From: Desulfobacteraceae bacterium Eth-SRB1
GTDB taxonomy: Bacteria > Desulfobacterota > Desulfobacteria > Desulfobacterales > ETH-SRB1
Assembly (NCBI GenBank): GCA_004193555.1
Contig: RPGP01000001.1
Span: 732,790-796,789, forward strand
Direction of reading: 5' to 3'
Length of the DNA: 64,000 nt
Shown: one piece after another, positions 1-64,000 of the stretch
Numbering within the stretch: position 1 is the first letter of the stretch
How the letters are laid out: every line of letters begins with the position of its first letter
The notes under the pieces: generated by a model
Told to the model about the DNA's origin: nothing
The model's database searches: none
What the model saw: the letters and a program-made list of their open reading frames with translations, nothing else
Translations under genes and position numbers: made by a program

Positions 1-2
1 AT

Positions 3-1409
3 GAATTTGATATTTGTACATGCCTATCGGTTATGAACTGGGTCAGAGACAAGGAGAAACTTATAGATTTTCTATCAAGGCAACGAATTGTTATTTATGA
101 AGGTCACGACAACGATCAAATTGAAATCGGTCGGTTAAGGCAAGCCGGTTTTGCAGGAATTGAAAAGGTTGCAGTCAGTGAACGAGGACGCGGTGTCTTT
201 ATCGGGAAAAAAGAAAGGACTGAAAAAAAAATTGATTGGGATGAATTTGAGAAACAATATGGTTTAGAAGGAGCAGCCTATCATGTGCCCTGTGTGAATG
301 TTGGAGACGGAAACAGCCTCGAACGAGTTTACTTTAAAACCGAAGTTTGGAAGGTAAGGTTGTCTGATAGGAAAAATCCTGCAAAACTTGCCGACCCTCA
401 TGAAGAAGCACAATTTCTCAAAACATTAAAAGATGTTCCAAATGTGTGCCGATTAAAAGAGTATATCGAGAAAGAGGATCATACCATTACAATTATGGAT
501 TACTTTCCCAACATCGGCACATTGGAAGAAGCAGATATTCCTCCTGAATTCAGAGACAAAGTAGAGAAACAAAAACATCAAATAATTAAGTCAGTTAACA
601 ATGCCGGAATTTTGCATAATGATATGTTTGACAGAAATTTTCTGGTGAACTCAAATTATGATATTTGTTTGATCGATTTTGACCAAGCTCAATTCGCAGA
701 AGGACGAAATGATTATGAGGATGGTTATTATTACAAAGCACCAAGACTAAAAAGCATTGCTAAAAAGAAATTCGATAATAACTCTCGTCTAAACCTTGTT
801 ACAGAGGCGTGGGACATTGCAGCGAGGAGCAATGCCAGTTATCCTGGTAAATACGTTGCCTACTATTCACTAAATGTGGATGGGAAGCGTTTTTCTGGTG
901 AGCGTCTATGGGAAGATAGATGGGGATATATTGGTAAGGCGTTGCGTGATGCCTGCGGCGGAGACCTCAAGGGAAAGAGGATTATTGAACTGGGCTGCAA
1001 CCTCGGTCTTCTGAGTGTGTGGTCAGCGCGGGAAGGAGCGATCTGTCATGGATATGAGTATGAAGCCGATATCCTGGAAGGGAGCAAGCTGGTAGCTTCT
1101 GCATTTGGAGTATCTGAGAGATGTAAGTGGAGCCAGGTTAATTTTAATAAGAAAGAGGATACCGACAGCATTGTTGATGAATTTGATATTTGTACATGCC
1201 TATCGGTTATGAACTGGGTCAGGGATAAGGAAAATCTGATCGATCTGCTCTCCAGGCAGAAAGTCGTTCTTTATGAAGGTCATGAAGAAGATGAGATTGA
1301 AACTGGTCGTTTAAGGAAAGCCGGTTTCTCAGGAATTGAAAGGGTGGCGGTCAGTGAACGAGGACGCAACGTATTTTTGGCCAGGAAAGACGATTTAACC
1401 AGTGTCTGA
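3..1409 (+). CDS. Kinase-like / SAM-methyltransferase fusion, 5'-partial
   Basis: The reading frame is open to the left edge, so the true N-terminus lies outside the window. The first ~70 residues repeat the C-terminal end of the same protein almost exactly (MNWVRDKE, VSERGR motifs), in frame at a spacing of 1176 bp (392 codons). The middle part has an atypical kinase fold signature: HND followed by N five residues later, then IDFD in place of DFG (nt ~610-690). The C-terminal third is a class I methyltransferase with the SAM motif IIELGCNLGLLS (nt ~980-1015). The order seen is therefore methyltransferase tail, kinase, methyltransferase, as if a two-domain module had been duplicated in tandem. 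The role is unknown. Neighbouring glycosyltransferases suggest modification of a sugar or surface polymer. The atypical kinase could act on a sugar, as LPS kinases do; that is inference. Confidence 0.75.
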   Translation, partial: EFDICTCLSVMNWVRDKEKLIDFLSRQRIVIYEGHDNDQIEIGRLRQAGFAGIEKVAVSERGRGVFIGKKERTEKKIDWDEFEKQYGLEGAAYHVPCVNVGDGNSLERVYFKTEVWKVRLSDRKNPAKLADPHEEAQFLKTLKDVPNVCRLKEYIEKEDHTITIMDYFPNIGTLEEADIPPEFRDKVEKQKHQIIKSVNNAGILHNDMFDRNFLVNSNYDICLIDFDQAQFAEGRNDYEDGYYYKAPRLKSIAKKKFDNNSRLNLVTEAWDIAARSNASYPGKYVAYYSLNVDGKRFSGERLWEDRWGYIGKALRDACGGDLKGKRIIELGCNLGLLSVWSAREGAICHGYEYEADILEGSKLVASAFGVSERCKWSQVNFNKKEDTDSIVDEFDICTCLSVMNWVRDKENLIDLLSRQKVVLYEGHEEDEIETGRLRKAGFSGIERVAVSERGRNVFLARKDDLTSV

Positions 1410-1490
1410 ACGGACCCCCTCCTTTTGTTCAGCGTAGCAAAATATCAGAGTGGATGAATCCGCCCCTACATGGATCAACCAATCACAAAA

Positions 1491-1526
1491 ACATATGCGG
1501 GTTCGATTTATCGAACCCGCATATGT
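1491..1526. repeat. Perfect 17-bp-arm palindrome in a repeat-filled gap
   Basis: The arms ACATATGCGGGTTCGAT and its exact complement are separated by TT. The 188-bp gap also holds a second hairpin at 1555-1574 (GGGTCGG/CCGACCC) and a CCGCCCCTACA end at ~1460. These resemble the GTAGGGGC(G)GATTTATC..CCC elements, and a further copy lies at 6203-6235. No poly-T tract follows, so a terminator is not supported. Confidence 0.8.
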
Positions 1527-1597
1527 AGGGAACCAGCAAAATAATCGGGGCATCGGGTCGGGTAAATCCGACCCCTACAATTTAAGAGAGAAAAATC

Positions 1598-4402
1598 ATG
1601 TCAAAAAAGAAAAAAAGACCTCTCAATAAAAAGACAAAGGCGCCCGGAAAACGAAAGGTGCCAAGTAAAACAAGAGCCGGAATGGTTTCAGACATCATTT
1701 CATCTGCTTTAGCCTTATATCAGCAGGGAGATGTCCGTGGGGCTAAGAGGGCGTTTCTCAGTATATCAAGAAAGAATCCTCTTAATACAGATGCCTTATA
1801 TAACTTGGGGATAATAGCAAAAGATCGGCAAAACTACGATGAGGCCATAGATTATTATGAAAAGGTCATTTCGATAAACCCCGCTTATGTAAACGCCTGT
1901 TTTGGCCTTGGCGGCATATTTATCGACCAGGCAAGATATGATGAGGCCAATGAAAAATTTCAGAAGGTTGTATCCCTCTCTCCGAATTATGCCAACGCAT
2001 GGTATAACCTTGGAATCATAGCGGCTACGCAGGGCAGGCGTGATGAGGCAATCAAGTATTATCAAAAGGCGCTGTCCATAGACCCAACCTTTGTAAATGC
2101 CTGTTATAATATTGGCCTTATGCTGCTTGAGCAAAAGAAATATGATGAAGCGATCGAATATTCTCAAAAGGTAATTTCCTTAAATCCGGGGTATGTTGAC
2201 GCATTGTTCAATATAGGATCTGCAATGCAGAACAAAAACGACTATGCCGGGGCCATAGAGTATTATGAAAAAGCCCTGGCAATTAAGCCCGATTATTATC
2301 TTGTCCATAACAACCTCGGCATTATTCATCAGGCGCAGTATAATTTTGACAAGGCGATCGAGCATTACGAAAGAGCCATATCTATCCAGCCCGAGACCGC
2401 CGATGCCTATATGAATATGGGAAATGTATTTCGAAACAGTGGTGATGTTCAAAAGACTGTCGAGTATTATAAAAAATCTATTTCTCTCAAACCGAGTCTG
2501 GTGGGATTGAATAATCTCTGCGGGTATCAGAAAGAGCTATGCAATTATGAGGAAGTGCTCGATCTTTCGGGAAAGATCCTTGAATATAATGATCTGGATA
2601 AGGCTGATCTCGCGGGCATTCATGACACATGTATCCAGACGTGTGAATGGGAGAAGGCAAGCGGCATAATCGAAAGGTTCAGAAAGACTGAAATGAATCC
2701 GGCGGCCAGGGATGTCCTTGCCGGCAGCTTTATGGAATTTTGCGCGATAACCGACCTGAGCCTCGATGAGATATCCGAGCAGCATAAAAAATGGGGGGAG
2801 TTGACGGAGCGGGAGGCAGAGCCTTTTGAGCATGATAAAAGAGAATCAACCGGCACAGAGAGGAAAAAATTGAGAATCGGCTATTCATCCCCCGATCTGA
2901 GAGAGCATTCTGTCGGATACCTTATTAAGGATATTATTAAAAGCCATAACCATGATGAATTTGAAATCTACTGTTATGCGAATTTTTTTGAAAAGGAAAA
3001 AGATGCATTCACCCGGGAAATCATAAACAGCGGCGCTGTGTTCAAGTATGTCAAGCATTTGCCGGACAGGGAGGTGGCCGAGGAGATATATAAAGACGAG
3101 ATAAATATCCTGATCGACCTTGCAGGCCATACAGCCGGACATCGATTGAGGGCTTTTGCATACAAGCCTGCGCCCATTCAGATAACCTACCTTGGCTATC
3201 CAAACACAACCGGTCTTTCCCGCATGGATTACAGGCTCACCGACTGCTATGCAGAATCAGGCAGGGAGAATGATTATCGATATTCTGAAAAACTGATCAG
3301 GCTCACAAACTGCTTTTTGAGTTTCAATGGGTTTGGCGATGTTGTTCCGGCTCTGATCAAGGGTCATAGAAGGGGGGGGATCATCTTTGGCTGCTTCAAT
3401 AATATTCAGAAGCTCACGCCAAAGGCTGTGGAGTTGTGGTCAAAAATCCTGAAGGAGGTTGAGGGCAGCGAACTTCATCTCAAGGCAAAACAGCTAAACA
3501 CAGAATTTATCTGGGACAATATAATGAAAAAATTTGCAAAGTATGGAATATCTGAAGAACGGGTCAAATGCCTCGGTTATACTGCTACCAGAGAGGAGCA
3601 CCTGAGACTTTACGGCAGCATGGATATTTCGCTTGATACATTTCCCTACAACGGCACCGTCACTACCCTGGAAGCGCTGTGGATGAATATTCCGGTGATT
3701 ACACTTGTGGGAGAGAGCCATGCCCAGAGGGTCAGTTATTCTATCCTGAAAAATCTTAATCTGGATCAATTGATCGCGTTTACAGAAGAGGAATATGTCT
3801 CAAAATCCATAGAACTGGCAGAGAATCCTGAAATAATCAGGGGATTGAAGACAAAGATGAGGAAGAATCTTCTGGCATCGTCGATCTGCAATCCCAGGGT
3901 TATCACACGGGAGATGGAGCTCAATTTCAAGAGGATATGGATGGAGTATCAGGAGTCAGGGATCAGGGGTCAGGGGTCAGAGGTCAGGGAGCAGAAATCG
4001 GGGGTCAGGAGTCACCCCGGTGAAATGCGCCCCGCTGTCGTAAACGAATTTCACAGGGCAGGGAGGGCAGGGGATACTGTTGGGGATGCGATAAGTGCGG
4101 CGAGCAGGTTGAGGATGGCTATGGTTAAACTTGAAAAGGGAGAATACGGGCAGGCCATTGAGATCAGCTCTTCATTAGTTGATGAAAATGGGGTTTCTTA
4201 CCTTGCCTGCTATATACTTGGGGTTTCTCATTTTAGATTGGGGAGAGAAAAAGATGCTATTGAGGCGCTAAATAAATCATTGAGTCTGAACAACAGTAAT
4301 CCGGGCGTCTGGAAAGCGCTGGGAGAGATTTATCTGTCAATGGGAGAGATTGATGAGGCGAATGCCTGTCTTGAGAGGATCGCAGCGCCCCACAACATGT
4401 GA
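1598..4402 (+). CDS. TPR-domain O-linked glycosyltransferase (GT41, OGT/SPINDLY-like)
   Basis: A Lys/Arg-rich start is followed by about nine TPR units (residues ~35-330, typical NALYNLG / DEAIDYYEKAI patterns). The GT41 catalytic region follows (~430-760), with LRIGYSSPDLREHSVG, the DLAGHT..R motif, a GCFNNIQKLTP segment containing the UDP-binding Lys, and LDTFPYNGTVTTLEALWMN. A C-terminal TPR pair ends the protein. GT41 enzymes transfer GlcNAc or related sugars to Ser/Thr of proteins. Between the GT domain and the last TPRs, residues ~784-806 are encoded by the intergenic word GGGGTCAG (SGIRGQGSEVREQ), an in-frame repeat intrusion. The location beside a Ser/Thr-rich flagellin makes flagellin the likely acceptor; that is inference. 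Confidence 0.88.
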   Translation: MSKKKKRPLNKKTKAPGKRKVPSKTRAGMVSDIISSALALYQQGDVRGAKRAFLSISRKNPLNTDALYNLGIIAKDRQNYDEAIDYYEKVISINPAYVNACFGLGGIFIDQARYDEANEKFQKVVSLSPNYANAWYNLGIIAATQGRRDEAIKYYQKALSIDPTFVNACYNIGLMLLEQKKYDEAIEYSQKVISLNPGYVDALFNIGSAMQNKNDYAGAIEYYEKALAIKPDYYLVHNNLGIIHQAQYNFDKAIEHYERAISIQPETADAYMNMGNVFRNSGDVQKTVEYYKKSISLKPSLVGLNNLCGYQKELCNYEEVLDLSGKILEYNDLDKADLAGIHDTCIQTCEWEKASGIIERFRKTEMNPAARDVLAGSFMEFCAITDLSLDEISEQHKKWGELTEREAEPFEHDKRESTGTERKKLRIGYSSPDLREHSVGYLIKDIIKSHNHDEFEIYCYANFFEKEKDAFTREIINSGAVFKYVKHLPDREVAEEIYKDEINILIDLAGHTAGHRLRAFAYKPAPIQITYLGYPNTTGLSRMDYRLTDCYAESGRENDYRYSEKLIRLTNCFLSFNGFGDVVPALIKGHRRGGIIFGCFNNIQKLTPKAVELWSKILKEVEGSELHLKAKQLNTEFIWDNIMKKFAKYGISEERVKCLGYTATREEHLRLYGSMDISLDTFPYNGTVTTLEALWMNIPVITLVGESHAQRVSYSILKNLNLDQLIAFTEEEYVSKSIELAENPEIIRGLKTKMRKNLLASSICNPRVITREMELNFKRIWMEYQESGIRGQGSEVREQKSGVRSHPGEMRPAVVNEFHRAGRAGDTVGDAISAASRLRMAMVKLEKGEYGQAIEISSSLVDENGVSYLACYILGVSHFRLGREKDAIEALNKSLSLNNSNPGVWKALGEIYLSMGEIDEANACLERIAAPHNM

Positions 4403-4411
4403 GATTACACC

Positions 4412-6193
4412 ATGCAAACAGATTATTGGATAGAAAATACAGCTATATGCAGAAAAAAACACCCATATCTTGATGTTAACCTCATGGATATTGAGAATAG
4501 CAGGGTCATTCCGGTTTTTTCAAAGAATGGCCTGCCTACTTTCAAATATGACATCGGCGCAGGAAAAGCAAAATATTTTCACAGCAGTTATGATCCGCTA
4601 TCAGAGGCGGTAAAATGGGCGGATGGATCAAGTTTTGACAGCGATTCCATCATTGTAGTATTGGGCACGGGCTTTTTTTATCATATCTCTGAGCTGATAA
4701 AAGAGATTCCTGATAATCGGATTGTAATACTCCTGGAAAGGGATGAAGAAATCTTCCGCGAGGCGCTGAAAGCCGTAGATCTGCGGGATGTTTTGAGCCG
4801 CGATAATCTTTATTTATTTGTCGGTAGCGAGCCGGCCGGGGCCATCAAGTTTATAACAGGAATCCAGATGGATAATTCCTTTAAGAAAATAAGATTTTTA
4901 TCCCATCAGTCGTCGATTCAAACCTTTTCCGGATTTTACAGAGAGATAATAGATGGGTTTTCCGCTTCAGGCAAGCTGAATATCTTTGACCGTCTCAGGT
5001 ACAAAAAATTTTACCGTGAAGACGTCAGGGTTCTCCTCCTCACAACCCAATATTTCCTCATGGGCGAGATAATCAGCGCAATGGAAAGGCTGAACATAAA
5101 ATACAGGTTAATAACCCTGGGACAGGATGAGATAGGCTGCCGGAAATTTATCGAAGAAATCATTAAAGATATTCTTGATTTCAAACCGGATTTTCTGTTC
5201 ACCATCAATCACCTTGGCATGGATCGTGAGGGTATTCTGGCGCAATTCCTTGCAAGGATTGAGATGCCTTTTGCGTCATGGTATGTGGACAATCCGAATC
5301 TGATTATCAGACGCTATGAGAAAAATGTTACCCCCTACTGCGCCATGTTTCTCTGGGATAAAGATAACTTGCCCGACATGCGGGATCTTGGATTTGAGCA
5401 TCTCTTTTATATGCCGCTTGGCGTTGACGAAAGACGCTTTTGCCAGATAAGAAATGAGGCCAACCCCATGCCCCATCTTGCCTCCGACGTGGCATTTGTC
5501 GGCAATTCCATGGTGAAGAAGGTCAGGGACACATTAATGAAGACCGAGGTGAACGGACGCTTGAATGCGCTTTTCAAAGATATAGCTAAAGATTACATGG
5601 AGAGTGAAGAGAGGCAGATAGAGGAGATTATCAGATTAAAATACCCCGGGCTGTATGACGACTTCCAAAAATTGGGCGATGTGAACAGAACAGGTTATGA
5701 AACCGCTGTAAATTGGGAAGCGACGAAGATCTACCGGCTGGAAAGGGTAAAAATGCTTCTTTCCTTCAGACCCTTAATCGTGGGAGATCCACACTGGCCG
5801 GAATTGATTGACGATGGTCTGTTCAGGTATCACAGGGAACTGGCCTATTATAACGAACTTCCATGCCTGTATAATGCGGCGACGATCAATTTTAACGCGA
5901 CCAGCAGACAGATGAAGGGCGCCGTTAATCAGAGGGTCTTTGATGTGCCTGCCTGTAATGCTTTTTTACTAACCGATTATCAGGAACAGATGGATGAATT
6001 ATTTACAGTTGGTGAAGAGGTTATATGTTATAAAGAACCGGGTGAGATAAGAGGGCTGATTAAGTACTACTTGAATCACGAGAGTGAGAGAAAACGAATA
6101 GCGGAAAAAGGATACAAAAGAATAATCAGGGACCACACATACGTATCGAGAGTGACAGGGATGGTCGGGACGATGAGGAGAATATTTTCATAG
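4412..6193 (+). CDS. Maf-N-like / CgeB-type glycosyltransferase
   Basis: This 593-residue protein starts 9 bp after the TPR glycosyltransferase stop, so the two are probably co-transcribed. The N-terminal third resembles the motility-accessory-factor (Maf) N-domain: VVLGTGFFYHISELIKEIPD, then an acidic ILLERDEEIF motif. The rest looks like DUF3880 plus a GT-B C-terminal domain of the CgeB type (SWYVDNPN, VAFVGNSM, then YNAATINFNATS...NQRVFDVPACNAFLLTD near the C-terminus). Maf proteins attach nonulosonic acids to flagellin in other bacteria. This fusion and its place between a GT41 enzyme and flagellin suggest flagellin glycosylation. The donor sugar cannot be told from sequence. Confidence 0.75.
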   Translation: MQTDYWIENTAICRKKHPYLDVNLMDIENSRVIPVFSKNGLPTFKYDIGAGKAKYFHSSYDPLSEAVKWADGSSFDSDSIIVVLGTGFFYHISELIKEIPDNRIVILLERDEEIFREALKAVDLRDVLSRDNLYLFVGSEPAGAIKFITGIQMDNSFKKIRFLSHQSSIQTFSGFYREIIDGFSASGKLNIFDRLRYKKFYREDVRVLLLTTQYFLMGEIISAMERLNIKYRLITLGQDEIGCRKFIEEIIKDILDFKPDFLFTINHLGMDREGILAQFLARIEMPFASWYVDNPNLIIRRYEKNVTPYCAMFLWDKDNLPDMRDLGFEHLFYMPLGVDERRFCQIRNEANPMPHLASDVAFVGNSMVKKVRDTLMKTEVNGRLNALFKDIAKDYMESEERQIEEIIRLKYPGLYDDFQKLGDVNRTGYETAVNWEATKIYRLERVKMLLSFRPLIVGDPHWPELIDDGLFRYHRELAYYNELPCLYNAATINFNATSRQMKGAVNQRVFDVPACNAFLLTDYQEQMDELFTVGEEVICYKEPGEIRGLIKYYLNHESERKRIAEKGYKRIIRDHTYVSRVTGMVGTMRRIFS

Positions 6194-6202
6194 AAGAAAG
6201 TC

Positions 6203-6235
6203 GTAGGGGTCGGATTTATCTGCCCCTTTTTCGAC
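6203..6235. repeat. GTAGGGGTCGGATTTATC-type hairpin element
   Basis: A short imperfect palindrome in the 58-bp gap between the CgeB-like gene and the next gene. It belongs to the same family as the elements at 1460-1580. Confidence 0.6.
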
Positions 6236-6251
6236 AGAAAGCGAGGTAACA

Positions 6252-6803
6252 ATGAAAATCTTAATAGATGGAACCGAGACGACGCTCAGCGGTTCTTTTG
6301 GCAACCTTGAAGAGGTTCTGCAGGAAATTTTGAAAAACCAGATCAGTGAAGAAAAGATCGTATGGACAGTCAGACTAAACGGCGAAAACTACAGCGAAAA
6401 GTCGCCTCACGATGCCCGGAAAATCAGGATAGACGACATCTATACCCTTGAGATTGGGACTACGGACAAGACCGGAATAGGCCGGTCTTTTCTTGAAAAT
6501 AGCGGCATGATATTTGATAACCTGTGTAAGAGCGCTGAGAAGATATCCGGCCTTTTTCGCATGTCCGACGAAAAGGAGGCCAACAGGCATTTTGTAAAAT
6601 TCCTGGAGTCCTATAGGGACCTGATTTTGATGTTCAGGCAGGGTGAGGATATTCTTGAATTGGATTCTCAGGAAAAGCTTGCGTCACTGGAAAAAATAGC
6701 CGATGAGATTATTGCCGCCCAGGAAAAGGAAGACTGGATTATGTTAGCCGATTTGCTGGAATATGAACTGGCGCCTCTTTTAAAAGGAGCGTTATCGCTT
6801 TAG
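6252..6803 (+). CDS. Conserved-type hypothetical protein next to flagellin
   Basis: A 183-residue soluble protein with no signal or membrane segment. It starts at an ATG preceded by GAGGTAAC (AGCGAGGTAACA), a good ribosome site. Residues 1-75 are strand-rich and could be a small beta-grasp-like fold. Residues 85-183 are helical and amphipathic. The family is not recognised here. It follows two glycosyltransferases in the same direction and converges on flagellin, so a role in flagellin handling (a chaperone or modification helper) is possible but unproven. Confidence 0.6.
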   Translation: MKILIDGTETTLSGSFGNLEEVLQEILKNQISEEKIVWTVRLNGENYSEKSPHDARKIRIDDIYTLEIGTTDKTGIGRSFLENSGMIFDNLCKSAEKISGLFRMSDEKEANRHFVKFLESYRDLILMFRQGEDILELDSQEKLASLEKIADEIIAAQEKEDWIMLADLLEYELAPLLKGALSL

Positions 6804-6834
6804 GGGCGCTATCGCTTGAGGGTAGGGGGCGGAT

Positions 6835-6876
6835 TAAAAAAGGGGGAAGCATTCCTGCCTCCCCCTTTTCTTTTTT
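6835..6876. terminator. Bidirectional rho-independent terminator
   Basis: A stem AAAAAGGGGGAAG..CCTCCCCCTTTT is followed by a T-run on the + strand (TTTTCTTTTTT) and by a T-run on the - strand. It lies between convergent genes, so it can serve both the 6252 gene and flagellin. Confidence 0.8.
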
Positions 6877-6900
6877 CAGCTTTCGCCTTCAGCCTTTTTA

Positions 6901-8259
6901 TTACCCACCTAAAAGCTGCAATGCCAGCCGGGGCATGGCGTTCGCCTGGGAAAGCATGGCGGTTGCCGCCTGTGCCAGTATATTATTCCTCGTGAACTCC
7001 GTCATCTCCGCCGCAACATCAACGTCGGAAATCCGGCTTTCTGCGGCCTGGGTATTCTCCGCCTGGATCGTCAGGTTGGTGATGGTGTTCTCCAGCCGAT
7101 TCTGCATGGCGCCAAGCCCGGCGCGCGCCGTGTCTTTTGTACTAATAGCATCATCAACTTTACCCAGAGCCTCCGCAGCACCTGCCTGAGTGCTCAGCTT
7201 GGCACCGGTCGCAGCCACCGCAGCCTGAGAAGCAACCGCAGCCTGAGAAGTAACCGCAGCCTGAGAAGCAACCGCAGCCTGAGAAGCTCTTGCAGCTACT
7301 GAGGCAACCGTGGCTGCTGAAACACTTGCTACAACCGCAGCCTGAGAGGCAACCGAAGCATGAGAGGCCACTGAAGCCTGAGAAGTTACCGCAGCCTGGG
7401 AGGTAACCGCAGCATGAGAAGTAACCGCAGCCTGAGAGGCAACCGAACCACTGGTTCCTATTGCAGCCCTTGAGGCAACCGAAGCCTGAGAGGCAACCGA
7501 AGCATGAGAGGCAACCGCAGACTGGGTTGTTGTATATGCAGCCTGAGATGCTGCCACGGCCAGTGAAGCTCTCGAAGCACGGCTCGCTGTGGTATTCACT
7601 GCGGCCAGTGAGGCCAGTGAGGCCCTTGAGGCACTTACAGCCTGGGAGGCAGCCGCAGCCTGTGACGTAACCGCATCTTGAGCGGTCACCGCAGCCTGAG
7701 AGAAACCGCCTATCGCAACGCCCAGCGTCTCGGCGGTCATATCCTCGATGGTGATATAATAATAATCCTGCGCGGAATCATTGCCGGTGCCGAAGTGGAT
7801 CTTCATGCCGGCTGTAGCAGAGCTATCGTTGGATAGCTCGCCATTTAGCAGGGCTGTCCCGTTAAAGTCGGTCGCCTCGGCGATTCGTGTGATCTCCTTG
7901 GCCATCTCGTCATACTCATCTTCCATGATCTGCCTTTGCGCAGTGGTGTAGGTGCCGGTCGCTGCCTGCTCCGCCAGCTCCTTCATTCGGATAAGCTTCT
8001 CGTCGATAACCTGCAGGCCGCCTTCAGCGGTCTGAATCATAGTGATGGCGTCTCCAGCATTTCGAACACCTTGATTCAGCACGGCAATATCCGCCCGTTG
8101 CATTTCACGAACTGCCAGACCTGCCGCATCATCCGCAGCGCTGTTGATCCGCAGTCCCGATGAGAGCCGCTGGGTGGATACAGCGAGGCGATCATAAGCT
8201 GTGCCCAGGTTCCTGGCGGCATTCATCGCCACTAAGTTGTTATTAATAACTAAACTCAT
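6901..8259 (-). CDS. fliC: Flagellin with central hexapeptide-repeat domain
   Basis: The filament subunit. Residues 1-~140 are the canonical D0/D1 N-terminus (MSLVINNN, LSSGLRINSAADDAAGLA, FNGTALLNGE). Residues ~365-452 are the canonical C-terminal D1/D0 helices (ISDVDVAAEMTEFTRNNIL). Between them (~185-352, nt ~7205-7705) the usual D2/D3 region is replaced by about 24 copies of a six-residue unit close to SQAAVA, SQAAVT or SHASVA, with a few three-residue insertions. Almost every unit begins with Ser. Translation starts at ATG 8257-8259 behind AAGGAGGA (8266-8273). It has its own sigma28-type promoter and a leader hairpin. It is the only flagellin in the window. fliD and fliS are not seen. 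Confidence 0.95.
   Translation of the reverse strand: MSLVINNNLVAMNAARNLGTAYDRLAVSTQRLSSGLRINSAADDAAGLAVREMQRADIAVLNQGVRNAGDAITMIQTAEGGLQVIDEKLIRMKELAEQAATGTYTTAQRQIMEDEYDEMAKEITRIAEATDFNGTALLNGELSNDSSATAGMKIHFGTGNDSAQDYYYITIEDMTAETLGVAIGGFSQAAVTAQDAVTSQAAAASQAVSASRASLASLAAVNTTASRASRASLAVAASQAAYTTTQSAVASHASVASQASVASRAAIGTSGSVASQAAVTSHAAVTSQAAVTSQASVASHASVASQAAVVASVSAATVASVAARASQAAVASQAAVTSQAAVASQAAVAATGAKLSTQAGAAEALGKVDDAISTKDTARAGLGAMQNRLENTITNLTIQAENTQAAESRISDVDVAAEMTEFTRNNILAQAATAMLSQANAMPRLALQLLGG
7205..7705 (-). repeat. 18-bp tandem repeats encoding flagellin hexapeptides
   Basis: Degenerate 18-bp units (plus-strand words like GCAGCCTGAGAAGTAACC) code for SQAAV[AT]. Units nearest the 3' end of the gene (7210-7290 and 7380-7440) are nearly identical and those nearest the 5' end have diverged, consistent with recent slippage or unequal-crossover expansion at one end. 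Confidence 0.85.
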
Positions 8260-8288
8260 AATTTATCCTCCTTGATTTTTTGTTTTCT

Positions 8289-8306
8289 CCCGGCATCCTT
8301 GCCGGG
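8289..8306 (-). promoter_or_regulatory. Flagellin leader hairpin, candidate CsrA site
   Basis: Read on the minus strand, CCCGGCA-AGGA-TGCCGGG forms a perfect 7-bp stem with GGA exposed in the loop. The second GGA is the Shine-Dalgarno site (AAGGAGGA, 8266-8273), 15-16 nt downstream. CsrA typically bridges one GGA in a hairpin loop and one at the ribosome site, as on B. subtilis hag mRNA. csrA and fliW are in this window. Confidence 0.6.
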
Positions 8307-8399
8307 TTTGTCAACAGTTGAAATTCTTATTTTCCGTTTTGCTAAACATTCCTTTCGAGATTCCACCTCCTTTCCTGTTTATTTACCTCGTTGATTTAT

Positions 8400-8426
8400 T
8401 TATCGTCAGATTGTGTGAAAATCTTA
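8400..8426 (-). promoter_or_regulatory. Sigma28 (FliA) promoter of flagellin
   Basis: The minus strand reads TAAG-N15-GACGATAA, one mismatch in each half of the TAAA-N15-GCCGATAA consensus. It lies about 140 nt upstream of the start codon and leaves a leader that contains the hairpin at 8289-8306. Confidence 0.65.
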
Positions 8427-8450
8427 AGCAAAAACTTATCTGTTCAGAGA

Positions 8451-8641
8451 TGATGAACTCGTAAAAAGTCATTTGTGAGCGAGATTGAGCAGTTTTGGAA
8501 AAAGATTCAGATTGAGCATGGCGTTAAAAATTGCAAGCTGTTTGAGGCCGTTAGGCCGAGTTCTTGCAATTTAGACAGGATTAATCTGAATCCCAAAAAT
8601 GCTCACGGAGCGAACAAATCGTACTTTTTACGAGTTCATCA
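8451..8641. repeat. 191-bp palindromic element with 19-bp perfect terminal inverted repeats
   Basis: The ends are TGATGAACTCGTAAAAAGT and its exact complement. The interior is also imperfectly self-complementary (GATTCAGATT..., GTTAAAAATTGCAAG...CTTGCAATTT), so the whole element can fold as one long hairpin. Shorter relatives with GATGAATTCGTAAAAAG ends lie at 12727-12876 and 18647-18675. It carries no gene. Confidence 0.85.
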
Positions 8642-8698
8642 GAGATGAAAGGTGAAAAAACCTCACTCCTTTGTGGGAGCGGGGTTTTAGTTATGGGT

Positions 8699-11455
8699 TC
8701 AGTTGTCATCAACCGGTTGTATCTTATGCTTTAAAAAGGCTTTGAAAGACTTGAAAAACGAAAATAATAATCCTCCAAGAACTCCGAAAATGATAAAATA
8801 CTTCTGATAGAAGCCGGTATTGCCTGCCGTGGAAATATTAAATTCCGGGGAAAAAGTATTAAGATAATAAATTATGACAGGGAAAATGATTGTGCCTGCA
8901 AACAGGATAACAGAAAGAATTAAGGCTGAATTTTTTAAAAACATGATTAAAAACGTTTTGATATCCAGCATCATTTTTAGTCTTTTTAATTCCGGCTCTA
9001 TCTCATCCAATTTTTTTGAAATTTCCTCACATCGTATAGACATTTCCCGAAATCCGTTTCCACCCCCTCCCAAACCTTCCCCCTTGAAGGGGGAGGGCAA
9101 GGTGGGGGCGTTAAATTTTATCGCTTCCGAAATTTGATTGAGTTCCGATTGAACAGTTTCTAATTGTTTATAGGCGGAATTAGAGAGAAGCCTGGAATAG
9201 TAATTCCTTGTAAGGCTGAAAATGTTTCCTGTGCGCTTATGTATTTTTTTAATGGCATTCATGAACTCTCTTTTACGCCGGCTTATGGTTTTGCAGCAGG
9301 CGCTGATCACAGAATCGCCAAGATACGCCATGTCTAAGTACCCAAAGTAACTATCAGTGCGCGCCAACTCCTTTATCTTTGACAACCCGGCGCCTGCTTT
9401 TTTAATTTCATCATCATTTCCCCCCAAAAACTTTTCGAGTTTGGAAAATTCTCTTTCAGCGCCATAAGCCATTTTTTGTGCTTTTTGCCGGGTTTCCTTG
9501 AAAAGTTTCTTGAGTTCCGGGTGAATTATCTTGTTAAACTCTGCGAGGTCCGGATCAATTAAGGCATTAATATAGTATTCCCTGTTCATCCGAATAAGTT
9601 TAATGAGCTGTTCCAATGCCCTATCTTCTTTTCCATACTTAAATTTAAACACTATCTCCTGATATGCGGCTTCCATACAAAAGGGATCGATGATAAAAAC
9701 TTCTCTTATTTTTTTTAGAGCATTGTCGGGATTGCCTGCAAGATCATAAAAACGGGAGAGTAAAAGCAGGATAAAAATTTTTTGAAGCTTTGTCTTTGCG
9801 TAATGAAGCGCCTTGTCAAGGTAATGTTCGCTCTGGGAGTTATTGCCTTTTTCTATATTCAGAAAATACTGTGCACAATACACCCTGTAGTCGTCAGGAT
9901 ATTTTTCCAGACAGGTTCGCAAAAGCGATTCCGCCTGAAGAAGGTTGGAAACGCGGATGCAATCTTGAGCTAACCACAGGAACCCGCCTTTGTCGGAATT
10001 TCCATTCTCTGTTGTTGCGATTTTGTCCCACTCATTATTTTGATTATCCCGGATAGTTTTGAAGAAACGAAGCTGAAAGACCTGTTTGAGTTCATAGAAT
10101 ACAAGGCCGCCCGATAGTTCCTGCCCGCGCGATTCTTCCGGAAATTTTACGGTTTTTTGTTTTGCTTCTTCCGAGCTCATTAGATACGCAAGGAAAATGT
10201 CGTTGATTTTATCAAAAGGAAGATACCCAAATTTATTTAAAACACAGGTCATCTCCGTAAGATGTTTGGAGGGACAGTTTTTGGCAGCATGTTCTTTACT
10301 TCCGCAGTAAAAACAGGGTGAGTTTCGTCCCCTGCATAAGGCATCCTGATATAAGAAAAGCAAGGTAGTTTCTTTTTGTTTATAATCATCGAAGGTTATT
10401 TCATGGAAGGATTGAGTTCGGTCCGGATCAGTTTGGTCCGGACCGGGCGATGTTGAAGGAACAATTGGGCTGTCTTGTTCTTTTTCTATTAATCTGCAAG
10501 CGGAAGGTGACATGTAGATTGTTCCCGGATGGAATCCTTCCCAGTCTGCTTTAAATCCTTGGCAAACCAGTTTGTCGATTTCCAGACAAGGGCCGGCATC
10601 GATAATGATTTGTACGGGTAGAATGCGTGATTCTTTATCAGCGCTTAAATTTTCCCTGAGAAATTTTAACACATCATCAGCTACATCCATAAGAAGAGAT
10701 GCTTTTTTTGCAATAAGTATAACAGATTGATTATCCATTATTGCTTCACCATCAATTTTGCCGTTCCAGAAGAGGGCTTTAGCCTTGATGAGATTGTCCC
10801 AGATGTTGTCGAAATTACCGAATCCCAATTTTCGAAGAGGTCTCATATAAATGACCGATATCATGGTTGGATCAAAGTCGATGCTTTTATCCCATAGAAC
10901 CTGATAAATTGTCGGCTCCATTGAAGCCTCGTTTTTATCCTGGATTTCGACAGATTCAAACTGAAGGGAAGGCAATGTATTAATTATAGTAAAAACATCG
11001 TGAGATATGAATATTTGATTGCTTCCCGCAAGATTTGTAATTTTAGATGCTATATTTACCGCATTTCCGAAAATATCTTTATCTTCGACAATACCCTCGT
11101 CAAAATGAATTCCAATTCTTACATGGATTTCATGCTCTGCATCTTTTTGCTTGTTATATCTGTTGAACTCTTTCTGTATTCGTATGGCGCCCTTTGCCGC
11201 CTCCAGGGGGTTGGCGAAATAAGCCAAAACCGAGTCGCCCATATTTTTGACGACAGTTCCGCCGAATTTTGTGATTGCTTTTGAAACAATGTCTTCGTGT
11301 TGCCGGAGCATTTTGCGTCCAGCGAGATTGCCGTGAGATTTGAAAAACCCGGTTGATCCAATGATGTCTGTAAAAAGGACAGCTATTTTCTTGACAGATT
11401 TTTTTGTATTTACGTTGGGAATCATAATTTCTGGTCCTTTTAATTTATTCGGCAT
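8699..11455 (-). CDS. Class III nucleotide cyclase with zinc knuckle, TPR-like region and C-terminal membrane anchor
   Basis: The cyclase domain spans residues ~20-190, with FTDIIGST and NMGDSVLAYF (metal-binding Asp residues), a Lys in VVKNMGD and an Asp in DKDIFG, which favour ATP as substrate. The usual transition-state Arg in NxxxR is Lys here (NIASK), so activity may be reduced. A degenerate second domain follows, then a CCHC zinc knuckle (C381, C384, H389, C394), TPR-like helices (~480-640), a helical stretch and two hydrophobic segments in the last ~75 residues. Residues ~782-799 (TLPSPFKGEGLGGGGN) come from an in-frame palindromic insertion. The start may be residue 11 (ATG at 11425), which has AAAGGACC upstream. 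Confidence 0.8.
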   Translation of the reverse strand: MPNKLKGPEIMIPNVNTKKSVKKIAVLFTDIIGSTGFFKSHGNLAGRKMLRQHEDIVSKAITKFGGTVVKNMGDSVLAYFANPLEAAKGAIRIQKEFNRYNKQKDAEHEIHVRIGIHFDEGIVEDKDIFGNAVNIASKITNLAGSNQIFISHDVFTIINTLPSLQFESVEIQDKNEASMEPTIYQVLWDKSIDFDPTMISVIYMRPLRKLGFGNFDNIWDNLIKAKALFWNGKIDGEAIMDNQSVILIAKKASLLMDVADDVLKFLRENLSADKESRILPVQIIIDAGPCLEIDKLVCQGFKADWEGFHPGTIYMSPSACRLIEKEQDSPIVPSTSPGPDQTDPDRTQSFHEITFDDYKQKETTLLFLYQDALCRGRNSPCFYCGSKEHAAKNCPSKHLTEMTCVLNKFGYLPFDKINDIFLAYLMSSEEAKQKTVKFPEESRGQELSGGLVFYELKQVFQLRFFKTIRDNQNNEWDKIATTENGNSDKGGFLWLAQDCIRVSNLLQAESLLRTCLEKYPDDYRVYCAQYFLNIEKGNNSQSEHYLDKALHYAKTKLQKIFILLLLSRFYDLAGNPDNALKKIREVFIIDPFCMEAAYQEIVFKFKYGKEDRALEQLIKLIRMNREYYINALIDPDLAEFNKIIHPELKKLFKETRQKAQKMAYGAEREFSKLEKFLGGNDDEIKKAGAGLSKIKELARTDSYFGYLDMAYLGDSVISACCKTISRRKREFMNAIKKIHKRTGNIFSLTRNYYSRLLSNSAYKQLETVQSELNQISEAIKFNAPTLPSPFKGEGLGGGGNGFREMSIRCEEISKKLDEIEPELKRLKMMLDIKTFLIMFLKNSALILSVILFAGTIIFPVIIYYLNTFSPEFNISTAGNTGFYQKYFIIFGVLGGLLFSFFKSFKAFLKHKIQPVDDN
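9060..9108. repeat. Palindrome inserted in frame in the cyclase gene
   Basis: CCTTCCCCCTTGAAGGGGGAGG is a near-perfect hairpin, flanked by C-rich and G-rich tracts. It is read through in frame, so it adds a Pro/Gly-rich stretch to the protein without breaking it. Confidence 0.75.
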
Positions 11456-11476
11456 TGATCCTGTAAAACTTAAATT

Positions 11477-11617
11477 GAGACCTTTGCATAAGCGCTATTT
11501 TCCAGTGATGCGGCGTCAAGCTCAAATTTTAAGCCTCGAAATACTCAATCTACTCCTACGGTTAGAATTTTAGCGTTCCTTGCCTGACAAAAAAATGTCG
11601 CGTTCTGCAAAGGTCTC
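11477..11617. repeat. 141-bp element with GAGACCTTTGCA terminal inverted repeats
   Basis: Perfect 12-bp terminal inverted repeats (GAGACCTTTGCA/TGCAAAGGTCTC) enclose a non-coding, partly self-complementary interior. The element fills most of the gap between the divergent cyclase gene and flaG. It is MITE-like and carries no recognisable transposase. Confidence 0.75.
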
Positions 11618-11684
11618 GTTACAACATATTTTTGAGGAACCACAACAGAATCGTATGTGATAACGGCGAATCCCGGAAGGTCCG

Positions 11685-11996
11685 GTGAATAAGCTCGTTG
11701 CTTCCGGGAGTCCGCGTGCAGAAGAAGACCATGTGAAGACGTTTGAACCTGAGATAAGCGGATCTGTTGATAATCAACAGGCACGAGAGTTGACGGAAAA
11801 ACTTCAAGGATACATAGACAGGATGAATATAAACATAGCCTTTGCCACATACGGGGGAAAGAATAAAAATATTTCAATTGTCGTATCTGAAAAAGAAACA
11901 GGAGAGATAATCCGTAAAATTCCGCCTGAAGAACTGCAGGGATTACATGCAAAAATGGAAGAGCTTTCCGGCATGCTTTTTAATGGAATGGTTTAA
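11685..11996 (+). CDS. flaG: FlaG flagellar protein
   Basis: The C-terminal ~75 residues match FlaG: LTEKLQGYIDRMNINIAFATY, then VSEKETGEIIRKIPPEEL. FlaG proteins affect filament length and filament cap assembly. The start is GTG at 11685 behind CGGAAGG. The N-terminal ~25 residues are variable, as in the family. Here flaG is separated from flagellin by the cyclase gene and fliD is not adjacent. Confidence 0.85.
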   Translation: MNKLVASGSPRAEEDHVKTFEPEISGSVDNQQARELTEKLQGYIDRMNINIAFATYGGKNKNISIVVSEKETGEIIRKIPPEELQGLHAKMEELSGMLFNGMV

Positions 11997-12006
11997 CCAC
12001 TCAGGT

Positions 12007-12654
12007 TCAAAGTTCAAGGTTCAAGGGTTCCCGGTTTTTTATGTCGGATGTAAGTCTTAGGAGTTCTCTCTGCCTTTTAAACACATGTCCGATGATAATT
12101 TCCCTGTCACTTTCAGCTAATTCTTTAAATTTAACAGTAACCTCAGACCTATTCTCCGACCCTGATTTTGTGCTCGATACTACTTCCCCAAGTATATTTA
12201 CCCATGTCATGGAGACTAAGGGGAGAAAAAGCCTGAGAGCAATAATATCACCAATTGAAAAACTTTGGTTTGCAATGAATTTTATTCCGGAACCACTGAT
12301 ATTCACACAGTCGCTGCCCACAGATTCATATTTTTCAGTATCTTTGCTTTCCAGCATATTTAGAATACGGTCTATTTTCTGGTTTGCCTGATATATAAGC
12401 TTGTAGAGCAATTCTAAATTAGCCTCTTCAATTTTGGGCGCTTCAAAGGGTTTGCCAAAAGTATTTTTAAAAATAACTTCCGATTTGCCTTTGCACCTCT
12501 TGTAATCTTGCTGTGAAATCTTCTTGTAATCAACTTTGAGCACGTCATCTACTCTTACGTGTTTTCTTCTATGGTTGGTCCCGACCGCCTCGCCGTGCTT
12601 GCGCACTGTCGCAGCAGGTTTAACTTCTGAAAAATTTTTTGACTTACCAATCAT
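12007..12654 (-). CDS. PilZ-domain c-di-GMP receptor
   Basis: The PilZ signature is present in both halves: RRKHVR (RxxxR type) near the N-terminus and the NISGSGIKF motif (NxSxxG) mid-protein. An ~85-residue helical insertion lies between them. The protein is soluble. The start is taken at ATG 12654, behind AGGTGGGG, rather than an in-frame TTG 21 nt upstream. It probably links c-di-GMP to motility; a HD-GYP gene lies upstream and a GGDEF gene at 61.3 kb. A minus-strand sigma54 site lies 250 bp upstream, with nested repeat elements in the intervening leader. Confidence 0.8.
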   Translation of the reverse strand: MIGKSKNFSEVKPAATVRKHGEAVGTNHRRKHVRVDDVLKVDYKKISQQDYKRCKGKSEVIFKNTFGKPFEAPKIEEANLELLYKLIYQANQKIDRILNMLESKDTEKYESVGSDCVNISGSGIKFIANQSFSIGDIIALRLFLPLVSMTWVNILGEVVSSTKSGSENRSEVTVKFKELAESDREIIIGHVFKRQRELLRLTSDIKNREPLNLEL

Positions 12655-12726
12655 TATACCACCCCACCTACGCAAATTTTTGCCTCAAGAGGAAGCGTCA
12701 TTTTTTTGTCATCTGTGTCAAGCTTT

Positions 12727-12876
12727 GATGAATTCGTAAAAAGTTGAAAAACCACTTTTTGCGAACAGTGTAAAGTGTTAGGTGTTAAGGGTTAAGGGTA
12801 TGATTAAACAGGCAATTGCTTTAACCTAACACTTTATACTTAACACCTGATGAATTCGTTTTTTTACGAATTCATC
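12727..12876. repeat. Nested palindromes: GATGAATTCGTAAAAAG pair enclosing a TTAACACCTAACAC hairpin
   Basis: The outer arms are GATGAATTCGTAAAAAG (12727) and its complement (~12849-12876). Inside them is a second inverted pair of the TTAGGTGTTAAG / CTTAACACCTG word family (12768-12848). One element sits inside another. Both lie in the PilZ 5' leader if the sigma54 site at 12905 is used. Confidence 0.75.
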
Positions 12877-12904
12877 TTAATTGATTTTCATAACTATTAG
12901 AGAG

Positions 12905-12921
12905 TGCATTTTATATGCCAG
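12905..12921 (-). promoter_or_regulatory. Sigma54 promoter for the PilZ gene
   Basis: The minus strand reads CTGGCATATAAAATGCA: GG, 10 nt, GC, with a TGGCAT -24 box. It differs from the strong 14887 site mainly by ATGC for TTGC at -12. Confidence 0.55.
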
Positions 12922-12942
12922 AATTGTATCAGGGGACAGGGA

Positions 12943-13072
12943 TGAGAGGATGAGAAGGTGTGAGGGTGAGAGGATGAGAAGGTGTGAGGGTGAGAAGTTT
13001 TGTTTTTGAGTTCTTTACTAATCTTCTAATCTTCTCATCTTCCTACCTTCTGATCTTCCAACCTTATGAATG
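12943..13072. repeat. AGAAGGT-word hairpin cluster, 'empty' four-helix-type element
   Basis: The left arm repeats GATGAGAAGGTGTGAGGGTG. The core is AAGTTTTGTTTTTGA then TTCTTTACTAATCTTCT, and the right arm repeats CTTCTCATCTTCCTACC. The right arm also encodes the last residues (RLEDQKVGR) and the stop of the minus-strand HD-GYP gene. Confidence 0.8.
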
Positions 13073-14534
13073 CGTCCACAACATTTTTATCAAACTGAAT
13101 ATTACGATTTCTTTGCAGTTCGCCTATTGCTTCATCTGTTTTCAACGCTTTCCGGTAAGGACGATCTGTTGTCATGGCATCAAAGGAGTCTGCCACACTT
13201 AAAATCCTTGAAAGAAAAGGGATATCTTCCCCTGAGAGCCCATCAGGATACCCCTTGCCATCCCACCTTTCATGATGGTGCCGGATGATTTTTCTTTCAG
13301 CATCTATAAGTATAACCGGTTTCAGGATATTTTCTCCGATAATCGGATGATCCTTAATGGCGGTATATTCTTCATCTGTTAGAGGCCCTTCTTTAAGGAG
13401 TATTTTATCCGGTATAGCGATTTTTCCTATGTCATGGAGCAGGGAAGAAATTTTCAGCGATTCGATTTCACAGGCAGAGCAGTTCATGGCTCGGGCCGTA
13501 TTAATGGCAAGTTTTGTTACAGACTGTGAATGTCTCTCTGTGTAATGGTCCCGCTCATGGATCGAGTGAACCAGCGATTCAAAGGTGTCCATTATGCTGC
13601 CGAATAAACTTTCGTAGAGAAGCTTGTTTTCCAGATGAAGCGAGGTGCGTGCAGTGATGTTAAGCATGTAGGAGAGATCTTTCCGGGTGAAATTATAGAT
13701 AGCATCTTTGCTCGTCACGGTAATGAGGGCAAAGACTTTATCCCTGATCATCAGCGGTGCGCAGATCAGAGAACCGTAGAGGCCATTTTGTTCTTTTGAG
13801 TTTAAGAGCAGGGCATCCCTTTTCCGCGCCACCTTTTTGAAAAAGCCTTTCAGACTCTCCACCATCGCATCACCCTCAGCCTCTTTGTTGATGGAATGTC
13901 CGCCTTTGATTTGAAATATTTTCCTGTAGAACTTGTCGTTTGCTTCGTCAAAAAGAACCAGCAGGCATTTTTCTCCGCCGGTTACATTGAGGGCAAGCAT
14001 CACGATTTTTTGAAATATATCATCATTGTCACTATGCATCTTTTCGATCTGTTCATAAATTGAGTCGATTGCTGCCAGCTTCCTGATTTTTTCGTTCAGG
14101 TTCCAGTTCCTTTTCTCGATATTGAGATCCTCTTCGGTCAGAATGGATCTCTCTTTGAGGTACAGGTCCACCTTTAAGATTAGGTTCTCTATTGTGAAGG
14201 GTTTGGTGAGAAAATCAAAAGCTCCTTCCTTCATTGAGGAAACCGCGATATTGATTGTCGGGTAGCCAGTCATGATGATGACTGGTGTAGAAGGGTTTAA
14301 CTCTTTGATTTGGCTCAAAAGCTCCATGCCGCTCATGCCCGGCATTTTCAGATCGCTGATTACCAGATCGCAAGCCTCTTTTCGGAATGTTTCAAGCGCC
14401 TGGATTCCGTTTTCAGCTTCCTTGATATTTGGATACCCCCCTTCCCTGAGCGCTTCAGCGATGAGCGCTCGCACAGATAGATCGTCGTCTACGACAAGGA
14501 TTGATTTTTCATTTCTGTAATATTGGTCGCTCAT
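13035..14534 (-). CDS. Response regulator with GAF and HD-GYP c-di-GMP phosphodiesterase domains
   Basis: The receiver domain spans ~10-125 (VVDDD, phospho-acceptor Asp in LVISDLKMPGMSG, Lys in FLTKPF). A GAF-like domain spans ~165-310. The HD-GYP domain spans ~330-490, with HDIGK, HHHERWDGKGYPDGL and DSFDAMTTDRPYR. HD-GYP enzymes degrade c-di-GMP, so phosphorylation of this protein probably shifts cells toward motility. It follows a small gene by 8 bp and shares its sigma28 promoter. The C-terminal eight or nine residues and the stop codon are encoded by an intergenic repeat arm. Confidence 0.9.
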   Translation of the reverse strand: MSDQYYRNEKSILVVDDDLSVRALIAEALREGGYPNIKEAENGIQALETFRKEACDLVISDLKMPGMSGMELLSQIKELNPSTPVIIMTGYPTINIAVSSMKEGAFDFLTKPFTIENLILKVDLYLKERSILTEEDLNIEKRNWNLNEKIRKLAAIDSIYEQIEKMHSDNDDIFQKIVMLALNVTGGEKCLLVLFDEANDKFYRKIFQIKGGHSINKEAEGDAMVESLKGFFKKVARKRDALLLNSKEQNGLYGSLICAPLMIRDKVFALITVTSKDAIYNFTRKDLSYMLNITARTSLHLENKLLYESLFGSIMDTFESLVHSIHERDHYTERHSQSVTKLAINTARAMNCSACEIESLKISSLLHDIGKIAIPDKILLKEGPLTDEEYTAIKDHPIIGENILKPVILIDAERKIIRHHHERWDGKGYPDGLSGEDIPFLSRILSVADSFDAMTTDRPYRKALKTDEAIGELQRNRNIQFDKNVVDAFIRLEDQKVGR

Positions 14535-14542
14535 AAATCCGC

Positions 14543-14752
14543 TTATTTTGTTTCTTTATTTTGCAAAATGCTATCCAAAAGGCTGTACGAGATTTTGTCG
14601 AAAGCTTCTTTTTTATTTTCTCCAGATGACAGGGTTACAATATCGGCATATTTGTTTAAGTTTTCAGGATTACGGTGTATACGATTCTCCATTCTGGTTT
14701 GCCTGCTGTACGCTTTAAGAACACTCTCTACCTGATAGGTTGATATTGTCAC
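14543..14752 (-). CDS. Small conserved-type flagellar-associated protein
   Basis: About 69 residues, beginning VTISTYQVESVLKAYSRQ. The start is taken as GTG at 14752 because GGAGGT lies 6 nt upstream, while the ATG at 14779 has no ribosome site. The family is not named here, but short proteins with this STYQVxxVLKxYSRQ pattern are remembered from flagellar clusters of related bacteria. A sigma28 promoter lies 75 nt upstream. It is co-transcribed with the HD-GYP regulator. Confidence 0.65.
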   Translation of the reverse strand: MTISTYQVESVLKAYSRQTRMENRIHRNPENLNKYADIVTLSSGENKKEAFDKISYSLLDSILQNKETK

Positions 14753-14827
14753 GGCACACCTCCTATGAGACCTTTTCAAAATTGAACATTTTTCAAAGAT
14801 ATCTTATGGCGTAATTATCTAATATTT

Positions 14828-14854
14828 CAATCGGCAAAAAAATTTAAAACTTTA
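14828..14854 (-). promoter_or_regulatory. Sigma28 promoter of the small protein / HD-GYP operon
   Basis: The minus strand reads TAAAGTTT-N11-GCCGATTG. The -35 half is a perfect match and the -10 half matches 6 of 8. It lies 33 bp from the divergent sigma54 promoter. Confidence 0.85.
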
Positions 14855-14886
14855 GACAATTTTTAATTAAGATAGTCAAAAGATGC

Positions 14887-14903
14887 TTGGCATATAAATT
14901 GCT
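14887..14903 (+). promoter_or_regulatory. Sigma54 promoter of the SPOR/TPR-kinase operon
   Basis: TTGGCATATAAATTGCT has exact GG-N10-GC spacing (GG 14889-14890, GC 14901-14902). Predicted initiation near 14914, about 48 nt before the first ATG. Confidence 0.85.
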
Positions 14904-14961
14904 TTTACATACAGCGAATCCTTAGATTTGCAATTAAGCGAACTGAACTATTACCTTTTAT

Positions 14962-17439
14962 ATGAGATCGTCAAAGATGACCTTTTTCAGATCAGAGATG
15001 TTGCATGGCAAATTTCTTATGCTTCTTATTTTAACGGCATTGTTCATTTTTTTGTCAGGTTCAGGAAGTTACTGCGGAGAAGCTGAAGATGAATATTACA
15101 GTGTTCATGTGGCTTCGTATAAAAGTTTTAATGATGCCGCAACACTGAGCAATAGCCTGAAAACTCAGGGTTATGATTCTTTCTGTGAAACAGTGAACAT
15201 TCCAAAGAAAGGGAAATGGCGTCGTGTGTTTATAGGGAGATATAAGAATAGAGACGATGCATTGAAGGCAGGGGAAAAGCTGGTAGGAAAAGGGATACTT
15301 AAGGATTTTATAATATTAAAAACTAAACCTGAAAATAAAATAGCCGTGCCGCGCAGGGATACAGAGGGTAATAAAAATACCACCTTGCTCCCTGTTTTAA
15401 AGAGGAAAACCGATTCACTGAAAACAGAAGAAATTGCGTTGTCTAATGAAACTCATAAAGATAAAACCAATCCTGATCTGAAAGCGGGCATGAAGCTGTA
15501 CGACAGCGCTATGAACGATTTTACGTCAGGAAGATACAAAAACGCTTTAATCAAATTCAAAGAGATAATTGAAACTAAAAAGAATGAACCCGCGATAAGG
15601 CGCATGGCTGATTGTTACTATTCTTTAGGAAAAAAGGGGAATAAACAACATGTTTCAGAAGCCATTGATCAATATAGAGATATTATCCGAAACTATCCCG
15701 GCACAAAAAAGGAAAATTCGCGAGCCATTTACAGGATTGCAGAAAGTTACACCCGCTTAAATTTCCATTATGAAGCATTAATGGAATTTAAAAATCTCTG
15801 CTTAAAATATCCTGAATCAGAATACATGCCGGAGTCTTTATATATGACAGGCAAAATGTATTACAAAACAAAGAAATTCAGCAAAGCAATCAAGAAGTTT
15901 AAAGAATACATAAAAAGATTTCCAGACGGCAAACGTGTCAGAGACGCATATTTTAGCGTGGGAAATTGCTATTCTCAGATGTGCCAATTTAATGACGCTG
16001 AGATCTGGTATGGTAATGCTTTGAAAAAGTGGCCTGCCATGGAAGATATTCCGGAAGATACTCTTTTGAAGTTGGGTTCACATTACTTTAAAACCGGAAA
16101 ATATGACAGTGCTCTGGGGTTTTTCTTTGTTTATCTGAATCTGTTTCCTGACGGCAAACATTGCAGGGACACTCTTTATAAGATTGCTCGTTCCTTTGAG
16201 GCAATGGGACAATTGCGCAGTGCCCTTAAAACGCTGAGCCTGGTGGTTGAACGGTATCCAGGCAGCGTGGAAGCACGGGATAGCGCACTCATTATGGCGA
16301 ACATCGGGGTTAAAGATCCGGGAATAAAATTGCCGCTATATATTCTTCCAGGGATGAATTATTACGAAAATCCGGTTGAGACATACGAGAAAATGGCTGG
16401 AAAACTTTCCGATCTTGATATGGAGGAAGAGTTAATATTTCGTAAGGGAGACGCCCTGATAAAAAGGAAAAAGTACAGGGAAGCATTTGATAATTATTGT
16501 TTACTGCTGGCTAACTTTCCTTACGGAAAGCATAAAAAAGCAGGCGAGAGAAAACTCGCATGGAGTGCAGGCCGTCTAATTGACGATTTTTATTCAAAGA
16601 AAGATTATATCGCTGTTTCAGATGTATATTTTAATTCTGACAAAGATGTTCTGCTTAAGAACGGTGATTTTGATATGTTGTTTAAAATTGGGAGCAGTCT
16701 GAAGGAAATGGGTTTGTTAGCCCATGCGACCGGATTCTTCGGGGAAATGATCAATGTATTTGGTAAGGATAAAAGGCTAAGCGGGCTTTTGCTTGAGACA
16801 GCAAAAATTGATTATGACAGGGGCTGTTATGAAGATGCAAAAAAGAGATTAAAGGGGCTGCATGGAAAGCACATGGGAGGGGATAAAGGGATAGCAATTG
16901 CCGCCGTGAATCTGTTTGGGGATATTTCTTACAAAAAGGGGCTTTTAAAAGAGGCTGCCGGCTTTTACTCGAAAGTTTTGGGCTCAGCAGGGGTTGAAAA
17001 TCAGATGTCAGATGTCCGTGGAAAGTATGCTGATTCACTGAGAGAGATGGGCCTGTATTCATCAGCGCTGATAAATTATAAGAGGGTTCTGAGAAATTGC
17101 GACAGCGGTGCGCAAAAACATTTTGCCCCTGTGATTATGGATTCTTATGAGGGCCTGGGAGATTGTTTGTACAATAAAGGGAAGTATCAGCAGGCGATCC
17201 CGATGTATGAACGATCCCTGATGAATCCTGGGGAAAGCGCTTCTGAAGGCGAACAAAACATGTGGGCCCTGTTCAATATAGGGCGGGGATATGCAAATCT
17301 TGGCAATAAGCCTATGGCTGATAAATCCTTCAGTTTATTAAAAGGGGACACCGGCAGTGAATTCTGGTCGAGAGTAGTGGATTATTATACGGCAGATAAA
17401 AACTGGGCTGATAAATATGGGGGATATATTGGGGATTGA
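14962..17439 (+). CDS. Exported SPOR-domain protein with many TPRs
   Basis: The N-terminus has a signal sequence (LMLLILTALFIFLSGSGSYC, likely cleaved near GEA). A SPOR-like domain (residues ~45-118, YYSVHVASYKSFNDA) could bind denuded peptidoglycan. Residues ~170-820 are tandem TPRs of the periplasmic YbgF/BamD type. The start is uncertain: ATG 14962 has no ribosome site, and ATG 14998 would give a neater signal peptide. It overlaps the kinase gene by 23 bp and is expressed from a sigma54 promoter. A role as a periplasmic scaffold for the flagellum is inference. Confidence 0.7.
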   Translation: MRSSKMTFFRSEMLHGKFLMLLILTALFIFLSGSGSYCGEAEDEYYSVHVASYKSFNDAATLSNSLKTQGYDSFCETVNIPKKGKWRRVFIGRYKNRDDALKAGEKLVGKGILKDFIILKTKPENKIAVPRRDTEGNKNTTLLPVLKRKTDSLKTEEIALSNETHKDKTNPDLKAGMKLYDSAMNDFTSGRYKNALIKFKEIIETKKNEPAIRRMADCYYSLGKKGNKQHVSEAIDQYRDIIRNYPGTKKENSRAIYRIAESYTRLNFHYEALMEFKNLCLKYPESEYMPESLYMTGKMYYKTKKFSKAIKKFKEYIKRFPDGKRVRDAYFSVGNCYSQMCQFNDAEIWYGNALKKWPAMEDIPEDTLLKLGSHYFKTGKYDSALGFFFVYLNLFPDGKHCRDTLYKIARSFEAMGQLRSALKTLSLVVERYPGSVEARDSALIMANIGVKDPGIKLPLYILPGMNYYENPVETYEKMAGKLSDLDMEEELIFRKGDALIKRKKYREAFDNYCLLLANFPYGKHKKAGERKLAWSAGRLIDDFYSKKDYIAVSDVYFNSDKDVLLKNGDFDMLFKIGSSLKEMGLLAHATGFFGEMINVFGKDKRLSGLLLETAKIDYDRGCYEDAKKRLKGLHGKHMGGDKGIAIAAVNLFGDISYKKGLLKEAAGFYSKVLGSAGVENQMSDVRGKYADSLREMGLYSSALINYKRVLRNCDSGAQKHFAPVIMDSYEGLGDCLYNKGKYQQAIPMYERSLMNPGESASEGEQNMWALFNIGRGYANLGNKPMADKSFSLLKGDTGSEFWSRVVDYYTADKNWADKYGGYIGD

Positions 17440-18658
17440 AAAGAAAAACCCGTTTTTGCAACAATCATTTGAGAGCTTTGATCGGGCAACCACGAGGCTG
17501 CAAAAGGCTTTTGCCGATCTGGAAGAAAAATTTGAGGCCATAAACAAGGAGTTGGATTCCAAAAATATTGAACTGCAAGAAGCCCTGGCAGAGAAAGAAG
17601 AAATAAGCAGCTATCTTCAGAATATCATCGAGAGCCTTACGACCGGTGTGATTGTGGCGGATCTAAAAGGAAAAGCAACGATAATGAATCGATGCGCCGA
17701 GACGTTTACCGGGTTTTTGAGAGAGGATGCCGTGGGGGTGAATGTAAATTTACTGCTTGAAAACAGATTCCCGTCTGATCCGGAAGGACGCTTCGACCTC
17801 AAACATTTTGACGGCGGTGTGGGAGAAAAAATAAGATTGAAAGAAAGGAGATTAGAGATTTTTGCCTCTGCCGTCAAGACAGAGAATGATGAAGAAATAG
17901 GAATGGTTGTTGTTGTTCGCAATATTACAAAAATCGAGAAGCTGGAAGAAAGGGTAAAAAGAACGGAAAAACTTGCTGCAATGGGTGAAACAGCGGCCAA
18001 TATTGCTCACGAAATAAGAAACCCATTAGGGAGTATAGGGCTTTTTGCTTCTTTGTTGATAAAGGAGCTGAAAGAGAAGAAAAACCGTGACAGGGCATCT
18101 CATATCATACGGGCTGTAAATGATATGGACAATAAAATATCCAATCTGCTTATGTTTGCAAGAGATCAAGAGCCGTCGATGAAGGATGTCAGCATCCATA
18201 ATGTGCTTAAAGAGATTATAGCTTTTTCCGAACAGATTATCAAAAAAGAGAATATTCTTCTCATGGTAAACTATGAACATGCTGATCCGATAATTGCCGG
18301 CAATGCAGAGATGCTGAAGCAAATATTTTTGAATCTTATGCTGAACGCTATGCAGGCAATGCCGGAGGAAGGAAACCTTTATATCGAAACTCGAGTTTCT
18401 TGCGCGGGCAACGAGGAAGACATCCCCCGTGGTTCAAACGTGGGAATCAGATTTATGGATACCGGCTGCGGAATACCCGATGAAAACATACAAAAGATAT
18501 TTGATCCTTTTTTTACCACAAAGGGAATGGGGGCAGGTCTTGGCCTTGCCATAGTCCACAATATCGTTGATATTCACGGCGGTTCGATAGATGTAGAAAA
18601 CAACAAAGGCGGCGGGGCTACTTTTAATATTACATTTCCATTGATGATGAATTCGTAA
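17417..18658 (+). CDS. flrB: Cytoplasmic PAS-type sensor histidine kinase, FlrB-like
   Basis: There is no membrane segment. Residues 15-70 form a coiled coil, followed by a PAS domain (~65-180), the DHp helix with the phospho-acceptor His in AHEIRNPLGS, and a HATPase_c domain with N box (LNLMLNAMQAMP), DTGCGIP, FFTTK and GAGLGLAI. The pairing with the FlrC-like activator 213 bp downstream matches polar-flagellate systems, where FlrB/FleS phosphorylates FlrC/FleR to switch on sigma54 class III genes. The last residues (MMNS) and the stop lie inside a GATGAATTCGTAAAAAG repeat. Confidence 0.85.
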   Translation: MGDILGIEKKNPFLQQSFESFDRATTRLQKAFADLEEKFEAINKELDSKNIELQEALAEKEEISSYLQNIIESLTTGVIVADLKGKATIMNRCAETFTGFLREDAVGVNVNLLLENRFPSDPEGRFDLKHFDGGVGEKIRLKERRLEIFASAVKTENDEEIGMVVVVRNITKIEKLEERVKRTEKLAAMGETAANIAHEIRNPLGSIGLFASLLIKELKEKKNRDRASHIIRAVNDMDNKISNLLMFARDQEPSMKDVSIHNVLKEIIAFSEQIIKKENILLMVNYEHADPIIAGNAEMLKQIFLNLMLNAMQAMPEEGNLYIETRVSCAGNEEDIPRGSNVGIRFMDTGCGIPDENIQKIFDPFFTTKGMGAGLGLAIVHNIVDIHGGSIDVENNKGGGATFNITFPLMMNS

Positions 18659-18862
18659 AAAGTCGAATTCATCAGGTGTTAAGTGTAAAGTGTTAGGTTA
18701 AAGCAATTATCTGTTTTATCAAATTCTTAACACTTAACACTTAACACCTAACACTTAACACGTTTCGTAAAAAGCTAAGTTATGACTCGTTCCCATGCTC
18801 CTGCGTGGGAATGCATACTGTCAACCCTTAACCTTGAACCCTGAACTGTGAACCTTGAACTG
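18644..18862. repeat. Composite repeat block between flrB and flrC
   Basis: In order: the hairpin GATGAATTCGTAAAAAGTC/GAATTCATC; an inverted pair of the GTGTTAAGTGTAAAGTG / TTAACACTTAACACC words; the hairpin TTCCCATGCTCCTGCGTGGGAA (18789-18811); and TGAACC-type words (CCTTGAACCCTGAACTGTG). No gene or promoter is seen in it. Confidence 0.8.
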
Positions 18863-18871
18863 TGGAGAGCT

Positions 18872-20278
18872 ATGAAAACAAAAACGATTCTAATTGTTGA
18901 CGATGAGCCCTCAATGAGGATTGCTCTTTCCGAATCTCTAAAGAGTTGCGGATATAAAGTTGAAGTCTCAGGGAGTGGCGCTGATGCTCTTGAAAAATTT
19001 CAGGAGGATAAATTTGAAGTGGTTATAACCGACATAAGGATGCCCGGAATGTCCGGCATGGATGTCCTGCGTGGCATTAAAAAGATTTCTTCTAAAACTC
19101 CTGTTATTGTCATAACGGCTTACGGGACGGTCAATACCGCAGTCGAAGCTATGAAAGAAGGGGCCGCGGATTTCATCATGAAGCCCTTCTCAATAGATCA
19201 TCTCGAATTGCTTGTTAAAAAAGTGGTGGCTGAAAAACAAGGAAAAAGGGAAGGTAAATCAAAGCATAATTTAAAAGGATGCTTGTCCCGGAAAAAAACG
19301 ATTATTACAGAAGATAAAAAAATGCTTGCCCTTCTGGAGTTGCTGAAAGGTGTGTCCGGAAGCAAATCAAGCGTTCTGATACAAGGGGAAAGCGGTACGG
19401 GGAAGGAGCTAATTGCCCGGTATATACACCTTCACAGCGGCAGGGCAGATATGCCGTTTGTGGCGGTAAATTGTGCGGCTATCCCTTATAATCTTCTTGA
19501 GAGCGAAATGTTCGGGCATGAAAAGGGCGCATTTACCGGTGCGTCCCGAATGAGGCTTGGCAAATTCGAATTAGCCGGTGGCGGAACATTGTTGTTAGAT
19601 GAAATCAGTGAAATGGATGTTCAGCTTCAGGCGAAGCTCCTTCGGGTTATACAGGAATCCGAAATCGACAGGCTGGGAGGCAAGGCGTCTGTGCCTGTAG
19701 ATGTTAGAATAATTGCCACAACAAATGCGGATTTAAAAAAATATATTAAGGACAAAAAGTTTCGGGAAGATCTTTATTATCGTTTGAATGTTGTACCTGT
19801 GAACATTCCTCCACTGAGAGAAAGAAAAGGGGATATGCCGTTACTCTGCGGTCATTTTCTGGAAAAGTACAGCCGGCTCGGCAAGACGGCCAAGCCCGTG
19901 TTATCGAAGGAAGTTGAGCAACTACTTGAAAGTTATAACTGGCCTGGCAATGTAAGGGAGCTGGAAAATGTGATTGAGAGGGCGGTGCTGCTGTCCGGTG
20001 GCGAAAGGATTCTGCCTGAACATCTCTATCTGGAAAAAGAAGGCGAGAGTCGCCGACAACCGGTGGAAGCATCGTTAAAATTGGTTGCCTCAGAAGACAC
20101 CACGTTAAAGGAGATGGAAAAAAAACTTATATTTAAAACTCTGGAAAAGGCGGAAGGAAACAGGACCAGGGCATCAGAAGTTTTAGGCATAAGTGTGCGA
20201 ACTATTCGTAACAAACTCAATGGATATAAACAGGGGTCAGGGGTTAGAAGGTTAGAGGGTCAGAGGGTCAGAGGGTGA
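18872..20278 (+). CDS. flrC: Sigma54-dependent response regulator, FlrC-like
   Basis: The receiver domain (VVDDEP-like start LIVDDEPS, phospho-acceptor Asp in VVITDIRMPGMSG, Lys in MKPF) is followed by an AAA+ domain with GESGTGKE (Walker A), the sigma54-contact loop GAFTGA, GGGTLLLDEI (Walker B) and the R-finger region, then a Fis-type HTH (NRTRASEVLGISVRTIRNKL). The start is ATG 18872 behind GGAGAG. It is the likely activator of the seven sigma54 sites in the window. The C-terminal tail (GSGVRRLEGQRVRG) is encoded by intergenic repeat words. Confidence 0.92.
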   Translation: MKTKTILIVDDEPSMRIALSESLKSCGYKVEVSGSGADALEKFQEDKFEVVITDIRMPGMSGMDVLRGIKKISSKTPVIVITAYGTVNTAVEAMKEGAADFIMKPFSIDHLELLVKKVVAEKQGKREGKSKHNLKGCLSRKKTIITEDKKMLALLELLKGVSGSKSSVLIQGESGTGKELIARYIHLHSGRADMPFVAVNCAAIPYNLLESEMFGHEKGAFTGASRMRLGKFELAGGGTLLLDEISEMDVQLQAKLLRVIQESEIDRLGGKASVPVDVRIIATTNADLKKYIKDKKFREDLYYRLNVVPVNIPPLRERKGDMPLLCGHFLEKYSRLGKTAKPVLSKEVEQLLESYNWPGNVRELENVIERAVLLSGGERILPEHLYLEKEGESRRQPVEASLKLVASEDTTLKEMEKKLIFKTLEKAEGNRTRASEVLGISVRTIRNKLNGYKQGSGVRRLEGQRVRG

Positions 20279-20395
20279 GAGGATTAGAGGATTAGAGGGT
20301 GAGAAGGTGAGAAGAGCAGAAGGGAAGAGGGTGAGAAGTTTTGTTTTTGAACTTTTTACTAATCTTCTTACCTTCTGATCTTCTAACTTTCTGCT
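20232..20395. repeat. GGGGTCAG and AGAAGGT word cluster at the end of flrC
   Basis: The left arm is GGGGTCAGGGGTTAGAAGG..., the core is AAGTTTTGTTTTTGA then TTTTTACTAATCTTCTTACC, and the right arm is CTTCTAAC. The left arm overlaps the last ~14 codons of flrC. Confidence 0.8.
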
Positions 20396-20405
20396 TTCAT
20401 GCATC

Positions 20406-20422
20406 CTGGTATGAGTATTGCA
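20406..20422 (+). promoter_or_regulatory. Sigma54 promoter of the flgB operon
   Basis: CCTGGTATGAGTATTGCAC: GG 20408-20409, 10 nt, GC 20420-20421. It lies between two repeat hairpins and about 95 bp before flgB. Confidence 0.75.
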
Positions 20423-20428
20423 CAAAAA

Positions 20429-20502
20429 CAGTTCACGGTTATCGGTTTATACTATTTTCTTTGATTAACTGTAAACCGTGAACTGTGAACCGTAAACCCT
20501 GA
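20429..20502. repeat. GGTTTACGGTTCACGG-word hairpin before flgB
   Basis: CAGTTCACGGTTATCGGTTTA pairs with the inverted words TAAACCGTGAACTGTGAACCG, forming a long leader hairpin just before the GAGAGGA ribosome site of flgB. Confidence 0.75.
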
Positions 20503-20515
20503 GAGGAATGTCATT

Positions 20516-20857
20516 ATGGATGCGCTATTTGGTAAAACCATAGAAATGTTGTCTGCTGTTTTGGATTTTCGATCGGAAAGGCATAAGGTGATAGTTTCAA
20601 ACATAGCAAATATAGATACTCCAAACTACAGGCCCAAGGATATTGTTTTCAAAGAAGAGTTGGACGCCTTTATCAGTAATGAAGATGGGGCAACAATTGG
20701 TAAAACCGATTACGAGGTAATCGATTCAGGGGAAAGTGTCAACCTTGACACTGAAATGGCAAAACTGGCGGAAAACAATCTTATGCATAATCTTACCGTA
20801 GAGCTGCTGGCAAGAAAGTTCAGGGGCTTGAATACTGTTTTGAGGGAGACAAAATAA
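20516..20857 (+). CDS. flgB: Flagellar basal-body rod protein FlgB
   Basis: A 113-residue proximal rod subunit with the rod-family N-terminus SNIANIDTPNYRPKD and a C-terminal helix (NNLMHNLTVELLARKF). The length is normal. It starts behind GAGAGGAATGTCATT and leads an operon with flgC 1 bp downstream. Transcription is from the sigma54 site at 20406. Confidence 0.95.
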   Translation: MDALFGKTIEMLSAVLDFRSERHKVIVSNIANIDTPNYRPKDIVFKEELDAFISNEDGATIGKTDYEVIDSGESVNLDTEMAKLAENNLMHNLTVELLARKFRGLNTVLRETK

Positions 20858-20858
20858 T

Positions 20859-21272
20859 ATGGAATTCATGCCGGCTTTTAGGGTTTGCTCTTCAGGGCTT
20901 GCGGCCCAGAGGGCAAAGATGGACGTTATTGTATCGAATCTTGCCAACATTAACACAACGCGTACGCCTGAGGGTGGACCGTACAGAAGAAAAGTCATTA
21001 TTTTTTCTTCTGAGCCGGTAGAAGGCAGTTTTGATGATATCTTGCGCAGGGTAAAGGTGGAAGATATTGTGGAAGAAAAAGAGAGCATAAGGATGGTCTT
21101 TGATCCGGCTCATCCCGACGCAGACTCAGAGGGCATTGTGGCCATGCCTGACATCAATACAGTTGCTGAAATGGCAGATATGATTACTGCAAACAGGGCG
21201 TATGAGGCTTGCGTTACCGCATTCGATGCAACAAAAAACATGGCGCTCAAGGCGCTGGAATTAGGGAAATAG
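20859..21272 (+). CDS. flgC: Flagellar basal-body rod protein FlgC
   Basis: A 137-residue rod protein. The N-terminus has LANINTTRTPEGGPYRRK and the C-terminus has VAEMADMITANRAYEACVTA, both FlgC hallmarks. It lies in the canonical order flgB-flgC-fliE. Confidence 0.95.
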   Translation: MEFMPAFRVCSSGLAAQRAKMDVIVSNLANINTTRTPEGGPYRRKVIIFSSEPVEGSFDDILRRVKVEDIVEEKESIRMVFDPAHPDADSEGIVAMPDINTVAEMADMITANRAYEACVTAFDATKNMALKALELGK

Positions 21273-21278
21273 GTGCAT

Positions 21279-21462
21279 AGTATAGAACTTTCCTTTTCTA
21301 AATAACAAATCACAAATATCAAATAAATTACAATGACCAAAACCCCAAACCCGTATATGATCTTTGATCTTGAAGAAAGAACATGTTTTGGTCATTGAAT
21401 ATTGAAATTTGGGATTTATTTGTAATTTGATACTTGAAATTTGGGATTTTATAAGTTCACGG
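21279..21462. repeat. AT-rich inverted repeat (CAAATAACAAATTTC-type, ATGACCAAAA core) between flgC and fliE
   Basis: AAATAACAAATCACAAATATC and TGACCAAAACCCC on the left pair with GTTTTGGTCATTGAATATTG and AATTTGGGATTTATTTG on the right. The same family recurs at 55672-55790. Confidence 0.85.
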
Positions 21463-21474
21463 AGGCGTTTAAAG

Positions 21475-21777
21475 ATGAATGATATGTTGATTCGGGGCGA
21501 TCTGATACCCCCGGTTTCAGATACTTCGGGAAAAAGCGGTAAAGTCGGGGAAAACGATGGTTCTTTCAGCAATGTTTTAAAGGACAAAATCGGGGAAATC
21601 AACAAACTTCAATTGGATGCCGATGCCGCTATCGCAAAGGTGGAACTCAGTGATTCAGGGAGCATTCATGAGGCAATGATTGCCATGGAAAAGGCAAGTA
21701 TTTCCTTCAAGACAATGCTGCAGGTAAGGAACAAAATGTTAGAGGCATATCAGGAAGTCATGCGGATGCAGGTGTAA
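21475..21777 (+). CDS. fliE: FliE, MS-ring/rod junction protein
   Basis: About 100 residues. The start is ATG 21475, behind GGAGG. The C-terminal half has the FliE pattern (HEAMIAMEKASISFKTMLQVRNKMLEAYQEVMRMQV). FliE joins the rod to the MS ring. Repeat words of the GGGRTCAG and CAACCAGC type fill the 80 bp before fliF. Confidence 0.93.
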   Translation: MNDMLIRGDLIPPVSDTSGKSGKVGENDGSFSNVLKDKIGEINKLQLDADAAIAKVELSDSGSIHEAMIAMEKASISFKTMLQVRNKMLEAYQEVMRMQV

Positions 21778-21778
21778 A

Positions 21779-21846
21779 AGATAGGGATCGGGGGCCAGGG
21801 ATCAGGGGTCGGAAAATCAAGTAACGAGCAACCAGCAAACCACTTG
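21779..21846. repeat. GGGATCGGGGG / CAACCAGCAA word tract before fliF
   Basis: Words of the GGGRTCAG family are followed by AACGAGCAACCAGCAA. They fill the fliE-fliF gap. The GAAAGGGA before fliF serves as the ribosome site. Confidence 0.65.
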
Positions 21847-21857
21847 AAAGGGAATAT

Positions 21858-23432
21858 ATGGATTCGGTATTTCAATTTTTTTCTCAGTTAGTGGAAACCT
21901 TTAAATCATTACCAACATCGAAAAGATTATCCATTCTTATTGTTGCCGTTATTACTTTAATCAGCATAGTCGCATTTGTCGTTTTTGTAAATCAGAAAGA
22001 ATACAGGACGCTTTTTTCCAACCTTTCTACCGAGGATGCAGGTGGGATTGTTGCTGCATTGCAGAAAAAAAAGATTCCATACAAGGTATCTTCTGCCGGC
22101 GAGTCCATATTGGTTCCTGCTGAATATGTTTCTGAATTAAGGCTCGACCTGGCTGCTTCAGGGCTGCCCATGGGCGGGGGAGTTGGTTTTGAAATATTTG
22201 ACAAAAAGAATTTCGGAGTTACCGATTTTGTACAGCAGCTCAATTATCAAAGGGCGCTCCAGGGGGAATTATCACGCACAATCAGCGGCCTGGATGAGAT
22301 TCAACATAGCAGGGTTCATATCGTAATACCTAAGAAATCACTTTTTGTTGAAAAACAGGCAAAACCTACCGCTTCGGTTGTTATAAAACTAAAAACAGGC
22401 AGGAAGCTGCGGGCATCTCAGGTAGAAGGCGTAGCCTCCCTCGTGGCCGGCAGCGTGGAAGGGATGAGTCCTGAAGAGGTAATGATAGTTGACAGCAGGG
22501 GGAATATCCTGTCAATGGCCAAAAGCGGGTCTCAATTGTCGAAGCAAACAGATTCACAAATGGAATTTCAAAGAAATGTAGAAAAGAATCTATCTGACAG
22601 GATTCAATCCATGCTGGAAAAGGTGGTGGGAGAAGGAAAGGTTGTGGCAAGGGTTTCCGCTGTTCTTGATTTTAGAGTTATGGAAAAAACAGAGGAATCC
22701 TACGATCCTGAAGAACCTGTTGTGAGGAGCATGCACCGCAGGAGCGAAAAGTCGAGTGCGCCCGTTACAGGAGGAAAAAGCACTGTCAGCTCCACCAGCG
22801 GACAGAGTGCAAAATCCTATGGAACAGATCATGAAAAAACTGATGAAATAGTCAATTATGAAATAAACAGGGTTGTCAGCAAGACTGTAATGCCTGTGGG
22901 AAAAGTGGAAAAATTGTCAATGGCTGTGCTGGTAGATGGTGTTTACAACAAAAATGATAAGGGTGTTGAAGAGTTTCAGCCAAGATCGAAAAAAGAAATA
23001 GAGACCCTGGAAGACCTTGTTAAAAGGTCGGTTGGTTTTGATGATGAAAGGGGTGACCAGATAGTGGTAACCAGCATCTCTTTCAGAAAAGTCGAACTGG
23101 AAACCGGGTTTGTTGAGGAGGGTTTCTGGAAGACTAAAGCATATCTGATTGTTCCGTTCATAAAACACTTTGTTTCATTAATTGTTTTTATAGTTGTGTT
23201 GTTTTTTATTCTGCGTCCTTTAATCAAATTCATTATGACAAAAGACAGGAACAAAAAGATCGGCGCAGTGGAATTGCCTCCTGTTGGCGTTGCTGAGTTG
23301 CCGGGTAAAAATATTTCTCTGGATCTGGGAGAAGAAATGGATGAAAGTCTCAAAGGCCTGGATGTTGTCAGGGAGTTGGCTGGTCGGGATTCCAGAAACT
23401 TTGCGGAATTATTGAGGAACTGGCTTAGATAA
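21858..23432 (+). CDS. fliF: Flagellar MS-ring protein FliF
   Basis: 524 residues. TM1 is at ~23-47 and TM2 at ~435-457, enclosing the periplasmic ring-building motifs (YRTLFSNLSTEDAGGIVAAL, LPMGGGVGFEIFDK, QRALQGELSRTI, HIVIPKKSLFV). The C-terminal cytoplasmic tail (RELAGRDSRNFAELLRNWL) binds FliG. It forms the housing of the export gate. Confidence 0.97.
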   Translation: MDSVFQFFSQLVETFKSLPTSKRLSILIVAVITLISIVAFVVFVNQKEYRTLFSNLSTEDAGGIVAALQKKKIPYKVSSAGESILVPAEYVSELRLDLAASGLPMGGGVGFEIFDKKNFGVTDFVQQLNYQRALQGELSRTISGLDEIQHSRVHIVIPKKSLFVEKQAKPTASVVIKLKTGRKLRASQVEGVASLVAGSVEGMSPEEVMIVDSRGNILSMAKSGSQLSKQTDSQMEFQRNVEKNLSDRIQSMLEKVVGEGKVVARVSAVLDFRVMEKTEESYDPEEPVVRSMHRRSEKSSAPVTGGKSTVSSTSGQSAKSYGTDHEKTDEIVNYEINRVVSKTVMPVGKVEKLSMAVLVDGVYNKNDKGVEEFQPRSKKEIETLEDLVKRSVGFDDERGDQIVVTSISFRKVELETGFVEEGFWKTKAYLIVPFIKHFVSLIVFIVVLFFILRPLIKFIMTKDRNKKIGAVELPPVGVAELPGKNISLDLGEEMDESLKGLDVVRELAGRDSRNFAELLRNWLR

Positions 23433-23435
23433 CAG

Positions 23436-23598
23436 TTCAGGGGTCAGGGGTCAGGGATCGGAGGGGTAGAAAATTAGAGGGTGAGAAGGTGAGAAGTTTT
23501 GTTTTTGAGTTCTTTACTAATCTTCTCATCTTCTTACCTTCTAATCTTCTTGCATTACAACGACCTTCTGATCTTCTAACTTTCTATTTTTGAACCCT
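23436..23598. repeat. GGGGTCAG tract plus AGAAGGT hairpin between fliF and fliG
   Basis: CAGGGGTCAGGGGTCAGGG is followed by an AGAAGGT hairpin with the shared core AAGTTTTGTTTTTGA then TACTAATCTTCTCATCTTC. No gene is present; the gap is 182 bp. Confidence 0.8.
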
Positions 23599-23614
23599 GA
23601 ACAAGGAAAATTGT

Positions 23615-24622
23615 ATGAGCATGACAAAGGAAGAAAAGGCGGCGGTGCTGCTTTTGGCTTTGGACGAAGAAGTGGCGGCAGATGTAATGAAAAATCTCGC
23701 GCCGGATGAGATCAGACGTGTCGGAAAATGTATGACAGGGTTAAGCAGTTTGGCGAATGAAGATGTAGGAAGTGTTGCGAGGGAATTTTGTTCGCTTGCC
23801 AGGGAAAAAGGGAATAGAATCATGTCTGTTCAAGGTAGCGCCGTCGAAAATATTGTATTAAAAGCCCTCGGAGAAATGAAGGGGAAAGAGCTCTTAAAAA
23901 CAATTGAAGACGGAGGTTTTTTAATAGAGAGCCCGACCATTGAAAATTTGAGGAATACAGATACACGGATATTGATTGATGCCACAAAGATGGAACATCC
24001 ACAGACCACAGCCCTTATATTAGCGCATTTGAGGCCTGAACAGACATCTGAAATTATGGAAGAATTTTCTCCTGACAAGCAAGAAGACATCGCAAGAAGA
24101 ATCGCTACGCTTGGAAGCGTCCCGCGTGACTTTATGGAGGATATGGCGAGAACGCTTGAATCGGAAATGGTTGCGGAAAGGGATAGCGGAGAACAAATTG
24201 GCGGAGTCAAGATGCTTGCAGAAATTTTAAACAGGATGAGCCAGTCAAATGAAAGCAGGATTTTAGAATCGATTGAAAAGGCAAACGCGGATTTAGCGGC
24301 TGATATCAAAAACTTTATGTTTACTTTTGATGATATTTTCAATTTGGATGACAGGAGTATGAGAATGTTGCTTGAGGAGGTAGATCGTGAAGTTTTGGCC
24401 TGCGCCATCAAAATAATTGACAGTGAAATGAGAGAAAAAATTTTAAAAAATATGTCAAAGCGCGCTGCTGGGATGCTCAAGGAAGATATAGAGGTTATGC
24501 CACCCAAAAGGCTGTCGGAGGTTGAAAAAAACCAGAAAACGATTATTGAGACCGCAAAGAGACTGGAAGATGAAGATAAGATAACAATAACAACGGGCCA
24601 TGACGATGATGTATTTGTCTGA
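23615..24622 (+). CDS. fliG: Flagellar motor switch protein FliG
   Basis: 335 residues, normal length. It has three armadillo-like domains. The EHPQT-type motif reads MEHPQTTALILAHL, and the C-terminal torque helix carries alternating charges (DDRSMRMLLEEVDREVL). It contacts FliF, FliM and the MotA stator ring. It overlaps fliH by 23 bp. Confidence 0.97.
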   Translation: MSMTKEEKAAVLLLALDEEVAADVMKNLAPDEIRRVGKCMTGLSSLANEDVGSVAREFCSLAREKGNRIMSVQGSAVENIVLKALGEMKGKELLKTIEDGGFLIESPTIENLRNTDTRILIDATKMEHPQTTALILAHLRPEQTSEIMEEFSPDKQEDIARRIATLGSVPRDFMEDMARTLESEMVAERDSGEQIGGVKMLAEILNRMSQSNESRILESIEKANADLAADIKNFMFTFDDIFNLDDRSMRMLLEEVDREVLACAIKIIDSEMREKILKNMSKRAAGMLKEDIEVMPPKRLSEVEKNQKTIIETAKRLEDEDKITITTGHDDDVFV

Positions 24623-25328
24623 TTTCAACAAAGTTGTTAAGGCGCAGGACATTAAACTTACAGACCCGCCTGCCACTGCGAGGCACAAACGTGGAGGTTC
24701 GAGGGAAAAAGCCCTGGCTCGCTTTGTTCGGGGTATATGTCATATCCCTGCAAATGAAGCAGGTTTTAATGTCCGTGGGAACAACTTGGATATCGGTTCT
24801 GAGATTGAAGAACCCGGGGAACAGATAGAGGAAAGAATAAAAATTGCAGCAAAAGAAGCCTATGACAGAGGATTTTCAAAAGGGCTGACACAAGGCATAG
24901 AACGGGGGGGAAAAAAGTTGTCTCTTGCTGTAGAATCTGTTGCAAAACTGATCAGAGAATTAAAAATATTGAAAGAGGAGCTTCTAAAAAGCTCTGAAAA
25001 AAAAATAATTGATCTTGTTTTCTTAATAGCCGGAAAGGTTATACATAAGGAGGTGAGCACAGGCAGGGAAGTTGTCATGTCCGTGCTTAGCGATGCGATG
25101 AGAAATATGCAGGAGAGAGATGGTATCAGTATCCGGCTGAACCCAGAAGATCACCGTTACATAACAGAGGCAAAACCCGATTTCTTAGATAGTTTCGGTG
25201 ATATATTGATTGAAAATGATGAAAAAATCGGTCAGGGCGGGGCAGTGATAAAAACAGATTCAGTAACACTCGATGCCAGGCTGGACCAGCAGTTGGATAA
25301 GATCAGGGAATCGTTGATAGGCTCTTAG
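24600..25328 (+). CDS. fliH: Flagellar export stator protein FliH
   Basis: 242 residues. A variable N-terminus is followed by a helical stalk with GxxxG-like spacing (AYDRGFSKGLTQGIERGG) and a V-ATPase-E-like C-terminus (IRLNPEDHRYI, ILIENDEKIGQGGAVIKTDSVTLDARLD split over residues ~170-225). FliH regulates the FliI ATPase. It is translationally coupled to fliG by overlap. Confidence 0.9.
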   Translation: MTMMYLSDFNKVVKAQDIKLTDPPATARHKRGGSREKALARFVRGICHIPANEAGFNVRGNNLDIGSEIEEPGEQIEERIKIAAKEAYDRGFSKGLTQGIERGGKKLSLAVESVAKLIRELKILKEELLKSSEKKIIDLVFLIAGKVIHKEVSTGREVVMSVLSDAMRNMQERDGISIRLNPEDHRYITEAKPDFLDSFGDILIENDEKIGQGGAVIKTDSVTLDARLDQQLDKIRESLIGS

Positions 25329-25403
25329 GCTGAAGGCTGTTAGACTGAAGGGAAATGGATAGCTTCAGCCTAACAGTCTAACAGCCTTCAGCCTTCAGCC
25401 TAA
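25329..25403. repeat. GGCTGAAGGCTG-word hairpin between fliH and fliI
   Basis: The left arm is GGCTGAAGGCTGTTAGACTG and the right arm is CAGTCTAACAGCCTTCAGCC. The hairpin ends 5 bp before the fliI start, leaving no recognisable Shine-Dalgarno site. Confidence 0.85.
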
Positions 25404-25407
25404 ATAA

Positions 25408-26715
25408 ATGGATTTTGAGAAATATCATAGAATAATTAAGGCTACAAACCCCTTTAATGTCTATGGAAAGGTAAGCGGGGTTATTGGTCTTCTAGTAAAA
25501 GGCTATAATCCTGGGACTTCCATAGGCAAGATGTGCCGGATTTATCCGAATGGCAACAACAGGACAATCGGCGCGGAAGTTGTGGGATTCAGGGAAGAAA
25601 AGGTTCTTTTAATGCCTTTCGGAAACCTTGATAGTGTTGGCCCCGGCTGCAGGATTCTTTCCACAGGGAAAAAGTCGAATGTCAAAGTAGGTCATAATCT
25701 TCTCGGAAGGGTCATCGATGGTCTGGGCAATCCCATTGATGACAGGGGACCAATAGAATCGGAATGCGAATATCCGATTTATGCTGATCCGATTAATCCT
25801 CTTAAAAGGGGCAGGATAACAAAGCCGATAGACCTTGGAATCAGGGTGATAAATGGGTTGTTCGGTTGCGGCAGAGGTCAGAGGATGGGGATATTTTCAG
25901 GTTCCGGAGTTGGCAAGAGTTTTCTCCTCGGCATGATTGCGAGAAATACAAAAGCTGATATAAATGTAATCGGACTCGTCGGGGAAAGAGGAAGAGAAGT
26001 ACGTGAATTTATTGAAAATAATCTTGGCGAGGAAGGGCTGTCCAGATCCGTGGTTGTTGTGGCGACATCAGACATGCATCCCCTTATCAGGATGAGGGCG
26101 GCGTATGTGGCGACAGCAATATCGGAATATTTCAGGGATCAGGGAATGGAAGTTCTCCTTATGGTCGATTCGCTGACCAGATTTGCAATGGCGCAGAGAG
26201 AGGTTGGTCTGTCTGTCGGAGAACCTCCAACTGCAAAAGGTTATACACCATCGGTTTTCAGCATTATGCCGAAGCTGCTGGAAAGAGCGGGTAGCTTAGA
26301 AGATAGCGGCAGCATAACAGGTCTTTACACGGTTCTTGTGGAAGGCGATGATTTTAATGAACCGATCGCTGATGCGGCAAGGTCAATTCTGGATGGTCAT
26401 ATAACCCTTGACCGCGGTTTGGCTGCAAGGAATCATTATCCTGCGATAGATGTCACGGAAAGTATCAGCAGGTTGATGGTAGATATTGTGAACGAGAAAC
26501 ATCGGAAGATGGCCGGCGATGTTTTAAACATTGTATCAACCTACAGGAAGGCTGAAGATTTGATTAATATAGGCGCCTACGTGGAAGGAAGCAATCCTGA
26601 AATAGATAATGCAATAAGAATGATAGACAAGGTAAATTCATTTTCAAGGCAGGATATTAACGAAAAGATCAGTTTTGAAGAGAGCAAAGAACAACTCTTT
26701 GCTCTCTTTGATTGA
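25408..26715 (+). CDS. fliI: Flagellar export ATPase FliI
   Basis: 435 residues with the F1-ATPase beta-type fold: Walker A FSGSGVGKSFLLG, ERGREVREF, Walker B LLMVDSLTRFAMAQREVGL and PPTAKGYTPSVF. It supplies energy and substrate handling for export of rod, hook and filament proteins. The start follows an intergenic hairpin with no visible ribosome site. The GTG/TTG alternatives are no better. Confidence 0.96.
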   Translation: MDFEKYHRIIKATNPFNVYGKVSGVIGLLVKGYNPGTSIGKMCRIYPNGNNRTIGAEVVGFREEKVLLMPFGNLDSVGPGCRILSTGKKSNVKVGHNLLGRVIDGLGNPIDDRGPIESECEYPIYADPINPLKRGRITKPIDLGIRVINGLFGCGRGQRMGIFSGSGVGKSFLLGMIARNTKADINVIGLVGERGREVREFIENNLGEEGLSRSVVVVATSDMHPLIRMRAAYVATAISEYFRDQGMEVLLMVDSLTRFAMAQREVGLSVGEPPTAKGYTPSVFSIMPKLLERAGSLEDSGSITGLYTVLVEGDDFNEPIADAARSILDGHITLDRGLAARNHYPAIDVTESISRLMVDIVNEKHRKMAGDVLNIVSTYRKAEDLINIGAYVEGSNPEIDNAIRMIDKVNSFSRQDINEKISFEESKEQLFALFD

Positions 26716-26739
26716 GAGTAGTCGTATAAATTTTCAGAT

Positions 26740-26807
26740 TCTCACGCAAAGGCGCCAAGCTCGCAAAGAAAAAAATAAAACTTAGCGCCTTTGCGCCTTT
26801 GCGTGAG
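26740..26807. repeat. CACGCAAAGGCGC inverted repeat before fliJ
   Basis: CTCACGCAAAGGCGCCAAGC pairs with GCGCCTTTGCGTGAG across an A-rich loop. It fills the middle of the 155-bp fliI-fliJ gap. Confidence 0.85.
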
Positions 26808-26870
26808 GCAATATTTTTAAAGGCGTTGCTGTGAATGGTTGAGTTGTGATTGTCTCTGAATTGAGGTTAT

Positions 26871-27329
26871 ATGTTTAATTTCAGATTACAACCGGTATTA
26901 AAATACAGAAAACAGTTAGAAGAACGGATAATGCTTGAATTCGCGGATAAAAAAAGGAACCTTGCTTGCGAGAAAGAAACATTGGAAAAGTTGCGAAAAG
27001 GGACGGCGGATTTGATCTCGCGATTGGAAAAAATGGGCGAGAGCAAGCTGAGCGCCGCTGATGCTTCAATTTATCTTTCTTATATCAGCCACATGAAAGA
27101 TGAGGAAAATTACAGGGAAAAGATTATTTGTCAGATTGGAAAGGAGCTGGAAGAGAAAAGAACAAAGCTTGTTAATGCTTCAAGAAAAAGAAGAATTCTG
27201 GAAATCGTTAAAGAAAAAAAACTGAAAGAATACAGGTCGTCTTTAACTAAGGGGGAACAAAAAGAGCTGGATGAAGCTGGAATTTTTAGAACAGGTTTCA
27301 GGGATCGGGGGTCATGGGTTAACAGTTAA
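26871..27329 (+). CDS. fliJ: FliJ export chaperone-like coiled coil
   Basis: 152 residues. The N-terminus FRLQPVLKYRKQLEER is typical of FliJ, and the rest is coiled coil. FliJ links the FliI hexamer to FlhA. The last ~8 residues (FRDRGSWVNS) and the stop are encoded by a GGGATCGGGGGTC/GTTAACAG repeat tract. Confidence 0.88.
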   Translation: MFNFRLQPVLKYRKQLEERIMLEFADKKRNLACEKETLEKLRKGTADLISRLEKMGESKLSAADASIYLSYISHMKDEENYREKIICQIGKELEEKRTKLVNASRKRRILEIVKEKKLKEYRSSLTKGEQKELDEAGIFRTGFRDRGSWVNS

Positions 27330-27445
27330 CGGTTCACGGTTCCGAAAACCGGAAACCATGGGGTCATGGATCGGGGATTGTCATTCCTGCGCAGGCGGGA
27401 ATCCCTGACGCCTGACCCCCGACCCCTGAAACCTGATCCCTGTAA
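27300..27445. repeat. Inverted word cluster between fliJ and motE
   Basis: The GGGATCGGGGGTCATGGG and GTTAACGGTTCACGG words are followed by the inverted words CTGACCCCCGACCCCTG and CCTGATCCCTG. The left end is translated in fliJ. Confidence 0.75.
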
Positions 27446-27455
27446 AGGTGTAAAA

Positions 27456-28094
27456 ATGAAGAAGTTGATAATTGCCTGTAACATTTTGATAGTATTTATT
27501 TTTCTAATAAAGCTTGTCGCTGTAACCTCTCTTTTGACTGTAAATGAGGCGGTGGCGGATTCGCCGGTTACGACCGCTCCCTCCCCTCCTGTGAAGGACG
27601 TATTCGAGGACAGACTGTCAGAAGAAAGGAAGCTTTTAGCTTCATTGTTAGAGAAGCAAAAGGCGATTAATGACAGGGAAAACTTTTTACAGTCTGAAGA
27701 AAAAAGATTAAATTTATTAAGAGATGAGATACTTTCCAAAATTGCTAAGTTGCAAGAGTTAGAGAAGAAATTAACAGCGCTTCTTGAAATGGTTGAGGAA
27801 AAAAATAATAAAAAATACAAGAGCATGGCAAAGGTTTATGAGTCTGTTCCCCCTGCCAGGGCAGGTTCCATGCTTGAAAAACTGGATATCAAGACAGCCG
27901 CGGCTATAATTATGAACATGAAAAGCAAAAAAGCGGGAGCGATATTGGGGCATGTAAATCCAGACAAATCTGCAAAAATAACGAGAGAGATAACGAAGGC
28001 AGAAGGTGAGAATAGAAAAAAGATGAACGTCCAACATCGAATGAAAAATAAGCCGCTCAACCTTTTACCAGCAACCAGCAACCCCGATCCCTGA
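27456..28094 (+). CDS. motE: MotE-like periplasmic/membrane stator chaperone (MgtE-N domain)
   Basis: The start is ATG 27456 (AAAGGTG upstream), giving 212 residues. There is a signal anchor (LIIACNILIVFIFLIKLVAV), a long coiled coil (~50-110) and an MgtE-N-like motif (VYESVPPARAGSMLEKLDIKTAAAIIMNM). MotE proteins in other bacteria chaperone the MotB plug. The C-terminus (NVQHRMKNKPLNLLPATSNPDP region) is built from repeat words (CCAACATCG, CAGCAACCAGCAACC). Confidence 0.8.
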   Translation: MKKLIIACNILIVFIFLIKLVAVTSLLTVNEAVADSPVTTAPSPPVKDVFEDRLSEERKLLASLLEKQKAINDRENFLQSEEKRLNLLRDEILSKIAKLQELEKKLTALLEMVEEKNNKKYKSMAKVYESVPPARAGSMLEKLDIKTAAAIIMNMKSKKAGAILGHVNPDKSAKITREITKAEGENRKKMNVQHRMKNKPLNLLPATSNPDP

Positions 28095-28213
28095 ACCTTT
28101 GAAACCCGGCATTTCTTTCAAATCAATGGGCAATATTTGCCCCCTTCTAAATTTCCATTCTATATTATCTGCATAACCTATTGACTTTAAACGGACTTTT
28201 GAAAGTCTGAAGG

Positions 28214-28230
28214 GTGGCATGTCTTTTGCT
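28214..28230 (+). promoter_or_regulatory. Sigma54 promoter of fliK-flgD-flgE
   Basis: GTGGCATGTCTTTTGCT: GG 28216-28217, 10 nt, GC 28228-28229, with a TGGCATG -24 box. It lies about 60 bp before the fliK start, which fits the start at 28292. Confidence 0.82.
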
Positions 28231-28291
28231 TTTACCCTTTTGTAAGGTATTATGTAACTACAGAGACACAAAAGGAATTGGTATTTCGGTC

Positions 28292-29962
28292 ATGACAGAC
28301 TTTAATATAGTGAATCTAAAACAGGGCATCGGTCTTTCTGGATCATCTAAAAAATTGCAAACCTGTCTGCGTGCGACGCACAGGCAGGAAGGGAAAACCG
28401 GACTGCCTGTGCGACGGCAGACAGGCAAGGAACAGGGGCAGATGATGCCGTTTGCTTGTGTAATGGTGAATGCATGCTGTTCAAGGGCACAAAAGACGGC
28501 GAAAATTCCACTTAATTTTTGCCCCGACAAAGCTCAGGGGTCAGGGATCAGGGGTCAGGGGTCAGAGATGGTGGATGCCCCTGGACTTTTGAAGTTCAAT
28601 TTGAAGAATGCGGTTGCTGTGAAAGGCAAGTGCATTGCGGAAAGTTCACACAGCGCCATTCTGAAAGGCGAAGAGGCGAAGGAACTCAAACTTTCTATGC
28701 ATGCATCGGATGGCGGCGAAGCAACGAAGGATATCAATCCCTTTATGGATGCGTCAAAAGGCAAGGATGGGGTCGGAGGTCGGAAATCAGGGATCGGGGA
28801 TTGGGGATCAGGGGTCAGGGGTCGGGGGTCAAAGATGGTGGAGGCTCCGGGACTTTTAAAGTTTAAACTAAAGAATGCGACTGTTGTGAAAGGAAAAAGC
28901 GCTGTAGAGCATGCCATGACGGAAAAGAATACGGAAAAGAATTCTTTTACACTTGTAAAAAGCGGCGGCAAAAATAACATCGGAAATTCACTGAAACATT
29001 TGGGTCTTAAAGGTGGAGATAGAGCGGTTGTCGGAAAGAATGAGGCTCAGGTATCTGTAGGTCTGCCAGAGCCCTTTGGCGGACTCATCGGCACGTTCGG
29101 GAAGCGGGCGCCATCAGGTATCGGGAATTGGAAAAACAGGGATGGCGGTCTTAAGAAGAACGTGGACGGAAAGAATTCCCGCGCAACAAAGAATGGTTCC
29201 GGACTTTTGAAGTTCAGTTTGAAGAATGCGGTTGTTGTAAAAGGAAAAAGCATTGTAGAGCCTGCCGGGACGGAAAAAAATACGGAAAAGAATTCTTTTA
29301 CACTTGTAAAAAGCGGCGGCAAAAATAACATCGGAAATTTACTGAAACCTTTGGGCCTTAATGGTGAAGAAATTATAAAGATTCCTCACAGAGGGACTTT
29401 GCAACCGGAGCGTCCATCTGACAAGGGTTTTTCCGCAGTGGGATATAATAATACCACTTTTCATGCAACCGGCAGTTCAACGGCTGTTAATGAGAGCGTG
29501 AACAGTTCCGGCATAGAACCACGGACTTTGATCAATCAGATTGCAAACAGCGTAAAGATTCCCGGAAGGGTGAGAATTACGCTTAACCCGCCCAGTCTGG
29601 GCACATTGGATATGGATGTGCTTGTCAGGGATAACAAAGTGCATGTTATCCTGCAGGCGGAAAATAATGATGTCAGACACATATTGCAGTCAAATGTAGA
29701 AAGTCTCAAAACCTCTCTTCGCAATCACGGTTTGGTTGCGGATGCCATAAATGTATTAGTTCAGGAAAAATCGGATGGCGCTGATTATGGCGCTAATTAT
29801 AAATCAGGACAAAACGAAACATTGTTTAAAGAAGACGGAAATAGGGAAGGGAACGAAGAAGACCATGGTGGGGAACAAAATTCCTTGAATCATAATCCCT
29901 CATCGTTTGAGGAAGAAAACCCGCTTGTCCGGAATGACGAGCATGTCAGTTTGTTTGCATAA
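28292..29962 (+). CDS. fliK: Flagellar hook-length control protein FliK
   Basis: 556 residues. The C-terminal ~95 residues are the Flg_hook switch domain (IPGRVRITLNPPSLGTLDMD). The central ruler part carries three copies of a unit starting GLLKF[NKS]LKNA (nt ~28583, ~28850 and ~29201). The last two are 351 bp apart and nearly identical over ~90 bp. Three in-frame intrusions of intergenic words are also present: a CCTGTCTGC/GCACAGGCAGG palindrome (28361-28430, residues ~25-47) and two GGGGTCAG tracts (28535-28570 and 28763-28835). The start is ATG 28292, after the sigma54 promoter; its ribosome site is weak. Confidence 0.9.
   Translation: MTDFNIVNLKQGIGLSGSSKKLQTCLRATHRQEGKTGLPVRRQTGKEQGQMMPFACVMVNACCSRAQKTAKIPLNFCPDKAQGSGIRGQGSEMVDAPGLLKFNLKNAVAVKGKCIAESSHSAILKGEEAKELKLSMHASDGGEATKDINPFMDASKGKDGVGGRKSGIGDWGSGVRGRGSKMVEAPGLLKFKLKNATVVKGKSAVEHAMTEKNTEKNSFTLVKSGGKNNIGNSLKHLGLKGGDRAVVGKNEAQVSVGLPEPFGGLIGTFGKRAPSGIGNWKNRDGGLKKNVDGKNSRATKNGSGLLKFSLKNAVVVKGKSIVEPAGTEKNTEKNSFTLVKSGGKNNIGNLLKPLGLNGEEIIKIPHRGTLQPERPSDKGFSAVGYNNTTFHATGSSTAVNESVNSSGIEPRTLINQIANSVKIPGRVRITLNPPSLGTLDMDVLVRDNKVHVILQAENNDVRHILQSNVESLKTSLRNHGLVADAINVLVQEKSDGADYGANYKSGQNETLFKEDGNREGNEEDHGGEQNSLNHNPSSFEEENPLVRNDEHVSLFA
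28361..28430. repeat. CCTGTCTGC...GCACAGGCAGG palindrome inside fliK
   Basis: Inverted copies of CCTGTCTGC/GCAGACAGG and GCACAGGCAGG are read in frame as TCLRATHRQEGKTGLPVRRQ. A related palindrome lies at 61968-62025 in the GGDEF gene. Confidence 0.75.
28850..29555 (+). repeat. 351-bp in-frame tandem duplication in the FliK ruler
   Basis: Unit two (28850-29200) and unit three (29201-29551) are offset by exactly 351 bp (117 codons). The segment at 28925-29010 matches 29276-29361 with only a few differences. A more divergent first unit begins at ~28583. Confidence 0.8.
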
Positions 29963-29966
29963 TTCG

Positions 29967-30212
29967 TAATAGTTCAGCCACTAAGGCACAAAGGGACAGA
30001 GGGACAGAGGGACAACAGATGGATATGATTAATAAATTGAGGAATTACGAATTGAGGGATTGAGAGGATGAGAAGGTGAGAAGAGCAGAAGTTTTGTTTT
30101 TGAGTTCTTTACTAACCTTCTCATCTTCTGATCTTCTAACTTTTTGGTCTTTGCGATACATTACATAGATGACTGGAAATTAATGTCTTAGTGTCTTTGT
30201 GGCTGAATTACC
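29967..30212. repeat. Nested repeats: TTCAGCCACTAAGGCACAAAG pair around an AGAAGGT hairpin
   Basis: The outer arms are TTCAGCCACTAAGGCACAAAG (29973) and CTTAGTGTCTTTGTGGCTGAA (30187-30207). Inside is an AGAAGGT hairpin (30055-30145) with the shared core AAGTTTTGTTTTTGA then TACTAACCTTCTCATC. One family is inserted in another. It fills the 275-bp fliK-flgD gap. Confidence 0.8.
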
Positions 30213-30237
30213 GCAAAAAAGTTGAGGAGGGTATGAA

Positions 30238-30885
30238 ATGACAGACATAGAAAGTGTAATCGGCAGCAGCGAAAGTTTACAAGCTTTGCAGACGAGCAGC
30301 ACGATTGGGAAGGATGAATTTTTTAAAATGATGATAGCCCAGCTTCAACATCAGGATCCTCTAAATCCGCTTGACGGCACGGATTTTACAGCGCAGCTTG
30401 CCCAGTTCTCCAGCCTTGAACAGTTGAGCAATGTGAATGATCAACTGAAAATGTTGGGTCTTTATCAGGCCTCGTTAAATAATTCCCAATCGATAAGCCT
30501 TATCGGCAAAGAAATAACAGCGATTGGCAATGTAATCAAAGTAGATGGAGCATCTGCCGATCTTGCTTACAATCTGTCAGAAGGCGCTGAAAAAGTTACC
30601 ATCAGCATTTATGATGAAGGAGGTAGTCTTGTGGATACCCTCGAACCCGGAAGCCAACAAGAGGGGGAGAATTCTGTTACGTGGGATTGCAGTGGCGTTG
30701 CAGGCGGAAACTATACCTTCGAGGTGTCCGCAACCGATGCTAATGGAGACGTGGCGCCTGCTTATACAATGATAACAGGAAAAGTAACAGGGATTGCTTT
30801 TAAGGGAGGTTTTTATCCCTATCTTTCCGTTAACGGGCAGGATATCCCTCTCGGGAGTATAATTTCTGTGAATGAAACGGGATAA
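30238..30885 (+). CDS. flgD: Hook-cap / hook assembly protein FlgD
   Basis: 215 residues. The N-terminus has GKDEFFKMMIAQLQHQDPLNP and FTAQLAQFSSLEQLSNVN, both conserved in FlgD. The C-terminus is an FlgD Ig-like/Tudor fold (VTWDCSGVAGGNYTFEV). It starts behind GAGGAGGG. It caps the growing hook. Confidence 0.96.
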   Translation: MTDIESVIGSSESLQALQTSSTIGKDEFFKMMIAQLQHQDPLNPLDGTDFTAQLAQFSSLEQLSNVNDQLKMLGLYQASLNNSQSISLIGKEITAIGNVIKVDGASADLAYNLSEGAEKVTISIYDEGGSLVDTLEPGSQQEGENSVTWDCSGVAGGNYTFEVSATDANGDVAPAYTMITGKVTGIAFKGGFYPYLSVNGQDIPLGSIISVNETG

Positions 30886-30970
30886 AGACTGAAGGCTGAA
30901 GGTAGATAGGCTGTAGGCTATTAGTAGGTTGTTTAGGCTGACAGTCTTCAGCCTTCAGCCTAAACAACCT
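30886..30970. repeat. GGCTGAAGG-word hairpin between flgD and flgE
   Basis: GACTGAAGGCTGAAGG pairs with CTTCAGCCTTCAGCC, with GGCTGTAGG/GTTGTTTAGGC words between. It fills the 106-bp gap up to the AAAGGAGGTA site of flgE. Confidence 0.8.
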
Positions 30971-30991
30971 GAATAAAAGGAGGTAATAAAA

Positions 30992-32527
30992 ATGGGAAGT
31001 TCATTATTCGCGGGCATTTCGGGCCTGGCGTCCGCCGGCAAGCAGTTGGACGTTATCGGTAATAATATAGCCAATGTTAATACAATCGGGTTCAGGTCCG
31101 GGAGAATACATTTCGGCGATATTTTAAGTCAAAGCGTTACGGGTGGAGCAGCGGCCGGTATGCAGGTCGGTCGTGGCGTGGATGTAGCTGCCATAACCAC
31201 GCAATTTTCTTCCGGGTCATTTGAAACAACGGCAAATGCCACGGATCTTGCGATTGACGGTGACGGGTTTTTCATAGTCAAAGATGCCGATGGCGGAGAG
31301 TATTACACCAGGGCCGGCGCATTTCATCTTGATAATAACGGTTACCTCGTTGACGTTAATTCTCTTAAAGTGCAGGGTTATAACATTACCGGAAGCGATC
31401 CGGATACGATATCGGACATTTCTCTTTCCGGCGTACAGTCTGAACCATCCGCCACAACTGAAATTTCTATCGGCGCAAATCTTGATGCGGCGGCGGTTGC
31501 GGGAGGAACCTTTAATGCATCCCAGACAGTTTACGATTCTCTTGGCGCCATCCACTCACTCAAATTAACCTTTCAAAAGACAGAAGGAAACGGATGCTGG
31601 GGTTTTAAGAGTTATTTAGACAATGATGTCGCTACAGCGCAGACCTATTCAGGCATTAAGTTTGATACAAACGGTGTGCTGGAGAAGGTGTACAGTTCAT
31701 CTATAGGTACACCGACCATAAGCACCACCGGCACCGGCACTGCCACAGCAACGGTAAACAATCAGGGTCAGCTTTATAAGGACTCAACAGAAATAACCCT
31801 CACAAGGGGAGCCGACAATAATACATGGGCAATAACGGCGAACGGCGGTTATGAGAATATGTCGATTACACTCGGAACAGTAGACACCGATGATGAAGTC
31901 GCTATCGATATAGATGGCACCGGAGGCACGGATATCACCTTTGCCCTGGAAAATGCCTGGGCCGAAAATGATACGATAAAATTTACCATTGATCAAACAG
32001 AGGTAGCCCCTGCTGACGTTAATCTGACCATGCCGGCTATTGGCACAGATGCAACCATCGGAGACTCCGGTGTGGTGTCATGGGATCTGGCCGGTACGAC
32101 AGCGGAGAACGTAACCGGATATGCCAGCACATCCGTGATAAGGACATTGGTTCATGACGGATATTCATCCGGTTCATTGAAAAGCATTTCAGTGACAGCA
32201 GACGGCATCATCAGCGGTTTCTTTACCAACGGTCAGACATCTGATATATCTCAGATCGTTCTGGCGGACTTTGCCAATGTGACTGGTCTGAAACGGATGG
32301 GGAAGAATCTTTTCGGCACAACCGTGGAGTCCGGGGATGCTGTTCCGAATCGTCCAGGGTCTGCTGGTATGGGAGAGATCAGCCCGAATTCGCTTGAGAT
32401 GTCAAATACGGATATCGCGACGGAATTCATCAATATGATTACAGCGCAAAGGGCCTATCAGGCCAGCGCAAAGATTGTTACCGTAACCGACCAGATGATG
32501 GCCGAGCTGATGAACGTCAAGAGATAA
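30992..32527 (+). CDS. flgE: Flagellar hook protein FlgE
   Basis: 511 residues. The N-terminus has LFAGISGLASAGKQLDVIGN and NIANVNTIGFRSGR, and the C-terminus has MSNTDIATEFINMITAQRAY. The middle (residues ~190-390) is an expanded hook domain D1/D2. It is somewhat longer than the ~400-residue enterobacterial form. A strong AAAGGAGG ribosome site lies upstream. Confidence 0.96.
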   Translation: MGSSLFAGISGLASAGKQLDVIGNNIANVNTIGFRSGRIHFGDILSQSVTGGAAAGMQVGRGVDVAAITTQFSSGSFETTANATDLAIDGDGFFIVKDADGGEYYTRAGAFHLDNNGYLVDVNSLKVQGYNITGSDPDTISDISLSGVQSEPSATTEISIGANLDAAAVAGGTFNASQTVYDSLGAIHSLKLTFQKTEGNGCWGFKSYLDNDVATAQTYSGIKFDTNGVLEKVYSSSIGTPTISTTGTGTATATVNNQGQLYKDSTEITLTRGADNNTWAITANGGYENMSITLGTVDTDDEVAIDIDGTGGTDITFALENAWAENDTIKFTIDQTEVAPADVNLTMPAIGTDATIGDSGVVSWDLAGTTAENVTGYASTSVIRTLVHDGYSSGSLKSISVTADGIISGFFTNGQTSDISQIVLADFANVTGLKRMGKNLFGTTVESGDAVPNRPGSAGMGEISPNSLEMSNTDIATEFINMITAQRAYQASAKIVTVTDQMMAELMNVKR

Positions 32528-32533
32528 ATATTA

Positions 32534-32800
32534 CGTGACTACTCACGTAGTCAGGCTAAAGCTGTTTAGGCTGAAGGCTGAAGGGGGCAGAAGAGCACGA
32601 TTGCCGTATTTTCGCTTTTTCCTAACAGTCTTCAGCCTTCAGCCTATCCACCTGAGCAGTTACATGTCAAATTTCTGACAACCTGTCAAATATCGGTTTA
32701 CGGTTGTCAGTTTACGGTTATCGGTTGTTAACTGTAAACCGTAAACCCCGCCCTCTCACCTTGACTCGTTCCCGTGCTCCTGCGTGGGAATGCATACCTG
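32534..32800. repeat. Large composite repeat block before motA
   Basis: It starts with GTGACTACTCACGTAGTCAG and GGCTGAAGGCTGAAGG words and a GCACGATTGCCG core (32534-32650). This 75-bp stretch recurs at 38728-38800. It then has GGTTTACGG/AACCGTAAACC words (32697-32750) and the hairpin TTCCCGTGCTCCTGCGTGGGAA (32769-32790). Confidence 0.85.
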
Positions 32801-32812
32801 ACCCCTGTCTTC

Positions 32813-32829
32813 TTGGCACACTCTTTGCT
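32813..32829 (+). promoter_or_regulatory. Sigma54 promoter of motA
   Basis: TTGGCACACTCTTTGCT matches the consensus TTGGCACG-N4-TTGCT closely, with GG 32815-32816 and GC 32827-32828. It lies 17 bp before the motA start, so the leader is very short. Confidence 0.9.
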
Positions 32830-32845
32830 TTTCCAAAATCCCAGA

Positions 32846-33607
32846 ATGGATATATCAACTATTTTAGGAATTATAGTCGGGTTTGGGCTTGTGATCAGCG
32901 CCATAACTATGGGCGGCGGGGCATCATGGTTTGTAAATACCCCCTCTGCAATGATTGTTCTGGGCGGGACTTTCGGCGCCGTGCTTATCAACTATCCCAT
33001 ATCAGATATACTTGGAGTGGTAAAGGTGGCAAGGAAAGTATTTTTCCGGAAGAAGCTGGAAACGGAAAAAGTGATAAAAATGCTGCTGGACATGTCAAAG
33101 GTTGCCCGGCGTGATGGGATACTGGCTCTGGAGGACAAGGTGGAAGATGTTAAAGATTCCTTCTTTACCAAAGGGATGACGTTAATGATAGATGGCGTTG
33201 AACCGGTTATCCTTTCCAGGATTCTTAATACGGAACTTGAATACATTTCCGAAAGGCACAGGCTGGGAGCGGAGATATTTACAACCATGGGGAATTTTGC
33301 GCCTGCCATGGGAATGGTGGGAACCCTGATAGGATTGATAAAGATGCTGGTTCAAATGGATGATCCGTCCTCCATAGGGCCGGCAATGGCTATTGCCCTT
33401 GTAACCACCTTTTATGGCGTAATCCTGGCAAATCTGATTTTCCTCCCGGCAGCAGGCAAACTGAAGACGCGAAGCAACAGTGAACTCATACAAAAGCAGA
33501 TGATGATAAGCGGCATCCTCTCTATCCAGTCAGGAGACAATCCAAGGGTGCTGGAAGATAAGCTCCATTCGTTTATATCGCCAGGCAAGAGAAAAACTGT
33601 ATTTTAA
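32846..33607 (+). CDS. motA: Flagellar stator protein MotA
   Basis: 254 residues with four membrane segments. GNFAPAMGMVGTLIGL carries the conserved Pro, and the cytoplasmic loop has ARRDGILALE, the Arg/Glu pair that meets FliG. The start is ATG 32846; an upstream in-frame start at 32774 would include the sigma54 promoter and is rejected. The N-terminus MDISTILGIIVGFG is typical. Confidence 0.95.
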   Translation: MDISTILGIIVGFGLVISAITMGGGASWFVNTPSAMIVLGGTFGAVLINYPISDILGVVKVARKVFFRKKLETEKVIKMLLDMSKVARRDGILALEDKVEDVKDSFFTKGMTLMIDGVEPVILSRILNTELEYISERHRLGAEIFTTMGNFAPAMGMVGTLIGLIKMLVQMDDPSSIGPAMAIALVTTFYGVILANLIFLPAAGKLKTRSNSELIQKQMMISGILSIQSGDNPRVLEDKLHSFISPGKRKTVF

Positions 33608-33689
33608 CGTCTTGGGATTTCAAAGTTTTATTGTAAGAATGTCTGAGCTATCGGTATGTTATAATGTTTACTGCCAAAAGGATTCGAGC

Positions 33690-33776
33690 GGTCGAGGGTT
33701 CAGGGGTTCAAGTGATTGTGTAAAAGGGTTAAAGGCTTTTCACTTGACTCCTTGATTCCTTGACCCCTTGAACCCT
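33690..33776. repeat. GGGTTCAAGG-word hairpin between motA and the first motB-like gene
   Basis: GGGTTCAGGGGTTCAAGTG pairs with CACTTGACTCC...CCCCTTGAACCC. It abuts the next start codon. Nothing else is seen in the 160-bp gap. Confidence 0.75.
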
Positions 33777-34520
33777 ATGCCGAACAAAGTGAGGCATATC
33801 TTGGATATGGAAGAGGAATCAAGAAAGAGCAACAAGAAAAAAGAGGCTCCGGCTGCAGGCTGGGAGATGATATACTGTTCTCTTGTGCTGATTATAGTGG
33901 CTCTTTTTGCCATGCTTGTGTCGTATTCAACCATCAAAGAAGATAAAATAACTAACTTTCGAGAGGGAAAGGGGTTGATTCCGGAAGGCGGTAAGCCTGA
34001 TAAAGCCAGTGATACGCTGAAGCTCTCGCCGGATATTTCGGTAGATCGTGGCAAATCCGTCATGCCTGCCGTGAAATCCCTGGAAATATATTTGAGTCAG
34101 ATAGGTCTAAATAAATCGGTCAGCCTGGAAAAAATCGAGAAAGGGTTTAGAGTTATTTTTGGAAGCAATGTATTGTTTCCATCAGGAAAGGCTGAAATAA
34201 ATAAAGAGGCATATCCGTGTCTTGATGAGATGATAAAGATAACGGAAAATAACCCTTTCTCTGTGAAGGTGGAAGGTCATACCGATAATGTTCCGATAAA
34301 CACTCCGGAGTTCCCGTCAAACTGGGAACTTTCGACGGCCCGGGCAGTCAATATTCTACGATATCTCCTTGAGAAGGGAGAACTTCCCGCGGATAAGCTG
34401 GCCGCAGTCGGATTCAGCAAATATCATCCGGTTGCGTCAAATGCCGTTTCTGAAGGCAGGCAGAGAAACAGGAGGGTTGAATTTTATTTTAAAATTGATC
34501 CTGAGGTCTTGGATGAATAA
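33777..34520 (+). CDS. MotB/OmpA-like protein lacking the proton-carrying Asp
   Basis: A single membrane segment (WEMIYCSLVLIIVALFAMLV) is followed by a linker and a peptidoglycan-binding OmpA domain (GHTDNVPINTPEFPSNWELS, RQRNRRVEFYF). In MotB the start of the membrane segment has a required Asp (usually FxDMxxLLL). Here that position is occupied by IYCSL, with no acid. It overlaps canonical motB by 8 bp. It may be a partner subunit in a mixed stator, or a structural protein. The start is uncertain (ATG 33777 or ATG 33807). Confidence 0.8.
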   Translation: MPNKVRHILDMEEESRKSNKKKEAPAAGWEMIYCSLVLIIVALFAMLVSYSTIKEDKITNFREGKGLIPEGGKPDKASDTLKLSPDISVDRGKSVMPAVKSLEIYLSQIGLNKSVSLEKIEKGFRVIFGSNVLFPSGKAEINKEAYPCLDEMIKITENNPFSVKVEGHTDNVPINTPEFPSNWELSTARAVNILRYLLEKGELPADKLAAVGFSKYHPVASNAVSEGRQRNRRVEFYFKIDPEVLDE

Positions 34521-35274
34521 TAAGCATGAAGATTCAGAAGATAAAAGAGGGAAGTGGCTCTTAACTTTCAATGATATGGTGACACTGTTGCTTACATTTC
34601 TGGTTTTAGTCCTTTCGCTTTCAGAAACTGATAAAGCTAAACTGGCAGAAGTATCTTATGCTATAAGCGCCATATTTGATATGCCGAAACTAAAAAAAGA
34701 AGAGGTGAGGGTTTTTGTCCCATTTGTTATTCCTATAAGAAATAAGGCCATGATATTTGAGAATAAAAAGAGAGAATTGGCCGAGCGTATAAACAAAGCA
34801 GTCGGAGGCCCTGAAGGTATAATGGACGCAAGGGTAGTAAAAGAGGGTGTTTCCGTTACAATTGGAGAAAAACTGTTATTCGAGACAGGCATGGCCGAAA
34901 TTAAAAAAAGAAATAATCCTGCCTTTAAAGTCCTGTGTCCTGTTCTTAAAAAGGCTGTTTGTCAAATAAGGATAGAGGGGCATACAGATAATGTCCCTAT
35001 AAGTAATAAACAATTTTCATCCAACTGGGAGCTTTCAACGGCCCGTGCCGTAAATGTTGTCAAATACTTCATTTCCGAAGGCGGCATTCCCCCGGAAAGG
35101 CTCTCTGCGGCAGGCTATGCAGACTCAAAACCCCTTTCTCCGAATGTGAGCGATCATAACAGGAACATCAACAGAAGGGTGGAGGTTATTTTAGCATTAA
35201 AAAGATGGACATCGAACATCGAACGTCCAACATCGAATGTTGAATGGGAAAAATGGCATAAATGCAACCTGTGA
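34513..35274 (+). CDS. motB: Flagellar stator protein MotB
   Basis: 253 residues. The N-terminal segment KWLLTFNDMVTLLLTFLVLV has the proton-channel Asp (D21). The plug region and OmpA-like domain (EGHTDNVPISNKQFSSNWEL, NINRRVEVIL) follow. The start is ATG 34513, 8 bp inside the previous gene behind GAGG. The C-terminal ~20 residues (RWTSNIERPTSNVEWEKW) are encoded by GAACATCGAACGTCCAACATC repeat words. Confidence 0.93.
   Translation: MNNKHEDSEDKRGKWLLTFNDMVTLLLTFLVLVLSLSETDKAKLAEVSYAISAIFDMPKLKKEEVRVFVPFVIPIRNKAMIFENKKRELAERINKAVGGPEGIMDARVVKEGVSVTIGEKLLFETGMAEIKKRNNPAFKVLCPVLKKAVCQIRIEGHTDNVPISNKQFSSNWELSTARAVNVVKYFISEGGIPPERLSAAGYADSKPLSPNVSDHNRNINRRVEVILALKRWTSNIERPTSNVEWEKWHKCNL
35203..35262. 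repeat. GACATCGAACATCGAACGTC-word tract translated at the end of motB
   Basis: Tandem copies of the ACATCGAACGTCCAACATCG words are read in frame as TSNIERPTSNVE. A shorter match at ~28025 (CGTCCAACATCGAATG) is in motE. Confidence 0.75.
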
Positions 35275-35361
35275 ACGTTTGCAAAATAACTTAGCGTTTA
35301 TGGGATTAAGGGTTTGAGGGATTGATTGAGCACAGCGAATTAAGTTGAGGAGGGCGTTGTA

Positions 35362-35853
35362 ATGGTTGAAGAAGAAAAGGAAGAGGAATCTGAAGAAGAA
35401 AAACCCAAAAAAGGCAAGAAATCAATCATTAAATGGATTGCAGTGTTTTGGGGAGTAGTGATTTTAGGGGCTGCAGGTTTTGCGGGGTGGACGTATTATA
35501 AGACTCACATTTCAGGTTCAGAAAAAGCAGGCGGCGAACAGATTGTTCAGAAACCGGGCCTCTGGTCTATGGGCAGCCTGATCGTAAATTTAATGGATGC
35601 TAACGGCGAAAGGTACTTAAAGGCGGTGATCCAGATCGAGGTGTCCAATCAGGAATGTGTGTCGGAACTGGACCTTTTAAAGCCAAAAATTACAGACAGC
35701 ATTTTAAGTCTCCTTTCATCAAAAAGTTATAAAGAGATAGCAGGCTTTGAGGGGAAACAACGTCTCAGAGACGAGATCGCCGTGCGTCTGAATGGCTATC
35801 TTACTAAAGGTCAGGCCAGAAGAGTTTACTTTACTGAATTTCTTATACAATAG
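35362..35853 (+). CDS. fliL: Flagellar basal-body-associated protein FliL
   Basis: 163 residues. An acidic/Lys-rich N-terminus precedes a single membrane helix (~25-47). The periplasmic FliL domain has RYLKAVIQIEVSN and ends VYFTEFLIQ. FliL rings surround the stator. It starts behind GAGGAGGG. A second FliL-like gene is at 46711. Confidence 0.93.
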   Translation: MVEEEKEEESEEEKPKKGKKSIIKWIAVFWGVVILGAAGFAGWTYYKTHISGSEKAGGEQIVQKPGLWSMGSLIVNLMDANGERYLKAVIQIEVSNQECVSELDLLKPKITDSILSLLSSKSYKEIAGFEGKQRLRDEIAVRLNGYLTKGQARRVYFTEFLIQ

Positions 35854-35855
35854 GG

Positions 35856-36010
35856 GCCGGAGAGTGAGAAGGTGAGAGGACAGAAGTCGGAGATCAGAAG
35901 TCAGAGGTCAGAGCAAGGATTGTCGATTGAAAAGACAGAGCACTTCGATTCCTCAGCATAAACTCAGCGATTCAATCAATCATCAATCAACAATCAACAA
36001 TAAATCATCA
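35856..36010. repeat. Word tract between fliL and fliM
   Basis: GTGAGAAGGTGAGAGGAC and GTCAGAGGTCAGAG words are followed by tandem ATCAATCAACAATCAACAAT. No gene or promoter is seen in the 180-bp gap. Confidence 0.65.
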
Positions 36011-36033
36011 ATCCAAAAATTGAGAGGATATAG

Positions 36034-37023
36034 ATGTCCGAGATATTGTCACAGGAAGAGGTGGATGCCCTTTTAACGGGAGTATCAGAAGGTGAGATTG
36101 AGACGGAATCGCCAAAAGAGCAGGCCCCATCAGCAGTTCAGGCATATGATTTAACCGGTCAGGAAAAAGTCGTAAGAGGAAGGATGCCGACCCTGGAGAC
36201 AACGGCTGAGAAATTTGCAAGAATGTTCAGGGCAACCATGTCATCAGTGTTAAGAAGAGTTGTCAGTGTAAACACCTTATCGGTTCATGTATCCAAGTAT
36301 GAAGAATTTATGAAAACAATTCCCGTGCCTGCGAGTCTTAATCTCTTTAAAATGAATCCATTAAAAGGACTTTCACTTTTTATTGTTGAATCACGAGTGG
36401 TGTTTGCGCTGGTTGATATTATTTTCGGGGGGTCCGGGCGGGAAATGGTTAAAATTGAGGGGAGGGAGTTTACAATTATAGAAAATAGCCTGATAAAGAA
36501 GATTGTATTGAAAGCTTTGTCTGATTTTAAAGATGTGTGGAAAACGATTGTACAACTTGATGTCGTCTATCAGGGAACAGAAACCAACCCCCAGTTTGTA
36601 CAGCTTGTGGCGGCCACTGACGCTGTGATTGTTATGCAATTTGAAGTCGATATGGGCTTTTCCTCAGGCAGAATCAGCTTTTGCATACCTTGCTTAATGG
36701 TAGAGCCGATCAGTAAAAAATTACAGTCAGGTTATCAGAAGGATGCATTTGTGGCCGATAAAGAATGGACGAACAGCTTTAATGAGGCTCTTAGACGCGC
36801 AAGTGTGAACCTGCTTGTCGAGCTGGGAAGAACGGAATTGAGCGGAGAAGAAATTGCAAACCTGAGAAAAGGGGATGTGATACGTCTGGATCAATATTGC
36901 AGTGATAGTCTAAATGTTTATGTGGAAGATGTCCTTAAGTTTAAGGGACAGCCGGGTATCTATAAAGGCAGCCAGGCCGTAGAGATATCGGAAATTATTG
37001 GGGCGAAAAAGCAAATAGGATAG
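36034..37023 (+). CDS. fliM: Flagellar motor switch protein FliM
   Basis: 329 residues, normal length. The N-terminal CheY-binding segment is LSQEEVDALL. The middle domain carries the GGSG motif (IIFGGSGR). The C-terminal SpoA domain (VELGRTELSGEEIANLRKGD) pairs with FliN. It starts behind GAGAGGATA, which is part of a repeat end. Confidence 0.97.
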   Translation: MSEILSQEEVDALLTGVSEGEIETESPKEQAPSAVQAYDLTGQEKVVRGRMPTLETTAEKFARMFRATMSSVLRRVVSVNTLSVHVSKYEEFMKTIPVPASLNLFKMNPLKGLSLFIVESRVVFALVDIIFGGSGREMVKIEGREFTIIENSLIKKIVLKALSDFKDVWKTIVQLDVVYQGTETNPQFVQLVAATDAVIVMQFEVDMGFSSGRISFCIPCLMVEPISKKLQSGYQKDAFVADKEWTNSFNEALRRASVNLLVELGRTELSGEEIANLRKGDVIRLDQYCSDSLNVYVEDVLKFKGQPGIYKGSQAVEISEIIGAKKQIG

Positions 37024-37056
37024 AGCTTTTTTCTCTTTCCTTGAGGAGGGATTGAT

Positions 37057-37485
37057 ATGGAACAGAACGGGTCGGTGGAAGAAACAAAAGAAATAAGAAA
37101 TGATGAAGAAATCGGTTGGGACGATGTCCAGGAGGAGATGGAGGCATCTGCCAGGCCGGTTCAAAAAAAAGAAGTGAACAGCGCCAAATTTGATGAAATA
37201 AAACAAAGCAAAGCAAAAAAAGCAGGGTTGGATCTGGATTTTATTCTGGATATACCCCTTACAGTGACTGTTGAGTTGGGCAGAGGAAGGATGTTGATAA
37301 GTGAGCTTCTTAAGTTAGGCCAGAGTTCGATTGTAGAGTTAACGAAATTTGCAGGAGAACCGATGGATGTTTTTGTCAATAATCGGTTGATTGCCAGGGG
37401 TGAAGTGGTTGTGGTTGATGAGAGGTTCGGAGTCAGACTGACGGATGTTGTCTCCCATGCCGAGAGGATTGATCATCTGAAATAG
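37057..37485 (+). CDS. fliN: Flagellar motor switch protein FliN
   Basis: 142 residues. A Lys/Glu-rich N-terminal extension is followed by the SpoA domain (ILDIPLTVTVELGRGRM, GEPMDVFVNNRLIARGEVVV, FGVRLTDVV). It forms the bottom of the C ring. It starts behind GAGGAGGG and is followed by fliO after 7 bp. Confidence 0.96.
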   Translation: MEQNGSVEETKEIRNDEEIGWDDVQEEMEASARPVQKKEVNSAKFDEIKQSKAKKAGLDLDFILDIPLTVTVELGRGRMLISELLKLGQSSIVELTKFAGEPMDVFVNNRLIARGEVVVVDERFGVRLTDVVSHAERIDHLK

Positions 37486-37492
37486 GAGTGCC

Positions 37493-37879
37493 ATGAATTC
37501 ACCGGAGTTATTTCCATCTCTTTTGAAAATCATATCCGCCCTTGTTGTTACTGTGGGCGCCATGATTGTTGTTGCGTATCTGTTTAAAAAAATCGTGAAA
37601 AAGGGTGGAGGGGCAATCAATGGCAGAGAATTAATAAAGGTTTTGTCTGCTAAATACATAGGACCCAAGAGCAGTATAATGCTTATTGATGTGTTGGGAA
37701 ATATTATGGTGATCGGCGTTTCGAGTAGCAAAATATCGCTGCTGACGGAGATTGTGGATTCTGAGTCTCTTGAACAACTGAAAGATATTCAAGGGCAGGA
37801 AGGCAAAAGCGTTCCATTTTCCGGTTATTTAAAGGGACTGTTGAAGTCAAGTAGCTCAAAGCTGAAAGCTCAAAGCTGA
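37493..37879 (+). CDS. fliO: FliO, export-gate assembly protein
   Basis: 128 residues. One membrane segment is near the N-terminus (IISALVVTVGAMIVVAYLF), followed by a short cytoplasmic domain (LSAKYIGPKSSIMLIDVLGNIMVIG) typical of FliO. It scaffolds FliP assembly. The C-terminal ~10 residues (SSSSKLKAQS) come from AGCTCAAAGCTGAAAGCTC words. Confidence 0.88.
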   Translation: MNSPELFPSLLKIISALVVTVGAMIVVAYLFKKIVKKGGGAINGRELIKVLSAKYIGPKSSIMLIDVLGNIMVIGVSSSKISLLTEIVDSESLEQLKDIQGQEGKSVPFSGYLKGLLKSSSSKLKAQS

Positions 37880-37888
37880 AAGCTGAAG
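37852..37888. repeat. AGCTCAAAGCTGAAAGC-word tract at the end of fliO
   Basis: Tandem AGCTCAAAGCTGAAAGCTC words overlap the last codons and stop of fliO. A short inverted trace (CTTTGAGCTT) lies at ~37921, close to the fliP start. Confidence 0.65.
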
Positions 37889-37946
37889 GATTGGAGGCCA
37901 AGATGCTCGGTCATCTTTTCCCTTTGAGCTTAAATGAGGTCATAAA

Positions 37947-38729
37947 TTGACACTTTTTACAAGACCATCAAGATCCAGGAAATATCTTATATGTATCCTG
38001 GTAATTTCGGGACTTGTTTTTCTTGCAGGCTCTTCATGGGCACAATCATTTTCCGTTCCCTCGATAAGCTTGAATGTTGGTGACGGCGGCGATGAACCAG
38101 GCAGGGTAGCGGTAGTTATTCAACTGTTGTTTCTTCTTACAATACTTTCTCTCGCCCCTGCGATACTTGTAATGCTGACCTCGTTCACCCGGATTATCGT
38201 CGTCCTTTCCCTTCTCAGGCATGCGCTGGGCACGCAACAGATGCCTGCAAACCAGATTGTCATTGGATTAGCTCTCTTCCTGACTTTTTTTATCATGACG
38301 CCTGTTTGGAATGAAGTAAATTCGCGGGCGCTACAACCCTATATTCATGAAGAGATATCGGCAGAAAGGGCCTTTGACCTGGCGGCGCAGCCCGTAAAAG
38401 AATTTATGTTAAAACAGACCAGAGAAAAAGATATTGCCCTCTTTGTCAAAATATCAAGAGGGGAAAGACCAAAAAAACCTGATGCAATCAAACTTCCCGT
38501 ATTAATGCCCTCTTTTGTAATCAGTGAATTAAAGACGGCTTTTCAAATCGGGTTTATGATTTATCTTCCTTTTTTGATACTGGATATGGTTGTTGCCAGT
38601 GTGCTTTTGTCCATGGGAATGATGATGCTTCCGCCTATAATGATAAGCCTGCCGTTCAAACTACTCCTTTTTGTGCTTGTTGACGGGTGGAATTTAGTAG
38701 TCGGTTCACTGGTCCAGAGCTTTGTGTGA
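37947..38729 (+). CDS. fliP: FliP, export gate core
   Basis: 260 residues with a signal sequence and four membrane segments: LTSFTRIIVVLSLLRHALGTQQMPANQ, then a periplasmic loop, then the C-terminal MMLPPIMISLPFKLLLFVL (both runs are split by loops). It forms the FliPQR export channel. Its stop TGA lies in the first bases of the repeat that follows. Confidence 0.96.
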   Translation: MTLFTRPSRSRKYLICILVISGLVFLAGSSWAQSFSVPSISLNVGDGGDEPGRVAVVIQLLFLLTILSLAPAILVMLTSFTRIIVVLSLLRHALGTQQMPANQIVIGLALFLTFFIMTPVWNEVNSRALQPYIHEEISAERAFDLAAQPVKEFMLKQTREKDIALFVKISRGERPKKPDAIKLPVLMPSFVISELKTAFQIGFMIYLPFLILDMVVASVLLSMGMMMLPPIMISLPFKLLLFVLVDGWNLVVGSLVQSFV

Positions 38730-38876
38730 CTACTCACGTAGTCAGGCTGAAGCTGTTTAGGCTGAAGGCTGAAGGGACTCGAAAAGCACGATTGCCGCTC
38801 TGCCTGTTGCAGGCAGGACTCTGGTGGAGAAAACCCTGAACCTTTAAACTTTAAACTTTGAACCTTGTCAGGAGAG
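38726..38876. repeat. Second copy of the GTGACTACTCACGTAGTCAG block
   Basis: 38728-38800 repeats 32534-32610 (GTGACTACTCACGTAGTCAG, GGCTGAAGGCTGAAGGG, GCACGATTGCCG) with few differences. It continues with CTGCCTG/CAGGCAG and TGAACC words up to the fliQ start. Confidence 0.85.
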
Positions 38877-38883
38877 GTGGCGC

Positions 38884-39153
38884 ATGACTGTTGATCTGGT
38901 TATCGGGCTCGCAGCCGAAGCTATAAAGGTTACCTTGCTGCTCGCAGCCCCCATGCTTAGCGTAGGTCTTGTTATTGGTCTTATTGTCAGCATCTTTCAG
39001 GCTGTAACTCAGATTCAGGAAATGACATTGACATTTGTTCCTAAAATAGTCGCCGTTATGGTGTCCCTAATTATTGCTCTTCCCTGGATGATCAATCTTA
39101 TGATTACTTATACTCAGAAACTCTTTCAAACCATACCGATGTATATAAGGTAG
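38884..39153 (+). CDS. fliQ: FliQ, export gate subunit
   Basis: 89 residues with two membrane helices (VTLLLAAPMLSVGLVIGLIV; PKIVAVMVSLIIALPWMINL). FliQ is part of the FliPQR pore. It starts behind AGGAGAGGTGGC, in canonical order before fliR. Confidence 0.95.
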   Translation: MTVDLVIGLAAEAIKVTLLLAAPMLSVGLVIGLIVSIFQAVTQIQEMTLTFVPKIVAVMVSLIIALPWMINLMITYTQKLFQTIPMYIR

Positions 39154-39162
39154 AAGGTGAGA

Positions 39163-39245
39163 ATGACTCGTTCCCATGCTCCTGCGTGGGAATGCATATT
39201 TTTTCTCCTAAACCTTGAACTTTGGACTCTGAACCGTGAACCCTT
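39163..39245. repeat. TTCCCATGCTCCTGCGTGGGAA hairpin plus TGAACC words before fliR
   Basis: The hairpin (39171-39192) is a near-copy of those at 18789, 32769 and 45750, followed by CCTTGAACTTTGG and CCGTGAACCC words. No promoter is visible. Confidence 0.75.
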
Positions 39246-39253
39246 TATAAACT

Positions 39254-40018
39254 ATGCCGCAAATAACTGTAGAACAGATTGAGACGTTTGTTTTTATACT
39301 CCTCAGGGTGAGCTCGATTGTAGCAACCATGCCTATCCTTGGGAACAGAACCGTCCCAGTCAGAGTAAAAGGGGGGTTGTCTCTGATGATAGTATTTCTC
39401 CTTTTCCCCTTTGTTGAACTCCATATTTCGTCTCCTGATATTCTGCCGTTGGCGTTGAGAATGGCCGGGGAGGTTATGATTGGCATTACTATAGGGTTGG
39501 CGGGCAGACTGGTCTTTGCCGGAGTGCAGCTTGCAGGGCAGCTTGCGGGCTTTCAAATGGGTTTTGCCATTGTAAATGTATTTGATCCCATAACCAGCGC
39601 GCAGGTTTCAATTATAGCCCAATTTCAATATCTGCTTGCCATGCTGGTATTTCTTGCTGTTAATGGCCACCATCTCTTTTTATACGCTATCACGGAAAGT
39701 TACAGGATTGTGCCTGCTCTTGGTTTTCAGTTTTCAGGAGAATTAACACAGGCAATCATTGAGCTTTCAAAAGATATGTTTGTTGTTGCGATCAAGACAG
39801 GAGCTCCGGTTATTGTAATGCTTTTGATGATAAGTATCGGGTTTGGATTAATTGCCAGGACCGTTCCCCAGATTAATATACTTATTGTTGGGTTTCCTCT
39901 GAAAATAGCAGTGGGTCTTATATGTATCGGGCTTTCTCTTCCTGTTTTCGCAAGAATGGTGAGCAGTATTTTTCTGAATTTTGGAGACAAGCTGAACCTG
40001 CTTTTCCATTTAATGTGA
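39254..40018 (+). CDS. fliR: FliR, export gate subunit
   Basis: 254 residues with about six membrane helices. Motifs include LAGQLAGFQMGFAIVNVFDP and the C-terminal PQINILIVGFPLKIAVGL. It completes the FliPQR complex and is followed by flhB in the usual order. A short GTTATCGGTTTACAGTTAAC hairpin fills the gap to flhB. Confidence 0.96.
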   Translation: MPQITVEQIETFVFILLRVSSIVATMPILGNRTVPVRVKGGLSLMIVFLLFPFVELHISSPDILPLALRMAGEVMIGITIGLAGRLVFAGVQLAGQLAGFQMGFAIVNVFDPITSAQVSIIAQFQYLLAMLVFLAVNGHHLFLYAITESYRIVPALGFQFSGELTQAIIELSKDMFVVAIKTGAPVIVMLLMISIGFGLIARTVPQINILIVGFPLKIAVGLICIGLSLPVFARMVSSIFLNFGDKLNLLFHLM

Positions 40019-40113
40019 GGGTTTTTTGACGCAGATGTCAGGAATCGGGGTTATCGGTTTACAGTTAACGGTTAACAGTTGATCAAAGAAAATAGCGTAA
40101 ACCGACATGAATT

Positions 40114-41220
40114 ATGGCTGAACAGAATAAAGATCAGGAAAAAACTGAGCGCGCCAGTCCCAAGAAACGAGAAAAGGCTAAAAAGAAGGGTCAGGTTGCA
40201 AAAAGCAGGGAAGTTGCGTCTGTGGCGGTTCTGTCAGCCTGCCTGGCATTCTTCTGGTTTGGTTCTTTTGCTATGGTCGCAAAGATGATGGCTCTTACAA
40301 GGTGGTTGATTACCGAGTCCAGCCGGTTCAATGTTGATTACAACAATATCCAGAGCCTTTCAAGCGGCATTGTGTATAAGATTTTCGCCATGCTTTCCCC
40401 TCTTCTTTTGTCTGCATTTTCCATGGCTTTGCTTGCCAATTATGCTCAGGTTGGTTTTGTGTTTTCCTCAGAATCTGTGAAGCCGAAACTTTCAAAGATT
40501 GATCCGATCAAGGGACTTCAAAAGCTGTTTTCCATCAAAGGCCTTGTGGAGCTGGTAAAGAATATATTTAAGATTTCGCTGATCGGTTTTGTTGTTTATG
40601 TGACTATGAAGGGGGAAATAGAGAATTTTATTCCGCTGATGGACCAGAGTGTGTGGGGAATATTGATTTACATTGGAGAGGCTGCATTCAAGATTATTCT
40701 CAGAGTCTGCCTGGCGCTTATAATCCTTGCGGTTTTAGATTATATTTATCAGAAGTGGGAATTTGAAAAAGAACTTAAAATGTCAAAACAGGAGGTAAAG
40801 GATGAATTCAAGCAGACTGAAGGAGATCCCATCGTAAAGGCAAGAATAAAGCATCTTCAGAGAGATGCGGCCAGAAAAAGAATGATGGCGAGCGTTCCTG
40901 GAGCGGATGTGGTTATAACCAATCCCACCCATCTTGCCGTAGCTCTTTGCTATGATCAGGCAAGCGGGTCTGCTCCGAAGGTGGTAGCTAAAGGGGCTGG
41001 TTTCATAGCTGAGAATATAAAAGATGTTGCCAGGGAAAACAATGTGCCCATTGTTGATAACAAGCCGCTGGCACGATTATTGTATAACAATGTGGATGTG
41101 GATGAAATGATACCGGTAAATTTGTACAGGGCGGTTGCTGAGGTGCTGGCATTCGTTTACAATATGAAGAGTAGTCGAGGCCGGGGATCAGGGATCAGGG
41201 GGCAGAGATTAGAAGATTAG
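40114..41220 (+). CDS. flhB: FlhB, export substrate-specificity switch
   Basis: 368 residues. There are four membrane helices, then a cytoplasmic domain with the self-cleaving NPTH motif (ITNPTHLAVAL, N270-H273) and the FlhB signature (VPIVDNKPLARLLYNNV). FlhB works with FliK to switch from hook to filament export. The C-terminal ~15 residues (SRGRGSGIRGQRLED) are encoded by GGGGTCAG/GATTAGAAG intergenic words. Confidence 0.96.
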   Translation: MAEQNKDQEKTERASPKKREKAKKKGQVAKSREVASVAVLSACLAFFWFGSFAMVAKMMALTRWLITESSRFNVDYNNIQSLSSGIVYKIFAMLSPLLLSAFSMALLANYAQVGFVFSSESVKPKLSKIDPIKGLQKLFSIKGLVELVKNIFKISLIGFVVYVTMKGEIENFIPLMDQSVWGILIYIGEAAFKIILRVCLALIILAVLDYIYQKWEFEKELKMSKQEVKDEFKQTEGDPIVKARIKHLQRDAARKRMMASVPGADVVITNPTHLAVALCYDQASGSAPKVVAKGAGFIAENIKDVARENNVPIVDNKPLARLLYNNVDVDEMIPVNLYRAVAEVLAFVYNMKSSRGRGSGIRGQRLED

Positions 41221-41262
41221 ACAGCAACCAGCAACGAGCAACCCTGAACCTTGAACCGTAAA
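41173..41262. repeat. GGGATCAGGG and CAGCAACCAGC words spanning the end of flhB
   Basis: GGGGATCAGGGATCAGGGGG is translated in flhB. It is followed by ACAGCAACCAGCAACGAGC and CTTGAACCGTAAATG words up to the flhA start. Confidence 0.75.
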
Positions 41263-41274
41263 TGTGGATTTAAA

Positions 41275-43362
41275 ATGGCTGATTCTTACGTTAAAATCGG
41301 TAATTTGGGCGATTTATTTAAAGGCAGTAATACTACTGTGATGGCCGCAGGGATAACCGGTATCCTTCTGATTATGATGATACCGGTACACCCCTTTGTT
41401 CTCGATATTCTCCTCTCGTTCAGTATCACTTTTTCTCTGATTATACTGCTGCTTTCCGTTTATACACCGAAACCTATCGATTTTTCAGTTTTTCCATCCA
41501 TCCTTTTAATTGCAACCTTGCTTCGTTTGTCCCTTAATGTGGCTTCCACACGTCTTATACTTCTCCATGGCAATGAGGGCTCAGGAGCGGCAGGGCAGGT
41601 CATCAAGGCATTCGGCGCCTTTGTTGTCGGTGGTAATTATGTAGTCGGGTTTATAGTATTTCTGGTGCTCGTCCTGATTAATTTTATTGTGATAACCAAG
41701 GGCGCTACAAGAATAGCCGAAGTGGCGGCAAGATTCACCTTGGACGCGATGCCCGGAAAACAGATGAGCATCGATGCTGATCTTAATGCCGGGGTGATTA
41801 CAGATGCAGAGGCGAGAAGAAGGCGGTATGAAATCGGGCTGGAGTCAAATTTTTATGGCGCTATGGATGGGGCGGGCAAGTTTGTCAGGGGAGATGCAAT
41901 CGCCGGGATTCTTATTACCATGATAAATATTTTAGGCGGTTTGATAGTCGGCGTGTTGCAGCGGGGCATGTCGGTGTCGGACGCTGCTTGCGTTTATACT
42001 CTTCTTACAGTGGGTGACGGGCTGGTAACACAGATTCCGGCGCTGATTGTATCGACTGCGGCAGGTATGCTTGTCTCCAGATCTACAGCCTCATCTGATT
42101 TGGGCAATGAAGTAGTGAGACAACTCTTTGCCAAGCCAAGAGTGATTGCCACGGCTTCGGTTATCCTGTTGATATTTGGTTTAATCCCAGGCATGCCCAA
42201 GATATCTTTTCTGACAATTGCTCTTATTTTGGGAGTTATTGCATATAGAACATTTAAATCGTTACAGAAAATTGAAGATGTAAAGGAGAAGCCACAGCCG
42301 GAAGCGGTGGAGGAATCCATAGAAGCTCTTTTGCCCCTTGATACCCTTGAACTTGAGATGGGATACAGTCTGATACCTCTTGTTGACGCAGGGCAGGGCG
42401 GTGAATTGCTTGAGAGAATCAAGGCGTTGAGAAGGCAGGTGGCCGTTGAAATGGGCTTTGTCATGTCTCCTGTGCATATAAGAGACAACCTGCAGATAAA
42501 GCCCGATGAATATCTTCTTAAACTGAAAGGGGTTGAAGCGGCCAGAGGAGAAATACATATGGGCAAGTATCTGGCAATAACCGCAGGAAATGAAGGCACA
42601 AAGATAACGGGAATTGAGGCAAGGGAACCTGCTTTTGGCCTGCCTGCCGTCTGGATAGATGAAAAAAAAAAAGAATCGGTTCAAGCAAAGGGTTTTGTTG
42701 TTGTTGATCCGGCCTCCGTTATTACGACCCATTTGACTGAAATCGTAAAAACACATGCAGATGAACTGTTGCGCAGACATGATGTTCAGTCTTTGTTAGA
42801 TAGTCTATCAGTGAGCCATCCCAAAGTTGTAGAGGAGATTGTTCCGAATATTGTTCCGCTTGGCACGCTTCAGAAAGTACTGCAGAGACTTCTGAAGGAG
42901 AGAATTTCTATTCGCGACTTTCTTACAATACTGGAAACACTGGCCGATTATGCGCCTCTGACAAAAAATGTTGACATGTTAACAGGGTATGCAAGACAGG
43001 CTCTGTCCAGGATGATAACAAGTGAATATAAAGACGCGAACGGAAACATAACAGTTGTTATGGTTTCTCCTGATATTGAGGATAAAATTAATAAATCTGT
43101 TCAGCATACGGAATATGAATCATTTGTTACGGCTGACCCCATTTTGATACAGGAGGTTGCAGGCAATCTCAAGAAGTTTATCAAAATCTTTACCGACAAA
43201 GGCCTGCCGCCGGTTATTCTCTGTTCGCCCAATGCCAGGGGATATTTAAGCAAGATATTAGAAAAGTTTTTCCCAGGTCTCGTTATCCTTTCCCACAACG
43301 AAATCGTTCGTGATGTAAATATCAAATCTCTTGGTATGCTGGCGGTAAAAGATGCAGATTAA
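41275..43362 (+). CDS. flhA: FlhA, export gate ring
   Basis: About 695 residues. There are eight membrane helices, then the FHIPEP-type cytoplasmic part (ARFTLDAMPGKQMSIDADLNAG split around the motif; SLLDSLSVSHPKVVEEIVP in the C-terminal domain). The start is ATG 41275; an upstream TTG lies inside a repeat and is rejected. It overlaps flhF by 11 bp. It is the nonameric docking ring for FliJ and late chaperones. Confidence 0.97.
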   Translation: MADSYVKIGNLGDLFKGSNTTVMAAGITGILLIMMIPVHPFVLDILLSFSITFSLIILLLSVYTPKPIDFSVFPSILLIATLLRLSLNVASTRLILLHGNEGSGAAGQVIKAFGAFVVGGNYVVGFIVFLVLVLINFIVITKGATRIAEVAARFTLDAMPGKQMSIDADLNAGVITDAEARRRRYEIGLESNFYGAMDGAGKFVRGDAIAGILITMINILGGLIVGVLQRGMSVSDAACVYTLLTVGDGLVTQIPALIVSTAAGMLVSRSTASSDLGNEVVRQLFAKPRVIATASVILLIFGLIPGMPKISFLTIALILGVIAYRTFKSLQKIEDVKEKPQPEAVEESIEALLPLDTLELEMGYSLIPLVDAGQGGELLERIKALRRQVAVEMGFVMSPVHIRDNLQIKPDEYLLKLKGVEAARGEIHMGKYLAITAGNEGTKITGIEAREPAFGLPAVWIDEKKKESVQAKGFVVVDPASVITTHLTEIVKTHADELLRRHDVQSLLDSLSVSHPKVVEEIVPNIVPLGTLQKVLQRLLKERISIRDFLTILETLADYAPLTKNVDMLTGYARQALSRMITSEYKDANGNITVVMVSPDIEDKINKSVQHTEYESFVTADPILIQEVAGNLKKFIKIFTDKGLPPVILCSPNARGYLSKILEKFFPGLVILSHNEIVRDVNIKSLGMLAVKDAD

Positions 43363-44509
43363 AAGATATGATGCGCTGAGTATAAATGAGGCTATGCAGA
43401 AGATAAAGGCGGATATGGGACCGGATGCCATAGTACTTTCCAGCAGAAGGCTGAATGGCAGGCTTGAGGTGGTTGCCGCGAGGGATGATAATTATGAAAT
43501 TCTAAAAAAAAGTAAAGTTGAAAAATGCAAAAAAGAAGAATCAGATACATTCTCTCTGTTCAGATCGGATGTTAATGAGTTGAAGTCCTTTATTATGGAC
43601 TTTAAAAAGCAAGGGGGTATTTATGCCGAGCTGACTGAAATAAAGGAGACAATGGGTCTTCTGTTTGATGTCCTTGGCATTCAAAACAATGGAAGAGTTC
43701 CTTTCTCTCTGTCAAAAGTTTATTATCACCTGATTTCAGCAGGAGTATCAAAACAACGTGCCTGCGCATTAATAGCGGATTTGAAAAGCGATAGCCGGGC
43801 GGAAGATTCGGAGAATTATCATTATACTCTGAGCGCTGCTGAGAATATGATGAAACGATCTATTGCTTCTTCTTATAGGAATACCGGCAGGAATACGAAA
43901 AAAAAGAGGATCTCCACCTTTGTCGGCCCAACCGGCGAGGGGAAAACAACAACCCTGGCAAAGCTGGCGGCGCGCTGTTTATTCGAAGATAAATTAAATG
44001 TGGGTATAATAACAATGGATACATATCGAATAGGCGCGGTGGAACAACTGAAAAGATATGCTGACATCATGGATATTCCCATGGAAGTTGCTTCTGAAAA
44101 AAAGGGGTTTGAGAGAGTTTTGAATAAGTTTGCCGACAAGGATGTCATACTGGTAGATACGCCGGGGAAGAGTTGTGGTGATGAAAGTTATTTGTTGAAA
44201 TTGAAGAAATGTTTTGCAATGGATTTTCCCATGGAAATGAATCTTGTTTTAAGCATGACGTCAAGTCAGGAGAGCATGATGGATGCTGTAGAGAGATTTG
44301 GCATTGTAAATTATAACAACATCATATTTACGAAGCTGGATGATTCAAAAAAATTCGGTTCAATTTACAATGTTATCGACCATGCCGGCAAACCGGTGTT
44401 CTACGTTGCCAATGGCCAGAACGTTCCCCAGGATTTAAATAAAACGGATCCCGCAAAGCTTGCAAGACTGATAGTCGGAGGGGCAGATGATAGAAGATTA
44501 GAGGGTTAG
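43352..44509 (+). CDS. flhF: FlhF, SRP-like GTPase for flagellar placement
   Basis: 385 residues. The N-terminal B domain is basic. The G domain has GPTGEGKTTTLAKLA (P loop), DTYRIGAVEQL, DTPGKS (G3; last residue varies) and TKLDDSKKFGS. FlhF recruits the first basal body to the pole, together with FlhG. The last residues (DDRRLEG) and the stop come from an AGAAGATTAGAGGG repeat arm. Confidence 0.93.
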   Translation: MQIKRYDALSINEAMQKIKADMGPDAIVLSSRRLNGRLEVVAARDDNYEILKKSKVEKCKKEESDTFSLFRSDVNELKSFIMDFKKQGGIYAELTEIKETMGLLFDVLGIQNNGRVPFSLSKVYYHLISAGVSKQRACALIADLKSDSRAEDSENYHYTLSAAENMMKRSIASSYRNTGRNTKKKRISTFVGPTGEGKTTTLAKLAARCLFEDKLNVGIITMDTYRIGAVEQLKRYADIMDIPMEVASEKKGFERVLNKFADKDVILVDTPGKSCGDESYLLKLKKCFAMDFPMEMNLVLSMTSSQESMMDAVERFGIVNYNNIIFTKLDDSKKFGSIYNVIDHAGKPVFYVANGQNVPQDLNKTDPAKLARLIVGGADDRRLEG

Positions 44510-44765
44510 AAGAGCAGAAGTTAAGAAGGTTAGGGTTCGCTCAAAAATAAATTAGCAATTTTAAGTGTTGAGGCGCCTGGCTGGCAAGGCGCGAAAGATT
44601 AGGAATATCAAGACATTGCTGAGCTTTCGGAACGCAGCCAGACGGGATGCATCGGCGCTTAAAATGTAAAGTTATTTTTGAGCAAGCCCTTAGAAAGCTC
44701 TAATCTTCTTACCTTCTTACTTTCTTACCTTCTTACTTTCTTACCTTCTGAGCCCTTAATAAAGG
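44488..44765. repeat. Nested: 158-bp palindrome inserted in an AGAAGGT hairpin
   Basis: The outer AGAAGGT arms lie at 44488-44532 and 44702-44755 (CTTCTTACCTTCTTACTTTC). Inside is a 158-bp element (44533-44690) with ends GGGTTCGCTCAAAAATAA and TTATTTTTGAGCAAGCCC and a long imperfect internal palindrome (AAGCGCC..GGCGCTT type). It carries no gene. The left arm is translated at the end of flhF. Confidence 0.8.
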
Positions 44766-44773
44766 AGGTAGTT

Positions 44774-45640
44774 GTGGATCAGGCAGGAGTGTTGAGAGAA
44801 ATGACGAGAAAGGGGATGCCCCCAATAATTGAACGAAAAAGATATAATGGCAATACCCGTGTTATCGCTGTTACCAGCGGCAAAGGGGGTGTTGGAAAAA
44901 CAAATATAACTGCGAATTTTGCATATATTTTTTCGAAGATGGGAAAAAGAATTTTGCTGTTAGATGCAGATACAGGATTGGCCAATATAGATGTGATTCT
45001 TGGCATTACCCCAAAATATAATCTGCACCACGTCCTTAATGGCGAAAAAGCCCTGTCTGAGGCTGTTGTTGAAGGCCCGGGAGGCGTCAAGATTTTGCCT
45101 GCGTCTTCAGGGGTCCCTGGAATGGCTGAGCTGTCAAAAGGGCAAAAGTTTACCCTCCTGGAGGAGATAGACGGGCTGGATGAAGACTTCGATTTTATGC
45201 TTATCGATACGGCCGCGGGAATTACCGACAACGTCATGTATTTTAATATGGCAGCGAGGGAAATTATTGTAGTTGTTTCACCTGAACCCACGTCATTGAC
45301 GGATGCTTACGCTTTAATCAAAATGCTTTATCAAAACTATAAGGCAAGGTGTTTTATGGTGCTCGTCAACATGGTCAAAGATTCTAATGAAGCCATAGAG
45401 GTTTACACGAGGTTGAGCAATGCGACGAATCATTTCCTTGATCTTCCAATCGAGTATTTAGGCTATATCCCTCATGATCAAAATGTTTCAAAAGCAGTGA
45501 GGAAACAAAGACTGCTGGCAGAAATTTTCTCTGATTCAAAGGCAAGTAAAAGCATGTCTAAAATTATCGAAAAGTTGTGTATGAAACAGCCGAAAGATTA
45601 TGACAACGGGACTATTAAATTCTTTGGCAGGTCGCTGTAA
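44774..45640 (+). CDS. flhG: FlhG (FleN), MinD-like ATPase
   Basis: 288 residues. The deviant Walker A is SGKGGVGKTNITAN, followed by DADTGLANIDVILG and IDTAAGITDNVMYF. The start is GTG 44774 with AAAGGAGG upstream; an upstream ATG at 44678 lies in repeat DNA and is rejected. FlhG limits flagellar number and represses FlrA/FleQ activity. An FlrA-type regulator is not in the window. Confidence 0.93.
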   Translation: MDQAGVLREMTRKGMPPIIERKRYNGNTRVIAVTSGKGGVGKTNITANFAYIFSKMGKRILLLDADTGLANIDVILGITPKYNLHHVLNGEKALSEAVVEGPGGVKILPASSGVPGMAELSKGQKFTLLEEIDGLDEDFDFMLIDTAAGITDNVMYFNMAAREIIVVVSPEPTSLTDAYALIKMLYQNYKARCFMVLVNMVKDSNEAIEVYTRLSNATNHFLDLPIEYLGYIPHDQNVSKAVRKQRLLAEIFSDSKASKSMSKIIEKLCMKQPKDYDNGTIKFFGRSL

Positions 45641-45646
45641 GGTTAA

Positions 45647-45778
45647 GGGATTAGAGGGTGAGAAGGTGAGAAGGGCAGAAGTTGAGAAGGTTTGTTTTTG
45701 AGCTCTTTACTAATCTTCTCATCTTCTAACCTTCTGATTTTCCCTCTCGTTCCCATGCTCCAGCGTGGGAATGCATAC
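45647..45778. repeat. AGAAGGT hairpin plus TTCCCATGCTCCAGCGTGGGAA hairpin before fliA
   Basis: The left arm is GATTAGAGGGTGAGAAGG, the core is AAGGTTTGTTTTTGA then TTACTAATCTTCTCATC, and the right arm is CTTCTAACC. The TTCCCATGCTCC..GGGAA hairpin follows (45750-45771). Confidence 0.8.
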
Positions 45779-45799
45779 TATCTACCTGAGGATTTATCA

Positions 45800-46531
45800 T
45801 TGACAAAAATGGCTGATAAAAAAGAGCGCGAGAAATTGATAATTAAATATGCGCCTCTTGTTAAGAATATTGTCGGGAGGATTGCCATGAGACTCCCGGA
45901 TCATGTTGACAGGGATGATTTGATCAGCGTCGGCATAATGGGATTGATGTCGGCCCTGGAAAAATTTGACGAAACAAAGAAGGTGCGGTTTGAAACATAC
46001 GCACAATTCAGGATCCGTGGCGCCATATTAGATGAATTAAGATCGAGAGATGATGCGCCAAGATCAGTTAGAAGCAAAGAAACGATGTTGAAGGATGCAC
46101 TTGAGGTGTTGCGGAAAAAATTCGGACGTCATCCAACAGATAAAGAGGTTTCGCATTATCTTGGCATATCACTTAAAAAATATTATAAACTTCTTGATGA
46201 AGCAAAGGGTGTCTGTATTCTGAGTAACGACGGGTTGTCTCCGAACTACTGTGAAAAATACGGCAGGCATGATGTTTTGGAAAAAATTGATAAAAACAAT
46301 CCTTTTTTCCTTCTAGCCGACAGGGAACTTAAAAATATATTAAAGAATGCAATAGATTCACTTCCGGAAAAAGAGAAACTGGTGTTGTCTCTCTATTATT
46401 ATGAGGAGTTAACCTTGAGGGAAATAGGACTGATTTTGAAATTGACGGAATCAAGAGTCTGTCAGATCCATTCCCAGGCGATACTTAGACTAAAGGGCGG
46501 CTTAAAAAAATTTAGACATGACATTATTTAG
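45800..46531 (+). CDS. fliA: Flagellar sigma factor FliA (sigma28)
   Basis: 243 residues from TTG 45800, which has GAGG 8 nt upstream; ATG 45809 is the alternative. Region 2 is DLISVGIMGLMSALEKFD with YAQFRIRGAILDELRS. Region 4 is LPEKEKLVLSLYYYEELTLREIG with an HTH (ESRVCQIHSQA). It reads the four sigma28 sites in the window and is held by FlgM (56340). Confidence 0.95.
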   Translation: MTKMADKKEREKLIIKYAPLVKNIVGRIAMRLPDHVDRDDLISVGIMGLMSALEKFDETKKVRFETYAQFRIRGAILDELRSRDDAPRSVRSKETMLKDALEVLRKKFGRHPTDKEVSHYLGISLKKYYKLLDEAKGVCILSNDGLSPNYCEKYGRHDVLEKIDKNNPFFLLADRELKNILKNAIDSLPEKEKLVLSLYYYEELTLREIGLILKLTESRVCQIHSQAILRLKGGLKKFRHDII

Positions 46532-46587
46532 TGCCTGAACGGAAACTATCCAAAATTGTTATTTCGAACGGAGCGAGAAATTTTATA

Positions 46588-46677
46588 ACACTGAAAATAG
46601 AAATTAGAAATTTGGCCTTCATACTTTTGTGCTGTTCTTCCCAATTTCTACTTTCCAATTTCAAGTTTCAAGCCGTG
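46588..46677. repeat. AGAAATTAGAAATTTGG / CCAATTTCTACTTTCC inverted repeat after fliA
   Basis: An AT-rich inverted pair of the CAAATTTC family. It lies in the 180-bp stretch between fliA and the FliL-like gene, where an open frame exists but has no coding signal. Confidence 0.65.
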
Positions 46678-46710
46678 AACGGCTACAAAAAACCTAAACT
46701 GTTACCAGAC

Positions 46711-47223
46711 ATGATATTATTTAATGGATATTACAAAAAGACGCTGATAGCCATATGCCTGTGCATTGCGTTGTTTGCAGGCAGCGGGTCTGTCAGGGGC
46801 CAGGGGTCAGGGATCGGGGATCAGGGGTCGGAGGTCGGAGGTGGGGGGTCGGAGGTCGGAGGTCAGAAGTCAGGAGTCAGGAGTCAGGGGTCGGAAGTCA
46901 GGAGTCAGGAGATCTGTGAAGAAAAGTTTGAATATTTTAATGACTTCATTATTTATTATAAACCTGTCTTCCGTGACGAACGTGACGCAGGCGGGAAGGA
47001 CAGAATTCTGGTTTGTGACGTGGTTGTTGAGCTGAATCGAGGGATGAAACTGCCACAAGAGAGGATCGAGTTGAGAAAGATCATATATAACACATTGAAA
47101 GAGTCTTCAGATTTGCATGAAATCAGGAGAAGCTTAAAAGAAAAAATTAAAATTGGTTTGAATAATTTTATGAATGATGAAATAATAAAGAAAATGTATT
47201 TTACTAAATTTATTTTATTGTAG
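46711..47223 (+). CDS. FliL-like membrane protein with a repeat-encoded linker
   Basis: 170 residues from ATG 46711 (no clear ribosome site). A membrane segment (KKTLIAICLCIALFAG) is followed by about 45 residues of GSGVRGQGSEVGG-type low complexity. That linker is entirely encoded by a GGGGTCAGGG/GGAGGTCGGAGGTC tract (46791-46918). The C-terminal ~95 residues resemble the FliL domain (VVVELNRGMKLPQERIEL, ending MYFTKFILL). The repeat DNA separates anchor from domain in frame. Confidence 0.65.
   Translation: MILFNGYYKKTLIAICLCIALFAGSGSVRGQGSGIGDQGSEVGGGGSEVGGQKSGVRSQGSEVRSQEICEEKFEYFNDFIIYYKPVFRDERDAGGKDRILVCDVVVELNRGMKLPQERIELRKIIYNTLKESSDLHEIRRSLKEKIKIGLNNFMNDEIIKKMYFTKFILL
46791..46918. 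repeat. GGGGTCAG/GGAGGTCGGAGGTC tract inside the FliL-like gene
   Basis: A 128-bp run of 7- to 8-base words, all translated in one frame, lengthens the linker between membrane helix and periplasmic domain. Confidence 0.85.
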
Positions 47224-47362
47224 CCATCGAAATTGATGCTTGAGGGCCGTAGCGAATATTTTTCAAAAAGCTAACCGAATTTTTTTGTTCAGGTATTAGT
47301 TAAGTTATTTGAAAGTCATTTTTTACCACTGAGTCCACAGAAAACGCAGAGGAAATATTGAT

Positions 47363-48088
47363 ATGTTAAATAATTATCTCATGGAGCTTATCCCCTGGAT
47401 TCTTCACAACTTTGCCAATCCCTTAAATGGGATTTTGGGCCGCAGTGAGCTTTTACAGGTGAGGGCGGAGCGTCAACTTATTATAAATAATGGCAATAAG
47501 ATAGATGCCGAGATCCTGGAAGGCTGCAAAAAGATAATTTATGATTCTGATTTGATTGCAAAGGAAGCGGACAGGCTTTTCAGCCTGTTTAATGTTGTGT
47601 CGGAAAAATTTCAGAGGCTAAGCAACACTGCCTTGCAAAGAATCAATTTGTCCGAGCTTGTAGAGGCTGAAATGAAATTCCTTCAGTTTTACAGGGATGT
47701 TAAGTATAATATTAAAAAGAAACTAATATTGGATAGAGAAATTCCTGAAATATCAGGAGTAAAGGCCGATTATTCCATTTCGCTGTCAACGATAATCAGA
47801 CATTCGGTAAGTTCCATGAAAAACAGTAAATTAAAGAACTTGATTGTCTCTACAGGTCATGATGATTCACATGTATATGTCAAAATTGAGGATACCGGAG
47901 CGCCTATTCCCGAAATCCAAATTAAAGAACTAATCGAAAACTGGGATTTGGCCTGTTATCCCCTTGATGATCCGGATGAAGATAAAAGATTGTTATGCGC
48001 GCTATTTCTCCTTAGGAAGCACGGCGCTTTTTTTCAGATTGTATATGAGTCGGGTTTTAATGTTATTTTGATAAAGATACCTTATTAG
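47363..48088 (+). CDS. Degenerate histidine-kinase/phosphotransferase-like protein
   Basis: 241 residues. The N-terminal His region ILHNFANPLNGILGR resembles a DHp H box (H-NPL). The C-terminal half resembles a HATPase fold (HVYVKIEDTGAPIPE) but lacks clear N and G2 boxes. It could be a ChpT-like phosphotransferase or a regulatory relic. No ribosome site is obvious. The preceding 139 bp hold an ACCACTGAGTCCACAGAAAA repeat fragment (47328-47355) and nothing else recognisable. Confidence 0.55.
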   Translation: MLNNYLMELIPWILHNFANPLNGILGRSELLQVRAERQLIINNGNKIDAEILEGCKKIIYDSDLIAKEADRLFSLFNVVSEKFQRLSNTALQRINLSELVEAEMKFLQFYRDVKYNIKKKLILDREIPEISGVKADYSISLSTIIRHSVSSMKNSKLKNLIVSTGHDDSHVYVKIEDTGAPIPEIQIKELIENWDLACYPLDDPDEDKRLLCALFLLRKHGAFFQIVYESGFNVILIKIPY

Positions 48089-48127
48089 GGCAGAAGGTTA
48101 GAAGGTTAGAAGGTTAGAGAAGGAGAA
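48089..48127. repeat. Left AGAAGGTTAGAAGG arm of the truncated four-helix element
   Basis: GGGCAGAAGGTTAGAAGGTT and further copies lie directly before the 48131 ORF. The last AGAAGGAGA serves as its ribosome site. The inverted arm is at 48355-48392. Confidence 0.85.
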
Positions 48128-48130
48128 CGT

Positions 48131-48355
48131 TTGGAGAGAAAAAAGAGCATACGTCATTTTCGGGATCTTGAAGTCTACAGACGGGCTTTTGATGCGGCAA
48201 TGCAGGAAGCGTCGGAGACACAGTGTTGGTTAGAATTCTGCCTTGCCTGTCGCTACATCAATCAAGATGTTTTTGATAAACTTGATAATGAATATGAGCA
48301 ATTGATTGCAATGTTAAATTCCATGGAAATGAACGCTGCAAAATTTTGTTACTAA
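48131..48355 (+). pseudogene. Internally deleted four-helix-bundle (S23/IVS-type) protein
   Basis: 74 residues from TTG 48131. The N-terminus (HFRDLEVYRRAFDAAM) matches helix 1 of the family. The sequence then jumps in frame to the family's C-terminus (ETQCWLEFCLACRYI... MLNSMEMNAAKFCY). About 45 residues (helices 2-3) are missing compared with a full member. The ORF lies exactly between inverted AGAAGGT arms. Its last codons AAA TTT TGT TAC TAA resemble the core of the 'empty' hairpins. Confidence 0.8.
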
Positions 48356-48392
48356 CCTTCTCATCTTCTTACCTTCTCACCTTCTGCCTTTA
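48353..48392. repeat. Right CCTTCTCATCTTC arm of the truncated four-helix element
   Basis: TAACCTTCTCATCTTCTTAC and CTTCTCACCTTCTGCC are the inverse complement of the left arm words (48089-48127). The arm begins at the ORF stop codon. Confidence 0.8.
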
Positions 48393-48485
48393 GATGCTAA
48401 AGATTATAATGGATTGTGACGATAAAACAGTTAATAGGGGGCATGGAGATAGTCGACTATAACCCTTATCATGGACCAGCGGTGA

Positions 48486-48534
48486 CAGATGGTGGATTCC
48501 TGACCCCCTGACCCCTGATCCCTGAACCCTGAGG
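48486..48534. repeat. CCTGACCCCTGATCCCTG word tract before the 48548 gene
   Basis: The reverse orientation of the GGGGTCAG family in the 192-bp gap. The rest of the gap has no gene, and no sigma54 or sigma28 motif was found. The following GAGGAGGT is the ribosome site of the next gene. Confidence 0.7.
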
Positions 48535-48547
48535 AGGTGCAGAAGTC

Positions 48548-48856
48548 ATGGTCAGATCGCTTGATATGCAGCAGGTATTATTGCAATCCAATGCAGTTGA
48601 GCGTGTCCAGCAGGTTCAACAGCAGCAGACTGACGTTCAGCAGAGGCATTTTGGAGCTCAATTAGCCGGAGAGAAGAGGGAACTGAGAGAAAAAGTTAAA
48701 GACCTTGAAGAAACTGAGAAAGTTATGCTCAGAGAGGAAGAGGAGCGTGGCAAAAAGGAAAAAAAACCGGAAGAAAACAGCGCAAAAAAGAAAAAAGATA
48801 GCGTTGCTGCTCCGTCTACCGATGAACACAGTGGAAAAGTAGATATAAGGGTATAA
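48548..48856 (+). CDS. Small coiled-coil flagellar-cluster protein
   Basis: 102 residues. It starts MVRSLDMQQVLLQSNAVERVQ behind GAGGAGGT. The middle is Gln/Glu/Lys-rich coiled coil and the tail is Lys-rich and charged. No enzyme domain is visible. Proteins with this ...QQxLLQSxxVERxQQVQQQQ start occur in flagellar clusters of related bacteria (recollection, not searched). It is 1 bp from the next gene, so co-expressed. Confidence 0.65.
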   Translation: MVRSLDMQQVLLQSNAVERVQQVQQQQTDVQQRHFGAQLAGEKRELREKVKDLEETEKVMLREEEERGKKEKKPEENSAKKKKDSVAAPSTDEHSGKVDIRV

Positions 48857-48857
48857 G

Positions 48858-49325
48858 ATGAGCATAGAGTTTATGTTGGGTCTTCAGATTCTTGCAGATG
48901 TGGCGTTGTGTCTTGCCATTCTATTGCTTATCAGGGCGGTAAACAGAGAAATAAAAAAGAGACACATGGGAATAAGCGCAAAAACTTTTTCTGAATTCAG
49001 CAAGTCGATTGAAGACTCCCGCCGTTCTACTGATTATCTTTTCAATGCTTTGAATGAAGTAAAGCAGATTGTATCTGCTCTGAACGAAAAAGAGAATCGA
49101 TTAAAAACTCTCATAAAAGAATCAGATACCATGTCCGAAGATCAAAAACAGGGAGATTCAGGCCACGGGGAAAAGTATGAAGATGTTATAAAAATGGCCG
49201 GACATGGTCTTGCTGAAAAAGAAATAGCCGATACGTTGAATCTAACTGAAGGAGAGATATGTCTTATTTTAGACCTTCATCGAAAAAAGAATGAAAATTC
49301 TTACTCCTGCAATAACACCCCATAA
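48858..49325 (+). CDS. Membrane-anchored coiled-coil protein (DUF2802-like)
   Basis: 155 residues. An N-terminal membrane helix (LQILADVALCLAILLLIRAV) is followed by a coiled coil and a C-terminal HTH-like segment (DVIKMAGHGLAEKEIADTLNL). The family call is by resemblance. It overlaps the next gene by 35 bp, and its last residues (YSCNNTP) are out of frame with that gene. Confidence 0.6.
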   Translation: MSIEFMLGLQILADVALCLAILLLIRAVNREIKKRHMGISAKTFSEFSKSIEDSRRSTDYLFNALNEVKQIVSALNEKENRLKTLIKESDTMSEDQKQGDSGHGEKYEDVIKMAGHGLAEKEIADTLNLTEGEICLILDLHRKKNENSYSCNNTP

Positions 49326-50382
49326 ATTAAACCACCTGTTACAAATTCAAAAAAAAGCGGAATTCCTGCCACCTCTTTCTGTTGGCGAAGTGGTGGAAGC
49401 TGAAGTCATGGAAACCTCTCGCTACGGGAAGACGTTGATTTCGCTGAAAAACAGTAGAGTTATGGCTGATTCCGGGCTGTTGCTTAAGAAAGGGGAAAAG
49501 ATTGCGGTAAGGGTGACGCAACTGCATCCCGGGGTTATCCTTCGTATTGTTCAGAATGAAATATCGCAAAATTCCAGGTTGATGGATTATTTAAGATTCT
49601 ATCGTTCAAACCCAAAGGCCCTCTTTGAGTTTCTTATAAAAGGGATCGACAGGTTCAGTCCTGAAAATTTAGGAGAGCTTGTAGCGCATCTCGGAAAAGA
49701 AGATATTGAGAATATACGAAACATATTAAAATCTCTGATATTTTCCAGGGAAAATTTGAAAAAACCTCTCTTTTTTAGAGATTATGTCTCTAAGCTTGGT
49801 TATTTGATGGAGAAAAAGAATGCCTCTCAGAATTTGAAGGGACTCTTGACAAGGATGTCCGGCAGGCTTCAGTTGTTGATGGAAACCAGAAATCTTCCCG
49901 CAGCGGAAAAACTTGCCGGATTTATCCGTTCCTCTTTGCAGATAATTGATTCTCATCAGGTGATAAATTATTTGTTTCATGAATATGAGGGTAAATATAT
50001 GTTTCAAGTTCCCATGCTGTTCCCGAAGAATACGGGCTTGGCGGAGATATTTGTGAAATTTGGAAATTGTGATTCAAAGGGTAAAGGCCGCCTGAACGAG
50101 AAGAATGTATTGTTTTTGCTGAATATGGACGCCCTGGGAGATATTATTGTCGAAGCAAAGATTAAAACAAAGAAAATAGGCTGCGTATTGAAATGTAAGG
50201 ATGAAAATATATGCGATTTTATCAGACCTTTTCTGAAAGAACTCGGAGATAGGCTCACGGCTCTTGGATATGACATAGATTATTTGACGTGTGTGACAGA
50301 GAAGGATGATTTGAAAATAAAGGCTGAATGTCGCGAGTTTCAAAACCTGTTTGGCTTGGAGAGTGTGGATATTCTGGCATGA
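49291..50382 (+). CDS. FliK-like second hook-length/export protein
   Basis: 363 residues. The N-terminus has a short beta domain (LSVGEVVEAEVMETSRYGKTLISL). The middle is helical, and the C-terminal ~100 residues (VLFLLNMDALGDIIVEAKIKT, FIRPFLKELGDRLTALGYD) resemble the FliK C-terminal fold. It immediately precedes FlhX, as in several flagellar clusters where a FliK-like protein pairs with the FlhB-like C-domain. The assignment is moderate. Confidence 0.6.
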   Translation: MKILTPAITPHKLNHLLQIQKKAEFLPPLSVGEVVEAEVMETSRYGKTLISLKNSRVMADSGLLLKKGEKIAVRVTQLHPGVILRIVQNEISQNSRLMDYLRFYRSNPKALFEFLIKGIDRFSPENLGELVAHLGKEDIENIRNILKSLIFSRENLKKPLFFRDYVSKLGYLMEKKNASQNLKGLLTRMSGRLQLLMETRNLPAAEKLAGFIRSSLQIIDSHQVINYLFHEYEGKYMFQVPMLFPKNTGLAEIFVKFGNCDSKGKGRLNEKNVLFLLNMDALGDIIVEAKIKTKKIGCVLKCKDENICDFIRPFLKELGDRLTALGYDIDYLTCVTEKDDLKIKAECREFQNLFGLESVDILA

Positions 50383-50753
50383 ACAAAGACAAAAGAAAGA
50401 CAACTATTGCCGCTGCCCTGAAATATGACGGAAAAAGAGATTCTGCGCCGAGGGTCACGGCCAGGGGAAGAGGCGCCATTGCTGAAAAGATTATAGAACT
50501 TGCAAAAAAACATAAGGTGCCGATAAAGGAAGATCCTGCCCTGGCACAGATCCTGAGCCGGCTTGATATAGATGAACAGATTCCTCCCGAGCTTTACAAG
50601 GCCATTGCTGAAATCCTGGCCTTTGTTTATTCGGTTAATGAACGGTACAGAGAGCAGGGGTCGGGGATCAGGAGTCAGGAGTCAGAGGTCGGAGGTCAGA
50701 GGGTGAGAAGATTAGATATCAGAAAACCAACAACCAGCAACCGTGAACTGTGA
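50379..50753 (+). CDS. flhX: FlhX, stand-alone FlhB C-terminal-domain homologue
   Basis: 124 residues from ATG 50379, overlapping the previous stop (ATGA). It matches the FlhB C-domain after the cleavage site (AAALKYDGKRDSAPRV, VPIKEDPALAQILSRLDIDEQIPPELYKAIAEIL split over ~35 residues). There is no NPTH motif and there are no membrane helices. The C-terminal ~32 residues (REQGSGIRSQESEVGGQRVR and after) are encoded by GGGGTCAG-type words. Confidence 0.88.
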   Translation: MNKDKRKTTIAAALKYDGKRDSAPRVTARGRGAIAEKIIELAKKHKVPIKEDPALAQILSRLDIDEQIPPELYKAIAEILAFVYSVNERYREQGSGIRSQESEVGGQRVRRLDIRKPTTSNREL

Positions 50754-50888
50754 ACCTTGAACGGGTCAACTACCTTATATAAAATAGCCAACCGAATGGG
50801 AAAAAATTTCCTGTTATAAACAAAATTGCCTGCCTCCTGCCTCCTGCCTCCTGACCTCCGATCCCTGATCCCCGACCTCCGACCTCCT
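50655..50888. repeat. Inverted GGGGTCAG word arms around a spacer, end of flhX to flgF promoter
   Basis: The left arm (50655-50705, GGGGTCGGGGATCAGGAGTC) is translated in flhX. The right arm (50828-50886) is CTGCCTCCTGCCTCC, CCGATCCCTGATCCCCG. The spacer holds ACCAGCAACCGTGAACTGTG words and GCCAACCGAATGGGAAAAAA. No gene is seen in the spacer. Confidence 0.8.
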
Positions 50889-50905
50889 TGGCATGCAAAT
50901 TGCTT
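50888..50905 (+). promoter_or_regulatory. Sigma54 promoter of the flgF operon
   Basis: CTTGGCATGCAAATTGCT: GG 50890-50891, 10 nt, GC 50902-50903. It lies 30 bp before flgF. Confidence 0.85.
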
Positions 50906-50936
50906 TATTTCGTATGCAGGAAAGGGGGCAGGAAAT

Positions 50937-51650
50937 ATGATTAACGGTATTGAGATACTGGTAAATACGGCTGCAGAACAGATTAGCCGGCTTAATTGCG
51001 TCACGAACAATATTGCCAATGTTAACACTCCCGGTTTCAAGGCAGCGCTGTTCCATTTTTTAGAGGGAAATGTGGCAGGGGGAATAAATGGAGCCAACCA
51101 CGCGAAGAGACCGGCAACAGCGGTAGATTATTCCCAGGGGATTATGCAGAAAACCGGCAATGTTCTGGACCTGGCAATAGACGGGAAGGGATTTTTTGCT
51201 GTTCAGACAAAAACCGGCGTTGCCTATACAAAAGATGGAAGGTTTACGCTCAATAATAACGGAGAGCTAATTACACAGACCGGAGATTATGTTCTTGGAA
51301 GGAATGGAAAAATCAACATTAAGGGGAACGACATCCTGATAAGTCAAGAAGGCGTGATAAGCGTAGATGGTGATGAACTTGACGCATTGAAGATCGTGAG
51401 TTTTAGCAAGCCGGCTGCCCTTGTCAAACTTAATACGGGTCTCTATCGTAACCCTGATGATCTGGCGGGCGCAAAAGAGGAAGAAAATGCACGTGTCCAA
51501 TCCGGATACCTTGAACTTTCCAATGTCCAGGCTATAAGAGAAATGGTTGAAATGATCAACATACAGCGCACTTTTGAATCGTACCAGAAAGCGATTCAAA
51601 CTATATCTGAACAGGACAAATTGTCAACAAACCGCATCGGGAAACTGTAA
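50937..51650 (+). CDS. flgF: Basal-body rod protein FlgF
   Basis: 237 residues from ATG 50937, behind GGCAGGAAAT. Rod-family N-terminus NNIANVNTPGFKAALFHF; the middle has VLDLAIDGKGFFAV; the C-terminus is YLELSNVQAIREMVEMINIQ. It is shorter than FlgG, as expected for the proximal rod protein. It leads flgF-flgG-flgA-flgH-flgI. Confidence 0.94.
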   Translation: MINGIEILVNTAAEQISRLNCVTNNIANVNTPGFKAALFHFLEGNVAGGINGANHAKRPATAVDYSQGIMQKTGNVLDLAIDGKGFFAVQTKTGVAYTKDGRFTLNNNGELITQTGDYVLGRNGKINIKGNDILISQEGVISVDGDELDALKIVSFSKPAALVKLNTGLYRNPDDLAGAKEEENARVQSGYLELSNVQAIREMVEMINIQRTFESYQKAIQTISEQDKLSTNRIGKL

Positions 51651-51667
51651 CCCGGACAAGCCGGAAA

Positions 51668-51782
51668 AGTGAACTAAAGTTTGAAGTGCCTAAAGTTGTG
51701 GAATTCTGTCAATTTTATATAAAAAACAGAGCGAAGCGATACCTTAACTTTAGGCACTTTAGCTCACTTTAGGCACTTATAA
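51668..51782. repeat. AAAGTGCCTAAAGT inverted repeat between flgF and flgG
   Basis: GAACTAAAGTTTGAAGTGCC and AAAGTT pair with AACTTTAGGCACTTTAGC and CTCACTTTAGGCACTT. The loop contains CAGAGCGAAGCGATACC. It fills the 221-bp gap. No promoter is seen. Confidence 0.82.
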
Positions 51783-51871
51783 CTTATTGTAAGGATTTGC
51801 GAGCCATGCAAATTATTTTCTGCCGGAAAAAACACGAATTTTACAACTAAAGGACTGAAGGGAGGATTAAC

Positions 51872-52654
51872 ATGATAAGGGCTTTATGGACTGCCGCAAC
51901 CGGCATGGAAGCGCAGCAGATAAGTCAGGACGTTGTTGCAAATAACCTGGCCAATATCAATACCGTGGGATTTAAAAAGGCAAGGGCCGATTTTCAGGAT
52001 CTCATGTATCAGATATATTCGAAATCAGGGGCAGAGACATCCGGCGGGAGTCAGTTGCCGGTGGGCATAGAAATCGGTATGGGAGTAAAACCGGTGGCTG
52101 TTCAAAAAATGTTTACCCAGGGTGATTATATGCAGACTGACAATCCATTTGACTTTGCCATTGAAGGGGATGGCTTTTTCCAGCTTGATGATAATGGGCG
52201 CACGGTTTACACACGGGCAGGCAATTTTAAGGTTGATAAGGATGGCTCTCTGTGTAATTCCGAAGGGCTTAAATTGACACCTGCAGTGGATATACCTATG
52301 GAAATGGTACACTTTACCGTTGACAGCGGAGGCACATGGACGGCAAGCGATGAGCAAGGCAATCCCGTGGCGACCGGAAGAATAGAGATTGCCAGGTTTA
52401 CCAACCCTGCCGGGCTTACCAGCCTGGGGAGAAATCTCTATGACAGAACGGATGCCTCCGGTGACGCCATTGTCGGAAATCCCGGAGAAGGGGGGAACGG
52501 CACCATTTCACAGCGTTTTTTAGAGATGTCAAATGTAAATGTCGTGGATGAGATGGTCAAAATGATCGTGGGCCAGAGGGCATACGAGATAAATTCAAAG
52601 GCTATTCAAACAGCGGATTCCATGTTGCAGATGGCCAATGGTCTTAAGAGGTAA
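51872..52654 (+). CDS. flgG: Distal rod protein FlgG
   Basis: 260 residues. N-terminus MIRALWTAATGMEAQQISQD; NLANINTVGFKKARADFQDL is conserved; C-terminus FLEMSNVNVVDEMVKMIVGQ. It starts behind GGGAGGATT. Its rod length is normal for FlgG. The gap to flgA carries GGTTCACGGTTACCAG / AACCGTCAACCGTAAAC hairpin words. Confidence 0.97.
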   Translation: MIRALWTAATGMEAQQISQDVVANNLANINTVGFKKARADFQDLMYQIYSKSGAETSGGSQLPVGIEIGMGVKPVAVQKMFTQGDYMQTDNPFDFAIEGDGFFQLDDNGRTVYTRAGNFKVDKDGSLCNSEGLKLTPAVDIPMEMVHFTVDSGGTWTASDEQGNPVATGRIEIARFTNPAGLTSLGRNLYDRTDASGDAIVGNPGEGGNGTISQRFLEMSNVNVVDEMVKMIVGQRAYEINSKAIQTADSMLQMANGLKR

Positions 52655-52661
52655 TGGTATA

Positions 52662-52730
52662 ACGGTTCACGGTTACCAGTTGCCGGTTAATGAAAGTGGT
52701 TGCTGTTAACCGTCAACCGTAAACTGTTGT
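52662..52730. repeat. GGTTCACGGTTACC / AACCGTAAACTG hairpin before flgA
   Basis: Word family of the flgB leader hairpin. It ends directly before the flgA ribosome site. Confidence 0.7.
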
Positions 52731-52746
52731 CATGGAGGTATTTCAG

Positions 52747-53484
52747 GTGAAGGTTTCAGGCAAAATACATAAAACAGCTTTTTTCTTAATTGCGAGTGTT
52801 GTTTCGTTACTTTTTTTCGACAGTCATCTGTGCGCGGCTTCCACTGTAGTGATAAAAGGTGAAACAATAAAGGCACATGTCAGGACATATATTGAAAAGA
52901 ATATGCCCTGGCCGAAAAGCGCTGTGCGGGTAGAATTCCCAGGCAGGGTGTCTGATTTGAAACTGACAGGGGGAAAAATTACCTTTCGGGTCCTGAGCAG
53001 AAGGAATGAAGATTTTATCGGAAATTCTTCCTTTACCGTCAGGTGTTATGAAAATGGCGAATTTCTGAATGGAAAAACGGTCAGAGCAAGGATAGAGGTG
53101 GCGATGGATGTTGTGGTCAGCACAAAGTCTCTTCGTAGAAATGTCAGGATTAACCGTGATGATGTGAGATTGGTCAAAAGGTGGTTTAACCGCTTGCCCT
53201 CAAATATTATCTCGAACCCTTATGCTGTTGTGGGCATGAAACTTCGCACCAATGTTAAACCAAACGCTGAAATAGCCGGGAATATGGTGAGAAGCATACC
53301 AATGGTAAAGAGGGGAAAACCGGTAAGAATTGTTTTTGAAAACGGTCCGATGAGGATAACGACCATTGGACTGTCAGAGCAGGATGGAATGCACGGGGAA
53401 TTGATAAAGGTCAGGAATGTATCATCTAAAAAGGTAATTTATGCCAGGGTGACAGGTAATTCTCTCGTGAAGGTGATTTTTTAA
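52747..53484 (+). CDS. flgA: FlgA, P-ring assembly chaperone
   Basis: The start is GTG 52747, with GGAGGT 8 nt upstream; the ATG at 52732 is itself part of that ribosome site. A signal peptide (KTAFFLIASVVSLLFF, cleaved near CAA) precedes the SAF domain (VSTKSLRRNVRINRDDVRLV, KRGKPVRIVFENG). It chaperones FlgI in the periplasm. It is 1 bp upstream of flgH. Confidence 0.9.
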   Translation: MKVSGKIHKTAFFLIASVVSLLFFDSHLCAASTVVIKGETIKAHVRTYIEKNMPWPKSAVRVEFPGRVSDLKLTGGKITFRVLSRRNEDFIGNSSFTVRCYENGEFLNGKTVRARIEVAMDVVVSTKSLRRNVRINRDDVRLVKRWFNRLPSNIISNPYAVVGMKLRTNVKPNAEIAGNMVRSIPMVKRGKPVRIVFENGPMRITTIGLSEQDGMHGELIKVRNVSSKKVIYARVTGNSLVKVIF

Positions 53485-53485
53485 T

Positions 53486-54265
53486 ATGAAATCAAACAAT
53501 AACAAATACTCGACCACTCGACCACTCGACCACTCGACTACTCGACTACTCAACATAGTCTTGATGGGTATCCTTTTCTTGTTCGTTATTGCCGGATGTT
53601 CTTCAAATATTAATATTGTAAAAAAAGATGAACCTGTTCCGGTTCCAAAGGAAAAAATATCGCTTCCGCCCACAGGATCCATCTGGCCAGGCGAAAATGC
53701 GAAAAATTCGCTCTTTACCGATAATAAGGCAAGACATGTCAATGATATCATTACAATAGTCATAGACGAGTATTCCTCTGGCAGCAATTCCGCCAATATA
53801 AGCACCGGAAGAGATACCAAGACTCTTGCGGGAATAACTTCTCTTTTAGGAATGGATAGAAAGATTGCCAGAAGTAATATGGATCTTACAGACGGAGCAG
53901 ATATAAATACCGCAGGCCTTCTCCCATCGATTAAGGTCGGCGGTTCTTCCACAAACAGCCTCACAGGCAAGGGCAAAACGAGCCGTGACGGCAAATTAGA
54001 GGCAAAAATAACGGCCAGGGTCGTCAGGATATTGCCTAATGGCAATCTGTTCATAGAGGGAAAACGGCGGTTGGCTATAAACGCTGAGGATCAGTATATT
54101 GTTGTTTCCGGCATTATCAGACCCGAGGATATTACCTCGGACAATGTTGTATCATCGCAGTACATTGCAGACGCAAAGATTGTTTATACGGGCAAGGGCG
54201 TAATTAATGACAAAATGAGACCGGGCTGGATAACCCGCATTGTTGATTGGGCATGGCCGTTTTAG
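53486..54265 (+). CDS. flgH: FlgH, L-ring lipoprotein
   Basis: 259 residues. The lipobox VIAGC (Cys38) and the L-ring domain (GDIAHVNDIITIVIDE-like, then ITARVVRILPNGNLFIEGKR) are clear. The n-region of the signal peptide is unusually long, because residues ~8-22 (STTRPLDHSTTRLLN) are encoded by tandem ACTCGACCACTCGACC words (53508-53551). Confidence 0.93.
   Translation: MKSNNNKYSTTRPLDHSTTRLLNIVLMGILFLFVIAGCSSNINIVKKDEPVPVPKEKISLPPTGSIWPGENAKNSLFTDNKARHVNDIITIVIDEYSSGSNSANISTGRDTKTLAGITSLLGMDRKIARSNMDLTDGADINTAGLLPSIKVGGSSTNSLTGKGKTSRDGKLEAKITARVVRILPNGNLFIEGKRRLAINAEDQYIVVSGIIRPEDITSDNVVSSQYIADAKIVYTGKGVINDKMRPGWITRIVDWAWPF
53508..53551. repeat. ACTCGACCACTCGACC tandem words in the FlgH signal peptide
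   Basis: About four 9-base copies are read in frame within the n-region of the FlgH signal peptide. Confidence 0.8.
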
Positions 54266-54269
54266 TTAA

Positions 54270-54372
54270 GGGATCCGAAGGTGAGAAGGTGTGAAGTTTT
54301 GTTTTTGAGTTCTTTACTAACCTTCTAACCTTCTGATCTTCTAACCTTCTGCTTTTAAACCGTGAACTGCAA
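54270..54372. repeat. AGAAGGT hairpin before flgI
   Basis: GAAGGTGAGAAGGTG, the core AAGTTTTGTTTTTGA then TTACTAACCTTCTAACC, and TGAACTGCAAACC words. It is another 'empty' copy. Confidence 0.8.
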
Positions 54373-54397
54373 ACCGTTATTTCGAGAGAATAGTTTT

Positions 54398-55576
54398 ATG
54401 AAAAAAGTGGAAAAACTCAAATATATCGCTATGTTCTTAATAGTTGGTTTTATTGTTGTGTCTCATGCCTATGCTGCGCGTATCAAGGATGTTTCCAGTA
54501 TTGGGGGGGTCAGAGATAATCAGTTGGTAGGCTATGGCCTGGTAGTTGGTCTGGCTGGAACCGGTGATGATATTGAAAACGGATTCACAAAGGAAACCCT
54601 TGCCAATATGTTGAGCAGACAGGGGCTTGGGATGAAGGAAGCGGCCAGAAAGGACCTGAGTTCAGATAACGTGGCATCAGTTATGATCAACGCCGAGCTT
54701 CCTCCATTCGCCAAGGTGGGGTCGAGAATAGACGTTATGGTTTCATCCATCGGCGACGCAAACAGCCTGCGGGGAGGGACTCTTCTTATGACGCCGCTTA
54801 AGGGGGCGGACGGCAGGGTCTATGCAGTGGCGCAGGGGTCGGTATCTATCGGAGGTTTTGCCGCAGGCGGTGGAGACGCTAAAGTTTCCAAGAATCATCC
54901 GACTGTCGGTCGGATTACAAACGGCGCTTTTGTCGAGAGAGAATTGGAGTACAATTTTGAAAACAGGAAATCGCTTTCCATAAATCTTTATAGACCTGAT
55001 TTTACGACTGCAACAGGGGTGGCCACGGCCATAAATGGTGTTATGACGGGTGTGGAAGCAAAGCTTGTTGATTCATCTACCATTACAGTAAATATAAACG
55101 AGTTTTTTAAAGGAAGTATAGTGAAGCTTGTCTCGATTATTGAAAACATTAATGTTGCGGTTGATTCGCCTGCAGTTGTGGTCATTGATGAGAAGACCGG
55201 AACGATTGTTATGGGAGAAAATGTAAGGATATCCACAGTTGCCGTGGCCCATGGAAATTTGTTTATCCAGATAAAGGAAGAAAAGAGGGTGTCTCAGCCG
55301 TCCTCCTTTGCTCCTGCTCCTCCTGCCGGCAGCGCTCCGCTTAATGCTGGAGGCGGTACAGTGATCGCTCCAGGAGGACAGACAGTTGTGACAACTGAAT
55401 CGGCAATCAATGTTAAAGAAGAGAAAAATCGTCTCGTGGTGGTGCCGAAGGGAGTTACTATTCAGGATGTTGTAAGGGCGCTCAACGCAATAGGTGTTAC
55501 GCCCGGGGATCTGATAACCATATTGCAGACAATCAAATCTGCAGGGGCGCTCCAGGCGGACTTGAAGGTAATATAG
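54398..55576 (+). CDS. flgI: FlgI, P-ring protein
   Basis: 392 residues from ATG 54398; a GTG 36 nt upstream lies in repeat DNA and is rejected. Signal peptide cleaved near AYA|ARIKD. Motifs DNQLVGYGLVVGLAGTGDD, PPFAKVGSRIDV and the C-terminal IQDVVRALNAIGVTPGDLI are typical. A Pro/Ala/Gly-rich loop lies at ~305-335. Confidence 0.96.
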   Translation: MKKVEKLKYIAMFLIVGFIVVSHAYAARIKDVSSIGGVRDNQLVGYGLVVGLAGTGDDIENGFTKETLANMLSRQGLGMKEAARKDLSSDNVASVMINAELPPFAKVGSRIDVMVSSIGDANSLRGGTLLMTPLKGADGRVYAVAQGSVSIGGFAAGGGDAKVSKNHPTVGRITNGAFVERELEYNFENRKSLSINLYRPDFTTATGVATAINGVMTGVEAKLVDSSTITVNINEFFKGSIVKLVSIIENINVAVDSPAVVVIDEKTGTIVMGENVRISTVAVAHGNLFIQIKEEKRVSQPSSFAPAPPAGSAPLNAGGGTVIAPGGQTVVTTESAINVKEEKNRLVVVPKGVTIQDVVRALNAIGVTPGDLITILQTIKSAGALQADLKVI

Positions 55577-55577
55577 G

Positions 55578-55825
55578 ATTAAGTGTTAGGTGTTAAGTGT
55601 CAGGAGGCATCTTTCCTTCGTCATTCCGGCGAAAGCCGGAATCCAGAATGTATAGAGGATTAGAAGGTTAGCAAATTCTAAATAACAAATAAATTACAAT
55701 GACCAAAATTCAAAATCCCAAACCGGTCTAAACATGTTTTGGTCATTGAATATTGAAATTTGGGATTTTATAAGTTCAAATAATTGGAAGAAGAACCTTA
55801 TGTTTTAATCAACCGTAAACCGGAT
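55578..55825. repeat. Composite repeat block between flgI and flgJ
   Basis: In order: TTAGGTGTTAAGTG words, the hairpin ATTCCGGCGAAAGCCGGAAT (55622-55641), GAGGATTAGAAGG, and an AT-rich inverted pair (55672-55790, AAATAACAAAT..., ATGACCAAAA/TTTTGGTCAT) like that at 21279. CCGTAAACCGG words follow. Confidence 0.8.
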
Positions 55826-55841
55826 AACCGTGAGGAATCAG

Positions 55842-56210
55842 ATGGAAGGAATAAAATTAAACGGATCACCAACAGAGGTGCTTTCCGGGCGAGGGAAAAT
55901 GAATAAGCCTGACGGGCATCAGCTTGAAATCAAGGAAGAGAAGCTGAAAAAAGCGTGCGCTGATTTTGAATCCATCTTCATCAATTACATGCTTAAGACC
56001 ATGCGGCGCGCGATTCCGCAAAGCGGAACCAAGTTTCCAGGCAAGGATATTTATTCCACAATGGTTGACCGGAAGGTAGCTGAAAACCTCGCAAAAAGAG
56101 GAGGAGGCATAGGTCTTCAGGAAATGCTCCTGCGCCAGCTTGGGTCAGAGGTCAGAGATCGGGGGTCAGGGGTCAGGGGTCAGGGATTAGGGATTAGAGG
56201 ATTAGGTTGA
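55842..56210 (+). CDS. flgJ: FlgJ-type rod-binding protein
   Basis: 122 residues from ATG 55842, behind GTGAGGAAT. It contains the rod-binding domain (ADFESIFINYMLKTMRRAIP, GKDIYSTMVDRKVAENLAKR). There is no muramidase domain, as in other non-enteric FlgJ proteins. The C-terminal ~20 residues (GSEVRDRGSGVRGQGLGI) are encoded by GGGGTCAG words. Confidence 0.9.
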   Translation: MEGIKLNGSPTEVLSGRGKMNKPDGHQLEIKEEKLKKACADFESIFINYMLKTMRRAIPQSGTKFPGKDIYSTMVDRKVAENLAKRGGGIGLQEMLLRQLGSEVRDRGSGVRGQGLGIRGLG

Positions 56211-56270
56211 GGCAATTCTTTGTTTTATCAATTACCTAACACCTAACACCTAACACTTAACACCTTTGAA
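56150..56270. repeat. GGGGTCAG and CCTAACACC word tracts between flgJ and flgM
   Basis: GGGGGTCAGGGGTCAGGGGTC is translated at the end of flgJ. It is followed by a TTAACACCTAACACC run without a full left arm. The flgM promoter begins directly after it. Confidence 0.75.
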
Positions 56271-56272
56271 CC

Positions 56273-56300
56273 TAAAGTTTTATTGCAAACTTGCCGATAT
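56273..56300 (+). promoter_or_regulatory. Sigma28 promoter of flgM
   Basis: TAAAGTTT-N12-GCCGATAT matches the FliA consensus, with a one-base-longer spacer. It gives FlgM feedback on FliA. Confidence 0.75.
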
Positions 56301-56339
56301 TCTTATAAAATGAGGTAAAATAAAAAGGAGGTGTTGCAG

Positions 56340-56648
56340 ATGAAAATTACTGAGACTGGGAATTCTCTAACTGAGCTCATTTCGCAGTATAAGATAAATG
56401 AGGAGAAAGTGAATTCCGGGCCTGAGAAGCAGGCATCTGACAATGTGGTTTTGGAAGAAAAGGTCACTTTATCCTCGGCGGCAAGGGATATTCGGCAGGC
56501 AGAGAAGGCTATCGAAAAACTCCCCGATGTTCGCGAAGAAAAGGTACGGGAATTGCAAAATCAGATAGAAAAGGGGCAATATGATGTTAACGGGGAAAAA
56601 ATTGCCGCAAAAATAATAAGCGATTCAATTCTGGATGTTGTGGCTTAA
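56340..56648 (+). CDS. flgM: FlgM, anti-sigma28 factor
   Basis: 102 residues from ATG 56340, behind AAAGGAGG. The C-terminal half carries the FlgM pattern (VTLSSAARDIRQAEKAI..., LQNQIEKGQYDVNGEKIAAKI). Export of FlgM through the finished hook releases FliA. It is followed by flgN after 4 bp. Confidence 0.92.
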   Translation: MKITETGNSLTELISQYKINEEKVNSGPEKQASDNVVLEEKVTLSSAARDIRQAEKAIEKLPDVREEKVRELQNQIEKGQYDVNGEKIAAKIISDSILDVVA

Positions 56649-56652
56649 AACA

Positions 56653-57180
56653 ATGAATAATGAATTGCATTTCCTTTATGATTCTCTGATTTCAGTCTTG
56701 AGAAAAGAGATTGAGGTTTACAGTAAACTTCACAAATGTTTTCTGAATGAGAAAAAAATCCTGTCGGGAGCTTCTGTGGATGAACTGTATGAAAGCAATT
56801 CCAGAAAAGAAACCTGTATCTTAAAGGCCAGGATGGTGGAAGAGGCAAGGACAAAGCTAATTGAGAGAATCATCAATGCCCTCAATCTTGATGGAAAGGT
56901 CCTCAGTTTTGGCGATAGAACGCTTTCAGTGTTGCTGCTCCATGGAGATGCCGGTCAGAAAAGGGATATGGAGGAATGCCGGTCGGCGCTCAGCTCTCTT
57001 TTAAGGGACATTCATACGTTGAACGACAGGAATAAAACACTGCTCGATTCTTCTCTTTTTTATGTGCGAAAATCTATCGATTTTTTAGGGCAGATTATCT
57101 ACCCTGGCGCAACCTACCTGAACACGGGAAGATTAAAAACAAATAATCTGAACGGAAAAATCCTAAGCAGGGAAGGATAG
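56653..57180 (+). CDS. flgN: FlgN-like chaperone for FlgK and FlgL
   Basis: 175 residues from ATG 56653 (an in-frame ATG at 56635 overlaps flgM and is possible). A helical protein of FlgN length, with an N-terminal LHFLYDSLISVLRKEIEVY and a C-terminal amphipathic helix. Its position directly before flgK and flgL supports the assignment. Confidence 0.85.
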   Translation: MNNELHFLYDSLISVLRKEIEVYSKLHKCFLNEKKILSGASVDELYESNSRKETCILKARMVEEARTKLIERIINALNLDGKVLSFGDRTLSVLLLHGDAGQKRDMEECRSALSSLLRDIHTLNDRNKTLLDSSLFYVRKSIDFLGQIIYPGATYLNTGRLKTNNLNGKILSREG

Positions 57181-57184
57181 GCAA

Positions 57185-58567
57185 ATGTCTGGTATCGATG
57201 CACTGAATATTGCTAAAGACAGCCTGTTAAGTCATCAGACCGCGATAAATCTTACTGGAACCAATATTGCCAATGCAAATACCCCTGGATATTCAAGGCA
57301 GCGAGCGGCATTCAGCACGTTGATCCAAAGCGTTGAGATAGCAGGAATAGAAAGGATATATGATCAGTTTCTCGGCGTTCAGATCAATGAGCAGGCGAAT
57401 GATCTGGGGGACAGTGAAGCGAGAAAGGATGCGCTCGGCAGGATTGAAATGACCTTTAATGAGACTGACGGCGGCGGCATTAATGAATTACTCAATAAAT
57501 TCTGGGGCGCGTGGGAGAATTTGTCGACGAATCCTTCAGGGCAGGCTGAAAGGCAGGCGCTGGTTTCCGTTTCCGAGAGTCTGACTTCCATGTTTCGGTC
57601 ATATAGCAATGAACTTCGTTCCGCGCAGGATGACGCAAATACACGGATACCGGCTCTGGTGAATCAGGTCAATGGCTATGCGTCGGATATAGCTGATATA
57701 AACGCCAGGATTTTACAGGCTGGAACGGAAGATACAGATGAGCCTGGTCTGAATAGTCTTAGAGACAAAAGGGCAAAGCTTTTATCAGGGCTGGCTGAGA
57801 TTGTCGATTTTCATTATGTTAAGGATTCAAAGGATTCAATAAGCGTCTTTCTCTCCAATGGCATGCCCATGGTAGAAGGCGGCCAGACATGGGAACTTGG
57901 TGTTAAAACAGAGACCCAAACCTCTTTCCATAATGTTGTTTTCAAAGATGATCCTGATAAAAAAGTGATCAATAGTTCTATAACAAAGGGAAAATTAGCG
58001 GCTTTTCTGGAGGTTCGCGATGTTACGATAGGAGGGGAAGAGGGTTATATGGCGAGCCTTGATGCTCTTGCTGCCGCCCTTGTTAAAGAGGTAAATGCCC
58101 AGCATAAGAAGGGATATGATATGAGTCAAAATCTGGGTGAAGATTTCTTTATCTTTGACATAGATCCGGAAGTCAAAGAGGCCGGATATATGAAAGTCAG
58201 CGCCGATATCATAGCCGATATAAATAAAATAGCGGCGTCAGAAACAGTCAATGGAGATGGCGGAAATGCCGTAAGTATGAATGCTATAAAAAATGAATTG
58301 ACTATGAACGACACATCGACTTTCAGCTCTTACTATTCGGCTCTTGTGGCGCAGGTCGGTCAGGATGTTGCATATGTGAACAGGAGTTTTGATCATCATA
58401 CAAATCTTATGAGCCAGTTGACGAACAGAAGAGAGGGGATTTCCGGGGTGTCGATTGATGAAGAGATGATGAACCTTATCAGGTATCAAACCGGTTATAA
58501 CGCGTCGGCCAGACTTTTCGGCGCCGCACAGGAACTGGCGGATACTCTGCTGAACCTGGTGAAGTAA
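57185..58567 (+). CDS. flgK: Hook-associated protein FlgK (HAP1)
   Basis: 460 residues. N-terminus LSHQTAINLTGTNIANANTP and YSRQRAAF; C-terminus GVSIDEEMMNLIRYQTGYNA. It is normal to slightly short for FlgK. Normally it is followed by flgL, but here a four-helix-bundle ORF lies between them. Confidence 0.96.
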   Translation: MSGIDALNIAKDSLLSHQTAINLTGTNIANANTPGYSRQRAAFSTLIQSVEIAGIERIYDQFLGVQINEQANDLGDSEARKDALGRIEMTFNETDGGGINELLNKFWGAWENLSTNPSGQAERQALVSVSESLTSMFRSYSNELRSAQDDANTRIPALVNQVNGYASDIADINARILQAGTEDTDEPGLNSLRDKRAKLLSGLAEIVDFHYVKDSKDSISVFLSNGMPMVEGGQTWELGVKTETQTSFHNVVFKDDPDKKVINSSITKGKLAAFLEVRDVTIGGEEGYMASLDALAAALVKEVNAQHKKGYDMSQNLGEDFFIFDIDPEVKEAGYMKVSADIIADINKIAASETVNGDGGNAVSMNAIKNELTMNDTSTFSSYYSALVAQVGQDVAYVNRSFDHHTNLMSQLTNRREGISGVSIDEEMMNLIRYQTGYNASARLFGAAQELADTLLNLVK

Positions 58568-58571
58568 AATA

Positions 58572-58599
58572 TCAGGGGTCAGGGATCAGAGGTCAGGGA
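58572..58599. repeat. Left GGGGTCAG arm of the intact four-helix element
   Basis: ATCAGGGGTCAGGGATCAGA and GGTCAGGG lie directly before the start codon; AGGGA is the only possible ribosome site. The inverted arm (GATCCCCGACCCCTGATCC) is at 58964-58996. Confidence 0.85.
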
Positions 58600-58965
58600 A
58601 TGAGTTTTAAGAGTTATCGAGATCTGGAGGTTTGGCAAAAGGCAATGGAACTGGTAGTAGAATGCTATCAGATAACGAAAAATTTTCCTAAGAACGAAGC
58701 ATATGGACTGTCCAGCCAATTGCAACGTGCATCTGTATCGGTTCCGGCAAATATTGCTGAAGGACGAGGACGACAATATACTAAGGAATTTCTCCAACAT
58801 TTGTCTATAGCTTATGGATCTCTTGCAGAGATGGAAACGCTTCTCCAGATAGCCCAGCGCTTAAATTATTTAGATGCAAATCGGTTGGAACAAATATTAG
58901 GCAGGACAGCAGAAGTTGGTCGAATGCTTAACGGGTTACGAAAATCCCTGAGAAAGCATAGCTGA
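58600..58965 (+). CDS. Intact four-helix-bundle (23S rRNA-IVS/S23-type) protein between flgK and flgL
   Basis: 121 residues with the full family pattern: YRDLEVWQKAMELVVECY, then FPKNEAYGLSSQLQRASVSV, PANIAEGRGR, and SIAYGSLAEMETLLQIAQRL. Members of this family occur in intervening sequences of 23S rRNA in several bacteria and as Avd in diversity-generating retroelements. Here it breaks the normal flgK-flgL order. It sits between inverted GGGGTCAG arms, one of which provides the ribosome site. No reverse transcriptase or transposase is nearby. Confidence 0.92.
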   Translation: MSFKSYRDLEVWQKAMELVVECYQITKNFPKNEAYGLSSQLQRASVSVPANIAEGRGRQYTKEFLQHLSIAYGSLAEMETLLQIAQRLNYLDANRLEQILGRTAEVGRMLNGLRKSLRKHS

Positions 58966-58996
58966 TCCCCGACCCCTGATCCCCGACCCCCGAAAG
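58964..58996. repeat. Right GACCCCTGATCCCC arm of the intact four-helix element
   Basis: GATCCCCGACCCCTGATCCC is the inverse complement of the words at 58572-58599. It begins at the ORF stop codon and ends just before the GAGAGG ribosome site of flgL. Confidence 0.85.
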
Positions 58997-59008
58997 AGAG
59001 GTTGCCTT

Positions 59009-60238
59009 ATGGTAATGCGTATATCGGAAAACATAAAGTTTAATACAATAGTCGATAATATGTTTAAGTCCCAGGACAGTTATAATAAACTTGCGGAAAA
59101 AATTGCTTCACTAAAGGAAATTAACAGGCCGTCGGATGATCCCATCGGTATGAACAGGGTGCTGAACTTACGAGAATCCAGAGCATCCGTCGAACAGTAC
59201 ACCCGGAATATGAATGGCTGTGAATCATGGCTCACAATCACGGAATCAAAACTGTCAGCTGCGGGCGACCTTCTAATAAGAGCCAGGGAAGTAGCTGTTG
59301 CCCAGTCAACGGCGACTGCATCTGCCGAGATGCGAAGCGCTGAAGCCGGGACTGTGCAACAGCTTATAGATGAAATGCTTTCCCTTGCCAATTCAAAGTA
59401 TGATGGCAAGTATCTCTTTTCAGGCGCGAAAACCGGAGAAGAGCCTTTTTCATCTTCCAGAAGATCTACCGCTGAAATAGGAACGGCTATTGAAGCTGAA
59501 GGAAATGGTGATTTTGACGGCACAGTGACTTCAGGCGGAGTTTATTCAGGTACTGAGAACGGGACTTATGTGGTGAAAATCGTTGCAGGCGGCACACTTG
59601 CTGATGCGACATATAAGGTATCTGATGATGGCGGAAAGAACTGGAGTGAGGGCACACCTGCATTTGGTGCGCTGGTGGACGATGCTGCTACAATTACACT
59701 GGGAGACGGAGTAGAATTAACATTTACAAAGGAATCAGATGCTGATCATTATCTGGCCAAGGATGACATCTTTTACGTCCAGGCCCTTGCCCCTGGCTAT
59801 TACAACGGCAACGGCGAAGAACTATCTGTTAATATCGGTGAAGGAACGCCCTTTGCTTACTCCATTTCCGGTGAAGCGGCCTTTACGGACAAGGGGGAAG
59901 GGAATGTTGAAATATTCAGTATTCTCAATAAGCTGAAGGATGCGCTGGATAATAACGAACCGGATACCATTGCCTCCTGTCTGGACGATCTCAAGGCTGC
60001 GTCCGATCAGATAATAAAGAATATTTCCAAATGCGGCGCCAGGATGAACAGGCTGGAGATAGCGAAAAACAACATGGCTGATATGGAGATGGATCTGACA
60101 GGGTTGATTTCCGAGGTAGAAGATGCAGATGTATCTGAGATAATTACTAAGTTTGCCATGAAAGAGATCGCCTTGAAAGCATCGTACACAGCAGCCTCAA
60201 GGATAGGAAATTTAACAATACTCGATTTTCTTAGGTGA
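59009..60238 (+). CDS. flgL: Hook-filament junction protein FlgL (HAP3)
   Basis: 409 residues. The N-terminus is flagellin-like (INRPSDDPIGMNRVLNLRES) and the C-terminus also (ISKCGARMNRLEIAKNNMAD). The middle is expanded (residues ~165-290, with a beta-rich insertion DGTVTSGGVYSGTENGTYVV). It is longer than the ~300-residue enteric form. It starts behind GAGAGG. Confidence 0.94.
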   Translation: MVMRISENIKFNTIVDNMFKSQDSYNKLAEKIASLKEINRPSDDPIGMNRVLNLRESRASVEQYTRNMNGCESWLTITESKLSAAGDLLIRAREVAVAQSTATASAEMRSAEAGTVQQLIDEMLSLANSKYDGKYLFSGAKTGEEPFSSSRRSTAEIGTAIEAEGNGDFDGTVTSGGVYSGTENGTYVVKIVAGGTLADATYKVSDDGGKNWSEGTPAFGALVDDAATITLGDGVELTFTKESDADHYLAKDDIFYVQALAPGYYNGNGEELSVNIGEGTPFAYSISGEAAFTDKGEGNVEIFSILNKLKDALDNNEPDTIASCLDDLKAASDQIIKNISKCGARMNRLEIAKNNMADMEMDLTGLISEVEDADVSEIITKFAMKEIALKASYTAASRIGNLTILDFLR

Positions 60239-60239
60239 A

Positions 60240-60335
60240 TAGATTGAGGAATTAGGGAATTAAAATCAATAGTTCGCCGCAGGCGGATCAATTTCTGAAT
60301 TCCTTAATTTCTGAATTCACAATTAAGCGAAGCGA
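60240..60335. repeat. GAGGAATTAGGGAATTAA / TTCCTTAATTTCTGAATTC hairpin before csrA
   Basis: Inverted AT-rich words around AGTTCGCCGCAGGCGGATC. It fills the gap. The AAGCGAAGCG before csrA is not a strong ribosome site. Confidence 0.7.
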
Positions 60336-60344
60336 AAAAATAAT

Positions 60345-60596
60345 ATGCTAATCCTGACAAGGAAGTTAGGGGAATCAATCAGAATCGGTGATAATATAAA
60401 GATTACCGTTTCTGATATAAAAGGTAAACAGATAAGAATAGGGATTGAAGCGCCGGAAGACGTAGCTGTTCATCGCGAGGAGGTTTACCGGGTGATCAGG
60501 GAGAATATTCTGGCGGCAGAATACGATGTTTCAAACGACAATAGCCTGTCTCATGTATGGAACAGGCTGAAAAATCCAAAGGAAAAAGTCTATTGA
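60345..60596 (+). CDS. csrA: Carbon storage regulator CsrA
   Basis: 83 residues. [20 protein letters not shown] is the canonical start, and the RNA-binding region ([12 protein letters not shown]) is intact. The C-terminal extension (~20 residues) is longer than in E. coli CsrA and typical of FliW-regulated versions. It overlaps fliW by 4 bp. Confidence 0.97.
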
Positions 60597-61081
60597 GAAT
60601 TTCTACCACCCGTTTTGGAGATATAAGTATTGATGAAGCCAGGGTTATTCAGATGAGAGATGGGATGCTGGGTTTTGATCACTTGAAAAGATATGCGCTT
60701 CTCATGCATGGGAAAAAGATTCCCTTCTCGTGGTTGCAGTCCATTGAGGATGGTTCAATTGCTTTTGTTGTTATAAATGCTTTTGTAGTAAAACCGGATT
60801 ACGAGCCGGTAATATCTGATGATGAAGTGAAATTACTTGAAATCGCATCGCCTGAGGATGCGGTTTTGTTCTCTGTTGTAACGATCCGTTCTGATCCGTT
60901 CAAGGTAACGGCAAACCTGAGAGCCCCCATTGTGATCAATGCAAAAAAAATGCTTGCAAAACAGGTTGTCCTTGTTGAATCGGATTATTCTGTTCACTAC
61001 CCAATAACAGAGAACAAGGTATTTTTAGAAGAAAAGGCATATGGAAAAGCAGAAATAATTCCTTCCGCTCTGGCAATGTAA
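60593..61081 (+). CDS. fliW: FliW, flagellin-binding CsrA antagonist
   Basis: 162 residues from TTG 60593 (TTGA overlaps the csrA stop), with AAAGGAAAAAG upstream. The longer start at ATG 60557 would add residues not seen in the family. Motifs [31 protein letters not shown] and [20 protein letters not shown] fit FliW. FliW binds free flagellin; when flagellin is used up, FliW frees CsrA's target control. Confidence 0.93.
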
Positions 61082-61084
61082 CTC

Positions 61085-61190
61085 GGATGTCAGATATCAG
61101 CTGTCAGAAAAAACTCAACAATTCTCTAATCCATTAATCCCCAATCTCACGACCTCCGGTCCCCGATCCCTAACCCCTGACCCTATCGAT
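61085..61190. repeat. CCTGACC/GATCCC word tract before the GGDEF gene
   Basis: GATGTCAGATATCAGCTGTCAG, then CTAATCCATTAATCCC and CCGATCCCTAACCCCTGACC words. The GATGTCAG..CTGTCAG end is loosely inverted. The rest carries the sigma54 site. Confidence 0.65.
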
Positions 61191-61197
61191 TTCATAA

Positions 61198-61216
61198 GAT
61201 GGCATGAGTTTTGCTT
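61198..61216 (+). promoter_or_regulatory. Sigma54 promoter of the diguanylate cyclase gene
   Basis: TGGCATGAGTTTTGCTT: GG 61201-61202, 10 nt, GC 61213-61214, about 42 bp before the start codon. Confidence 0.85.
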
Positions 61217-61255
61217 AAATATTTGAAAAATATATTTTAAGGAGTAGATGCTGCC

Positions 61256-62059
61256 ATGAAAAATATCGGGGAATTAATCCAGCCTGCGGCGGGATCGGAC
61301 GGGTTGTCTAAACAGGGGTTTTGCTTTTTCAACCGGTTGGTTGAAATCGGTGAGAATGTTGCTCAAAAGAACAGACAACTGTTTGCTGAAAATCTTAACC
61401 TTCAATCTGAAATAAAGAGGCTGAAAAAGATTAGTTTTGTTGACGCTGCGACTGGGATTTATAATAAAAAGTATCTGCAGATAAGGCTTGAAGAAGAATT
61501 TGCCAGGGCGCGAAGGTATGGTTTTCCACTCTCTTCTATTTTTATTGATCTGGACGACTTTAAATCTATTAATGATGCATACGGCCATATTGTCGGTGAC
61601 AGGCTGCTTAAAGAAGTAGCGTCTATTTTGGAGGGTTTGTGCCGCAGTGAAGACGTGCCGGTTCGTTTTGGGGGTGAGGAGTTTGTCGTCCTCATGTCAG
61701 ACACAGGCGGCCCTGAAGCTGTTGTACTTGCTGAAAGAATCAGGAAAAAAGTTGAAGACCACCTATTTTTCTGTGGAGATATCAATATTTCAGTATCAAT
61801 AAGTTTGGGTGTAAGTACACTTAATAATGGTGACTTTGAATATGTGAGCGATCCGGAAGAATTGATATATATAGCTGATAAAGCAATGTACATGGTTAAA
61901 CAAAATGGCAAGAATAATACATGCTATTTGCCATTTCGCTTTGAAAAAGGCAATCCAGCCCCTTCATCTGTCTGCCGCCTGCCTGTGCGTGACCGCATGC
62001 AGACAGGTGCCGGCACAGGCAGGGGAGTTGCTGAACTGCAATACGAGTTCTTGGGTTGA
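61256..62059 (+). CDS. GGDEF-domain diguanylate cyclase
   Basis: 267 residues. A coiled-coil linker (~35-65) precedes the GGDEF domain (DAATGIYNKKYLQIRL, IDLDDFKSINDAYGHIVGDRLL, active site RFGGEEFVV). No I-site RxxD is obvious upstream of GGEEF. No sensor domain or membrane segment is present. The tail (~residues 235-260, SVCRLPVRDRMQTGAGTG) is read from a CCTGTCTGC/GCAGACAGG palindrome. The cluster thus has a cyclase, an HD-GYP and a PilZ protein. Confidence 0.9.
   Translation: MKNIGELIQPAAGSDGLSKQGFCFFNRLVEIGENVAQKNRQLFAENLNLQSEIKRLKKISFVDAATGIYNKKYLQIRLEEEFARARRYGFPLSSIFIDLDDFKSINDAYGHIVGDRLLKEVASILEGLCRSEDVPVRFGGEEFVVLMSDTGGPEAVVLAERIRKKVEDHLFFCGDINISVSISLGVSTLNNGDFEYVSDPEELIYIADKAMYMVKQNGKNNTCYLPFRFEKGNPAPSSVCRLPVRDRMQTGAGTGRGVAELQYEFLG
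61963..62026. repeat. CTGTCTGCCGCCTGCCTGTG palindrome at the end of the GGDEF gene
   Basis: Arms CTGTCTGC/GCAGACAG and GCCTGCCTGTG/CACAGGCAGG are inverted and translated in frame. The family is that of the fliK insert at 28361. Confidence 0.75.
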
Positions 62060-62085
62060 AGGCTGAAGGTAAAAGTCTTCAACCT
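62050..62085. repeat. GGTTGAAGGCTGAAGG / CTTCAACCTTCAAC hairpin flanking the 62086 pseudogene
   Basis: The GGCTGAAGG word family, directly beyond the 3' end of the minus-strand pseudogene. An inverted CCTTCAACCTATCCACCTGA lies beyond its other end (62351-62370). That end matches CTTCAGCCTATCCACCTGAG at 32633-32657. Confidence 0.75.
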
Positions 62086-62345
62086 TCAACTATCTCGCAA
62101 CGCTCGAATCAAAACATTCAAGACCTTCTCTGCTTCGACAATCTTTGGTTCAATCAGAGATGAATCCTGGTTGCGCAAGAATCCCAAACGCTTCGACAAA
62201 TTTAGCTGATAATGCAGTTCTTTTAATGACCCAAAGGCTATGTAAAGAAACCGAAGGTAATCGGCCTGACTGTCACGTGCGCATCCTTCAACGATGTTTG
62301 ATGGAACTGAAACCGCCGAAGTTTGGTATGATCACGCATGATTTG
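62086..62345 (-). pseudogene. Frameshifted, 5'-truncated four-helix-bundle protein
   Basis: The minus strand translates as AVSVPSNIVEGCARDSQADY, then LRFLYIAFGSLKELHYQLNL and a C-terminal helix ending LIRALRDS, a good match to helices 2-4 of the S23/four-helix family. The expected upstream LRR residues are in another frame (TKLRR) and a stop precedes the match, so the gene is broken. Helix 1 is missing. It is flanked by inverted GGTTGAAGG / CCTTCAACC words. Confidence 0.8.
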
Positions 62346-62376
62346 CCCCCTTCAACCTATCCACCTGAGTTGCTAC

Positions 62377-62403
62377 TAAAGTTTTTTTATTTTTTGCCGA
62401 TTA
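62377..62403 (+). promoter_or_regulatory. Sigma28 promoter of the HTH/chemoreceptor genes
   Basis: TAAAGTTT-N11-GCCGATTA: perfect -35 half, perfect spacing and a 7 of 8 -10 half. It lies 65 bp before the HTH gene. Confidence 0.87.
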
Positions 62404-62467
62404 CAATAGTTACATTGGATGAAATCGTTGCGTATTGCCTAATTTTTTGCATGCAAAAGGTGGTTAA

Positions 62468-62680
62468 ATGGCGGAATCGCTCTATTCTACTTCAGAAGTA
62501 GCTGTGTTGTTTAATGTTAATCGGGTTACAATTTATCGATGGATAAAAGAGGGGAAGATTAAGGCCTATAAGATAGGCAAACATTATAAGATTTCTGTTT
62601 CCGAGGTGGTGAGATTGTTGAGAAAATTCGGTTTTCCAGAATCAGCGATCCATGATCTTTGTGGCGACGTAAGGGAATGA
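62468..62680 (+). CDS. Small HTH protein (excisionase/MerR-type DNA-binding domain)
   Basis: 70 residues. [20 protein letters not shown] is a winged helix-turn-helix of the excisionase family, with the wing [12 protein letters not shown]. There is no other domain. It sits between a sigma28 promoter and the chemoreceptor, so it may regulate or merely accompany it. It has no nearby integrase that would suggest a phage excisionase. Confidence 0.8.
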
Positions 62681-62682
62681 GA

Positions 62683-62708
62683 AACCAGCAACGAGTAACG
62701 AGTAATGG
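62683..62708. repeat. AACCAGCAACGAGTAACGAG words between the HTH gene and the chemoreceptor
   Basis: The same word family as before flhA, fliF and motE. The following GGAGGAG is the chemoreceptor ribosome site. Confidence 0.65.
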
Positions 62709-62718
62709 AGGAGAAAAA

Positions 62719-64000
62719 ATGTTCAAGAATATGAAAGTAGGCGCAAAGATAGCGTCAGGATTTGCACTTATCACCATTTTAGCAATTATAGTCGGTATTG
62801 CCGGTTATATGATCATCAATAATATTACTCATCAGGTAGAGATTGCGGAGGTGGGTTATATGATAAAAGAAGGTTCTCTTGAAACACGAAGGCAAGAAAA
62901 GAACTATATAATCCGCAAACAGGAAGAGTATTTCAAGCGCTGGGAGGCAGCAGCCCAGGAGATTAAAACCGTGGCCGCAAAAGGGCAAAAAATTGCGGAC
63001 GATGGCGATATCCAGGGCTGGTTGAGAGACGGTCTTAAAGAGCTGGATCAGTATGCGGCCCTTGGGCACAATCTCAGGGAAGTGATTTTAGAAGGGAATA
63101 ATATGGACAGCCAGATGCGTGATGCAGGCCGCGCAATCGGAGCATACCTTAAAAACATGGAAGGTTCGATGCCTGCCATCATAGGCATTTTAAATGCCCG
63201 CAGGCAGGAAAAGAACATATTTTTATACTGGCACAAGCTGTTGCGTGACGGTGAAAAAACCTACGTAGAAAAATGGCAGGATGCTATGGCAAAAGTAGAA
63301 AACTGGTCTGGCGCTGATACAGGTCTTAAAAATTTAACGGCCCGGTATTCGGACGTCTTCTTTGAGCGAGTCAAGAAGATGGAACAGTTTTATGATATTG
63401 ACAGTAATATCGGAGTCGTAGCTGATGCTGTTATCAAGAATGCCAAACAGATACTGGATAAGAGCGAAAAAGCCATGCATGCGGCCCAAAATACCGGCAA
63501 GACTATGATTCTGGTTATCCTGGGAATAAGTGTTCTGGTGGCAACTCTGCTTGCCTTTTTTATAACCCGCGGCATTACAAAACCGATCAACCGGATTATC
63601 GAAGATTTGAACGAAGGCTCCGGCCAGATAGCCTCAGCCTCGGGCCAGGTCTCATCCGCCAGCCAGTCACTTGCTGAAGGAGCATCCGAGCAGGCAGCCG
63701 CAATCGAAGAGACATCATCATCTCTCGAAGAGATGTCCTCCATGACCAAACAGAATGCGGATAATGCGGGTCAGGCAGACAGCCTCATGAAAGAGACCGG
63801 CCATGTGGTGGCAGATGCCAATTCTTCCATGACCGAGCTTACCACATCCATGAAAGATATTTCAAGCGCCAGCGATGAAACCCAGAAGGTCGTCAAGACA
63901 ATAGATGAAATCGCATTCCAGACCAATTTGCTTGCTTTAAATGCGGCAGTAGAAGCAGCCCGTGCAGGCGAGGCAGGAGCAGGCTTTGCAGTAGTGGCTG
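62719..64000 (+). CDS. Methyl-accepting chemotaxis protein, 3'-partial
   Basis: The frame runs off the right edge with no stop. TM1 is at ~10-32. The periplasmic sensor (~35-255) carries two RRQEKN motifs, typical of the helical bimodular (HBM) sensor family. TM2 is at ~262-284. A short HAMP-like region follows, then the signalling domain, with the tip [20 protein letters not shown] close to the window end. It starts behind GGAGGAG. With the sigma28 site upstream it is a late motility gene. Confidence 0.92.

Follow-up and report, generated by a model that had tools for sequence, protein, structure and literature searches.

Repeats and duplications are known inside flagellin inserts (PMC6248924), and both the D2/D3 domains of FliC and the giant flagellins resemble the flagellin analyzed here in that a large insert stands at the same place between conserved D0/D1 parts (PMC6248924). 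Known inserts consist of duplicated domains of greater size (the DE regions of Oceanospirillales), whereas that of the present flagellin consists of short hexads. No flagellin insert made of short hexads, and no flagellin with a beta-helix, a beta-solenoid or a hexapeptide repeat of such a kind, was found in the open-licence literature. Six large flagellins of the same order (L013, L015, L016, L019, L021 and L032) carry STLAAG/TVLGGG-type hexad repeats; they share with our locus hexad-repeat outer domains and belong to neighbouring families, but theirs is another unit, with Gly as its last residue, whereas the unit described here ends in [AS].

FlmG of Caulobacter is a TPR flagellin O-glycosyltransferase (PMC7591256), to which we tentatively liken an enzyme of our locus that differs in being a Pfam Glyco_transf_41 protein accompanied by a second, Maf-like glycosyltransferase and a small gene. 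Gram-positive serine-rich repeat adhesins also combine a low-complexity Ser-rich repeat with adjoining glycosyltransferases; the repeat at our locus, in contrast, lies in a flagellin that has none of the other domains of these adhesins, carries Val at each sixth residue and is interrupted by recurring break motifs. Left-handed parallel beta-helix proteins (Hexapep PF00132, NeuD and LpxA type) follow the hexapeptide rule [LIV]-[GAED]-x-x-[STAV]-x. They share with the present domain a period of six, an aliphatic position 1 and a small position 5, but the latter shows neither a Hexapep match nor an 18-residue period and displays instead a near-invariant Ser at position 3 and four co-varying arms.

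A hexad-repeat outer domain in the only flagellin of the genome

The window, by which we mean the whole 64,000-nucleotide stretch of the Desulfobacteraceae bacterium Eth-SRB1 genome that was analyzed, carries a flagellin gene preceded on the map by four genes of the opposite strand (Table 1). A whole-genome search (3.34 Mb, 98% complete) returned a single other Flagellin_N (PF00669) match, in a FlgL-like gene at 59009-60238, and the gene at 6901-8259 thus encodes the main and only flagellin of this genome.

Table 1. Features of the flagellin locus, in window coordinates.
Feature	Coordinates	Strand	Length	Remarks
Kinase-like and methyltransferase protein	33..1409	+		65% identical to its counterpart in the L089 cassette
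TPR and glycosyltransferase family 41 protein	1598..4402	+	934 aa	O-GlcNAc-transferase-like
Glycosyltransferase	4412..6193	+		Glyco_trans_1_2 and DUF3880; weak Maf_flag10_N match
Small gene	6252..6803	+	183 aa	No Pfam or NCBIfam match; convergent with flagellin
Flagellin	6901..8259	-	452 aa	Stop codon included in C-terminal part
N-terminal D0/D1 part	7708..8259	-		Residues 1-184; Flagellin_N match, residues 5-141 (1.4e-32), above cut-off
Hexad outer domain	7207..7707	-	167 aa	Residues 185-351; about 26 units V-A-S-Q-A-[AS]; autocorrelation and segmentation
Proposed arm 1	7600..7707	-	36 aa	Residues 185-220; split by alignment to relatives; end (turn 1, VNTTASRAS) picked by eye
Proposed arm 2	7462..7599	-	46 aa	Residues 221-266; ends at recurring ASRAA/IGT motif (turn 2)
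Proposed arm 3	7333..7461	-	43 aa	Residues 267-309; starts IGTSGS, end picked by eye
Proposed arm 4	7207..7332	-	42 aa	Residues 310-351
C-terminal D1/D0 part with stop codon	6901..7206	-		Residues 352-452; Flagellin_C match, residues 365-450 (6e-27), above cut-off

The place of D2/D3, between the Flagellin_N and Flagellin_C parts, is occupied by a domain composed mostly of Ala (37%), Ser (20%), Val (14%) and Gln (9%), with Ser and Thr together amounting to 29%. By autocorrelation, its lag-6 identity reaches 0.48, compared with 0.21 after shuffling (z 9.4), with 0.46 at lag 12 and 0.42 at lag 18. The initial annotation had described a flagellin with a hexad outer domain of 24 units at 7205-7705; the terminal Pfam matches and the period-six signal confirm this architecture, the borders being corrected to 7207-7707 and the number of units to about 26. 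Pfam Cementoin (PF10511), which passed its cut-off of 27 bits on the domain alone (27.5) but reached just 21.1 on the whole protein, was dismissed as a composition effect.

A fitted segmentation yielded 26 hexads in the window domain and 189 over seven homologues, with the consensus V-A-S-Q-A-[AS]. Position 1 is V, I, L or M in 143 of the 189, position 2 is A, T, G or S in 184, position 3 is Ser in 154, position 5 is Ala in 151 and position 6 is Ser or Ala in 174; position 4, Gln in 114, is in the remainder another larger residue, such as R, Y, L, H or N. The units are therefore more varied than the SQAAV[AT] and SHASVA forms first reported, and the extra residues between the window hexads (VNT, Y, V and AT) do not form the regular three-residue inserts that had been described with them. 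TRF detects the 18-bp unit as a tandem repeat. Nevertheless, 12 of the 14 canonical window units have distinct DNA, and their differences are highest at third codon positions (0.39 versus 0.05 at second positions, the first- and second-position figures being lowered by the choice of units by protein pattern), which indicates that the repeats are old and not a recent minisatellite.

Relatives and gene neighbourhood

Scanning 84,980 species genomes with a sequence pattern retrieved 25 stretches, four of them flagellins: L060 from Alphaproteobacteria, L061 from Desulfobacteraceae, L073 from Desulfobacterales (from the same place as L056) and L079. Most of the 25 were simple repeats or unrelated frames and were discarded. 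Searches in the phylum of the window added L089 and L090, and L116 came from a search of the order to which the alphaproteobacterial genome with L060 belongs. Besides that of the window, seven hexad flagellins were thus found, five of them in one Desulfobacterota clade with the window flagellin and two alphaproteobacterial (L060 and L116) on an unrelated flagellin backbone. The initial annotation had considered such a flagellin novel and proposed a search for relatives; with only these seven recovered, and none in the open-licence literature, its rarity is borne out.

The Desulfobacterota clade spans two classes. Among 395 genomes of the phylum, a convincing hexad flagellin was found only in the window's own genome and in those of L089 and L090, and G001, a genome of the same genus, has a flagellin from another group; the hexad flagellin is patchily distributed in Desulfobacterota. 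In a D0/D1 tree, the six Desulfobacterota hexad flagellins form one group and the two alphaproteobacterial ones lie far apart from them, from which we infer that the hexad domain has been gained or moved at least twice. The sister of the six-member clade is L057 of genome G051, a short flagellin that has no hexads (SH-aLRT 99). Residues 175-190 of this protein, at the junction with the C-terminal helix, read LSIASQASAQAALGTIDTAI, near one hexad unit, and may represent the starting unit of the repeat expansion.

Some version of the cassette formed by the TPR-GT41 gene, the DUF3880/Maf-like glycosyltransferase gene and the small gene (Table 1) accompanies all six clade members. Relatives of the TPR-GT41 protein (53-85% identical), of the Maf-like glycosyltransferase and of the small gene adjoin the flagellins L056, L079, L089 and L090, and L061, on a contig of 5.8 kb, retains the glycosyltransferase and the small gene. 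The latter, whose stop codon lies 97 bp from that of the flagellin gene in the window, is present in 6/6 Desulfobacterota hexad genomes and in the sister-clade genome G051, together there with a flagellin without hexads, but was not detected in a further 12 genomes of the order that carry flagellins. Next to the alphaproteobacterial flagellin L060, too, lies a TPR-GT41 gene, whose product is 30% identical to that of the window over 787 residues. TPR-GT41 genes, however, occur near non-hexad flagellins as well (G005, G014 and G033) and are common in the alphaproteobacterial order; they are therefore not specific to the repeats, and we rejected them as a marker of hexad flagellins.

The TPR-GT41 protein is probably a flagellin O-glycosyltransferase; the glycosyltransferase at 4412-6193 probably acts in flagellin glycosylation, and the protein at 33-1409 possibly modifies the glycan. 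O-glycosylation of the repeated serines is plausible and, with FlmG as a supporting example, glycosylation of the domain is likely on general grounds. The Ser-rich repeats, initially put forward as good O-glycosylation substrates, do lie beside glycosylation genes.

Several further observations were made in the window. Upstream of the flagellin gene, positions 8452-8645 hold a long imperfect inverted repeat with ends gatgaactcgtaaaaagt...actttttacgagttcatc, which resembles a small mobile element or a repetitive one. In a close relative (L100, CSMAG_486), fliD-like and fliS-like genes follow the flagellin; at that place the window (8260-12000) has a gene for a 918-aa protein with a cyclase domain. 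Many arrays of 7-8 bp units (TCAGGGG, AGGGTGAG) are scattered throughout the window between genes and at gene ends, for example at 3949-4014, 12938-12995, 20234-20312, 46801-46911 and 56142-56199, and some extend into gene ends, giving GSGIRGQGSEVR-like tails.

Concerted arm lengths and the fold of the hexad domain

The hexad runs of the relatives are interrupted by three recurring motifs (ASRAA/ASGTSYAS, ASRAA/IGTNAS and SLA/RxSxATG), and the breaks, rich in Gly and Asn, divide each domain into four arms. Arm boundaries were set by eye and 6 of the 18 are arguable, namely turns 1 and 3 in the window flagellin and L079, and turn 2 in L089 and L056. Arm lengths are 18/26/23/26 in L090, 30/38/35/38 in L061, 36/45/42/46 in L079, 36/46/43/42 in the window, 36/48/43/44 in L089 and 42/53/50/50 in L056. 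Across these six clade members, total domain length spans a two-fold range, from 93 to 195 aa, with the four arms changing in step: arm lengths correlate pairwise with r of 0.97-1.00, and relative arm lengths differ by 2-4%. Between L090 and L061, each of the four arms gains exactly 12 residues, a result independent of the ambiguous boundaries. Likewise, where turns 1 and 3 are both clear (L090, L061, L089 and L056), arm 1 measures 18, 30, 36 and 42 residues and arm 4 measures 26, 38, 44 and 50, with shared increments of 12, 18 and 24. A multinomial test of the arm lengths gave P 0 in 20,000, a value that is too good since the test was run after the fact on related proteins. In the alphaproteobacterial hexad flagellins the four-arm split is not clear.

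Arms of an insert that both starts and finishes in D1 must be even in number, and antiparallel arms, if there are four, would have to match in length; the concerted lengths thus suggest four antiparallel arms and not one coil. Most likely the chain would exit D1, travel outwards and return two times, so making four arms similar in length (about 36, 46, 43 and 42 residues in the window flagellin), and re-enter D1. The arms, which may be helices or strands, would form an elongated rod that evolves longer or shorter as hexads are added to or lost from all four of them. The near-invariant hexad serines would be displayed as a regular array on the rod and would probably be O-glycosylated in the cytoplasm, ahead of export, by the adjoining TPR-GT41 enzyme; the filament would thereby acquire a thick sugar coat. 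Taken as a whole, with the rod, its antiparallel path, the glycosylation and the coat role each drawn from sequence and context, we consider this proposal about evenly poised between holding and failing. That it amounts to a new scalable fold, a rod of four antiparallel hexad arms whose length depends on how many hexad layers it has, found on two unrelated flagellin backbones and glycosylated on a regular serine lattice, is a tentative idea, possible rather than probable.

AlphaFold2 was run twice. With the window flagellin and six hexad sequences, the mean pLDDT was 43 and that of the hexad region about 24. With the shortest relative, L090, and 54 rows, the D0/D1 fold was well modelled (pLDDT of 84-95 over most of it, lower at the N-terminus), and Foldseek placed flagellar filaments on top of its PDB matches (9hpz, 8jmv and 6t17), which cover D0/D1 only. 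The hexad domain of this model (pLDDT 40-58) shows low-confidence helices at residues 183-198, 207-223 and 255-269, corresponding to arms 1, 2 and 4, and breaks, also at low confidence, near two of the sites that separate the arms. A phmmer comparison of a hexad stretch with the PDB found no match at E up to 10. Hydrophobicity peaks at 60 and 180 degrees and no moment exists at 100 degrees (z -1.9 to 0.0 in 8/8 domains), which led us to reject an amphipathic alpha-helical coiled coil; helices with three equivalent faces stay compatible.

In the initial reading, the domain may form a left-handed parallel beta-helix, a single uninterrupted coil of three hexads or 18 residues per turn that projects from the filament. 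The unit V-[ATGS]-S-Q-A-[AS] does fit the hexapeptide rule in part, if only loosely since position 2 is often Thr; residues 214-350 match the sugar acetyltransferase family NeuD_NnaD below threshold (E 0.016, 14.8 bits), and the hydrophobic moment at 180 degrees is raised. Pfam Hexapep, however, gave no match at E up to 10 in three hexad domains while weakly matching the control L016 in the same scan (3e-4, below the curated cut-off), so that the STLAAG-repeat flagellins are better beta-helix candidates than that of the window. A pattern of the PROSITE PS00101 type had no match in seven domains. No lag-3 hexad excess was detected at any position, although equal faces could hide an 18-residue super-period, and neither AlphaFold2 run, both of low confidence in the domain, contained a beta-solenoid. 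Moreover, the lengths change by 6 or 12 residues per arm in four arms, not by whole coils, and such concerted lengths do not follow from a single solenoid. A left-handed beta-helix fold is unlikely for the hexad domain, and the single projecting coil, in our estimate, very much so.

An unfolded, heavily O-glycosylated Ser/Ala-rich brush, comparable to the serine-rich repeats of Gram-positive adhesins and with the hexad as a mere recognition unit for the glycosyltransferase, would account for the small-residue composition, the 29% of Ser plus Thr, the adjoining glycosyltransferases and the very low pLDDT of the hexad domain. We nevertheless regard it as rather unlikely: Val at every sixth residue would be unexpected, and an unfolded chain needs no proportionate arms, whereas lengths here vary in lockstep between Gly/Asn-rich breaks. 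D2/D3 are dispensable in many flagellins, and a product of slippage without selected structure might for this reason be tolerated, in line with the tandem repeat seen by TRF and with repeat numbers that differ among relatives. Most units differ in DNA yet keep the protein pattern, however, this pattern persists in a clade that covers two classes and recurs on another flagellin backbone, and the indels are co-ordinated between arms, all of which makes slippage highly improbable.

Significance for flagellin outer domains

The outer domains of flagellins determine filament thickness, surface chemistry and recognition by phages and hosts, and to our knowledge few outer-domain types have solved structures. 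The novelty of the hexad flagellin is real but modest: the protein is a known one, its type of outer domain is new, and the rule that its lengths follow is unusual and can be tested. One six-residue unit builds an entire outer domain, on two unrelated flagellins, with arm lengths in step, and the natural length series from 93 to 195 residues would allow direct measurement of the fold, the diameter of the filament and the density of glycans.
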